From Verrucomicrobiota bacterium (GTDB lineage: Bacteria > Verrucomicrobiota > Verrucomicrobiia > Chthoniobacterales > Terrimicrobiaceae): a stretch of DNA of 35,509 bases. The translations under genes were made by a program, and so were the position numbers. Positions 1 to 35,509 of this stretch are shown here, piece by piece. The notes beneath the pieces were generated by a model that ran no database searches, was not told the origin of the DNA, and worked only from the letters and a program-made list of their open reading frames with translations. The DNA lies in NCBI GenBank assembly GCA_026398255.1, contig JAPLTG010000041.1:1-35509 (forward strand), written 5' to 3'. How positions within the stretch are numbered: the first letter of the stretch is position 1; the number at the start of each line of letters is the position of its first letter.

Positions 1-164
1 GCTGGGATATCTACGCAAAAACACTTCAAAATCTTTCGAAATTTGACCTCCGAAATGTGTGACTTTTTTATATACTTGTTTTTCAATGATGGTGAATATT
101 TTAACCATATTCATTCTCTTTAAACTGGACAAGACCCAAACTAAAAACCATATAAAACCATCAA
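1..164 (+). promoter_or_regulatory. AT-rich leader upstream of the envelope operon, weak promoter candidate
   Basis: No gene is supported here. A TTGACC box at 43-48 lies 19-22 bp upstream of an AT-rich stretch with TTTATA (68-73) and TATACT (71-76). The spacing is long for a sigma-70 promoter, so this is only a candidate for the start of the five-gene operon at 165-6830. The window begins too close to this point to see what lies upstream. Confidence 0.25.
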
Positions 165-779
165 ATGAAAAAAAACCTGCTAGCTATCGCCATCGCCATC
201 ATTGCCGCGACCTCCGTTCAAGCCGACCAAGTCATTTATAAGACAAAAGGCACCGCAACTATTATTGGTCGTGGCATTGAACAAAAAATGAAACCGGATT
301 TTGGATACTGGGTCTATGATCCGGATGCAAAAAGGCTAACTGCTATTGTTGCATTAACAATGCACGGCAAGAAAATCATTCAAGTGGTTGAGTTAGATAA
401 ATTGAATGTGATTTCAGTGAGAGGAGCCAACGGCAAACACTATACATCAATTGCAAAAGCTGAGAGTCCAAGCACACAACTCCCTGCGGCAATGTGCGAG
501 GGGGTGTATGCAATAGGTCAAGACGATGTGATTTCACTGGATGGTAATCATACAAAAATAGTGCCAACATCATTCAAGACCTTGGGATTTACCCACATCA
601 ACTTTGGGGGGGGACACTTTGTAACAAATCAGAGCCAAGGCTCCGCCAAGCTTGATTTAAAATCGACACAAGAGACAAATATCAATAAAATTGATCATGC
701 ATCAACTGTGAACATGTTAGTTAATAATCTAAAAGGAAAAGGCTACAGCGAAAATCCAAGGCTTTTAAAGTCGAAGTAA
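165..779 (+). CDS. small exported protein of unknown function
   Basis: The 204-residue product starts with a textbook signal peptide: two lysines, a hydrophobic run of Leu/Ala/Ile, and an Ala-X-Ala-like end near residue 20 (SVQA). It is therefore predicted to be periplasmic or outer-membrane associated. I recognise no family. The mature part is polar and has no further membrane segment. The gene is clearly more AT-rich than most of the window, like the first third of the next gene. No Shine-Dalgarno sequence is obvious before the ATG; the start was chosen because it gives the signal peptide. It ends 11 bp before the TPR-CHAT gene and probably heads that operon. The function cannot be inferred beyond likely participation in the same envelope process. 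Confidence 0.8.
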   Translation: MKKNLLAIAIAIIAATSVQADQVIYKTKGTATIIGRGIEQKMKPDFGYWVYDPDAKRLTAIVALTMHGKKIIQVVELDKLNVISVRGANGKHYTSIAKAESPSTQLPAAMCEGVYAIGQDDVISLDGNHTKIVPTSFKTLGFTHINFGGGHFVTNQSQGSAKLDLKSTQETNINKIDHASTVNMLVNNLKGKGYSENPRLLKSK

Positions 780-790
780 AAAATTAAAAC

Positions 791-3700
791 ATGTTGCGTC
801 TTGCCAGTATACTATTTTTATTTTTTTCTACCATTGACTTGCACTCGCAACCAATGGATGCAGAACTTATAAAGACATTTAAGATTCAAGAAGAAGGAAT
901 TGCATATTTTACGAATGGAAATCCAGAAAAAGCTCTGCCTCTACTTTTAGAATCAAAAAAACGCTTAGAAAATAAACTAGGAAATAAGCATTTAGCGGTA
1001 GCTGCTGCATATTATATTCTAGGAGGAGCTTATTTTGATTTAGAGAAAGATAACGAGGCTCTGATTTATAATGAGAAAGCCTTGGCGATCTACGAAAAAA
1101 CAGATCATCAGTATACTGAGAATTTACTCGCTTCAATTTCGTGCAGTTACCAAAGGCTAGGCGAGCATAAGAAAGCGATACCTGCCCTAGAAAAACTTGC
1201 TGCAATAAAGAAAGCCAAATTTGGATACACCAGCAATGACCACGGAATAGCATTAAACAGCATAGCCAATTCTTATCAATCATTAGGCGAGCATGGCAAG
1301 GCGGCAGCGATTCGTGAGGATGTATTAAAAATAGTATTAAAGATTTTTAATAAGGATAGCCCAAATGTTATTACAACTTATTTAAATTTATCTTTAGACT
1401 ATATGCATGCTGGTGAGAATGAAAAAGCTCTACCATTTACCCATCAGGCTTTGGAGATCTTCGAAAAAAACAAAGGAAAAGAGCACCCCGACACGGCAGC
1501 AACTCTTAATGATTTAGCTTCTCTTTACCAAGCAACCGGAGACTACGAAACAGCACTACCGCTCTTTGATCGTGCCATCGCGATCAATGAAAAAGTTCTT
1601 GGCCCAAAACATCCCAATACGGCTGCAAGCCTGAATAATCTCGCTTTTCTTTACTGCGCAATAGGAGACTATACAAAGGCCGTGCGAACCTACGAAAGCG
1701 CCTTGGCTATTCTGGAAGAAGTTCTTGGGGCGGAACATCCCAATACGGCTGCGATCCTAAACAATCTGGCCTTTGCTTACAAATCAATGGGAAACTATAC
1801 GAAGGCCCTGCCGATCTATCAAAGCGCCTTGGCGATCCGAGAAAAATCTCCAGGGCCGGATAATCTCGAGACAGCGCAGAGTCTTAACAATTTGGCTTCC
1901 ATTTACCAAGACATTGGAGACTACGCGAAGGCCCTGTCTCTCTACGAACGCGGTCTTACGATCTATGAAAAAGCTCTTGGGCCTGAACATCCTGACACGG
2001 GCGCAAGCCTTAACAATCTGGCTTCTCTCTATATATCAATGGGAGAACTTGCAAGGGCACAACTCCTCCATGAACGCGCCTTGGCAATACGGGAAAAAAC
2101 TCTTGGGCCAGATCATCCTGATACGGCCGCCAGCCTCAACAATATGGCTTTTCTTTACTCAACTATAGGGGGTTACGCAAAAGCTCTGCCGCTTTATGAA
2201 CGCGCCTTGGCAATTACGGAAAAAGCTTTTGGGCCAGATCATCCCACTACAGCTATGAGCCTGAATAATCTGGCCTCTGTCTATAACTCAATCCGAGACT
2301 ACACCAAGGCCCGGCCCCTTCTCGAACGCACCTTGGCGATCAATGAAAAATCTCTCGGACCAGAACATCCCAATACGGCCGCGAGCTTAAACAATCTGGC
2401 TTTTCTTTTTAGCTCCATGGCAGAATATGAGAAAAGCCTTCCGCTTTACGAACGCGCCTTGGCAATCCGAGAAAAAAACCTCGGGCCAGAACATCCTGAT
2501 ACGGCCGCGAGCTTAAACAATCTGGCTTTTCTTTTTAGCTCCATGGCAGAATATGAGAAGAGCCTTCCGCTCTACGAACGCGCCCTGGCTATCCGAGAAA
2601 AAAACCTCGGGCCAGAACATCCTGATACGGCCGAGAGCCTCAGTGATTTAGCTATTCTCAAATACCGAAAGGGCGAAATCTCCAAAGCGCGTGCTTATGC
2701 TGAACGGCACATCACAGCCAAGCAGAGTGAATTACAAACCATCCTCACCCAAGATGAGGGCACTCGACTTTCGTGGCAGCATGTGAATCAATCGTTTTGG
2801 TTAGCTTGTTTATTGGAGCCGGGTGCGATCGCGGATTTGGTGCTTCGCATGAAAGGGGTTGTTTTGGATTCCTTGGTGGAAGATCGCTCGATCGCGCTGG
2901 CGGCCCAGAGTAGCGGTGAAGGCGTGGAGAGATTGAAAAAAATCGCCCAACTTCAAGCCCGCCTTTCCAAGTTGGCATTTGAACCCGGTCAGGATGAAGA
3001 AGTCACCCGCTTGAAAGGGGAAATCAGCCAACTCCAAAGAGACATGGCGGCAAAATATCTGGGCCGCAACCTCCAACGCGCAAGCGCCACGATCGCCCAA
3101 GCGGATATCACCGCCAAGTTAAGCGAGTGCAGCGCACTCATCGATCTTTTTCAATTCCCAGATCCCAAGCTCAAGGGGGGCGAAGCCGAGTGCCTCGGTG
3201 CGATCCTCATGGCACCGAACAACAAGCTCGAATTTGTTCGTATCGACGGGGCCAAAGCCATTCGCCAAGCCATCGAATCCCTGCGCCAAGGCATCGCCAA
3301 TGGCGATGCCGCTTGTGTCAAAGAAGAAACAGAGTTTCTCTCGGATAAACTCTGGCGACCCATCGCTCATAAGATTCCTGAAGGCACCAACCAATTGGTT
3401 ATCAGCCCCGATGGTGACCTGAACTTCCTATCCTTTGCGGCTCTTCTCGGCGAGGACGGTAATTTTTTAGCCGAAAGCTACGACATTTCCTATGTCGGGA
3501 ATGCCCGGGATTTGTTGCGGGAAAGCAATCCAAACCCTCCAAATCGGATTCGCATTTTCGGCAACCCGATTTTCGACCAAACCACTGAGCCTGTTGAGGA
3601 AAATCGCTTCTCATTCCGGAGTATGGAGGTAGATGTGTTCGGTCAGATTCAACTCCCTTCCTTGCCCGGAACGGAAAAGGAGTGCGCCGAAATCCAAAAA

Positions 3701-4468
3701 ATTGCCGCCAACAGCGGGTGGGATCTGGAAACCTTCACCCGTGATCGGGCCAACGAAAAAAACATTCGCGGAACATCCAAGCCCGGCATCCTGCATCTGG
3801 CCACCCATGGATTTTATCTCAACTCCTACACGCCGCCCGGAGACAACACTAGGGGGATGTCCGTAATCGGAATCAAAGCCCCGCAAATCAACAAAAAAGG
3901 CGTGGACCCCATGCGCGCGAGCGGTATTGCTCTTACTGGCGCTCAATCCACACTGCGTTCATGGGCTGAGCGCAAGGCTCCCGATCCCGAGAACGATGGC
4001 ATCCTTACGGCTGAGGAGGTAGCGGCCCTTGATCTGCAAGGCACATGGCTTGTGTCGCTCTCCGCCTGTGAAACCGGCGTGGGCGAAGCGCGATCCGGCG
4101 AGGGAGTGCTGGGGCTACGCCGATCTTTCATGATGGCCGGGGCCGAAAACCTCCTGATGACCCTCTGGCCGGTCGCAGACCAAACCACATCCGAAATCAT
4201 GGCCGACTTTTACCGAGAGGCACTCAAGACCGGCAATGCCCCCGGTTCTCTCGCCAAAGTCCAACGCGAATGGCTCGTCAAACTGCGGAAAGAAAAGGGC
4301 CTGCTGGAAGCCGTGCGCGATGCCGGCCCCTTCGTGATGGCCACCATTGGCAAGCCGTTGCCACCTCTCCCCCGCGAACCTGCTATACAAGAATCCCTGC
4401 TGGATAAAGTCGGCAGGAAAATTGAAGCGCTCATCCAATCCAACAACGCCGACATCAAGAACAACTGA
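791..4468 (+). CDS. exported TPR-CHAT protein (caspase-like peptidase domain)
   Basis: The product has 1225 residues. Residues 1-19 form a signal peptide ending at LHS. Residues about 30-640 hold about fifteen tetratricopeptide repeats of the 42-residue kinesin-light-chain type, with recurring EHPDTAASLNNLA and LPLYERALAIREK motifs. The C-terminal third (about 830-1200) is a CHAT domain, the caspase/separase-related cysteine peptidase fold. The expected dyad is visible: His1006 in HLATHG and Cys1093 in LSACETG. TPR-CHAT proteins are known as protein-activated proteases, with the TPRs sensing a partner. The export signal would place this one outside the cytoplasm. It is the largest gene of a five-gene operon (11 bp gap before, 3 bp after). 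Base composition shifts along the gene: AT-rich through roughly the first 700 bp, then near the window average. The substrate is unknown. Confidence 0.93.
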   Translation: MLRLASILFLFFSTIDLHSQPMDAELIKTFKIQEEGIAYFTNGNPEKALPLLLESKKRLENKLGNKHLAVAAAYYILGGAYFDLEKDNEALIYNEKALAIYEKTDHQYTENLLASISCSYQRLGEHKKAIPALEKLAAIKKAKFGYTSNDHGIALNSIANSYQSLGEHGKAAAIREDVLKIVLKIFNKDSPNVITTYLNLSLDYMHAGENEKALPFTHQALEIFEKNKGKEHPDTAATLNDLASLYQATGDYETALPLFDRAIAINEKVLGPKHPNTAASLNNLAFLYCAIGDYTKAVRTYESALAILEEVLGAEHPNTAAILNNLAFAYKSMGNYTKALPIYQSALAIREKSPGPDNLETAQSLNNLASIYQDIGDYAKALSLYERGLTIYEKALGPEHPDTGASLNNLASLYISMGELARAQLLHERALAIREKTLGPDHPDTAASLNNMAFLYSTIGGYAKALPLYERALAITEKAFGPDHPTTAMSLNNLASVYNSIRDYTKARPLLERTLAINEKSLGPEHPNTAASLNNLAFLFSSMAEYEKSLPLYERALAIREKNLGPEHPDTAASLNNLAFLFSSMAEYEKSLPLYERALAIREKNLGPEHPDTAESLSDLAILKYRKGEISKARAYAERHITAKQSELQTILTQDEGTRLSWQHVNQSFWLACLLEPGAIADLVLRMKGVVLDSLVEDRSIALAAQSSGEGVERLKKIAQLQARLSKLAFEPGQDEEVTRLKGEISQLQRDMAAKYLGRNLQRASATIAQADITAKLSECSALIDLFQFPDPKLKGGEAECLGAILMAPNNKLEFVRIDGAKAIRQAIESLRQGIANGDAACVKEETEFLSDKLWRPIAHKIPEGTNQLVISPDGDLNFLSFAALLGEDGNFLAESYDISYVGNARDLLRESNPNPPNRIRIFGNPIFDQTTEPVEENRFSFRSMEVDVFGQIQLPSLPGTEKECAEIQKIAANSGWDLETFTRDRANEKNIRGTSKPGILHLATHGFYLNSYTPPGDNTRGMSVIGIKAPQINKKGVDPMRASGIALTGAQSTLRSWAERKAPDPENDGILTAEEVAALDLQGTWLVSLSACETGVGEARSGEGVLGLRRSFMMAGAENLLMTLWPVADQTTSEIMADFYREALKTGNAPGSLAKVQREWLVKLRKEKGLLEAVRDAGPFVMATIGKPLPPLPREPAIQESLLDKVGRKIEALIQSNNADIKNN
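2401..2652 (+). repeat. two nearly identical 126-bp tandem units inside the TPR region
   Basis: The units beginning at 2401 and 2527 each encode one 42-residue TPR (FLFSSMAEYEKSLPLYERA and onward) and differ at only a few bases. The other TPRs of the gene are much more divergent at DNA level. This points to a recent single-repeat expansion by slippage or unequal crossover. The similarity also reaches about 30 bp upstream of each unit. Confidence 0.9.
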
Positions 4469-4471
4469 ACC

Positions 4472-4930
4472 ATGACGAAAATTACGAATCTAACACTCTT
4501 ATTACTCCTAGCTGCGAGCCTTACGGCCTGCAACACCACAACCCATGTGCTAATCGGAAAAAAACGACCACCAATCATGCCCGAAGAGGTTAAACTCTAC
4601 ACAAATCCTCCCAAAAAATACGAGCAAGTTGCTGTTGTCGATGCAAATAGTGTAAATACTTTCCGTCTCACCCAGCAAGGTGCTATGGATGCGACCATAG
4701 CGCGACTCAGGCACGCAGCGGCAGCATTGGGAGCAAATGGAATCCTCCTGAACAATGTCGGCAATGCCCCATTTGCCACTGTCACCCAAGGCTCGGCCTA
4801 CGGAACTGCAAACGCCGTGGCTTATGGGAATAGTGCCTACGCCAATTTCTCGGGCAACTCCATGGCCATGACCTCAACGCTCATGATGAAAACCGCAGGC
4901 GGAATGGCGATTTATGTTTTGGAGGAATAA
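4472..4930 (+). CDS. predicted lipoprotein, unknown function
   Basis: The product has 152 residues. A hydrophobic signal sequence ends in a lipobox Leu17-Thr-Ala-Cys20, so it should be lipidated at Cys20; Asn follows at +2. The mature part begins basic and proline-rich (KKRPPIMPEEVKLY), and then has an alpha/beta-looking stretch containing ARLRHAAAALGANGILLNN. The 'alanine-rich helix followed by GANG(I/A)' pattern resembles small DUF4156/YbjQ-like lipoproteins that follow a signal, but I cannot assign a family. The C-terminal third is rich in Gly, Ala, Asn and Ser. It starts 3 bp after the TPR-CHAT stop codon and shares one base with the next gene, so it is surely cotranscribed and probably translationally coupled. 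Confidence 0.85.
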   Translation: MTKITNLTLLLLLAASLTACNTTTHVLIGKKRPPIMPEEVKLYTNPPKKYEQVAVVDANSVNTFRLTQQGAMDATIARLRHAAAALGANGILLNNVGNAPFATVTQGSAYGTANAVAYGNSAYANFSGNSMAMTSTLMMKTAGGMAIYVLEE

Positions 4931-5583
4931 TGGCAGGTGAGTTGCCTGAACCTCATAAGATGTATTCAAAATCCACTTCTGGAAAATTTATTATAAAACC
5001 TGCGCTGGCTGGTTTTGTTTTACTCGGTCTTTTGGCGGCTTGCGAAAATAGGTCAACCGAAAATGATCTCAAAGAATCGGAAAAAGCAAAATCAGTAGCT
5101 CAAGTTGTCGATTTTCAAAAGCGGACTCGCGCCAGCGCAGAATGGTTCAGCGATGTTGATCCAGAGGTGAAATATACCTTTGAAATTCAAGAAGCCTTAC
5201 TATCCGATGACGCTCCCCGCCTGTTGATCGCAGAACTTTTAGATATTTCCAAAAGCGGCGGTAAAATCATCGCCTCTTTCAGTGAATATTCTTTTCTATT
5301 TGAAGTCATCTTCCGCATTGAACTTGCCCAAGCACAAGCCGATGAGATTATTAAAAAAGTTCCCGGCGAGGATCGTGGGATAGCAACATTTGTGCTGGCA
5401 TTTCGCCCGGAATCTGTGACTCGCCCGCTCCTTATGATTGATGCCAAAGGTAATGACGAATATGCCGAGGTCGAAATTGAGAACTCCCAAGCGACGATAA
5501 TCACTGGCACTTGCATTGCATGGGAATATCTCGGAACAAGCGCGATCAGCATGCCGGATTTCATCGAAAATCAGTCTAAATAA
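4930..5583 (+). CDS. predicted lipoprotein, unknown function
   Basis: The product has 217 residues. The ATG at 4930 overlaps the previous stop (TAATG) and is preceded at 4921-4925 by a strong GGAGG, which decides this start over the internal ATG at 4960. A hydrophobic segment (ALAGFVLLGLLAAC) ends in a lipobox with Cys38. The leader is therefore unusually long; from the internal ATG the cysteine would be residue 28. The mature region has no motif I recognise and looks like a soluble alpha/beta domain with many acidic residues. Position in the operon suggests a function with the exported TPR-CHAT protein. Confidence 0.82.
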   Translation: MAGELPEPHKMYSKSTSGKFIIKPALAGFVLLGLLAACENRSTENDLKESEKAKSVAQVVDFQKRTRASAEWFSDVDPEVKYTFEIQEALLSDDAPRLLIAELLDISKSGGKIIASFSEYSFLFEVIFRIELAQAQADEIIKKVPGEDRGIATFVLAFRPESVTRPLLMIDAKGNDEYAEVEIENSQATIITGTCIAWEYLGTSAISMPDFIENQSK

Positions 5584-5585
5584 AC

Positions 5586-6830
5586 ATGAAAAATCTCATT
5601 CTCCACATCTGCCTCCTCGGTGTCCTCTGTGGTCAAATCCAAGCCGCCACTGTCGAGGCCGAGGGCCGTGCGCCCGGCGACATGAAAACCGCCCGCGAGC
5701 AGGCACTCGCCGATGCCTTGCGCGAAGCCGTGCGCGTTGGCACCGGCGTTGATGTCCTTAGCTCGACGGGTGTCTCGGATTTTACCTTGGACTATGACCG
5801 CATCCTTAGCTCCGCCTTTGGCCATGTGAAGAGCTACAAGGTGATCAGTTCCGGGTTGGGCAAAGACCAAATTTACACGGTGAAAGTGAAAGCCGAGGTG
5901 GAGAAAGGCGCGCCTGATGCCAAGAACCCCCTCGCCCTTCGCCAGATCGTGCTTCTCAAGGGGTCGCCGCGTGTTTCGATTGCTGTGCAGGAGCAGATCG
6001 ACGGAGCGCCCGCGCCGACCAAATACGCCCAAGGCATCATGGAGCAAACGGCGAGAGATTTGCAGTTCAACCTTGTCGATGTCGGCACGGCCAGCGGTCA
6101 AGAGAGCCGCATGGCCGCTCGCGATGCCATTCTCGGCAATGATAAGAACTCCAAGCTTCGTAACGCAGGCATTTCGCAGAAGAGTGACTTCTTGATCGAG
6201 GGCAACATTGTGGCCCGCTATGTCGGCCGACAAACTTTTTACGGAAGCCTGCCCCAGCATGTGTTCTCGGTCGGCGGAGAACTCCGCGCCATCCGCCCCG
6301 AAACCGGCGAAGTTGTCGCCGTCGCCGCGTTGCCCGGCACCGAGAATGTGGAAAGCGACCTCGACTCCAAGGAAATGGCCGCGCGGGATGTGATTCAAAA
6401 AGTCCTTAGCAGTGCCGGAGGCCAGAAAGGCGGAACTCCGCCCCTCTTCAACAAAATCCTCGCCCGCTGGGTCACCGAAACCGACCTCGGCGCCATGAAG
6501 CGCCTGGAGTTCACCGGAATCAGCTCCGATGATTTCCAGAAAATCCAAACCGACTTCACCGACACGGAAAAAATCAGCGCCGTGTGGCCCCGCGAGTTCG
6601 ACTCGCAAGGCATCAGCGTCCTCGATGTGGAAACGCGCCTCGATAACATGGGCCTCGGTCAGGAAATCACCAAAGCCACAGGCGGCCGCATGAAGCTCGA
6701 CCGCTCCACCGAAAACCTCCTCGCCTTCAATGCCGATGGGTCGAAATCCGTTCCGGATTCCGCTACTGGAAACGCCCAAGGCGATGCCAAACCCGAGGAA
6801 AAGAAAAGCAGTTGGTGGAAGGTTTGGTAG
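5586..6830 (+). CDS. exported protein with FlgT N-terminal-like domain
   Basis: The product has 414 residues with a signal peptide (residues 1-20, ending IQA). Residues about 22-110 match the pattern of the FlgT/LPP20-type N-terminal domain: an initial strand, a helix rich in Ala (AREQALADALREAVR), a hydrophobic stretch around a YDRILS motif, and a closing strand YTVKVKAEVEKG. The middle part (about 130-260) resembles the nucleotide-free CsgG/TolB-N-like fold found in envelope-assembly proteins; this is inference. The C-terminal tail is charged and ends in SSWWKVW. The start lies 2 bp after the preceding stop codon, closing the five-gene operon. Its last 242 bp before the final three codons are present a second time at 7720-7961, downstream of the toxin-antitoxin pair. 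Confidence 0.8.
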   Translation: MKNLILHICLLGVLCGQIQAATVEAEGRAPGDMKTAREQALADALREAVRVGTGVDVLSSTGVSDFTLDYDRILSSAFGHVKSYKVISSGLGKDQIYTVKVKAEVEKGAPDAKNPLALRQIVLLKGSPRVSIAVQEQIDGAPAPTKYAQGIMEQTARDLQFNLVDVGTASGQESRMAARDAILGNDKNSKLRNAGISQKSDFLIEGNIVARYVGRQTFYGSLPQHVFSVGGELRAIRPETGEVVAVAALPGTENVESDLDSKEMAARDVIQKVLSSAGGQKGGTPPLFNKILARWVTETDLGAMKRLEFTGISSDDFQKIQTDFTDTEKISAVWPREFDSQGISVLDVETRLDNMGLGQEITKATGGRMKLDRSTENLLAFNADGSKSVPDSATGNAQGDAKPEEKKSSWWKVW

Positions 6831-6844
6831 AAAGATTTTTAAGC

Positions 6845-6966
6845 TTCTGCGACAAGTCGTCGCAGAAATTGCCTTCGCGCAACCCCCGTTCAATTATGGC
6901 GAATTCGCCATAATTCAAAACCCAAGCCGGGTTGGCAACCTATCCGTGACAAACTGTCACGGGTTG
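6845..6966. repeat. cluster of four successive hairpins
   Basis: Four inverted repeats follow the end of the preceding gene. The first has arms TTCTGCGAC (6845-6853) and GTCGCAGAA (6859-6867). The second is a perfect 24-bp palindrome centred on GAATTC (6892-6915). The third has arms AACCC/GGGTT (6919-6933). The fourth has arms CCGTGACA/TGTCACGG (6944-6962) with an outer CAAC/GTTG stem. None is followed by a long T tract, so this looks like a REP/BIME-type palindromic cluster rather than a simple terminator, though it could still protect or stop the operon mRNA. It lies between the resident gene and the toxin-antitoxin pair. Confidence 0.85.
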
Positions 6967-7028
6967 GAAAAAGTTGAGGACAACGCAAGCGTCTTCAAAA
7001 AAAAGTTGCACGAAATTCGGTATTGCCG

Positions 7029-7454
7029 ATGATACCTTGCGTGTTTGCAATCCTCGACACATCTGTTCTGGTGTCTGGCCTTCGCTCAAAGCGTGGTGCT
7101 AGCTTCCAGATCATCCAGGCAATTCGCGCCGGGCATCTCAAGATTTCGGTGTCTGTGGCACTTGTTATGGAATATGAGTCTGTTTTGCTCCGTCCGGGCC
7201 TGATTCCAAGTTTCACAAAGAATGAGATTCATCAGATTTTGGATGCTGTCTGCCTCATGGCCCAGCATCAAAAGGTGTTTTTTGCATGGCGACCTTTCCT
7301 CAAAGACCCCAACGATGACCTGGTTCTGGAACTCGCGGTTGCAGCATCGGCCCCCTACATCATTACACACAACATTTCGGATTTTGCTGGCTCGGACACA
7401 GTAGGCGTTCGAGCAATTACACCATCCGCAGCCATTGAAGCAATAAAGCTATGA
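7029..7454 (+). CDS. PIN-domain toxin (putative ribonuclease)
   Basis: The product has 141 residues and resembles the COG1569/TIGR00305 PIN family. PIN toxins are metal-dependent RNases, usually acting on tRNA, rRNA or mRNA. The acidic residues expected in the active site are visible: Asp10 in ILDTSVLVSG, Glu48 in LVMEYE, Asp96/Asp97 in DPNDD and Asp118 in ISDF. ATG at 7029 is taken as start; a TTG two codons earlier is also possible. The stop overlaps the next gene's ATG by four bases (ATGA), the usual toxin-antitoxin coupling, here with the toxin first. The pair is flanked by the duplicated gene end described at 7720-7961. Confidence 0.9.
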   Translation: MIPCVFAILDTSVLVSGLRSKRGASFQIIQAIRAGHLKISVSVALVMEYESVLLRPGLIPSFTKNEIHQILDAVCLMAQHQKVFFAWRPFLKDPNDDLVLELAVAASAPYIITHNISDFAGSDTVGVRAITPSAAIEAIKL

Positions 7455-7693
7455 CTACATTATCATTACGCGTTCCAGACTCCCTCCATCGTGCAATCAA
7501 AGAACTCGCATCGCAAGATGGTTACTCGATGAATCAATTTTTGATCACAGCGGCCGCCGAGAAGCTTTCCGCTTTGGAGACCGTTGACTATCTGAGAGCA
7601 CGCGCCAAGCGGGCCAATCTCGATGATTTCGACAAGTTGCTTGCACGCGTTCCTGACACAGAACCTGATAAGGGCGAAGAACTTCAAAGATAA
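7451..7693 (+). CDS. ribbon-helix-helix antitoxin (HicB-like)
   Basis: The product has 80 residues. The N-terminus (TLSLRVPDSLHRAIKELA) followed by GYSMNQFLITAAAEKL is a clear ribbon-helix-helix DNA-binding fold, as in Arc/MetJ and the C-terminal part of some HicB proteins. The acidic tail would be the part that covers the PIN toxin. It overlaps the toxin gene by four bases. By analogy with other such operons the dimer should repress its own promoter. The inverted repeats just upstream of the toxin (6919-6966) are candidates for the operator, but no match to a known RHH box is evident. Confidence 0.88.
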   Translation: MTTLSLRVPDSLHRAIKELASQDGYSMNQFLITAAAEKLSALETVDYLRARAKRANLDDFDKLLARVPDTEPDKGEELQR

Positions 7694-7719
7694 TTGGCGG
7701 GGAGTGCGAGCGCATTGTG

Positions 7720-7961
7720 GCGCCGTCTGGCCCCGCGAGTTAGACTCGCAAGGCATCAGCGTCCTCGATGTCGAAACCCGCCTCGACAACATCGGCCTCG
7801 GATAGGAAATCACCAAAGCCACCGGCGGCCGCATGAAGCTCGACCGCTCCAGCGAAAACCTCCTCGCCTTTAATGCCGGCGGATCGAAATCCGTTCCGGA
7901 TTCCGCTACGGGAGCCGCGCAAGGCGATGCCAAGCCCGAGGAAAAGAAAAGCAGTTGGTGG
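7720..7961 (+). pseudogene. second, 5'-truncated copy of the 3' end of the FlgT-N-like gene
   Basis: This stretch aligns without gaps to 6577-6818. By eye 19 of 242 positions differ. Seventeen codons are changed: 11 synonymous, 5 missense and one nonsense (CAG to TAG near 7803). There is no start codon or 5' part, and the copy stops matching at the tryptophan pair, three codons before the end of the intact gene. It is a remnant, not a working gene. Together with the intact copy it brackets the hairpins and the PIN/RHH pair. The excess of silent third-position changes shows that the two sequences diverged while both were under selection as coding DNA. Confidence 0.93.
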
Positions 7962-8030
7962 CCTTTTTGAATTAGGGAATTGCAAAATCTCACAAGACCT
8001 CACATATTCTCACATTATATTTTGGAGAAT

Positions 8031-9128
8031 ATGGATGACTGGAAAGAATCGCGGTTGAGTCGGCGCTTGGCGCTGGATTCGGTGGTCGCCGAAAAGGTTT
8101 ACGCCATGATTGCCGAGATCGATGGCGTGAAGACCGGATGGCAACTCACCTCGCGCTTACAACCTCGAACGATTGATCGTCTGTCCCGTTCGGTCATCGT
8201 TACTTCGACCGGTGCTTCCAACCGTATCGAGGGCAACAAGCTTTCGGATGAAGAGGTGGAAGCGTTGTATCGCCAACTGCGGATCAAGAAATTCCGGACA
8301 CGCGACCAGCAAGAGGTCGCCGGTTACTTGGAGGTGCTGGAATCGATCTTTCAAAATTATCGGGAAATGAAACTCGGGGAATCCCTCGTTCTCCAGTTGC
8401 ACCGGGACATGCTTCGCCACTGCGAGAAAGATGTGCGCCACGCGGGAACCTACAAATTCGGCCCCAACCGGGTGGAGGCCAAAAATGCTGCAGGCGAAGT
8501 GGTGGGCATTGTCTTCGATCCCACGCCACCGCACCTCGTGCAAAAGGAGATGCAGGAGTTGATTGGTTGGTATGGCCAAGCCACGGGTGAGAACTTTCGG
8601 CATCCACTCATCCTCGCCGCCAATTTTCTATTTGAGTATCTGGCCATCCACCCTTTCCAGGATGGAAATGGAAGAACGAGTCGCCTTCTCACAAACCTGA
8701 TCTTGCTCCGTGGCGGCTATGAGTTCGCTGAAGTGGTCTCGCATGAAAAGCTCGTGGAAAATCGCAAAGCCGACTACTACCTCGCGCTCAATCGCACCCA
8801 GCGGACTTGGAAAAATGAGCAGGAGGACATCTCGGCTTGGCTCGTGTTTTTTCTGGAGGTCGTTCGTCAACAGTCCCGCGAGGCACTCGAAATTCTTTCA
8901 GGCGATCAGATCGAAAATTTGCTCTCAGAGAAACAAATCGTCCTTTGGCAATGGGCGAACAGCACCGGAGAATTTAGCCGCAAATCGGCCGTGGAAGCGC
9001 TCGCAATGCCTCCCCGAACGGTGGAATCAATTATCAAAAAACTTCTCGATTTGAAAAAACTCGATCGCTTGGGCGAGGGGCGCGCCACGCGATATCGCGT
9101 CTCTCCGCCGAAGTCCAAGGCGCCTTGA
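8031..9128 (+). CDS. Fic-family AMP-transferase-like protein with N-terminal inhibitory motif and C-terminal winged helix
   Basis: The product has 365 residues. Fic proteins move AMP (or related groups) from a nucleotide to a target hydroxyl. The complete active-site loop HPFQDGNGRTSR is present with catalytic His207. The N-terminal part carries Ser63-x-x-x-Glu67-Gly68, the [S/T]xxxE[G/N] inhibitory motif of class II Fic proteins, whose glutamate blocks productive ATP binding. The C-terminal 80 residues look like a winged helix (SRKSAVEALAMPPRTVESII), as in many Fic/DUF4172-type regulators. ATG at 8031 is chosen because of the GGAG at 8024-8027; a TTG at 7980 would add 17 residues. It is a stand-alone gene without a separate antitoxin, starting 70 bp after the duplicated gene remnant, and may have arrived with the cassette. 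Confidence 0.93.
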   Translation: MDDWKESRLSRRLALDSVVAEKVYAMIAEIDGVKTGWQLTSRLQPRTIDRLSRSVIVTSTGASNRIEGNKLSDEEVEALYRQLRIKKFRTRDQQEVAGYLEVLESIFQNYREMKLGESLVLQLHRDMLRHCEKDVRHAGTYKFGPNRVEAKNAAGEVVGIVFDPTPPHLVQKEMQELIGWYGQATGENFRHPLILAANFLFEYLAIHPFQDGNGRTSRLLTNLILLRGGYEFAEVVSHEKLVENRKADYYLALNRTQRTWKNEQEDISAWLVFFLEVVRQQSREALEILSGDQIENLLSEKQIVLWQWANSTGEFSRKSAVEALAMPPRTVESIIKKLLDLKKLDRLGEGRATRYRVSPPKSKAP

Positions 9129-9143
9129 GATTCCACGATTGCC

Positions 9144-9356
9144 ATGCAATACAAGCCCACGAAAAATCAAATGAACGCAGCAGGTGACTGCTCGACTGGC
9201 GCGGCGGTGCAATTGTTCAATGCAGACGAAGGGACATTTCTTGAAATCCTGCGCGACGATGCCACAGGGCATATTTCATTGGACTTTCCTCCTCTTGAAG
9301 ATGGCCTCCAGATTCCTGATATTGTTTGTCATCAAATGAACAAATGGAAACCTTGA
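9144..9356 (+). CDS. small hypothetical protein
   Basis: This open frame of 70 codons begins 15 bp after the Fic gene and ends just before the next lipoprotein start. The predicted product is acidic with no signal peptide or membrane segment and matches nothing I recognise. No good ribosome binding site is visible. The compact position between two genes on the same strand is the main support; it could equally be a spacer. Confidence 0.4.
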   Translation: MQYKPTKNQMNAAGDCSTGAAVQLFNADEGTFLEILRDDATGHISLDFPPLEDGLQIPDIVCHQMNKWKP

Positions 9357-9358
9357 GC

Positions 9359-9748
9359 ATGCGTCTTCTTCTGCGCTCCGCGAAAATCTTCAGCCTCGTC
9401 GGAGGGGCGGCTTTGGTTTGTGCCTGCACACCGCAACGCGAGTTCGTTCAGTTTGGCAACCCGGGCACTTTCCACCCTGGCCCACGGCACTCGGGGGGTG
9501 GATCCAGCGGCCATAATGATGAATACGATTCCTATGAATTGGTTGATCACGGCGGCGTGCCGAATCAAGGCATCCCGCCGATGTATTCTGGGCAGCAAGC
9601 AGGAGTTTTACAGGCAGGCCCTCAATACTACACAAGCCCTGAGCCATATTACGGCCAAGATGTCAGAAACTACACTGACGCACCCGTGATCATGCGAGAT
9701 GCGAGGTATCCAAACGCCCCGAACAGAATCATCCCAAGATCGTGGTGA
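9359..9748 (+). CDS. small lipoprotein, proline/tyrosine-rich
   Basis: The product has 129 residues from the ATG at 9359. A basic N-terminus and a hydrophobic stretch end at a possible lipobox Val20-Cys-Ala-Cys23. The mature part is low in complexity, rich in Gly, Pro, Tyr, Asn and His (for example GPQYYTSPEPYYGQD). Such sequences are typical of disordered outer-membrane-associated proteins. An in-frame ATG at 9344 is a possible alternative start. The function is unknown. It is the first of three small envelope genes in the same direction. Confidence 0.65.
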   Translation: MRLLLRSAKIFSLVGGAALVCACTPQREFVQFGNPGTFHPGPRHSGGGSSGHNDEYDSYELVDHGGVPNQGIPPMYSGQQAGVLQAGPQYYTSPEPYYGQDVRNYTDAPVIMRDARYPNAPNRIIPRSW

Positions 9749-9933
9749 GGCTTTTGGTAGAGGAGCAAATTCACTGATTTGCCGAGCGGTCGATTTTAAA
9801 GGGTGAGTGGCAAAAAGCCCACCTTAAGCGGCGAAAAATATATTTTAAAACATTGGTTTTCAACGCTTCCAATTTGACGCCGCTTCTCGCGATCCATACA
9901 TTTGCCTCGAACCTTCAACCACCAACCAACTCT

Positions 9934-10263
9934 ATGAAAAAACTCCTTATCCTCGCCACACTCACCACGGCATTCGCCGCATCCGCTTACGCCAATTCCT
10001 GGGGCTTCACCCTCGGCAACGGCTCCGGCTTTTACTACAACCAAGGCAGGCAAGCTTGCGCGCCGGTTTACTCCGTTCCCGCGTATGTGACCCCAGCCCC
10101 GGTCTACTACTCGCGCCCCACAGTTGTTTATTCCCGGCCGCAGACCGTCTACATGCAACCCTACCAGCAAATGCGCCCGACCTACTACCCACAGACCGTC
10201 ATTTACCGCTCGGAGCCAGTCGTGATCCGCGAGCACAACCACCGCTGCCGCTCGCGTTGGTAA
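9934..10263 (+). CDS. small exported tyrosine/proline-rich protein
   Basis: The product has 109 residues. ATG at 9934 was chosen because it gives a clear signal peptide (MKKLLILATLTTAFAASAYA); an in-frame start farther upstream would bury it. The mature part is built of repeated Tyr/Pro/Val motifs such as APVYYSRPTVVYSRP and ends in a basic, His/Arg-rich tail. It resembles small secreted proteins of unknown function that are common in Verrucomicrobiota and Proteobacteria. A 57-bp gap separates it from the glycine-zipper lipoprotein, whose Tyr/Arg-rich C-terminus is similar in style. Confidence 0.75.
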   Translation: MKKLLILATLTTAFAASAYANSWGFTLGNGSGFYYNQGRQACAPVYSVPAYVTPAPVYYSRPTVVYSRPQTVYMQPYQQMRPTYYPQTVIYRSEPVVIREHNHRCRSRW

Positions 10264-10320
10264 ACGATACGAAACGACAAAAACCATCTGATTAAAAAAA
10301 CAAACCCAACCATCCAAAAA

Positions 10321-10731
10321 ATGAAAACCATGGAAGCCCTTGTGAAAAAATCCCTGATCCTAACAACCATCATTGCAGCCGCCATGCTCACGGGTTGCGC
10401 CACCGGTCCTGACGCCCAAGCAGGAACGGTTGTTGGAGGAATCCTGGGAGCAGCGACCGGCGGAATCGTCGGGCACCAGAGTGGACGAGGTCTGGAAGGA
10501 GCCGCCATCGGAGGCGGTCTAGGCGCCATTGCAGGAAATATGTTCGGCAATGCCCAAGACACCCGGCGAAATAGCTATCCGCCCGCATACCGCCGCGAAC
10601 CCGACTATGTCGTCTACCCGGCCCCTCAGAGAGCCGTTGTCTACCAAGCCGAACCGCGCCATTATCATACCACCACTGTCGTCACTCGGCGCAGTTACGA
10701 GTCATGCGACGGTGGATATTGGATTGATTAA
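10321..10731 (+). CDS. glycine-zipper lipoprotein (SlyB/Rickettsia 17-kDa-antigen-like)
   Basis: The product has 136 residues. The signal sequence ends in the lipobox Leu-Thr-Gly-Cys26. Residues about 36-80 form a glycine-zipper two-helix hairpin (GTVVGGILGAATGGIVG, then GAAIGGGLGAIAGNMFG), the hallmark of the 2TM glycine-zipper family that inserts in the outer membrane. The C-terminal third is Tyr/Arg/Pro-rich and disordered. Members of this family are often induced by envelope stress. A hairpin followed by a short T run lies 53 bp downstream. Confidence 0.85.
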   Translation: MKTMEALVKKSLILTTIIAAAMLTGCATGPDAQAGTVVGGILGAATGGIVGHQSGRGLEGAAIGGGLGAIAGNMFGNAQDTRRNSYPPAYRREPDYVVYPAPQRAVVYQAEPRHYHTTTVVTRRSYESCDGGYWID

Positions 10732-10783
10732 CAACACTCACCGAACTCCAGCATTCCATGTTCACCCATCCCACCCATCTCAG

Positions 10784-10809
10784 TTTTGGCGTTCGCCAAA
10801 AGGCTTTTT
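10784..10809 (+). terminator. probable intrinsic terminator after the glycine-zipper gene
   Basis: The arms TTTTGGC and GCCAAAA enclose a GTTC loop (10784-10801), followed by AGGC and five T residues. The stem is short but perfect, and it sits at the expected place downstream of three small envelope genes. Confidence 0.6.
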
Positions 10810-11240
10810 ACAAATCAAAGGGGTCGGGCTTTAATTATTGACATTTGGTTGTCTGGAGACGAGGGAATAAATCATGCGGATGGTATGGGAGCGCCAAGGT
10901 CGTATTTGGCTCCTTTAAAATTTTCTGCTTTCGGCAAAATGAAAACAAAGGGTTCTTTGAATTGATGGGGCGGGTTGCGCCTGCGGAAGTGGGACGGCAT
11001 GGAGGCCATCCCTCCAAAGAATCCAGCTATCGTTGAGGGCATTTTTTGCCAATTGCAGTCCATCCTTCGACTCTGTGTCTTAGCGTGCTCCGTGAGAGGA
11101 CTTGCTGGGGCTTTTGACGGCGCGTGCCGCGCCTGAATCTTGGACAGTCGAGGGCACGGGGGGGCAAGCTGCATTTTCTTTCAAATTTTGAAAAAAACAT
11201 TGACGACAAGTTTATTGTGGATAAAATTTAAGGTTATTAA

Positions 11241-11320
11241 ACCACGAATTACACAAGTTTTCACGAATAGGCATCGGCTTCGCCGGAGAATTTCTTTGTC
11301 GGCTTTATTCGTGTTTATTT
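11241..11320. repeat. dispersed-type element with CACGAAT heptamers in opposite orientation
   Basis: The left part has CACGAATTACAC followed by TCACGAATA (11261-11269); the right part has TTTATTCGTG (11304-11313) followed by TTTATTTGCG. A small CGGC/GCCG hairpin lies between them. Sequences of this kind are often seen scattered in intergenic DNA of environmental bacteria; that statement is from memory and was not checked. Confidence 0.4.
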
Positions 11321-11510
11321 GCGAAATGACTCAGTCGCTCCCGATCTTTCGCCCTTCGGGCCAACAATAGGTTGCTCCACCTCATGCTCGCCCAGGCATT
11401 CGGTTGTGGTTCAAATGTGCAGCGCTTGGCCAGAGTCGAGAGCCGAGGAGGACCTCAGCGTTCCCGGGGAAGGAAAATCCCGGCAGTCACAGTGAGCCGC
11501 GGTGTCAGCG

Positions 11511-11553
11511 GTCACTTCAAAATGCACCATCTGTGGTCACTTCAAAGTGCAAC
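11511..11553. repeat. two direct repeats of GTCACTTCAAARTGCAMC, 25-bp period
   Basis: The copies lie at 11511-11528 and 11536-11553 and differ at two or three positions. Closely spaced repeated terminal boxes are typical of IS21-family insertion sequence ends. No transposase gene is present, so this would be a solo or decayed end. Confidence 0.5.
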
Positions 11554-11731
11554 GCTTTTAACGGGTGGATTTTTAGGTTTTTTGGGGTTGTTTTGGCAAG
11601 GGGTTTTTCTGTTCCCCTGAGAGGAGGGGTGCGGGGAACCGTGGTTCCCTGCTTGCGGTAAAACTCGGCCTTCAGGCCGGACTTTTTGGAGGGTTTTGAG
11701 GGGTTGTTGCGTTGGCGGCGAGGTGGTGTGT

Positions 11732-11796
11732 CCAGCGACAATTAAAAATGGTTTCCAGCAACAATTAGAAATGACCCCCGGCGACAATTACAAAAC
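11732..11796. repeat. three direct repeats of CCRGCRACAATTANAAAAYG type, 23-bp period
   Basis: Copies begin at 11732, 11755 and 11778. The core RACAATTA is the same in all three. Like the pair at 11511-11553 this looks like the multi-box terminus of an IS21-type element, with no transposase in the 180 bp between the two sets. Binding sites for a DNA-binding protein are an alternative. Confidence 0.5.
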
Positions 11797-11819
11797 ACGA
11801 TCCATTTCGGGGTAAGAAA

Positions 11820-11894
11820 TCGCTGATTTTCGCGTAGGGAATCCCGTAGGGTGGCCGTAGCCGACCGGAGGGTGACCGGAGCGAAAATCAGCGA
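11820..11894. repeat. perfect 14-bp inverted repeat with structured 47-bp spacer
   Basis: Left arm TCGCTGATTTTCGC (11820-11833), right arm GCGAAAATCAGCGA (11881-11894). The spacer contains GGGAATCCC, two GTAGGG words and a repeated GACCGGA. Transcribed, it would fold into a long stem with internal hairpins. It may be a non-autonomous element end or a structured RNA; no neighbouring gene explains it. Confidence 0.7.
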
Positions 11895-12132
11895 CGGCGG
11901 CAGGCCTCCCCCGTGTTTCCCGACCGCAGCCATGCGTGCAAAACAAAAGGCATCTCCGCCAGCACTGCCAAAATCCGATGATGACTTTTGCGACCCGATC
12001 GCCTCGGATTATATCCCTTCGCAGTCCCCTCCTGCCTTCCCGCGCGAAACGACTTTCTTTAAGCGCCGTTTTCAGGTTGAACCGGCCGAGCAAAGAAACC
12101 TGCAAGCAATCTGGATCGATTTTGCTTTGGTA

Positions 12133-13023
12133 TTAGCAATGCTTTGCTGGACTGACGGAAATAGGAACAGCGCCTGATTGAGCACAAACAGCGGATGCCG
12201 TCTCACAGGCTTTTTGGAGAACATGATCCAGACTTTCCTTCCGGAGAAAACCGATGATAAATGCTGCTGTGAAAGAATCTCCGGCTCCGACCGTGTCTTT
12301 CACTATGGTCGGAATGCCCGGTTGGCTGATGACCTGCGTGGACGAGACGAGCAACGCCCCTTCCGCGCCACGGGTCATAACCACAATTTCCAATTCAAAT
12401 TTAACAAGCAGACCACGCAAAGTGTCTTCTGGATTTTCTTTAAGGGCGATACCACAAGCGGTAGCTACTTCGGGAAGTTCATCATCACTGAGCTTGAGAA
12501 TCGAAGCGCGGGCGATAGATTCAGCTATCAATATTTTATCGTAAAATGGCTTGCGCAAATTTACATCCAACACACGCGCGATGCCGCGGGCTTTGGCCAC
12601 CTCGAGTCCTCGCAGGATCGTTGCCTTGGATACTTCTCCGCGCTGGCTGAGGCTGCCGAAATAAACGGCATCCACCTCCCCGATGCGCGCCGCAACCGCA
12701 TCCGTCCAAGCTATCATATCCCACGCAGCATTCGCATGGATTTCAAAGCTGGGCTTGCCGACGGCATCCAATTTTACACCGACACTTCCTGTTCGAACTC
12801 CGCTGAGGCGTTGCACAAGAGTGGTATCGATGCCAAAGCTCTCAAGGATCGATAGAGCCTCGTCGCCGCGTGCGTCTTGGCCCACCGCGCTGAGAAGAGT
12901 CAGGTGCGCCCCTTGCAGGGCTGCATGACAGGCGAAGTTGGCGGAGGCACCGCCAAACCGGGCACCCTCGGGAAATAAATCCCACAAGACTTCACCACAG
13001 GAAAGAATCTTGGGTTGTCTCAT
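12133..13023 (-). CDS. PfkB-family sugar kinase, probably fructokinase
   Basis: The product has 296 residues, normal for ribokinase/PfkB enzymes, which phosphorylate sugars with ATP in the cytoplasm. The N-terminal signature FGGASANFACHAA and the C-terminal DTVGAGDSFTAAF motif, with the catalytic Asp in GAGD, are both intact. The opening GEVLWDLFPEG is typical of the fructokinase branch. The gene starts 3 bp after the stop of the sugar transporter and is clearly cotranscribed with it, which fits uptake followed by phosphorylation of a hexose. Substrate specificity (fructose rather than another sugar) is inferred. Confidence 0.9.
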   Translation of the reverse strand: MRQPKILSCGEVLWDLFPEGARFGGASANFACHAALQGAHLTLLSAVGQDARGDEALSILESFGIDTTLVQRLSGVRTGSVGVKLDAVGKPSFEIHANAAWDMIAWTDAVAARIGEVDAVYFGSLSQRGEVSKATILRGLEVAKARGIARVLDVNLRKPFYDKILIAESIARASILKLSDDELPEVATACGIALKENPEDTLRGLLVKFELEIVVMTRGAEGALLVSSTQVISQPGIPTIVKDTVGAGDSFTAAFIIGFLRKESLDHVLQKACETASAVCAQSGAVPISVSPAKHC

Positions 13024-13026
13024 AAA

Positions 13027-14352
13027 TCAGGAGATTTTGAGGTCTTTTTGGATTTCCTCCAGTGTGCGGCCCTTGGTTTCTGGAACCATCACTTTCACCC
13101 ACACGAGTTGCAGGACCATCATGAAACAGAAAAACAAGAAGACCGAACCGGCGGGGAAGGCCGTAACCATGAGCGGGAAAAATGTCGTGAGCAAGGCGGC
13201 GAAGACCCAGTGTGTGGAACTGCCCAGCGACTGCCCCATTGCGCGGAACTTGTCAGGGAAGATTTCCGAGATAAGCACCCAGATCACAGCCCCTTGGCCA
13301 ATAGCGTGGGCAGCAATGAACGCAAAAATACAAGCCGGGACAATCGCAAAGTGTTCGGTAAAAAATGCCCAGGAGCAAAGTCCCAGCGAGGCGATGTAGC
13401 CAAAAGAACCAATATAGAGTAGCGTGCGGCGACCCAGACGGTCGATAAGCCACAAACCAACAAAGGTGAAGACGAGGTTTGTCACACCGATCCCTATCGA
13501 TTGGAGAAGCGCTGCCTTTTGACCAAGACCCGTCAACTCAAATATACGCGGTGCAAAATAGAGAATCGCATTGATACCAGAAAGTTGGTTGAAAAATGCC
13601 ACCAAGACAGCAATGAGGATCGGAGTTTTCATACCCATGCGCCAGAAACCTTTTGCTGAACCCGCTTCTTCGCTGGCCGCAGTCATCGCATCCGCGCTGG
13701 CCTCCAATTCCGACTGCGAGGCATTGGGAGTAATCAATTTGAGCACAGCAATCCCGGCGGCGCGGTCCCCTTTGCGCGAGAGGAGCCAGCGTGGGCTTTC
13801 CGGAATAATCAAGCACGCCAGCGTGTAAACCACCGATGGCAAAGCCATCACGCCCAGCATCCATCGCCAGGAATTTTCGCCAAGGTTGGAGAGTAAATAG
13901 TTTGATCCAAAGGCCACGAGAATGCCGAAGACGATGTTGAATTGGAACATGCCAGCCAAGCGACCACGGCTTTCCGGCGGCGAGATTTCCGAGATGTAAA
14001 GAGGTGCTGCTACAGTCGAGATACCGATCGCAACACCGCCAATAAAACGGGCTGCCATGAAGCCATAGACTTCCGTAGCCAACGCTGACCACAAGGATCC
14101 GACAAGAAACAAAATGCCGATACTCAGCAAAGTTTTTTTGCGTCCAAAGTTGTCCGTGGGCCAACTGCCAATGAGGGAGCCAAGCACCGTGCCCCACAAG
14201 GCCGCGCCCATGGCCCAACCATGAATCGAAGGACTCAAATTCCAGAGGGTCTGAATCGTCTTCTCGGCACCGGATATGACAACGGTGTCAAAACCAAACA
14301 AAAAACCCGCAAGCGCGGATACTACAGACCAAAGGAAGAGGCGTGAGTTCAT
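13027..14352 (-). CDS. MFS sugar-proton symporter (sugar porter family)
   Basis: The product has 441 residues with about twelve hydrophobic segments. Sugar-porter signatures are present: FGFDTVVISGAE in the first helix, a D-x(n)-GRKK-type loop (DNFGRKKTL), PESPRWLLSRKG before the central loop, DRLGRRTLL in the second half, and the terminal PETKGRTLEEIQ. This is the family of GalP, XylE and AraE. It lies directly upstream of a fructokinase-like gene, so a hexose is the likely cargo. A sigma-70-like promoter precedes it on the minus strand. It diverges from the hip operon, 279 bp away. Confidence 0.92.
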   Translation of the reverse strand: MNSRLFLWSVVSALAGFLFGFDTVVISGAEKTIQTLWNLSPSIHGWAMGAALWGTVLGSLIGSWPTDNFGRKKTLLSIGILFLVGSLWSALATEVYGFMAARFIGGVAIGISTVAAPLYISEISPPESRGRLAGMFQFNIVFGILVAFGSNYLLSNLGENSWRWMLGVMALPSVVYTLACLIIPESPRWLLSRKGDRAAGIAVLKLITPNASQSELEASADAMTAASEEAGSAKGFWRMGMKTPILIAVLVAFFNQLSGINAILYFAPRIFELTGLGQKAALLQSIGIGVTNLVFTFVGLWLIDRLGRRTLLYIGSFGYIASLGLCSWAFFTEHFAIVPACIFAFIAAHAIGQGAVIWVLISEIFPDKFRAMGQSLGSSTHWVFAALLTTFFPLMVTAFPAGSVFLFFCFMMVLQLVWVKVMVPETKGRTLEEIQKDLKIS

Positions 14353-14374
14353 ATTTCTTTAGTAAGAAAGTAAA

Positions 14375-14402
14375 GATTTACAAAACTGGAATGGCGTGTC
14401 AA
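14375..14402 (-). promoter_or_regulatory. sigma-70-like promoter of the sugar operon
   Basis: Read on the minus strand, a consensus TTGACA (14402-14397) is followed after 16 bp by TAAATC (14380-14375), about 22 bp before the transporter ATG. The -35 box is perfect and the -10 box moderate. No sugar-regulator operator could be identified. Confidence 0.5.
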
Positions 14403-14530
14403 CCGGCTTTTTTAAAGGGTGCATCGCGTCCCGCTGCGAATGCCGACGAAAACTTGCCATCAAAAATGAAAATCTGAAAAAAGACGTCAGTCCCACACAT
14501 TCACATATTTTCGGAAAATTGCCCCTTTGT

Positions 14531-14627
14531 ATACCCGATCGGATTTATTATTGCAAAAATAAAATTTGCAGAACCCTTTCGGGTATAGTAAAAGGCATTT
14601 GTGTTAAAAATATACTCGATCGGGTAT
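14531..14627 (+). promoter_or_regulatory. three operators with a 40/41-bp repeat, probable HipB sites
   Basis: Three related palindromes of the form ATACYCGATCGGGTAT lie at 14531-14546, 14571-14586 and 14612-14627. The third, nearly perfect one ends 4 bp before the hipB-like start codon. The first has two mismatches to the consensus and the middle one four. Centre-to-centre distances of 40 and 41 bp put all three on about the same face of the helix. TATAGT (14584-14589) and TATACT (14611-14616), both possible -10 boxes, overlap the second and third sites, so occupancy should block transcription. E. coli HipB binds TATCC-N8-GGATA sites of similar design. Confidence 0.8.
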
Positions 14628-14631
14628 TCTA

Positions 14632-14856
14632 ATGAATGATCCATTGATCCAATTTGTGAAGGCCAAGCGCCAAGCGGCAAGACTGACCCAGCATGATCTT
14701 GCGGATCGGGCCGGAGTGGGGCTGCGGTTTATCCGCGATCTGGAGCAGGGCAAGGCATCACTGCGGTTGGACAAGGTCAACCAGGTTCTGGGTCTCTTTG
14801 GCCATCGAATGGCTCCGGCACCTTTCCGAGAGGCGGTGGACGATGAGAAAAGCTGA
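14632..14856 (+). CDS. hipB: HipB-like antitoxin/repressor (XRE helix-turn-helix)
   Basis: The product has 74 residues. It contains one Cro/C1-type helix-turn-helix (RLTQHDLADRAGVGLRFIRDLEQGKASLRLDKVNQVLGLFG), the canonical HipB pattern. In Hip systems this protein binds the promoter and the kinase complex. It is short and lacks a long C-terminal extension. It overlaps the next gene by 14 bp, which ensures coupling. Three operators stand immediately upstream, consistent with autoregulation. Confidence 0.9.
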   Translation: MNDPLIQFVKAKRQAARLTQHDLADRAGVGLRFIRDLEQGKASLRLDKVNQVLGLFGHRMAPAPFREAVDDEKS

Positions 14857-15178
14857 AATCCTTCTCCACGACAAGCCGGTGGGGTTGCTCGAGGAGCTTG
14901 ATCACGGGTATCGTTTCACCTACTCGGCGGCTTATCTCAATGACCCGGGGGCCGTTTCCGCGAGCCTCACGCTTCCCTTGAGGGCCGAGCCTTTCGAGGA
15001 CAAGCGGCTTTTTCCCTTTTTTGACGGACTTATTCCCGAGGGATGGTTGCTGGAGATTGCCGAAAAAACATGGAAGATCGACTCTCGTGACCGCATGGGC
15101 CTTTTGCTGGCCTGCTGTCGGGATTGTATCGGTGCTGCTGGAGTGGTGCCGATTGAGGAGGAGGCAGCACATGAATAA
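14843..15178 (+). CDS. hipS: HipS-like protein (separate HipA N-terminal domain)
   Basis: The product has 111 residues and corresponds to the N-terminal subdomain (couple_hipA) that in E. coli HipA is fused to the kinase. Visible features are EILLHDKPVGLL, the YLNDPGAVSASLTLPL stretch and FFDGLIPEGWLL with Trp68. In the tripartite HipBST system of E. coli O127, HipS is the antitoxin that blocks the kinase, and a Trp of its core region is reported to matter; Trp68 is the likely counterpart (inference). It overlaps hipB by 14 bp and hipT by 8 bp (ATGAATAA), so all three are coupled. The start at 14843 is set by homology and overlap. Confidence 0.9.
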   Translation: MRKAEILLHDKPVGLLEELDHGYRFTYSAAYLNDPGAVSASLTLPLRAEPFEDKRLFPFFDGLIPEGWLLEIAEKTWKIDSRDRMGLLLACCRDCIGAAGVVPIEEEAAHE

Positions 15179-16124
15179 ACCGCGCTGCAAGATTTGCTTG
15201 GGTGTCCTCGACGGTGAAGAAATGGATTACCATGCCGCGTGCTGCCGCAGGCTTTTTGGCAGCGCGCAGCCTCCGCAGCTTCCCTACTCGTGGGCTGCAC
15301 TGAATGCAATGGCCGAACAGATCGTCCGCAGCCATGTCGCGGTTCCCGGCGTCCAGCCCAAACTTTCCCTGCACTTGGAATCCGGGCGAACGCGTGGCGG
15401 CGGCCGATTCACCCTCGTCGGGCTCGAAGGTGGCTTTATTCTCAAACCCCCTGTGGAACGGTTTCCACAAATGCCCGAACTGGAGCATCTCACCATGCGC
15501 ATGGCGGCTTGCTTTGGCATGGAAACGGCCGATTGCGGACTGATAGCGATGATGGACGGCCAGGTAGCTCTGGTCGTTAGGCGCATGGATAGGGTGGAAG
15601 GGCGCAAGTTGGGCATGGAGGACATGTGCCAGTTGACTGATCGGATGACCGAGGAAAAATACCGGGGTTCCCTGGAGGCGGTTGGCAGGAAGATTCGACA
15701 GCACTGCAGCCATCCGGGCCTGGATGCGCTGCGATTTTTCGAGGTGAACCTGTTCAGTTTTTTAACAGGAAATTCCGACATGCACCTCAAGAACTTTTCC
15801 CTGATTCGTTCCCAAGCCGGAGAGATTCGCCTCTCGCCGGCTTACGACCTGCTGCCAACCGTGCTCTTGTTGCCTGAGGATGCGGAGGAAAGCGCCCTGA
15901 CCATCCAGGGCCGAAAAAACCGCATCACGCGGGGGGATTTCCTCGCTTTGGGGAGCGCGTTGGGATTGACCGGGCGCCAAGTCTCCAATGCGCTGGGCCG
16001 ATTCGAAAAGGGGTTGAGCGCGGCAATCGCTCTCGTCAGCGCCGGCTTCTGTTCGGAGGAAATGAAGGCGCGCTATCAGGCGTTGATGAAGCAGCGCTGG
16101 GAGCGGCTACAAGACAAAAACTAA
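15171..16124 (+). CDS. hipT: HipT-like Ser/Thr kinase toxin
   Basis: The product has 317 residues. It opens with a CxxC-x11-HxxC cluster (Cys6, Cys9, His21, Cys24) that may bind zinc. The Gly-rich loop GVQPKLSL begins at Gly60. The catalytic loop NSDMHLKN has Asp203 and Asn208, and the metal-binding Asp226 sits in SPAYDLLPT. HipA/HipT kinases phosphorylate aminoacyl-tRNA synthetases; HipT of E. coli targets TrpS. The two serines that E. coli HipT autophosphorylates (57 and 59) are Ala57 and Pro59 here, with the same numbering. The start at 15171 overlaps hipS by 8 bp; an upstream in-frame start would cover most of hipS and is rejected. All active-site residues are present, so it should be active. 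Confidence 0.92.
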   Translation: MNKPRCKICLGVLDGEEMDYHAACCRRLFGSAQPPQLPYSWAALNAMAEQIVRSHVAVPGVQPKLSLHLESGRTRGGGRFTLVGLEGGFILKPPVERFPQMPELEHLTMRMAACFGMETADCGLIAMMDGQVALVVRRMDRVEGRKLGMEDMCQLTDRMTEEKYRGSLEAVGRKIRQHCSHPGLDALRFFEVNLFSFLTGNSDMHLKNFSLIRSQAGEIRLSPAYDLLPTVLLLPEDAEESALTIQGRKNRITRGDFLALGSALGLTGRQVSNALGRFEKGLSAAIALVSAGFCSEEMKARYQALMKQRWERLQDKN

Positions 16125-16279
16125 CGCACGCGATTGAAACCAAAGAATAAACACCTCGGCTGAAACCGCAAAAAAGTTTCCTGCTCGGCTCCGGATCTTG
16201 TGATCAAGAGGGTGAGCGGCATGGAAATTCGTTTTCTTGCCACAAAGCTCCACAAGCGGATAAGAAGCTCCATTCTTCC

Positions 16280-17200
16280 ATGAAAAAAATCCTCCTCTCC
16301 ATTCTCTGCGCCGTCTCCGCAGCCCTTCTGACCTCCTGCACCACCATCACGGTGGATGCCCCGCAACCTGCGGAACTCAGCCTCGGGCGCGGCTCGCGGG
16401 TTTCCATCGTTCCGGAAGCCGGCTCGGACTGCGGCGAACTCGCCCATTCGCTCTTCCAACTCTTCGCCGGGCAGGGCTACTACCAACTCGTCGATCGAGC
16501 CAACTTGGGAGATTCCATCAATGAGCGCCAATTCCAGCGCATGAGCTTTGTGGAAAACCGCACCAGCGGCCGTATCAAGGGCGTCGATGCCTTTATTTAT
16601 CTGCAAGCGGAGGGAATGTCCGGCGCTCAGAGCGACTCCAGCTCCTACACCAACAAAGAAGGCGAAACCATCCGCTCCTACACCACCAAAACGATCGCCA
16701 ATTACATCGCGAACTACCGCGCGGTCATGACCTCCACTTCGCAGATCGCTGGCGGGCGCCGCATCGAGTTTTCGGACACGGATACAAACTACTCCTCGGA
16801 GGGCTATCCCTCGGCTCCCGATCCCTACCCGATGATTGCCGGCATGCGGAACAAAGCGGCTCACCAGATTTTTCAAAGCCTCCACCCGAGCGTTCTCAAA
16901 ATCCGCCGCATGATCGGAGGCACCAAGAGTGTTTCCGCCAAGCAGGCCATCCGCCTCGCCAATGCCGGCCTGTGGGCCGAAGCAACCGCAGCAGCAGAGC
17001 AAGGCGTCCAAGAACTCCCAACCGATCCGGAAGCCCGCTACATCCTTGCAATCGTCTATCAAGGCACCGGCCGCTACGCCGATGCCGACAAGGTTCTCCG
17101 CCAACTCGTCGGCATGTCACCAAATTCGAAATACGCCAATGCCATCCGCGAGAACCAATCCGTCTGGCATAACGCGAAGCGGTTCCAGCAGCAGATGTGA
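16280..17200 (+). CDS. lipoprotein with C-terminal TPR motifs
   Basis: The product has 306 residues. The signal sequence ends in the lipobox Leu-Thr-Ser-Cys20. Residues about 35-210 form an alpha/beta domain that begins like CsgG/LpoB-type envelope proteins (a strand, then LAHSLFQLFAGQGYYQLVDRANL). The last 80 residues hold two TPR-like helical hairpins (RLANAGLWAEATAAAEQGV and ARYILAIVYQGTGRYADA). No exact family is known to me. It overlaps the next gene by one base and surely forms an operon with it. It probably helps build or stabilise an envelope complex. Confidence 0.82.
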   Translation: MKKILLSILCAVSAALLTSCTTITVDAPQPAELSLGRGSRVSIVPEAGSDCGELAHSLFQLFAGQGYYQLVDRANLGDSINERQFQRMSFVENRTSGRIKGVDAFIYLQAEGMSGAQSDSSSYTNKEGETIRSYTTKTIANYIANYRAVMTSTSQIAGGRRIEFSDTDTNYSSEGYPSAPDPYPMIAGMRNKAAHQIFQSLHPSVLKIRRMIGGTKSVSAKQAIRLANAGLWAEATAAAEQGVQELPTDPEARYILAIVYQGTGRYADADKVLRQLVGMSPNSKYANAIRENQSVWHNAKRFQQQM

Positions 17201-17979
17201 TGAGCTGCAAAGCCGCACTACCATTCCTGCTAGCGACCCTCCTCGTCGCATACCCGCTCCACGCCAAAGACCCCTCGCTCGCGGTCATCACCGAGGATTT
17301 GAGCGGAGAGGTCGGCGATGGCGGCATTGAAATGGTCGAGTCCCTTGCCGAGGCCGGTGTCTCACGGGCGCCGGGCGTTTCGTTGATCAGCCGACGCCAC
17401 CTCGAAAAAATCCTTGGGGAGCAAGGTCTAGCCTACAACAACATCGTCAATGACCGCGCGCGCCTTGGCCGTTTGGCCGGAGCCGACATCCTTCTCGTGG
17501 TGAGTATCACGAAAAATCGAATCACCCAAACGCGCGAGAGCAACACCGCCTACGGGATCACCGAAAACATCGTCCGCAGCCAAAGCGATGCCGCGATTGC
17601 CGTAAAAGCACTGGAAGTGGAAAGCGGCCGCATCCTCGCCCAGCGGCAGTTTGCGAAGCGCAACAACGGCAACCGCCGCGCCCTCGACGAATGCGCCGCG
17701 CAAATGGAATCCGCCCTGCCCAACATCTCCTTCGGCGAACTCGCCAAGGACGACGAAGTTCCCCGCCACAAAGTCGTGATCAAGCCCACGGCGGGCGGGA
17801 ACGACATGAACGGCCTCGACCTTTTCATCGACGGCAACTTCATCGGCAACACCCCGATCACCACCGATGTCGAAGAGGGCGTCCGCGAAGTCGCACTCCG
17901 CAAAGGCACAAACACCCTCTGGAGCAACCGCGTCCAAATCCTCAAGGAAGTCTGGCTCACTCCCGAATTGGGACATTAG
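17200..17979 (+). CDS. exported CsgG-like protein with PEGA-like C-terminus
   Basis: The product has 259 residues from the ATG at 17200, which overlaps the previous stop; a GTG one codon earlier is also possible. A signal peptide ends at LHA. Residues about 25-190 carry the CsgG/LpoB-like pattern: an early strand-helix, the motif ARLGRLAGADILLVVSITKNR, and a second strand pair ending in GRILAQRQF. The end (LDLFIDGNFIGNTPITTDVEEG) looks like a PEGA domain, a small surface beta-domain. Together with the TPR lipoprotein it probably forms an outer-membrane-associated unit; neither curli genes nor a pore partner are nearby. It has no lipobox. Confidence 0.8.
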   Translation: MSCKAALPFLLATLLVAYPLHAKDPSLAVITEDLSGEVGDGGIEMVESLAEAGVSRAPGVSLISRRHLEKILGEQGLAYNNIVNDRARLGRLAGADILLVVSITKNRITQTRESNTAYGITENIVRSQSDAAIAVKALEVESGRILAQRQFAKRNNGNRRALDECAAQMESALPNISFGELAKDDEVPRHKVVIKPTAGGNDMNGLDLFIDGNFIGNTPITTDVEEGVREVALRKGTNTLWSNRVQILKEVWLTPELGH

Positions 17980-18032
17980 CTCTTACAAGCCGAAGCGAAG
18001 TGAAAACCTTGCCGATCGCAGAAACGCACGAC

Positions 18033-18515
18033 ATGGATTTGTGGAATGAAAAACAGGATTGGCTCGTGGAGCGCGGCACGGCGCTGCTGGCGAGTTTTCA
18101 TCGATGGACGGGGCGGTATTTGATCGAGCGGACTGGCGATGTCGTCCTCGATGCGCGCCTCCTTTTCGAGGCTCCGTTTGTCGTGGTCTCGGGGGGAGCA
18201 GAAGCGGACCAAATGCTGAACTACGCGAATCTCACCGCGCTCGGATTGTGGGAAATGGATTGGGAGACTTTGGTGAAAACCCCCTCGCGCCACACGGCGG
18301 AGCCGATGCACCGCGACGAGCGGGCGGAGTTTCTGCGGCGTGTGCGAGAGAATGGTTTCATCGACGACTACTCGGGCATTCGAATTTCGCGGACGGGACG
18401 GAGATTTCGCATCCGGCAGGCGATCGTGTGGAATGTGCTAGATGCCACCGGCGCCTACGCGGGGCAGGCCGCGACCTTTTCCTCTTGGGAATTTCTCGAG
18501 TCCGATAAAAGCTGA
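18033..18515 (+). CDS. MEKHLA-domain protein (PAS-like)
   Basis: The product has 160 residues. It matches the bacterial MEKHLA domain family throughout: LLFEAPFVVVSGGAEADQ, NYANLTALGLWEMDW, PSRHTAEPMHRDER, GFIDDYSGIRISRTGRRF and GQAATFSSW. MEKHLA is a PAS-related sensor fold first described at the end of plant HD-ZIP III factors; in bacteria it occurs alone and its role is unknown. ATG at 18033 is the natural start, with an in-frame GTG at 17999 as alternative. It ends 6 bp before the methyltransferase gene, so the two are probably cotranscribed. Confidence 0.88.
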   Translation: MDLWNEKQDWLVERGTALLASFHRWTGRYLIERTGDVVLDARLLFEAPFVVVSGGAEADQMLNYANLTALGLWEMDWETLVKTPSRHTAEPMHRDERAEFLRRVRENGFIDDYSGIRISRTGRRFRIRQAIVWNVLDATGAYAGQAATFSSWEFLESDKS

Positions 18516-18521
18516 CGCCTT

Positions 18522-19685
18522 ATGGGTGGAATTGTTGTTCGTCCGCGTTCGCGGATTTTGCATGGTCACGATTGGGTTTACTCCAGCGAGGTTTTAAAAA
18601 CCTTCGGCGCGCCTGCGGATGGGGATGTCGTTTCGATCAAGGATGGGCGCGACCAACTCCTTGGCGTGGGTATTTTCAATTCCCGCTCCCAGATTGTCGC
18701 CCGCAGGTTCTCGCGGCACCGGCAGGACTTGGATGCGGATTTTTTCCAGCGCCGGATTTCGCAAGCGATCGAATATCGACGCCATGCTGGGTGCCGTCTG
18801 GATTTATGCCGTCTGGTGTGGAGTGAGAGTGATGGCCTGCCGGGCGTGATCGCCGACCGCTACGGCCCTGTGGTGGTGCTACAAACCAACACGGCGGCGA
18901 TGGATCGCCACCGCCAAATCCTCGCGCAGGTCTTGGCGGAAACCACCGGGGCGGCCTGCGTGATCGAGCGCAACGACGCGCCGGTGCGGGCCTCCGAGGT
19001 TTTGGAAATGAGAACGGGCGTTCTTGTGGGAGAAAATCCTGGCGCGATCGAGGTCGAGGCGGCGGGTGTGAAATTCCTTGTCGATCCACTCGGCGGACAC
19101 AAAACGGGTCTTTATCTCGACCAGCTCGAATCCTACGGGATCGTGGCGGCGATGGCATCTGGCCGTTCGGTGCTGGATTGTTTTTCGAATCAAGGCGGCT
19201 TCGCGCTCGCCTGCGCGAAGGCCGGTGCGGCTTCGGTTACAGCGGTCGAGTCGGGAACCGAAAGCATCGGTGCGCTCCGTGCGAATGTTCAACGCAACGG
19301 CGTCGCGGTGGAGTCTCGGCAGGATGATGTGTTTGATTTTCTGAAGCGCCCCGACCGCCCCGAATATGACCTGATTATTTTAGATCCTCCGTCCTTCACG
19401 AAGGCGAGGGGACGCATCGCCGAGGCATTGCGCGGCTACCGCGACCTCCACGCGCGGGCGGCGAAGCTGCTTTCCAAAAACGGCGTGCTGGTGAGCTTTT
19501 CCTGCTCGCACCATGTGCGCGCCCACGAGTTTGAGGATTCGATCGCCGAGGGGTTGAATGACGCCCGGCGCAACATGCGGTTGATCCGCCGCATCGGCCA
19601 ACCATTGGACCATCCGGTGGTCATGGGCCAGCCCGAGACGGAATATCTCAAAGGCGTGGTGCTCGAGGCGATGCCCGGGCGCTGA
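18522..19685 (+). CDS. rlmI: RlmI-like 23S rRNA (cytosine-5) methyltransferase
   Basis: The product has 387 residues, close to E. coli RlmI (396), which makes m5C1962 in 23S rRNA using S-adenosylmethionine. An N-terminal PUA domain (about 1-75) is followed by the EEHEE-like middle domain with ESDGLPGVIADRYG. The Rossmann methyltransferase domain contains VLDCFSNQGGFAL (SAM binding), LIILDPPSFTK (motif IV) and SFSCSHHV with the expected catalytic Cys328. The gene lies right behind the MEKHLA gene. The exact target base is inferred from the family. Confidence 0.9.
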   Translation: MGGIVVRPRSRILHGHDWVYSSEVLKTFGAPADGDVVSIKDGRDQLLGVGIFNSRSQIVARRFSRHRQDLDADFFQRRISQAIEYRRHAGCRLDLCRLVWSESDGLPGVIADRYGPVVVLQTNTAAMDRHRQILAQVLAETTGAACVIERNDAPVRASEVLEMRTGVLVGENPGAIEVEAAGVKFLVDPLGGHKTGLYLDQLESYGIVAAMASGRSVLDCFSNQGGFALACAKAGAASVTAVESGTESIGALRANVQRNGVAVESRQDDVFDFLKRPDRPEYDLIILDPPSFTKARGRIAEALRGYRDLHARAAKLLSKNGVLVSFSCSHHVRAHEFEDSIAEGLNDARRNMRLIRRIGQPLDHPVVMGQPETEYLKGVVLEAMPGR

Positions 19686-19731
19686 GCGTAACGGGAATCC
19701 CCGCTTGGCGCAGGCGCGAGGGGTTGACGCT
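19685..19731 (+). terminator. inverted repeat after the methyltransferase gene, possible terminator
   Basis: AGCGTAAC (19685-19692) can pair with GTTGACGCT (19723-19731) with one bulge, enclosing CCCCGC and GCGAGGGG. No T tract follows, so it may be a rho-dependent stop, an mRNA-protecting stem or simply a palindromic repeat. Confidence 0.35.
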
Positions 19732-19758
19732 CCACCTAAGACGACCTAAGGGAGAGGC

Positions 19759-19944
19759 ATGAAGAAACCCGGCGAGAAAACAAAGCGCACGCTCCCGTCG
19801 GGCCGTCGTAGTGCGTGTGCGGATGCTTCGCTTCGCGGCGAGATCGATCGTGTTTCGCGGATGACCGTGGAGGAACGGATTACCGAAGCACTCACCATGG
19901 GTAGCCGCTTTGCTGCTCTGAAGCCGACTTCGGCCAAGGATTAG
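19759..19944 (+). CDS. small protein partnered with the nucleotidyltransferase gene
   Basis: The product has 61 residues, basic at the start and otherwise helical (SRMTVEERITEALTMGSRF). A good ribosome binding site, GGGAGAGG, lies just before the ATG. Its stop codon directly touches the GTG start of the nucleotidyltransferase gene. Small proteins with a VEERI-x-EAL-x-MG helix often precede nucleotidyltransferase-like genes; this may be an antitoxin or accessory subunit, but that is inference. Confidence 0.7.
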   Translation: MKKPGEKTKRTLPSGRRSACADASLRGEIDRVSRMTVEERITEALTMGSRFAALKPTSAKD

Positions 19945-20499
19945 GTGGAAAATTGTAAAACCATTTTTGATGCTGCTGAGGATGTCCTGGAAATCCTCGG
20001 GAGTCAGCGAATCGAGGCCGTGGTGATTGGCGCAGTGGCTCTAGCGGCATACCGCTAGGGCCGCCAAACCCAAGACCTCGATCTGGGAGTTAATGCGAAC
20101 ATTGCCCAGCTCCGCTCTCTGGCCGACCTTCTGAAAGCCAAGGGATATTCCGTCGAGTTGCGCGAACCCGACGGGGATGATCCGCTCGGTGGAGTGATCG
20201 ATGTGCGCGGCCCTTTCGGGCTCGTTCAAATCGTTAGCTTTGCTGATCGATTTCCCGCCGTGATTGATGAAGCGGTGAGGGCATCGACCTTGTCCGTGCG
20301 AGCGGGAAGCCGCCTTAAGCTCGTTCCGTTGCCGCATCTGATCGCGCTGAAACTTTATGCCGGGGGACATAAGGCAAAATCCGACATCGTCGAGTTGCTG
20401 GCGCGCAATCCCGATCTGGATGTGGAGTGTGTTCGAAAACTTTGTCGAAGCTATCGATTGAAAGGTCTCGATAAACTCGTGGCCGAAGCGGGTCGCTGA
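19945..20499 (+). pseudogene. nucleotidyltransferase (AbiEii/DUF6036-like) with in-frame amber codon
   Basis: The frame starts with GTG directly after the preceding stop and is open to 20499 except for a TAG at 20056-20058 (codon 38). The interruption falls inside the active-site region: the strand VVIGAVALAAYR precedes it and the metal-binding DLDL pair follows as GRQTQDLDLGV. Family members have a similar spacing without a break, and a single C-to-T change (CAG to TAG) would explain it. The rest (about 147 codons) is well preserved, with LVPLPHLIALKLYAGG typical of the family. The gene is therefore either recently inactivated, read through, or affected by a sequencing error. Without the N-terminal strand the downstream part should not bind nucleotide. 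Confidence 0.85.
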
Positions 20500-20515
20500 T
20501 TTCGTATTTTAAGGC

Positions 20516-21490
20516 CTAGTCGCCGTAGCCGTTCGGATTTTTTACATGCCACGCCCAGGCGCTTTCCACGATGGCGCGGATGTTTTGGTATTGGGGTTGC
20601 CAGCCGAGGGCGGTGCGAATTTTTTCGGACGCGGCGATGAGGCGGGGGGGGTCGCCGGCGCGGCGGGGTTTTTCGATGGCTTTGATGTCGCGGCCGGTGA
20701 CTTGTTTGCAGGTCTCGATGACTTCGCGAACGGAGGTGCCGCCGCCGGTGCCGAGGTTGTAGAAATCGCTCTGCGGCGAGCTGAGCGCGAGGATGTGGGC
20801 CTGCGCGAGGTCGAGGATGTGGATGTAGTCGCGGATGCAGGTGCCGTCGGGCGTTTCGTAATCGGTGCCGTAGATTTCGACATGGTCCTTCTGGCCGAGC
20901 GCGACTTTGAGGATGTTGGGAATCAAGTGGGTCTCGATGCGGTGGTCTTCGCCGAATTTCTCCGAGGCGCCGGCGGCGTTGAAGTAGCGGAGGGCTACGA
21001 ATGACAGGCCGTGGATTTTTTCATACCAGCGGAGAATCGATTCAAACATCAGCTTCGACTCGCCGTAGGGATTGATTGGCCGCTGAGGGAGGCTTTCGTC
21101 GAGCGGCATTCGGTCGGGAATGCCGAAGGTCGCGCAGGTGGAGGAGAAGACGAATTTTTTCACGCCCGACTCGACGGCCATGTCGAGGAGGTTGATGCCG
21201 GAGGCGACATTGTTGCGGAAATATTTCGAGGGGTTGGTCATCGACTCGCCGACGAGGGCGTTGGCGGCAAAGTGCATGACGGCTTCGGGTTTCGCCTGCT
21301 CGAAGGCGTGGCGTAGCACGGAGCGGTCGGCGAGATCGCCTTGATAGAAATCCGCTCGGGGGTCGATCGCTTTGCCATGGCCCTCGCTGAGGTTATCGAA
21401 AACGGCGACTTGGTAGCCGCGGTTGAGAAGTTCCTCGACGCAAATACTGCCGATGTAGCCGGCGCCGCCGGTGACCAGGATTTTTTTCAT
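20516..21490 (-). CDS. galE: UDP-glucose 4-epimerase
   Basis: The product has 324 residues, typical of bacterial GalE, which interconverts UDP-glucose and UDP-galactose with bound NAD. The Rossmann motif GGAGYIGS is at the N-terminus, followed by the FSSTCATFG segment with the active-site Ser/Thr, the catalytic Tyr-x-x-x-Lys in PYGESK, and RYFNAAGA. The C-terminal DGTCIRDYIHILDLA and YNLGTGGGTSVREV stretches are complete. The enzyme feeds surface polysaccharide synthesis. It is followed 56 bp upstream by rodA on the same strand and may be cotranscribed with it. Confidence 0.95.
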   Translation of the reverse strand: MKKILVTGGAGYIGSICVEELLNRGYQVAVFDNLSEGHGKAIDPRADFYQGDLADRSVLRHAFEQAKPEAVMHFAANALVGESMTNPSKYFRNNVASGINLLDMAVESGVKKFVFSSTCATFGIPDRMPLDESLPQRPINPYGESKLMFESILRWYEKIHGLSFVALRYFNAAGASEKFGEDHRIETHLIPNILKVALGQKDHVEIYGTDYETPDGTCIRDYIHILDLAQAHILALSSPQSDFYNLGTGGGTSVREVIETCKQVTGRDIKAIEKPRRAGDPPRLIAASEKIRTALGWQPQYQNIRAIVESAWAWHVKNPNGYGD

Positions 21491-21546
21491 ATCGGGGCGA
21501 AGCCTAGACCAAGTCGGCGGCTGGGGGCAATTTCAACCCTCGCGAC

Positions 21547-22647
21547 TCAGCGCAGGGTGCGACGGTAGATCCATATGCTTTGCAGAAGCGCGAAACTCAG
21601 CATCGTGATCATCACAAACGACCCGCCGTAGCTCACGAGCGGGAGAGGCAGGCCGGTGATGGGCGTTAACGAAATCGTCATGCCGAGATTCATGAAGGTG
21701 TGGGTGAAAAGCAGCATGGTGATGCCGGTGGCGAGCAAGCGGCCGAGGTCGTCCTCCGCCTGCATCGCAATGCCGAACATCAGTAAAAATAAAATCGCAA
21801 ACGCGCAGATCAGAATCAGCCCGCCGAGAAAGCCGTGCTGTTCCCCCATCACCGAAAAAATGAAGTCGTTGTGGACAATCGTGTGCGGGAGGAAGCCGAG
21901 GGCGTTTTGCGAATCCGGTGCCTTGTAGCCCTTGCCCACCCAGCCTCCTGAGCCGATGGCGATGAGGGATTGCGTGATATTCCACCCGTCTCCGAGCGGG
22001 TCGGCCTCCGGGTTGAGGAAAGTGGTGATGCGCGCGTATTGGTAGGGTTTGAGCCCGAAATGAACGACGAGCGGGATGAAAATCAAACCGACGACCAACA
22101 TCAAAATCAGCCAGCGCTTGGGAATTCGGCCGATGAACAGCATCGAAAGAAAAACAGGAATCCAGACGATGCAGGAACCAAGGTCCGGCTGGATTAGGAT
22201 CATCACCCACGGAGCGCCGACGATGGCCGCGCAACAGAGGATACGGAAGACCGCAGGCATCGCCCGGGTATTCGAAAGAAAAAGGGCCAGCGTCATGATG
22301 CCGGCGATGATCGCGAGTTGGGAGGGCTGGAAACTCATCGGCCCGAGGTCGAGCCAGCTCCGGGCGCCGTAGCGTTTTTCTCCGATGAACATCGTCGCCG
22401 CAAGAGCAGCAAGGCTGAGAAGATAAAGGGGGATCGAGCCGAAGCGCACCCAGCGGTAATCCAGCAGAGAGACGAGGAAAAACATCGGTGTGCAAACGAG
22501 GATCCAAGTGAGTTGGGATTTTGCAAAGCCTGAGTCGCGCATCCAAGTGGCGCTGTGGATGGCGTAGATGCCAAAGGCCAACAAGCCGACCATCAGGCCG
22601 AAGAGCGGCCAGTTGATTCTTAGGAAATTTCGTAGGAGCGGATGCAT
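21547..22647 (-). CDS. rodA: RodA-type SEDS peptidoglycan glycosyltransferase
   Basis: The product has 366 residues with about ten hydrophobic segments. It polymerises lipid II during elongation, in the Rod complex. Characteristic stretches are GARSWLDLG, GWNITQSLIAIGSGGWVGKGY, HNDFIFSVMGEQHGFLGG and the terminal GLPLPLVSYGGSF. Two usually strict positions differ: FQPSQLAII stands where the family has FQPSE-x-x-K, and GEQHG where it has GEE-x-G. Its ATG follows the stop of the upstream ABC gene with no gap (TGA then ATG), so the two are coupled. No mreBCD or pbp2 gene is in the window. Confidence 0.92.
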   Translation of the reverse strand: MHPLLRNFLRINWPLFGLMVGLLAFGIYAIHSATWMRDSGFAKSQLTWILVCTPMFFLVSLLDYRWVRFGSIPLYLLSLAALAATMFIGEKRYGARSWLDLGPMSFQPSQLAIIAGIMTLALFLSNTRAMPAVFRILCCAAIVGAPWVMILIQPDLGSCIVWIPVFLSMLFIGRIPKRWLILMLVVGLIFIPLVVHFGLKPYQYARITTFLNPEADPLGDGWNITQSLIAIGSGGWVGKGYKAPDSQNALGFLPHTIVHNDFIFSVMGEQHGFLGGLILICAFAILFLLMFGIAMQAEDDLGRLLATGITMLLFTHTFMNLGMTISLTPITGLPLPLVSYGGSFVMITMLSFALLQSIWIYRRTLR

Positions 22648-23436
22648 TCAGCCAATCGACGGCACGGCGGCGAGAAGGGTTTTCGTGTAGTCGTTTTTCG
22701 GGTCGTGGTAAATCTCCTCCGCGCTGGCGGACTCCACAATTTTCCCATGATGCATCACCAGCACATGATCGCTGATGTGCTCCACCACGGCGAGATCGTG
22801 CGCGATGAAAAGATAGGCGATGCCGAATTGCTCTTGGATGTCTTGAAGGAGGTTCACGATCTGAGCCTGGACGCTCACATCCAGTGCGCTAACGGGTTCG
22901 TCGCAGACGATGAAGCGCGGCTCGACCGCGAGGGCGCGCGCGATGCCGATGCGCTGACGTTGACCTCCGCTGAATTCGTGCGGGTAGCGCCGCATCATGT
23001 CGGCTTGCAGACCGACGAGCTTCAGCAATTCAGCCACTCGTGCGGTGCGATCGGAGCGCGACATTTTTGGGAAATGAATTTCCAGCGCCTCACTGACAAT
23101 CTCGCCGATGGTGAACCGGGGGTTCAGCGAGCCGAAAGGATCCTGAAAAATCATCTGCATCTCGCGACGCAGGGGGCGGAACTCGCGTTCGGAAAGAGGG
23201 AGGATTTCGCGGCCGTCGAATTTCACACGGCCGGAGGTGGGTGGGATCAACTTCAGGATCGTGCGGCCGACCGTGGTCTTGCCGCTCCCGCTTTCTCCGA
23301 CGAGGCCGACGGTTTTTCCGGCTTCGATGGTGAACGAGACACTGTCCACCGCGCGGATGTCCCCGACCTTGCGGCGCATCACGCCGCCCAGCACGGGAAA
23401 CCAAGTGCAAAGATTCTCAACCTCCAGCAAAGGCAT
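22648..23436 (-). CDS. oligopeptide/dipeptide ABC transporter ATPase (OppF/DppF-like)
   Basis: The product has 262 residues. It carries a complete nucleotide-binding set: Walker [11 protein letters not shown]-loop [13 protein letters not shown], signature SGGQRQR, Walker B FIVCDEP, D-loop SALD and switch His in [17 protein letters not shown] and the early CTWFPVLGG-type segment are typical of the OppF/DppF half. In this family it pairs with OppD and two permeases; none of them is next to this gene, so it may be a scattered or orphan subunit. It is shorter at the C-terminus than many OppF proteins. Cotranscribed with rodA. Confidence 0.9.
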
Positions 23437-23509
23437 GGCGGATCATGGCACGGAGGCTGCGGAGTGTCACCTGCGATCCCAGCGGCGCGAATCCGCGCCG
23501 GGGGGGGGC

Positions 23510-23776
23510 TTACTTGACGAGGCCGGCGGCGGCGAGCGTCTTGTAGGCTCCGTTTTTTGAGATGGTTTTGAAGGCTCGGGCCGTGGCTTTGACGGTGACG
23601 AATTTTTTCAACTCGGGCACCCAGACACGCTTGGTCTGGAGGTTCGGTTGGAAATAGCGAGGGGTGACGGCAGTGACATGCATGCCGATACCGCCTTTCT
23701 TCTTGGCGAGACCGCGACGGTGGATTTTCGATCCGCGAACGGGCTTAGCCCCGGTGATGCTGCACTTTCTAGACAT
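23510..23776 (-). CDS. rpmB: 50S ribosomal protein L28
   Basis: The product has 88 residues. It begins MSRKCSITGAKPVRGSKI, followed by NLQTKRVWVPELKKFVTVKAT, all typical of L28. The start at 23776 was chosen by family length; a longer frame upstream would add 40 unrelated residues. The single Cys at position 5 is part of the zinc-ribbon form, but the remaining cysteines are missing, so this is a zinc-free type. L28 binds 23S rRNA in the large subunit. The gene stands alone between an ABC ATPase and an SRPBCC gene, without the usual rpmG partner. Confidence 0.95.
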   Translation of the reverse strand: MSRKCSITGAKPVRGSKIHRRGLAKKKGGIGMHVTAVTPRYFQPNLQTKRVWVPELKKFVTVKATARAFKTISKNGAYKTLAAAGLVK

Positions 23777-23814
23777 AAGATGGACCGGAGAGATTAGGGA
23801 AATCCGATCGGGCG

Positions 23815-24273
23815 TCAACCCTTTCGGCGGAAAAATCTCAGAGTCGCCGCGTGGCGTGCCCGAAACATTCCGGCGAAAAACACCGGCATCGCCCACCGCG
23901 ACACCAATCCGCCGACCCAGCCACCTTTCAGCAAGAACTCAACCCGATCGGTCATTTCGCACCCGCCGTGTGAGGGATTGAAAATATGGCTGTGCCGCCA
24001 AATCGCGAACGGCGAGTCCAGCGCGATGTCGAGAAGAAGGCCGGGCGACTCGACCGATTCCCACTGTCCCGTCCAGTGGATCGGCAGGCCGAATTGCGAG
24101 GCGTGGATTTTAAAAATCCCGCCCGTGCGCGCAGTTTCCTCGCACTCGACCAAGGAGACCCGCAGCGAAGCGGGGGCGATTTTCGAGATGTTGCGCGGGT
24201 TTTCGTGGAAGCGGAACAACTCCTCTGCGGATGCGGGAATTTCCACCGAACGCTGGTAGATGATGTGTTTCAC
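23815..24273 (-). CDS. SRPBCC (START-like) superfamily protein
   Basis: The product has 152 residues. The start IIYQRSVEIPASAEELFRFHENPRNI is the usual first strand and helices of the SRPBCC/polyketide-cyclase fold, and MTDRVEFLLKGG is the late strand-helix region. These proteins have a hydrophobic cavity and bind lipids or other small molecules; the ligand is unknown. The C-terminus (SRWAMPVFFAGMFRARHAATLRFF) is the long closing helix. It lies 38 bp upstream of rpmB on the same strand. Confidence 0.85.
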   Translation of the reverse strand: MKHIIYQRSVEIPASAEELFRFHENPRNISKIAPASLRVSLVECEETARTGGIFKIHASQFGLPIHWTGQWESVESPGLLLDIALDSPFAIWRHSHIFNPSHGGCEMTDRVEFLLKGGWVGGLVSRWAMPVFFAGMFRARHAATLRFFRRKG

Positions 24274-24402
24274 AGGGAAGTTTGCGCTTGACCTCTGGGA
24301 TGCTTCGGCAAATTTACCGCCCGCCTCACGGGTTTTTCCCGAGAAATTCCTGGTTGCAAATCGGTGAGGCGATCGTTAGTCACAAAACCAACCCTAAATC
24401 TC

Positions 24403-24648
24403 ATGTCTGAAAAATCCATCGAAGAAAAAGTCAAAGATATCATTGTCGAGCAACTTGGCGTGAACGCCGAACAAGTCACCACCACCGCCTCGTTCATCGA
24501 GGACCTCGGTGCCGATTCGTTGGACACCGTCGAGCTCGTCATGGCATTCGAGGAGGAGTTCGGAGTCGAGGTTCCCGACGAAGACGCCGAGAAGCTCCAG
24601 AGCGTGGGTGATGTCATCAAATACATCGAGGAGAAGGCCGGCAAATAA
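24403..24648 (+). CDS. acpP: acyl carrier protein
   Basis: The product has 81 residues and is strongly acidic. The prosthetic-group site [11 protein letters not shown] with Ser39 is intact; this serine takes the 4'-phosphopantetheine that carries growing fatty acids. The rest ([27 protein letters not shown]) is typical of AcpP of fatty acid synthesis. ATG at 24403 is chosen by family length. The gene is monocistronic: a strong terminator follows 28 bp after the stop, and none of the usual fab genes is next to it. Confidence 0.97.
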
Positions 24649-24676
24649 GCCGCTTCCCGCGACAAATTTTTTCACG

Positions 24677-24704
24677 AAAACCCCGCTTCGGCGGGGTTTT
24701 TCTT
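24677..24704 (+). terminator. intrinsic terminator of acpP
   Basis: A perfect 10-bp stem AAAACCCCGC/GCGGGGTTTT encloses a TTCG tetraloop (24677-24700) and is followed by a T-rich tail. This is a textbook rho-independent terminator and sits directly downstream of acpP. Confidence 0.95.
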
Positions 24705-24745
24705 TTGGTTCGACTCCCCGGCGCCGCGCTGTTCATGATCCGCCC

Positions 24746-26137
24746 ATGAAAATTCTGATCGCCGCGAGCGAATTCGCCCCCTTCGCGCAGACCGGGGATT
24801 TCGCCGGATATGTCGAGCGTTTGGCCGCCGCGACCGCCGCCGCCGGGAATGAAACCACGGTCGTTCTTCCACTCTACCGCTGCATTCGTGAAGGCCGCAT
24901 CGTCGGCCTCAAACGAGGAAAACTCCGCTTGAGCATCGAACTCGGCGCGAACCGCGTTTCAGCCGAAGTCTGGGAGGCGTCTGGCCCCGGCGGGGTGAGG
25001 TTGATCTTCCTCGAGCGCGACGAGCTTTTCGATCGCACCGGGCTCTACGGCATGGACGGTCGCGATTACCAAGACAACGCCGCCCGATTCATTTTTTTCT
25101 CCAAGGCCGTTGTGGAACTCGCCCGCCGCGAGTCGCCGGATGTCGTCCACGCCCTGGGCTGGCAGAGCGCCCTAGTATCGGTCTTTGCGCGCGACCAACG
25201 CCTCGAGATTCCGACCGTCCTCTCGCCTGTGAGCCTCGAATACCAGGGGCATTTCTGGAGCCACGATTTCGCGCTCACGAACCTGCCCGGCGAGTGGTTC
25301 CCGAATGTGCTCGAGTTCTACGGCAGCATGAATTTCCTGAAAGCCGGCATCGCCTGCGCGAACTCTGTCGTTCTGCCCGGCGCGCTGAATCTCGCCGCCA
25401 TGCAAACGCCTGAGCACGGTTGCGGACTCGAAAATCTCCTGCGCCAAAACGCCGCGAAACTCGAAGGCATCGCGCCAGGCGTGGATTTGCCCGCGCCCGC
25501 CGCGCTTTCGGCGAAGGAAAAAAACGCCGCGTGCGAGGCGCTGTTCAAGTCCGCAGGTAAAACCGCGCGCGCCGTTTTTGTGGCCCACGCGGGCTCGACC
25601 GGTGAGGGCGGCCTGGGTCAATTGTGCGAGGCGTTATCGCGTTTGCCGATGGGCGAGGTTTTGGTCGCGCTCATTGGCGCCGCCCCCGAGTCGCAGAGGC
25701 AAAGGATCCAAATCGCCCTCCGCCGCCGCGCGGGGGGGATGGTGCATTTTCCCGAGCCGACCCCCGCCGAGCAGGAACGCCTTCTTCAAGCCGCGGACTT
25801 CATCGTGGTGCCGGGAGCGCTCGAGCCCGGCTGTGCCTTCTTCCGTTTGGCGCTGCGCGCGGGGATCGTGCCCGTCGTCGAACAAGGCGCGGGACTCCAT
25901 GAACTCGTGCGGGATTTCGATCCCGTGACGGGCCAGGGGAATGGACTCGTTTACTATCGTCATTCGGTGGAGGCGTTGATCGACGCGATTCTCCGCGCCG
26001 TCGAGCTTCCGCCCGCCACAAAGAGCCTGCTGGTGGAGCGCAACCGCGCGCGGGATTTTTCATGGGCGTCCACCGCCAAAGCCCTCGACCGCCTTTACTC
26101 GCGCTTGCCCGGCCGTGCCGGCCGCCTTGCTGCCTGA
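24746..26137 (+). CDS. degenerate glycogen/starch synthase-like protein (GT5)
   Basis: The product has 463 residues, near the normal length of GlgA, and keeps the family order: KILIAASEFAPFAQTG at the start, LFDRTGLYG, FLKAGIACANSVVL, a TPEHGCGLENLL stretch, and a C-terminal ALEPGCAFF region. Key positions differ from E. coli GlgA: the Lys of KTGGL is Gln (QTGDF), HAHDW is HALGW, the VHNLAYQG stretch is SPVSLEYQG, and SRLTxQKG is replaced by AHAGSTGEGG. The Glu of the EPCG motif is kept in LEPG. It may be a catalytically dead paralogue or act on another sugar nucleotide. It leads the operon with recJ (4 bp gap) and recG. Confidence 0.85.
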   Translation: MKILIAASEFAPFAQTGDFAGYVERLAAATAAAGNETTVVLPLYRCIREGRIVGLKRGKLRLSIELGANRVSAEVWEASGPGGVRLIFLERDELFDRTGLYGMDGRDYQDNAARFIFFSKAVVELARRESPDVVHALGWQSALVSVFARDQRLEIPTVLSPVSLEYQGHFWSHDFALTNLPGEWFPNVLEFYGSMNFLKAGIACANSVVLPGALNLAAMQTPEHGCGLENLLRQNAAKLEGIAPGVDLPAPAALSAKEKNAACEALFKSAGKTARAVFVAHAGSTGEGGLGQLCEALSRLPMGEVLVALIGAAPESQRQRIQIALRRRAGGMVHFPEPTPAEQERLLQAADFIVVPGALEPGCAFFRLALRAGIVPVVEQGAGLHELVRDFDPVTGQGNGLVYYRHSVEALIDAILRAVELPPATKSLLVERNRARDFSWASTAKALDRLYSRLPGRAGRLAA

Positions 26138-26141
26138 GCCC

Positions 26142-27830
26142 ATGCGCCGACGCTGGATTTTTCCCTCGGAGGCGAATCCCGGAGCGGTCTCGAAAATCCG
26201 CTCCGAGCTGGGCGTGCCACGCTTCATTGCGGACATGCTCGTGCGGCGGGGATTTGGAGATCCCATCAACGCCGAAGCCCAGCTCCACCCGCGCCTGCGC
26301 TCGCTCTCCGCGCCCGAGGATTTGCCGGAAATGGGTGCCGCGACGGAGAGGATTCTCGCCGCCCTGCGCGCGAAAGAGCGTATCGCGCTTTATGGCGATT
26401 ATGATGTCGATGGCATCACCTCGCTCGCGATCCTTGCGCGGGTTTTGAAAGCCTACGGAGCCGAGGCGCCGTGCTTCCTGCCCCTGCGCGCGGAGGAGGG
26501 CTACGGTCTCAGTGAGGCGGGGGTGGATCGTTGCCTCGAACTCCACAATCCCAGCCTTCTCATCGCGGTGGATTGCGGCACGACTTCGGTCAAAGAAATC
26601 GCGCGCCTGCGCTCACGCGGCGTCGATGTCGTCGTGCTCGACCACCACGAGCCCGCCGAGGAACGTCCCGATTGCGTGGCGCTGGTAAATCCCAAGCTCG
26701 GCGCCGATTTTCACTACCTCTGCAGTGCTGGCGTGGTCTTCAAACTCGCTCATGCTCTGCTAAAATCCTCGCGCGTGGAGGGGGTGGACCTCCGCGAATA
26801 CCTCGACCTCGTTGCGCTGGCGACGATCGCCGACCTCGTTCCGCTGGTGGATGAGAATCGGATTTTTGTGAGCCACGGCCTGCGGCAGATGGAAAACACA
26901 CGCTGGCCCGGCCTCGCCGCGCTCAAGCAGGTCTCGGGCGTGGGAGCGCCGATCCGCGTGGGCGATGTCGGGTTCCGCATGGGCCCGCGCATCAATGCCG
27001 CCGGGCGGCTCGGACCCGCCTCCGAGGCTTTGGCGTTGTTGCTCACCGAGGATTTCCATGAGGCGGACCGACTCGCCGCTGGACTCGATGCCCACAACCG
27101 CGAACGCCAAGGCGTCGAGCGCCATGTCGTGAAGGAGGCCGAGGAGTGGGTGGATAAAAATTTCCAAGCCGGCAGCGATGTTTCGATCGTCGCAGGCAGT
27201 CGCGATTGGCACATCGGAGTTCTCGGCGTCGTCGCCTCCCGCCTCATGCGCCGCCACCATCGGCCGACTTTCGTTGTGGGCTTCGATGAAAACGGAGCGG
27301 GCAAGGGAAGCGGACGCGGCATCGAGGGATTGTCGCTTGTCGGCCTGCTGCGCGATTGCTCCGAGCATTTGGAAAAATTCGGCGGTCACGAAATGGCGGC
27401 GGGAATTTCCATCCACGAAAAATCCTTCCCCGCCTTTCGCGAGGCTTTCGAGTCCGCCGCACGCGGAGCGGCGACCGAGGAAATGCTCGTTCCACGCCTG
27501 AACCTCGACTGCGAGGTGCCGCTGCGAGAGATCGATTACGCCTTGATGGAGACGCAGGATTTGCTCGAGCCGTTCGGCAACTCGAACCCCCAGCCGGTGT
27601 TTTATTCCCGCGCCGTCACGCCCGCCGCTGCGCCGCGCGTGATGAAGGAAAAACACCTGCGCGTGGAGTTTTCCGTGGGACGTGAGCGGATGGCCGCCGT
27701 GTTTTTCAACGCGCCCGTCGAGGACCTTCCGCGCCCGCCGTGGGACATCGCCTACACGCTCGAGTGGAACCACTGGAACGGCCGCTCGGAGCCGCAACTC
27801 CGCTTGCTGGAGGTCCGCCACGCCGAATGA
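26142..27830 (+). CDS. recJ: single-stranded-DNA-specific exonuclease RecJ
   Basis: The product has 562 residues, close to E. coli RecJ (577). DHH-family motifs are in order: YGDYDVDG (motif I), AVDCGT (II), LDHHEP (III) and the later DLVPLVDEN and GPRINAAGRLG. The DHHA1 part contains GKGSGRGIEGL and FGGHEMAAG, and the end is an OB-type domain. RecJ degrades single-stranded DNA 5' to 3' in recombination, mismatch and base-excision repair. ATG at 26142 lies 4 bp after the glycogen-synthase-like gene; its stop overlaps recG (ATGA). An operon of two repair proteins is functionally sensible. Confidence 0.96.
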   Translation: MRRRWIFPSEANPGAVSKIRSELGVPRFIADMLVRRGFGDPINAEAQLHPRLRSLSAPEDLPEMGAATERILAALRAKERIALYGDYDVDGITSLAILARVLKAYGAEAPCFLPLRAEEGYGLSEAGVDRCLELHNPSLLIAVDCGTTSVKEIARLRSRGVDVVVLDHHEPAEERPDCVALVNPKLGADFHYLCSAGVVFKLAHALLKSSRVEGVDLREYLDLVALATIADLVPLVDENRIFVSHGLRQMENTRWPGLAALKQVSGVGAPIRVGDVGFRMGPRINAAGRLGPASEALALLLTEDFHEADRLAAGLDAHNRERQGVERHVVKEAEEWVDKNFQAGSDVSIVAGSRDWHIGVLGVVASRLMRRHHRPTFVVGFDENGAGKGSGRGIEGLSLVGLLRDCSEHLEKFGGHEMAAGISIHEKSFPAFREAFESAARGAATEEMLVPRLNLDCEVPLREIDYALMETQDLLEPFGNSNPQPVFYSRAVTPAAAPRVMKEKHLRVEFSVGRERMAAVFFNAPVEDLPRPPWDIAYTLEWNHWNGRSEPQLRLLEVRHAE

Positions 27831-29892
27831 TCCAGCTCTCGCCGGAGACGCCGCTGGATTCCCTCGAATGGATTCCGCGTCCGCGCCAGACCGCGTTGCG
27901 CCGCCTCGGGCTCCTCACGCTGGAAGATTTGCTTCGTCACTTTCCACGGCGTTACGAGGACCGCACGCGGTTTGACCGGTTTCCCGACCAAGCCTCCGAC
28001 ACGCCGGTGTGCCTGTGTGGCGTGGTGGAAAAAAACAGTTACCGCCGTTTCGGTGGACGCGCGATTTTCGAAGTGCGTCTTGTGGAAGAAGGCGGCGGGC
28101 TGCTCAGCGGGCCGTTGATGTGCCGCTGGTTCAATATGCCTTGGGTAAAAAACATGGTCGGCCAGGGCGACCGGCTCGTGGTTTTTGGAAAACCCCGCGT
28201 GCGCTCGAAGCAAATCGCCATGGAGCATCCGGAGTTCGAGGTCATCGAGGAAGGCACCTCGATCCACTTCGAGCGCATCGTTCCAATCCACGCCGCGGGC
28301 GATGGGATTCCCGCGCGGGTGCTGCGGGAGTTCATCCACCGCGCGCTCGAATCCACCGATCTCTCCGCGATCCCGGCGCTGTGGCGCGGAGAGGGAAAAA
28401 TTCTGCCCGATGTGTGGCGAGCGGTGCATTTTCCCGAGACTTTCGCCGAGTGTGAGGAGGCGCGGCGGCAACTCGTGCGCGATGTGTTTCTCGGCATCCA
28501 GATCGTCCTCTGCTCGCGCCACACGCTGGCGAAAAACTCGGGCGGCGTGTCGCGTCCCGGCACGGGGTGGATTTGGGAAAAAATCGAAGCCGCGTTGCCG
28601 TTTCAGCTTACGCCCTCGCAGCGCGAGGTGATCGCCGAGATCGCCGCCGACATGGCCTCGCCGCATCGCATGAACCGCCTCCTGCAGGGCGATGTCGGCT
28701 CGGGCAAAACCCTCGTCGCCCTCCGTGCGATGATCCAGGCCCACGAAAGTGGTTGGCAGGCGGCGCTGATGGCGCCCACCCAAATCCTCGCCGAGCAGCA
28801 TTATCTCAACTTCCGTCGCCTCCTCGACCCGCTTGGAATTCCCGTGGTTTTACGAACCTCCGCCCGCAAGGAGGGCTCTGGCGAGTCCGACCTTTTCAAC
28901 CCCGCCAAATCCACGGTGCCGCCGCTCGTCGTCGGCACCCACGCCCTACTCTTCGAAGGAGCGGAATTCGAAAAACTCGGCCTCGTCGTGATCGATGAGC
29001 AGCACAAATTCGGCGTGCTCCAGCGCTCGCGCCTGATCGGACGGGCCGACGCGCCCGATGTGCTCGTGATGACCGCCACGCCGATCCCCCGCACGATCAC
29101 GCAAACTCTCTACGGCGACCTCGATGTTTCCATCATCCGCGAGCGCCCCGCCGGCCGCGGCGCAATCGTCACCGCCCTGCGCGATGAATCCAAACTCCCG
29201 GCGATCATCGAATTCCTGCGCGGTGAGATCGCCGCAGGACGCCAAGCCTACATCGACTATCCGCTCGTCGAGGAATCCGAGAAATTGGAACTCAAAGCCG
29301 CCACGGCGGAGTTTGAAAAATGGAGGCAACTCCTCGCCCCCTCCACCGTGGGCCTCGTCCATGGTCGACTCGACGCCGAAGCGAAGGAGTCCGGTCCGTG
29401 ATGCGAGAATTCCGGGAGGGCAGGACCAGCGTGCTGGTTTCCACCACCGTCATCGAGGTCGGCGTCGATGTTCCGAACGCCACGATTATGCTCATCGAGG
29501 AAGCCGGGCGTTTCGGCCTCTCGCAAATCCACCAACTGCGCGGCCGCATCGGGCGGGGATCGCAAAAATCGTGGTGCGTTCTTTTGCAAAACGACGCCAC
29601 CGGCGCGGCACTGGAGAAATTGCAGGTCCTCGAAAAAACGAACGACGGCTTCGAGATCGCCGAGGCCGACCTGCGGCTCCGGGGCCCCGGCGACATCCTT
29701 GGCACCGCGCAAACCGGCCTGCCCCCGCTCGGCTTGGGCGACCTCGTGCGCGACGCCGACATCATGACTGAGGCCCGCCGCGCCGCGCGCGAAATCCTCG
29801 CCGCTGACCCCGAGCTGAAAAACCCGGAGAACGCCCGCCTGCGCGCCCATGTCGAGCGCCACGCCACCGCACAAGAATTGGCGGAAGGCTGA
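27827..29892 (+). pseudogene. recG: ATP-dependent DNA helicase RecG, split by a frameshift
   Basis: The first frame (27827-29401, 524 residues) covers the wedge/OB domain and helicase domain 1: QGDVGSGKT (Walker A), APTQILAEQHY, IDEQHKFGV (DEAH-type box) and MTATPIPRT. It ends in LVHGRLDAEAKESGP and a stop. The frame continues as VMREFREG..., VLVSTTVIEVGVDVPNA and QLRGRIGRG (29401-29892). Removing five bases from TCCGGTCCG (29390-29398) restores KESVMREF, the family sequence, so a 5-bp duplication is the likely cause. The stop and a new ATG overlap as TGATG (29399-29403), so two coupled fragments could be made. RecG remodels stalled replication forks and Holliday junctions. All motifs on both sides are otherwise intact, so the break is recent or a sequence error. 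Confidence 0.93.
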
Positions 29893-30138
29893 GAGAAGTC
29901 TGAGCGAGACTCCGTGCGTTGGCGCCATCGTGAGGAACGGGCTTTTACCCGCGGACCTGACGGAGCAGGTCCCTCCAGGAGGGACGACCGCCGTGTCGTC
30001 CGTGGCATTATAGCCTCTTCGAGAGCCCTCTGCCCCGTAGCGGAAGCCGGAACGGCTTTTGATGACAGGGGATGCCTCCCCGCCCAACGCCCCGAATTTT
30101 TTTCAAAATTCCGCCACACCCCCACAAATGATTTTGCC
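29852..30138 (+). repeat. 3' end of recG plus downstream spacer, first copy of a long direct repeat
   Basis: From the last 14 codons of recG to 30029 this stretch matches 31806-31969 with few substitutions and an 11-bp indel just after the recG stop. The words AATGATTTTGCC at 30127-30138 and 31972-31983 suggest that the repeat originally reached this point, with about 98 bp present only here. The stretch 30030-30338 otherwise holds no gene. The two copies flank the DUF4143 ATPase gene. Confidence 0.88.
29953..30001. repeat. three overlapping hairpins (REP/BIME-like), first copy
   Basis: Arms GGACCTG/CAGGTCC (29953-29972), GTCCCTCC/GGAGGGAC (29969-29985) and GGACGAC/GTCGTCC (29982-30001) follow each other and share bases, so alternative folds are possible. 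Only one base in about 56 differs from the second copy at 31895-31943, fewer than in the flanks. Such clusters can stop transcription, protect mRNA ends or bind DNA proteins. Confidence 0.85.
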
Positions 30139-30338
30139 AACCCTCCCGTGACGCCAATGCGCCGATGTCCCCACGCGACCTTTGGAGGGCGACGCTCCGT
30201 CGGCGCCTCCCTGAGAGAAAATCCCTTCGCACGGCATACCACAATCCCAAAACCCAAAAGCAACCGACCGTCGGGAAAATATATGAATATGTGGGATTGA
30301 TCCCCAATGACCATGCCTCCAATATATTTGAAAGCAGT

Positions 30339-31715
30339 TTATTGCAAACAATTTATAAGTGCTGGAATGCGCCATGCCAGATAGTGTGGGAGGTTGAGGA
30401 GTTGGTATTCCACGGGATCGCCGAGCGTGGTTTTAATCTCCATTTTCTGCAGACTCGGGGGATTTCGATCCATGCGCACGGCGAGCGGCAGGGATTTGTC
30501 GTGCATGAATTGATGCAGGCTCTTCATGGCTCCGGCTGCGCCGCTCTTGGTTTCCACCGGCACGATCCGGCCTTGGCATTCCACTACGAGGTCGATCTCG
30601 CCGGCACGGCCGTTTTCCCGCCTCCAGTGGAAGAGTTGGCCTTGCCGCGTGGGTTCGCCCATGGCCGCCCGGAGTTGTTGGGCGACGCCCTGCTCGGCCA
30701 GTCCGCCACGCAGCGCAGGGGCCACATCCGTCCATCGCGGAAAGGAATTTCCAGCTGGCGTGTTCCAAAGCGCGTGGGCCAATCCGACATCCAGCAGGGC
30801 TATTTTTCGCAGACGGTCATTGATTTTCCCAGCCAGCGGCACGCCGTTGCACTCTGCGTGGGGGATCGAATCGCAGAGTTGGGCCATGCACAACAAATCG
30901 AGCGCGTGCTTGGCCTGCTGATGTTTCACTCCGGCGTCCACAAGGCTGTAGACAAATTTATTGCCCAATTGATCGACAACACCGCGCAGGACATCGTCCA
31001 AGATTCGCGGCTCCATGCGGCCGGAGTATTTGGCAAAGTCGTTTCGATAAGTCTGGATGAGATCGCTTTGCAGCCGCCGACACTCGCTGGCCTGCGCGCC
31101 TGCGGCATCTGCCGCCACCACCTCGGGCATTCCACCGGTCATCAGATACCGGTCGTAAAATTCCATCGCCATCGCATGCGCGGCATCGCCCAGCGGAAGT
31201 CCGGGCGTCCACTCCGCCAAGCGCTGCAAGAGTCTTTCTTGACGATGGGCTTCGAGAAACTCCGGAAAAGACATCGGCTCCACAAAAGCGAAGGAAACCC
31301 TGCCCACCGGCATGCTGTATTCAAAATCCCGAAGCGCGAATTCCAACAACGACCCCGCCGCGATCACCGGCAACTCCGGCATCTCCTCGGCAAACCACCG
31401 CAGCTTGGCCAACACCTCCGGCGCCGTTTGGAGCTCATCCAAAAACAAAATCAACCCCTCGGCCGGAGCCTCCACGCCAGTTCTGAGACCGAGATCATCG
31501 AGCCATCGCCGAGGACCGCTTCCCTCCTCCCGAAAAATTCGCGCATACTCCGGGTTCCGATCAAAGTTCACCTCCAAAAGCACCCGCCCACTCGCGCGAG
31601 CCAACTCCCTTACCAACCATGTCTTCCCAACCTGACGCGCACCCCTCACGATCAAAGGCTTCCGCCGCTCGGATGTAAGCCAAGATAGGAGAAAATCAAA
31701 AAATATGCGTTTCAT
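30339..31715 (-). CDS. AAA ATPase with DUF4143 and PD-(D/E)XK-like C-terminus
   Basis: The product has 458 residues. Residues 22-32 form a Walker A motif (RGARQVGKT, Lys31) and LILFLDELQ (Asp93, Glu94) is Walker B, as in the AAA_14 family. A central DUF4143 part starts around YLMTGGMPEVV. Near the end GEIDLVVECQGRIVPVETKSG gives Asp375, Glu388 and Lys390 in the arrangement of a PD-(D/E)XK nuclease-like fold. These ATPases are common, often clustered with mobile or defence genes, and their role is not settled. The gene is opposite in direction to recG and shares its direction with prmA, and is bracketed by copies of the recG 3' end, which marks it as an acquired cassette. Confidence 0.92.
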   Translation of the reverse strand: MKRIFFDFLLSWLTSERRKPLIVRGARQVGKTWLVRELARASGRVLLEVNFDRNPEYARIFREEGSGPRRWLDDLGLRTGVEAPAEGLILFLDELQTAPEVLAKLRWFAEEMPELPVIAAGSLLEFALRDFEYSMPVGRVSFAFVEPMSFPEFLEAHRQERLLQRLAEWTPGLPLGDAAHAMAMEFYDRYLMTGGMPEVVAADAAGAQASECRRLQSDLIQTYRNDFAKYSGRMEPRILDDVLRGVVDQLGNKFVYSLVDAGVKHQQAKHALDLLCMAQLCDSIPHAECNGVPLAGKINDRLRKIALLDVGLAHALWNTPAGNSFPRWTDVAPALRGGLAEQGVAQQLRAAMGEPTRQGQLFHWRRENGRAGEIDLVVECQGRIVPVETKSGAAGAMKSLHQFMHDKSLPLAVRMDRNPPSLQKMEIKTTLGDPVEYQLLNLPHYLAWRIPALINCLQ

Positions 31716-31805
31716 ATAAATTTATCTTACGCAAAACAACGCGTTGTTTCAATTGGAAATAAAGTGTTCCCCAAACCTGCACGGTCGAGATAACCATGCT
31801 CCCCC

Positions 31806-31983
31806 TCGAGCGCCACGCCGTCGCACAAGAATTGGCGGAAGGCTGAGCGAGACTCCGTGCTTTGGCGCCTTCGTGAGGAACGGGCTTTTTCAACGGACCT
31901 GACGGAGCAGGTCCCTCCAGGAGGGACGACCGTCGTGTCGTCCGTGGCATTCGCCTCTCCGAGAGCCCTAGAATGATTTTGCC
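31806..31983 (+). pseudogene. second, 5'-truncated copy of the recG 3' end and spacer
   Basis: It contains the last codons of recG with the reading frame and stop codon kept (ERHAVAQELAEG against ERHATAQELAEG), followed by the same spacer and hairpins as at 29852-30138. There is no start or upstream part of recG, so it cannot be expressed as RecG. It runs into the end of prmA, which converges from the other side. The order recG end, ATPase, recG end, prmA is what an insertion at the recG 3' end would leave. Confidence 0.9.
31895..31943. repeat. three overlapping hairpins (REP/BIME-like), second copy
   Basis: Same three stems and same length (49 bp) as at 29953-30001, with one changed base in a loop position. 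It lies between the recG remnant and the convergent prmA end, where it could serve as a bidirectional terminator. Confidence 0.85.
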
Positions 31984-31985
31984 GC

Positions 31986-32816
31986 CTATGATTTTCGCGC
32001 GATGCCCGCGCACCATTTGCCGCGTGTGACGACCTTGGGCTTGGCGAGGCCGAGGTTTTGAAGGGCGGCGCAGACTTCGGCGATTTGGGTTTTCAGAACG
32101 CCGGAGAAGATGAACCAGCCGTCGGGGCGGAGTTTTTTGAGCAGGCCCGGGGCGGAGGCGATGAGGAGTTCGCTGTAGAGGTTGGCCAGCACGACATCGG
32201 CCTTCTGAAATTTCCCGACGCGTTGGGCTTCGGCCACCGAGAGATCGATTTTTTTGCAGCGGTTCGCGCGGACATTTTCCTTCGAAACGCGGATGCAGAC
32301 GGGATCGAAATCGAACGCCTCGACGGCGTCGGCTCCGAGTTTTTCGGCCGCGATGGCGAGGATTCCGGTGCCCGTTCCCGCGTCGAGGGCGCTCCACTTC
32401 ACTGGCAGGGTGGGGGAAATATCGCAGAGCAAACGGAGGCAACTCGCGGTCGTGGCATGATCGCCCGTGCCGAAAGCCATTCCCGCCGGGAGAAGAATCG
32501 CGCGGTCGGGCTCCGGGTCGTTTTGGAAAGATTGCGCGTCCGAATGAATCCTCAAGCGCCCCCGGATGGAAATCGCGGCGCGAGGTTGTTGGGCATTGCC
32601 GGTCCAGATTGCGTTGGAAAGCCGCGTGACTTTTCCGCCGAAATCCTTTTTCAGCGATTCGGTGTTTTTTTTGTCCCCGAAAACATGGATCGTGAGGCCC
32701 TTCGAGCCCGGCTTGGTGAGCATGACGACGCATTCGGGATCGATCGTGGCGAGTCGGAGGTGCCAAATCTCCTCCATGGCCTCAGTGCTTTGGCGGGTCC
32801 AGCGGAACATGTTCAT
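31986..32816 (-). CDS. prmA: ribosomal protein L11 methyltransferase
   Basis: The product has 276 residues. PrmA trimethylates several amino groups of ribosomal protein L11 with S-adenosylmethionine. The family signature AGMAFGTGDHATT is intact, followed by the SAM-binding LDAGTGTGILAIAAEKLGA, then VEAFDFDPVCIRVSKENVRAN and the NLYSELL motif (NLLA-type in most PrmA). The N-terminal substrate-recognition domain is short and diverged, as often seen outside Proteobacteria. It is convergent with the recG remnant and divergent from the giant repeat protein gene. Confidence 0.93.
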   Translation of the reverse strand: MNMFRWTRQSTEAMEEIWHLRLATIDPECVVMLTKPGSKGLTIHVFGDKKNTESLKKDFGGKVTRLSNAIWTGNAQQPRAAISIRGRLRIHSDAQSFQNDPEPDRAILLPAGMAFGTGDHATTASCLRLLCDISPTLPVKWSALDAGTGTGILAIAAEKLGADAVEAFDFDPVCIRVSKENVRANRCKKIDLSVAEAQRVGKFQKADVVLANLYSELLIASAPGLLKKLRPDGWFIFSGVLKTQIAEVCAALQNLGLAKPKVVTRGKWCAGIARKS

Positions 32817-32965
32817 GCCTTATTGAATCATCCCTTCGAGTTGCCACGCAAATCTCAAAAAACTTCACAACCAGAAATTTTAGTCGATAAAAGAAACTTC
32901 CTACCCGCACACTCCAGATTCATGGAAGCGGAGCTCCATTATATTTTATAAATTCAAACTATCTT

Positions 32966-35509
32966 TTGATTGCATCCAGAACCAGTGGTTATCTACGTTT
33001 CTTGTGCGCTTTTGCGATTTTGATGGCGGCAACGGCACTGGCCCAAGCCGGTCTCTCGATTACGACAAAGAGTCCACTGAGTCCGATTGCAGCGGGTTCT
33101 CCCGCGAGTATTGCATTTGAGGCGCAGGGAGGCAATGGTTCGCTGACATGGAGCGCGGCCTCCGGGACTGTTTTGCCCGAGGGAATGAGTCTCTCACCGT
33201 CCGGAGTTTTAACCGGAACGCCCATCAAGTCGAACTATGTCAGCTTTCGACTGAAGGTCAGCGATTCTTCCACCCCCGTTCAGTCTGGGCTGAAGACTTT
33301 CGTTCTGCAAATCACACCCGATGCGCCGACGATATCTTCGCCGAAATTTAATCCGCCGGCTCAAGTCGACAAATTCTACACCTATACATTCAATGCCACT
33401 GGAGGGAAGCCGCCCTACACATTTTCAGCGAATTCGACGCTGCCTACGGGGCTGACACTCAGTTCCAGCGGGGTGTTGTCCGGCACGCCATTACTATCTG
33501 CTGCACCGAATTCTACCAATGAATACAAGATAGCGGTAAAAGTCACCGGCTCCAATGCCGTTCCGCAGTCCTTGATCCGCACATATAAGTTTCCGGTAAT
33601 GCCTGCCGCGCTGAATTTAATAACAACCAAAACTCTTCCCAATGCGGAAATGGGACAGGAATATTTTTTCGATGGTTTGCAGATAACTGGAGGGAAACCA
33701 CCCTACACATTCAGCGCCGGGGCGGCTTTTCCGGGTAATCTTGTGATAGCGCAGGACGGCACGATTTCCGGAACCCCGAATACAGCGGGAGATTTCAAGT
33801 TGCGGATCAATGTGAAGGACGCGAACAACCGCACGGGGACCGGGTATGTGGCTTTGAAAGTGATTGATGCGCCGACGCCCAAGATCACGACGGCCTCACC
33901 ATTGTATTGGACGCTGAATCAGACCATCGAGACGACGCTGGTGGCAAGCGCAGAACAAGCACCTTACACATGGGCTAAGATCGGCACGAGCTCAGATCCT
34001 CTGCGGAATTTGCCGGCGGGAGTGAGCTTGAATACGAATGGCACTTTTGAAGGCAAGCCTACGGCTGCAGGAACCTTCAAGGTAGCGATTCGGGTTACGG
34101 ATAGCCTCGGGAAAGGCAGCACAAAAACATTTACGATTGTGGTATCCGCTGGGTCACTGGAAATCACGAGCCCATCAGTGCTTCCGGCGGCGTATGCAGG
34201 CGTATCGGTGAATTCGATACTGACAGTGTCTGGAGGATTTGCACCCTACAAGTGGAGTTTGAAAAATCGGGGCACGCTACCTGCCACCGTTTTATTAGGC
34301 AACAGCACGGGTAGCCTGACAGGAACGATAAACGCCGCAGGAAACTACACCTTTACCGCGCTGGTTGCAGACACGCGAAGCGGCACACCGGCCACGGCGG
34401 AAAAGCAACTTACGCTACCAGTATTGGGGTATGATTTGGCGATTACCACAAGCAGCCTGCCCGATGGCACGGCGGGAGCGAACTACACATCGCCGCTCAC
34501 TGCCACGGGAGGCAAAACTCCCTACTCTTGGTCATTCACCCCGCCCATTATCGGCCTCGCCGCGACGAATGGAAATCTTGCCGGCAAGCCGACGACAGCA
34601 GGCAACTACACGATCGCGCTGAAAGTGACCGATGCCAACGCGAAGTTTGCAACCCGGAACCTGACGCTCCGTATTAATGACGCCCCGCCGCTGGCTTTCA
34701 ATCCGCTGTCACTGCCGAACGGGAGGGTTGGGATTTCCTACAATGGCACCCTGGGAGCGACAGGAGGATTTTCCCCCTACACATTTGCGCTGAAAACCGG
34801 CAGCACGCTACCCCCCGGCCTCATCCTTGCTTCAACAACAGGAGCCATCACGGGGAAGCCCACCACAGCCGGAACCTATAAGTTCGCGATTATTCTAAAA
34901 GACTCCAAGGGCACCACCAAAGAGCATGAGTTCACGATCATTATCGATCCCTATGGAATGTCGATCAGTGGACCCGCGACCATTTCCGGCGCACAATTCA
35001 GCGCCATCACGCCGGCACAGTTTACTGTGACTGGAGGCACGGCGAACTACACTTGGAGCGTCACGCCCGCCCTTCCGAGCACCCTGCTCCTGAATTCAAA
35101 GACCGGTGTTGTTTCCGGCAACCTCACGGCTGCCATTGGCAATTACACCGTGGCCGTGAAAGTCACCGACGGCAATCTGCAGTCGGCTACCCAAAACTGC
35201 ATCGTGCGGATTGAGAAGCCTCTGCCACTTGAATGGGTAATCCCCGAGCCCATCCTTCCCGAGGGGCAGGTAGGAGAGGCTATCTCCGTGGATTTGCGCG
35301 TCACCGGCGGTAAGCCTCCCTACACCTTTGCGCTGAAAATCGGCAGCACCTTACCAAGCGGTCTCACGCTTGCAGCAGGAAAAATCTCCGGCACGCCCAG
35401 AGCAGAGGGCACCTTCAAGTTCACAATCGTAGCGAGTGACTCCCAATCACCGAAAGCCACCGCCGAGCGCGAGTTCACACTGGTCATCAAGCCTGCCGAA
35501 CCTCTGGGG
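32966..35509 (+). CDS. giant exported protein of putative Ig-like (He_PIG-type) repeats, 3' end outside the window
   Basis: The frame is open from upstream of 33023 to the end of the window (848 codons from TTG at 32966). A signal peptide ends at ALAQA, cleaving before GLSITTKSP. About nine repeats of 80-100 residues follow, each with (A/T)GGKPPYTF, LPxGLTL, SGTPTTAGTY and a closing VTD strand, the putative-Ig (He_PIG) pattern of surface adhesion and polysaccharide-binding proteins. The start is uncertain: the TTG gives a full signal peptide with a basic region, while ATG 33023 would cut into its hydrophobic core; neither has a clear ribosome binding site. Such proteins in Verrucomicrobiota can be several thousand residues long and often end in an autotransporter or sorting domain, which cannot be seen here. 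Confidence 0.88.
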   Translation, partial: MIASRTSGYLRFLCAFAILMAATALAQAGLSITTKSPLSPIAAGSPASIAFEAQGGNGSLTWSAASGTVLPEGMSLSPSGVLTGTPIKSNYVSFRLKVSDSSTPVQSGLKTFVLQITPDAPTISSPKFNPPAQVDKFYTYTFNATGGKPPYTFSANSTLPTGLTLSSSGVLSGTPLLSAAPNSTNEYKIAVKVTGSNAVPQSLIRTYKFPVMPAALNLITTKTLPNAEMGQEYFFDGLQITGGKPPYTFSAGAAFPGNLVIAQDGTISGTPNTAGDFKLRINVKDANNRTGTGYVALKVIDAPTPKITTASPLYWTLNQTIETTLVASAEQAPYTWAKIGTSSDPLRNLPAGVSLNTNGTFEGKPTAAGTFKVAIRVTDSLGKGSTKTFTIVVSAGSLEITSPSVLPAAYAGVSVNSILTVSGGFAPYKWSLKNRGTLPATVLLGNSTGSLTGTINAAGNYTFTALVADTRSGTPATAEKQLTLPVLGYDLAITTSSLPDGTAGANYTSPLTATGGKTPYSWSFTPPIIGLAATNGNLAGKPTTAGNYTIALKVTDANAKFATRNLTLRINDAPPLAFNPLSLPNGRVGISYNGTLGATGGFSPYTFALKTGSTLPPGLILASTTGAITGKPTTAGTYKFAIILKDSKGTTKEHEFTIIIDPYGMSISGPATISGAQFSAITPAQFTVTGGTANYTWSVTPALPSTLLLNSKTGVVSGNLTAAIGNYTVAVKVTDGNLQSATQNCIVRIEKPLPLEWVIPEPILPEGQVGEAISVDLRVTGGKPPYTFALKIGSTLPSGLTLAAGKISGTPRAEGTFKFTIVASDSQSPKATAEREFTLVIKPAEPLG

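Follow-up and report, generated by a model that had tools for sequence, protein, structure and literature searches.

The best-characterised bacterial CHAT proteases act inside the cell. CHAT and C14 proteases are described as effectors of other bacterial conflict systems (PMC10907252), and caspase-fold proteases provided with a likely export signal or a membrane segment together with TPR or WD40 repeats have already been counted in prokaryotes, according to the portion of the survey considered here (PMC3501461). Another set of envelope proteins relevant to the present locus comes from the flagellar motor of Vibrio, whose H-ring, located beneath the outer membrane, is built by FlgO, FlgP and FlgT (PMC6375700; PMC7990780), the products of neighbouring genes (PMC3948606). 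Our search of the open-licence literature found no description of FlgP/FlgT-like proteins accompanied by exported caspases. Here, we addressed an operon encoding an exported TPR-CHAT protein and its counterparts among 286 sampled genomes. The operon lies in a stretch of 35,509 nucleotides (hereafter the window), which is contig C33 of a 2.6-Mb genome assembled into 44 contigs (G000).

The window operon and its exported TPR-CHAT protein

Five open reading frames follow each other on the plus strand (165-779, 791-4468, 4472-4930, 4930-5583 and 5586-6830) with gaps of 11, 3, -1 and 2 bp, so that the initial annotation, which described five same-strand genes with junctions of 11 bp or less, is confirmed by the coordinates over 165-6830. 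It also proposed that the TPR-CHAT protein and its four operon partners are all exported, and this agrees with the signals found by a heuristic based on hydropathy and cleavage motifs: signal peptides are predicted for the first product, the TPR-CHAT protein and the FlgT-like protein, and lipoboxes for the two lipoproteins. The first product, A204 (204 aa; 165-779), matched no known domain in Pfam and NCBIfam and has an ortholog in one genome alone (G010, about 54% identity). The TPR-CHAT gene (791-4468; 1225 aa) is followed by the lipoprotein LP1 (152 aa; 4472-4930; lipobox LTAC), with an ortholog again in G010 alone (81%) and a weak match to DUF4156 (PF13698, E=0.0015) staying below the cut-off; LP1 may be RcsF-like, and its structure model, built from 2 sequences, reached a pLDDT of 35, the alignment being too shallow. 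The second lipoprotein, LP2 (217 aa; 4930-5583; lipobox LAAC), has a start that shares 1 bp with the stop of LP1; it is devoid of known domains, and its ortholog is likewise found in G010 alone (50%). The last gene (5586-6830) encodes a FlgT_N-like exported protein of 414 aa. An Rfam scan of the window gave no matches, and promoter and terminator scans returned counts not above those of shuffled sequences.

In the TPR-CHAT protein, TPR_12 repeats score 645 bits and the CHAT domain (PF12770) 189 bits against a cut-off of 24, the latter covering residues 849-1162 (3335-4276, plus strand), while the tandem repeat search delineated 126-bp (42-aa) repeats at 1589-2694. His1006 (codon 3806-3808, H of HLATHG) and Cys1093 (codon 4067-4069, C of SACETG) are invariant in 12/12 aligned CHAT domains, which bears out the intact dyad reported previously. 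With a domain over the curated cut-off and the His/Cys pair in place, the product is assigned to the CHAT family as a predicted protease. Comparison of the CHAT region with PDB gave chance matches only in a single-sequence look-up, and the best match of the profile to a CHAT protein had E=0.07.

This gene is the sole CHAT gene of its genome, and CHAT is present in 68 of the 286 genomes sampled. Sixty CHAT genes were read together with their surroundings, interior stretches of the same proteins serving as the control: by the same heuristic an export signal stands at the N-terminus of 41/60 CHAT proteins of the class versus 3.4% of interior segments. Orthologues lacking the signal peptide had been named as evidence that would speak against an exported system; the closest ones (G010, G001 and G155) retain it. 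The idea that an exported CHAT protein is exceptional did not hold, the exported form being the norm in the class, and the proposed contrast with the cytoplasmic Craspase and gasdermin systems is true for the characterised proteins and not for the CHAT family. Judged by reading the sequences, the recurrent neighbours of the other CHAT genes in the class look like putative CHASE2-type sensors, two-partner-secretion proteins and ECF sigma factors.

Downstream of the operon, a PIN/ribbon-helix-helix toxin-antitoxin pair (7023-7693) separates the FlgT-like gene from a partial second copy of its 3′ end (7719-7964, plus strand), which is 94% identical in DNA to the gene of G015 and 92% to the window's own. 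Since the partial copy is nearer to the G015 gene and a different PIN gene follows the FlgT-like gene in G010 and G015, the site 3′ of this gene looks like a hotspot filled by recombination. The place of a small lipoprotein (CAPQREFVQFGNPGTFHPGPRHSG...; 9326-9748) on the 3′ side of the FlgT-like gene is kept in several genomes (L015 at 9940, L003 at 2553, and L040), beyond the variable toxin-antitoxin or Fic genes. A second cluster of exported proteins with another FlgT_N-like protein was observed in G015 (L041, contig C12), no protease being recognised within this 9-kb contig.

A split operon and its counterparts in other genomes

The first 137 positions of the window (1-137, minus strand) are the end of a multicopy insertion sequence, with the terminal repeat GGGTCTTGTCCAGTTTA present as its reverse complement at 121-137 and adjoined by a 7-bp target duplication, AAACTAA (138-144). 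The 17-bp end occurs in 11 genomic copies, most of them 100-220 bases from contig ends, and the insertion sequence ends of G000 fall into two types. The tail of contig C26 reads AAACTAA followed by the insertion sequence, and C33 the insertion sequence followed by AAACTAA; when C26 is paired with the contigs that bear the other end type, C33 alone shares the 7-bp target duplication, a length seen also at the C37 copy and at C10-C42 (AAAGTAT). In G010 the junction is uninterrupted, the homologue of a 146-aa lipoprotein (lipo146) being directly followed by A204. Complementary end types, the target duplication and the intact junction of G010 thus allow joining C26 to C33. As a separate observation, the same element, with its 17-bp ends and 7-bp duplications, breaks the G000 assembly, besides at the start of the window, at C10, C13, C19, C25, C26, C28, C32, C37 and C42.

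The end of C26 encodes, in order, a FlgP/LPP20-like protein, a lipoprotein in a frame of 128 codons, a CsgG/DUF4384 protein and the 146-aa lipoprotein, with gaps of 4, -11 and 4 bp, and this part of the operon is divergent from a gene pair for a MASE1 histidine kinase and a LytTR response regulator. An alignment of the divergent intergenic region, inspected for LytTR operators, revealed no convincing repeat. Based on the C26-C33 junction, the operon before insertion therefore comprised nine genes, all with export signals by the heuristic. The window operon represents the distal half of an envelope locus conserved among Verrucomicrobial genomes, which the coordinates of the window truncate, and owing to the contig ends the initial annotation could not see most of the conserved partners. 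With the operon interrupted by the insertion sequence in G000, transcription of the five window genes may differ there from that of the intact form.

Searches seeded with G000 and a few relatives revealed a conserved pattern in which the regulator pair is followed by a divergent series of a FlgP-like gene, a CsgG/DUF4384 gene, an exported C14 caspase and/or TPR-CHAT protein, and a FlgT-like gene. The full pattern is found in G010 (C14, CHAT and further C14 genes), G155 (CHAT upstream, four C14 genes) and, over two contigs, G238. G007 has the regulator pair and the FlgP-like, DUF4384 and C14 genes without FlgT; FlgP-like, DUF4384 and FlgT-like genes stand together in G046, G198 and G239, the last adding three C14 genes; and CHAT adjoins DUF4384 in G001, G004 and G083. 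On contigs of which many are short, FlgT-like genes occur without a CHAT neighbour in G011, G015, G025, G046, G198 and G239, and CHAT genes without a FlgT-like gene in G001 and G004, while in G060, G075 and G097 a FlgT_N-like gene has no recognised protease nearby. Of the 34 DUF4384 genes in the 286 genomes, 20 have a CHAT or C14 gene no further than 20 kb away on their contig, versus 0.88 expected by density, a count that treats related genomes as independent and thereby overstates the number of separate events. In a tree of 45 sequences, the island CHATs of G000, G010, G001, G004 and G155, although drawn from two taxonomic families, group in a single clade supported at 99/98; the island CHATs of G238 and G083 fall outside it. 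Judged from gene content, the predicted protease slot is occupied by C14 caspases, by TPR-CHAT or by both, while scaffold-type genes recur. The locus is very probably a conserved envelope caspase/CHAT island. One exported C14 caspase of such an island (L114, 4879-8103) carries an N-terminal domain of the lysozyme-inhibitor LprI type (39.6 bits), another link to the envelope, and similar N-termini were noticed by eye in G155 (L154 and L169).

The partners kept are, as predicted from sequence, the FlgP/LPP20-like, CsgG/DUF4384 and FlgT-like proteins, the C14 caspases and the two-component system. The suggestion that the TPR-CHAT gene is locked in an operon with two lipoproteins was not upheld, A204, LP1 and LP2 recurring in G010 alone and with two genes inserted; the five-gene order, looked for in other genomes, is found in this one other sampled species, where one inserted gene (294 aa) separates CHAT from LP1 and the other (416 aa, ATPase-like) separates LP2 from the FlgT-like gene. 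The proposed control of the protease by the two lipoproteins found no support, and both are absent beside other island CHATs. A204, LP1 and LP2 are lineage-specific accessories, possibly ligands or substrates.

A conserved divergent regulator pair and export signals (by the heuristic) on all products would also fit housekeeping quality control of the envelope or developmental proteolysis under MASE1/LytTR, acting on exported substrates and leaving the FlgP/FlgT-like proteins without a scaffold role; HetF provides a CHAT protein serving cell division and development (PMC8406250). The patchy spread of the components, with FlgT_N in 13/286 genomes and DUF4384 in 28/286, is however unlike that of a housekeeping system and renders this explanation improbable.

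Flagellar-ring-like partners and unequal divergence

The assignment of the scaffold-type proteins is of uneven depth. Seven of nine FlgP-like proteins match LPP20 (PF02169; best 8.8e-7), the copy of G000 itself staying below the curated cut-off (20.4 versus 25.9 bits), and the FlgP-like profile matches FlgP-type chains of the solved flagellar motors 8z5n, 9yec, 9yfg and 9yds (1e-9 to 2e-8) as well as a putative lipoprotein, 9hmf (3e-15). The FlgT-like protein of the window is just above the FlgT_N cut-off (PF16548, 29.4 versus 28.8 bits), its homologues matching in 12/12 cases, and its profile touches FlgT chains in the same motor structures weakly, with E of 0.02-0.04 and over the N-terminal domain alone; beyond residue 105 no Pfam match was obtained, and the structure model, based on 4 near-identical sequences, was too poor to compare (pLDDT 31). 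The CsgG/DUF4384 gene occupies the place where FlgO would sit. Its product was considered as FlgO and rejected: only DUF4384 and weak CsgG were matched, with no FlgO chain or family and no PDB match.

Resemblance to the Vibrio H-ring families (PMC6375700; PMC7990780), along with the P-ring protein FlgI encoded on contig C42 of G000, raises the question whether the island is a part of the flagellar apparatus, its FlgP/FlgT-like products being ring components and its proteases either incidental or engaged in the processing of flagellar parts. With FlgI as the only flagellar marker and with draft genomes, no FlgI match was obtained in six genomes that bear a FlgT-like gene (G025, G155, G238, G239, G120 and G198), which is the reason to consider the protein as probably not flagellar there. 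Furthermore, none of the genes in the vicinity of the locus was recognised as flagellar, and two congeners that do have FlgI and few contigs missing (G007, 98% complete) are devoid of the FlgT-like gene. A flagellar assignment is therefore very doubtful. That relatives without a detectable P-ring gene keep ring-like proteins and swap the type of protease suggests an uncharacterised envelope protease system.

Comparison of G000 with G010 demonstrated that divergence is distributed unequally. Identity reaches 93% in the CHAT domain and 85% in the linker, and falls to 56% in the TPR part and 35% at the N-terminus; the protein of G010 is 168 aa longer, which is the length of four 42-aa units. Among the other products, A204 (54%) and LP2 (50%) are outliers beside the FlgT-like protein (88%), histidine kinase (89%) and response regulator (95%). 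Between window positions 791-2690 and L039, the 42-aa TPR units were seen to vary in both number and sequence in congeners with 93% identical CHAT domains. The diverging sensor half leans towards a recognition role.

Such a rapidly changing sensor half next to a nearly constant CHAT domain, and the divergence of A204 and LP2 beside neighbours at 88-95%, may also be expected for an envelope-stress or contact-triggered system of death or conflict, in which the exported protease would be a killing or suicide effector, the diversifying TPR sensor would meet a non-self or damage ligand, and the lipoproteins would act as immunity or sensor partners, CHAT and C14 effectors having precedents elsewhere (PMC10907252). 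Against this, the PADLOC defence scan gave only generic TPR matches and one weak candidate, the island is accompanied by a regulator pair and is not in a recognised defence island, and no immunity gene was identified. We regard this alternative as unlikely.

Proposed mechanism and comparison with known systems

What the sequences provide directly is the content and order of the genes, the predicted export signals, the catalytic residues, the recurrence of the locus and its presence in genomes without a FlgI match. The reading that accommodates these data best is a protease of the envelope, under regulation, that docks on a scaffold resembling the H-ring, to which we give a probability of about 0.45, its mechanistic part being inferred. 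The MASE1 kinase/LytTR regulator pair would set the production of the operon proteins; the FlgP-like and FlgT-like proteins would assemble, on the periplasmic side of the outer membrane, into a ring or disk, similarly to the Vibrio H-ring but independently of the flagellum; the exported protease would dock on this scaffold via its TPR superhelix; and proteolysis of envelope substrates would be released by a signal from the envelope or from contact, with recognition handled by the fast-evolving TPR part and the lipoproteins. A bolder and rather speculative extension would regard a flagellum-independent outer-membrane ring of the FlgP/FlgT type as a platform for interchangeable exported TPR-CHAT and C14 proteases, that is, as the periplasmic equivalent of a platform that activates caspases, with a rapidly diversifying sensor half and MASE1/LytTR control. 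If a conserved locus does export both CHAT and C14 proteases next to relatives of flagellar ring proteins, regulated caspase-type proteolysis would take place in the bacterial envelope as well, and the H-ring proteins of flagella would belong to a broader family that also serves outside flagella. The locus also offers a handle on DUF4384, the function of which is not known and which has a caspase or CHAT gene nearby in over half of the cases sampled.

With Craspase, the TPR-CHAT protein (Csx29) of which has the same combination of TPR superhelix, CHAT domain and His/Cys dyad, the window protein contrasts in its export signal (by the heuristic), shared with its orthologues, and in its position among envelope proteins; Cas7-11 and Csx30 had no match among the operon proteins scanned. 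Nor was gasdermin matched among them, A204 and LP2, which match nothing, leaving room for a very divergent form. Prokaryotic caspase homologues (Asplund-Samuelsson et al. 2012) share the caspase fold and likely export signals with the island proteases, but the survey (PMC3501461), in the portion considered, covers C14 metacaspases with no mention of CHAT, of FlgP/FlgT-like partners or of a two-component pair. HetF of Anabaena is similarly a CHAT and TPR protein at the cell envelope, differing in that its CHAT domain is N-terminal (aa 1-555), that it has one membrane segment and that it is a divisome component (PMC8406250). With the FlgO-FlgP-FlgT set of the Vibrio H-ring (PMC3948606) the island has in common FlgP-family and FlgT_N genes placed together with that of a third exported protein; it differs in that the third protein is of CsgG/DUF4384 type and not detectably FlgO, in its occurrence in genomes without a FlgI match, and in the exported proteases inserted among the ring-type genes.

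Follow-up and report, generated by a model that had tools for sequence, protein, structure and literature searches.

The window, the whole 35,509-nucleotide stretch of DNA that we analysed, is one contig (C33) of a 2.6 Mb Verrucomicrobiota assembly rated 100% complete with 0.3% contamination, and carries between acpP and recJ a gene for a GlgA-like protein of the GT5 family, a gene that homology annotation would label glycogen synthase (Table 1). The neighbouring recJ and recG that the earlier note had pointed to both lie downstream, although recG is split across two frames in the window; a near relative (locus L009) has a single open frame there, and the split is either real or an error of sequencing or assembly. 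Because a terminator-like hairpin stands behind acpP and the recJ ATG lies just past the stop codon of the GT5-like gene, the latter is probably the first gene in a unit with recJ.

Table 1. Features at the locus of the GT5-like gene. Residue equivalences refer to E. coli GlgA.
Feature	Position	Strand	Basis
acpP (acyl carrier protein)	24403-24648	+	Named from sequence, not family search
Terminator-like hairpin, 11 pairs and T tail, between acpP and the GT5-like gene	24676-24701	+	Consensus match only
Predicted GT5 (GlgA-like) pseudoenzyme gene, 463 aa, ATG start	24746-26137	+	Open reading frame and translation, Pfam, NCBIfam, residue losses, dN/dS
N-terminal (acceptor-side) domain, residues 1-243	24746-25474	+	Boundary at E. 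coli residue 245
Q15 codon, K15 site (KTGGL to QTGDF)	24788-24790	+	Alignment
G138 codon, D137 site (HAHDW to HALGW)	25157-25159	+	Alignment
V162 codon, H161 site	25229-25231	+	Alignment
VLPG (residues 209-212), replacing canonical TTVS	25370-25381	+	Alignment
C-terminal (donor-side) domain, residues 244-463	25475-26134	+	Boundary at E. coli residue 245
G283 codon, R300 site	25592-25594	+	Alignment
G288 codon, K305 site	25607-25609	+	Alignment
E360 codon, E377 site, retained	25823-25825	+	Alignment
recJ, ATG four bases past the stop of the GT5-like gene (start not proven)	26142-27830	+	Pfam DHH, DHHA1, RecJ_OB
recG region, split between two frames near 29320-29400	27827-29892	+	Named from sequence, not family search

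Linkage to repair genes is seen in one genus only

Within the genus the linkage to recJ is real: the RecJ match starts 5-18 bases downstream in 13 of the 13 loci that have downstream sequence, and acpP lies upstream in 12 of the 13 loci with more than 500 bases upstream. The acpP/recJ-recG setting was not seen at loci of other genera. The coupling to repair genes that the earlier note had described therefore stands for the genus, and we rejected it as a general functional clue because it is seen only there. According to the hypothesis that the GT5-like protein belongs functionally to a recJ-recG unit, and acts in DNA repair or its control, or in protein-protein contacts that do not concern glucan, the constant proximity of recJ in the genus, and the hairpin that sets the gene apart from acpP, would reflect that role; however, beyond the genus recJ adjacency is not seen, and in several families a class III aminotransferase gene lies downstream instead. 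Since the recJ linkage is genus-only, the family-wide constraint described below is older than the repair linkage. That restriction, and the hairpin separating the gene from acpP, make gene order a poor guide to a repair role; the hypothesis as a whole, its protein-protein variant included, we consider unlikely while granting it an appreciable chance.

The class III aminotransferase gene lies at most 300 bases downstream, in the same orientation, at 22 loci from six families (genera g4 and g5 of the window's family, f1; f7, f8, f9 and f13; and part of f4), and the best solved relatives of its product are 4-aminobutyrate transaminases and amino-acid racemases. These loci (L024, L025, L028, L030, L031, L034, L036, L038, L040, L056, L057, L058, L061-L063, L065, L070-L072, L084, L101 and L108) keep the donor-site triad R300/K305/E377 (E. 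coli numbering) in some cases and not in others. The aminotransferase link was marked down as a functional clue because a search of 7 genomes of the genus gave no orthologue (0 of 7) at or above 50% identity. Upstream, many f4 and f9 loci, like the f8 locus, have a PTS EIIA gene with argS in divergent orientation, and many f11 loci have a poly(A)/CCA nucleotidyltransferase gene. No glycogen gene stands beside the GT5-like gene in the annotated neighbour clusters, which make up part of all neighbours.

Six of seven conserved ADP-glucose contacts are replaced

Homology places the protein in the GT5 family. Residues 2-234 match Pfam Glyco_transf_5 (PF08323; 3.6e-48), there is a GT1 domain match (4.3e-8), and positions 1-476 of the 477 of TIGR02095 (glgA) are covered, in agreement with the full-length GT5 fold claimed in the earlier note. 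The solved structures closest by sequence are the glycogen synthases 1rzu and 2qzs (1.6e-29), and Foldseek with a predicted structure, a weak model from three sequences (mean pLDDT 60.4, pTM 0.45), puts starch and glycogen synthases on top (6gne, 5.7e-22; 1rzu, 7.7e-20) at TM-scores of about 0.4. Like bacterial GlgA (GT5, EC 2.4.1.21; E. coli, A. tumefaciens), the protein has homology over its full length, the same domain order, the equivalent of E377 and, on the acceptor side, E9, Y165 and Q166-G167. Unlike a functional GlgA, it scores 209.6 bits against TIGR02095, below the cut-off of 328.45, has VLPG for TTVS, lacks D137, and retains one of the seven strictly conserved ADP-glucose contacts (K15, G18, H161, N246, R300, K305 and E377), the sole survivor being E377.

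In the alignment with E. coli GlgA, the changes are K15 to Q15, G18 to D18, L19 to F19, D137 to G138, H161 to V162, N246 to P244, R300 to G283 and K305 to G288, with E377 kept as E360; Tyr95, for which the alignment is uncertain, was left out of the kept residues. The earlier note had correctly read that Lys is missing from KTGGL, that Arg and Lys are missing from SRLTxQKG, and that the C-terminal Glu is retained. The change of the second His of HAHDW, which it had also listed, is present and is uninformative, because 5 of the 20 outgroup proteins, all canonical at five key sites, have Asn there; the meaningful loss in this motif is that of Asp (D137). The functions given here to these residues in binding ADP-glucose and glucan follow the tables of PMC6210743, with support in parts of PMC7137382 and PMC2576272; the role of the KXGGL motif was once questioned and later backed by crystal structures, according to a portion of PMC2576272. 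The changes are not chance or alignment noise, since 20 of 20 outgroup proteins keep the key sites and related losses occur in 21 of 21 f1 rows. Judged by its residues, the GT5-like protein is very unlikely to catalyse as a glycogen synthase.

Donor-site losses form a graded series across the order

A homologue of the GT5-like protein was found in 158 of the 213 genomes of the order, and a TIGR02095 match above the cut-off in 105 of 213; most of these assemblies are divided among many contigs, and some of the absences may be due to incompleteness. Motifs were read in 88 sequences of the order, in L109 (a canonical extra copy) and in 20 GT5 proteins of the same class but other orders, the last chosen from 299 matching class genomes, mostly as better-scoring matches outside the order, and leaning towards similar proteins. 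L109 stands beside a more typical copy in one genome of the order (G173), and a second copy in G166 (545.7 bits) lies outside the motif reading. The tree omits L009, L012 and L010, which duplicate rows that it includes, as well as L011 and the fragment L032; in L026, L053, L067 and a few others a stop lies inside or near the end of the match, and the frames used end there. L011 (JAPOIC010000215.1, a contig labelled Opitutaceae) was dropped: it has part of a close GT5-like relative, about 90 query-like residues that run on in the same frame into unrelated sequence, and is probably an assembly artefact.

The key sites K15, H161, R300, K305 and E377 are all present in 20 of 20 outgroup proteins. 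Within the order, K15 is gone in 86 of 87 scorable rows (Arg occupies the site in 52 of 88), and R300, K305 and E377 occur together in 48 of 88. In the window's family the complete triad is present in 0 of 21 rows, and 35 of 147 cells of the seven donor contacts are kept, vs. 147 of 147 in 21 canonical rows; as for the orthologues that the earlier note had proposed to seek, related donor losses are found in 21 of 21 rows. Within f1, E377 is kept in 19 of 21 rows, the R300 site varies (A, I, S, G, D, E), D137 is lost in all 21, and the acceptor-side E9, aromatic residue at 165 and Q166-G167 are kept in all 21. The aromatic residue at 165 is kept in 4 of 9 f9 rows.

The tree unites the 88 order rows (SH-aLRT 99); the window's protein falls in a subset of 42 of them (SH-aLRT 97), made up of f1, f6, f7, f8, f9, f10 and f13. 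Proline replaces the V of TTVS in 39 of these 42 rows, the exceptions being one f1 row and two f10 rows; elsewhere the motif is [T/S]TVS in f2, f4 and f5 and exactly TTVS in 20 of 25 f11 rows. Both f6 rows (2 of 2) combine the new proline motif with an intact triad, a pattern that points to K15 as the first loss in the lineage, TVS as the next and the donor site as the last. Parsimony gives three and four changes for R300 and K305; the claim of several independent losses was dropped because a constrained clade of 40 rows (f1, f7, f8, f9, f10 and f13) has a higher likelihood and is not rejected (p-AU 0.613).

In f11 (for example L073-L075, L079-L083, L085-L092, L094, L096-L100 and L102-L104) the triad is kept in 25 of 25 rows, Glu or Asp stands at 165 (canonical Tyr or Phe) in 25 of 25, and H or R stands at N162; from these residues, the f11 branch is possibly an active enzyme with a changed acceptor. 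The K15R form of E. coli GlgA reportedly keeps its rate and binds the donor more weakly; if it does, the f4 proteins may still be active.

These distributions bear on the possibility that the window's protein is itself an active glycosyltransferase with another donor or acceptor, working with the retained Glu and with new residues in place of R300 and K305. The persistence of Glu in most of f1, the full-length GT-B architecture, and the f11 pattern of an intact triad beside an acidic residue at 165, as if the acceptor had changed, are what such an enzyme would show. However, both basic residues that contact the donor phosphate are lost, the sites vary widely within f1, and f7, f9 and f10, probably of the same lineage, lose the Glu too. 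We regard an active transferase as distinctly unlikely. Among the non-glycogen roles raised in the earlier note, use of another donor is accordingly disfavoured, because both donor-phosphate contacts are gone, and a sensor or scaffold is plausible.

The gene is under purifying selection, and conservation in f1 is concentrated in the N-terminal domain

Between the GT5-like gene and its nearest relative (86% identity) dN/dS is 0.126 (dS 0.665), about twice the values for recJ and recG in the same genome pair (0.066 and 0.065). Eleven other triad-less pairs at 79% identity or more give 0.066-0.164, more divergent triad-less pairs give 0.28 and 0.26, two further pairs are saturated, and eight pairs that keep the triad (two from outgroup orders) give 0.053-0.213, all values being counting estimates on pairs, some of which share a sequence. 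The genus frames are open at 46-86% identity. A decaying glgA relic with no function could account for the rate relative to recJ and recG and for the absence of the gene from sampled members of f12 and from most of genus g14 of f4; it is contradicted by the open frames, the low dN/dS and newly conserved residues such as VLPG. Selection largely refutes decay, which we hold to be very improbable. We conclude that the gene is under purifying selection and, with the conserved columns of f1, is preserved as the earlier note had proposed.

The constraint is unevenly distributed in the window's family. Among the 21 f1 rows, 82 of 244 columns are near-invariant in the N-terminal domain vs. 21 of 223 in the C-terminal domain (p 1.7e-10); the bias is absent in the canonical, f4 and f11 sets (p 1.0, 0.32 and 1.0) and weaker in f9 and f7 (p 1.4e-5 and 5.0e-5), these p values being descriptive because columns share ancestry. 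When retention of canonical invariant columns is scored instead, f1 keeps 34 of 45 in the N-terminal domain vs. 22 of 43 in the C-terminal domain (p 0.026) and f9 has a bias (p 0.0029); there is no bias in f10 (19 of 45 vs. 23 of 43) or f13 (28 of 45 vs. 28 of 43), and that in f7 and f8 is not significant. For the window pair, dN/dS is 0.088 in the N-terminal domain vs. 0.165 in the C-terminal domain; several triad-keeping pairs likewise have the lower value in the N-terminal domain.

A predicted GlgM-GlgE route for glycogen

A second, normal glgA, for which the earlier note had suggested a search, was not found in the genome: seven further TIGR02095 matches all cover the C-terminal half and score at most 75 bits. 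The genome encodes GlgC (428 bits, cut-off 424.9; NF002772, 579.9 bits, cut-off 537), GlgB (938.5 bits, cut-off 463.95), GlgP (1183.5 bits, cut-off 552.9) and two GlgX proteins (975.1 and 693.5 bits, cut-off 640.9). It also encodes a GlgM-type GT4 (C34:3851-5044) that scores 528.9 bits against TIGR02149 (cut-off 302.4), matches M. smegmatis GlgM (6tvp) at 7.5e-111 and has the stretches HSLEPL, GRITRQKG and YEP-GI in common with it; the GT5-like gene is absent among the 19 TIGR02149 matches listed. A GlgE candidate has the GlgE N/S and C-terminal domains and matches solved GlgE (3zss) at 5.4e-190, with no NCBIfam match at 1e-60. Across the order, a GlgM-type protein scores above the cut-off in 177 of 213 genomes and a GlgE match occurs in 189 of 213. 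A GT4 GlgA homologue accompanied by GlgE is taken as GlgM in a part of PMC11046441, said there of Gram-positive bacteria.

Apart from the GT5 step the predicted glycogen pathway is complete. Given glgC, a GlgM-type GT4, glgE and glgB, and no other GT5, the gene content indicates that glycogen is probably made through GlgC-GlgM-GlgE-GlgB. The encoded GlgM-GlgE route offers a reason why GlgA became free to change: were polymerisation carried out by this route, a GT5 catalyst would be redundant. The GT5-like gene is not needed for the route, since sampled f12 genomes have GlgM and GlgE matches and lack the gene. That the protein is still an ADP-glucose glycogen synthase despite its changes might be argued from its being the sole GT5 in a genome with glgC and glgB; against this stand the loss of six of the seven donor contacts and the GlgM-type protein, which can explain use of ADP-glucose (parts of PMC7137382 and PMC11046441). 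We give such an enzyme almost no credence.

Like GlgM (GT4, alpha-maltose-1-phosphate synthase), the protein is a GT-B homologue in a genome with GlgE and GlgC; unlike it, the protein is not the best GlgM match here, as the genome has a separate, better GlgM candidate, and the protein lacks the donor residues that GlgM and GlgA have in common (PMC7137382, in part). Within the PVC superphylum, a GlgE route accompanies an impaired GlgC route in Waddliaceae and Criblamydiaceae (Chlamydiae), according to a portion of PMC7935935; the GlgA proteins described there are fused to glgB or shortened by a stop, and the Waddlia GlgA domain is active, unlike the present protein, which is unfused, full length and without the donor residues.

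A glucan-linked helper as a candidate function

We are highly confident that the GT5-like gene encodes a GT5 pseudoenzyme, maintained by selection although its ADP-glucose donor site is gone. For its function we favour, by analogy, plant STARCH SYNTHASE 5 (SS5, SSV) as the closest model, a parallel in working principle and not in descent. SS5 is a non-canonical, non-enzymatic protein of the GT5 family that promotes granule initiation (PMC10801857, in part), with the GT5 domain present and the GT1 domain absent in the account given in part of PMC8396644. Like SS5, the window's protein belongs to the GT5 family, is predicted to be non-catalytic, and has as its conserved half the N-terminal domain; unlike SS5, it has a GT1 domain, diverged but present, is bacterial, occurs in a genome with a GlgE route, and has a putative function. 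In such a mechanism the N-terminal surface, most likely the alpha-glucan-binding cleft, would be kept or reshaped, and the protein would act without catalysis, as a glucan-binding scaffold, a primer holder or a regulator of glycogen enzymes.

Of the features of an SS5-like helper, a GT5 homologue without catalytic residues under purifying selection is found here, and N-terminal conservation is found in f1, more weakly in f7 and f9, and by the retention measure not in f10 and f13. The acceptor-side residues kept throughout f1 count for a helper. Counted against it are the loss throughout f1 of D137, which contacts the acceptor glucose; the N-terminal bias, which is not general to donor-dead relatives; the lower N-terminal dN/dS of several triad-keeping pairs; the aromatic residue at 165, kept in fewer than half of the f9 rows; the GlgE candidate, which has no NCBIfam match at 1e-60; the annotated neighbours, among which no glycogen gene adjoins; and the sampled f12 genomes with GlgM and GlgE matches and no GT5-like gene. 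A glucan-linked helper role appears to us somewhat short of an even chance. The statement as a whole, namely a GT5 pseudoenzyme kept by selection, functioning through its N-terminal domain as a glucan-linked, SS5-like helper, we judge evenly balanced. More tentative still, and on present analogy doubtful, is an independently arisen bacterial counterpart of SS5: an order-wide lineage in which K15 was lost first, TVS next became [L/F]P[G/S] and the donor site was lost last, yielding a non-catalytic, glucan-binding organiser of GlgM-GlgE glycogen.

Among the papers listed in a literature search, in which subscription papers were thinly covered, no title or abstract beginning reports a non-catalytic GlgA in bacteria, which is not proof of absence. 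If the pseudoenzyme reading is true, counts of glgA overstate the classical pathway in this order, the relatives provide a natural graded series (K15 only, acceptor side, donor site) from polymerase to non-catalytic protein, and the protein is a testable candidate for non-enzymatic control of bacterial glycogen; a true SS5 counterpart would extend such control to particle initiation and number, as in starch.

Other genes in the window

Elsewhere on the plus strand the window encodes a 1225-residue protein with TPR repeats followed by a CHAT (caspase-like) domain (791-4468), near a low-GC window end; a Fic/DOC-family protein (7980-9128) and a HipA-C protein (15021-16124), types often found in toxin-antitoxin systems; and a repetitive protein with putative Ig (He_PIG) and PKD-like domains (32966-35509) that reaches the contig end.
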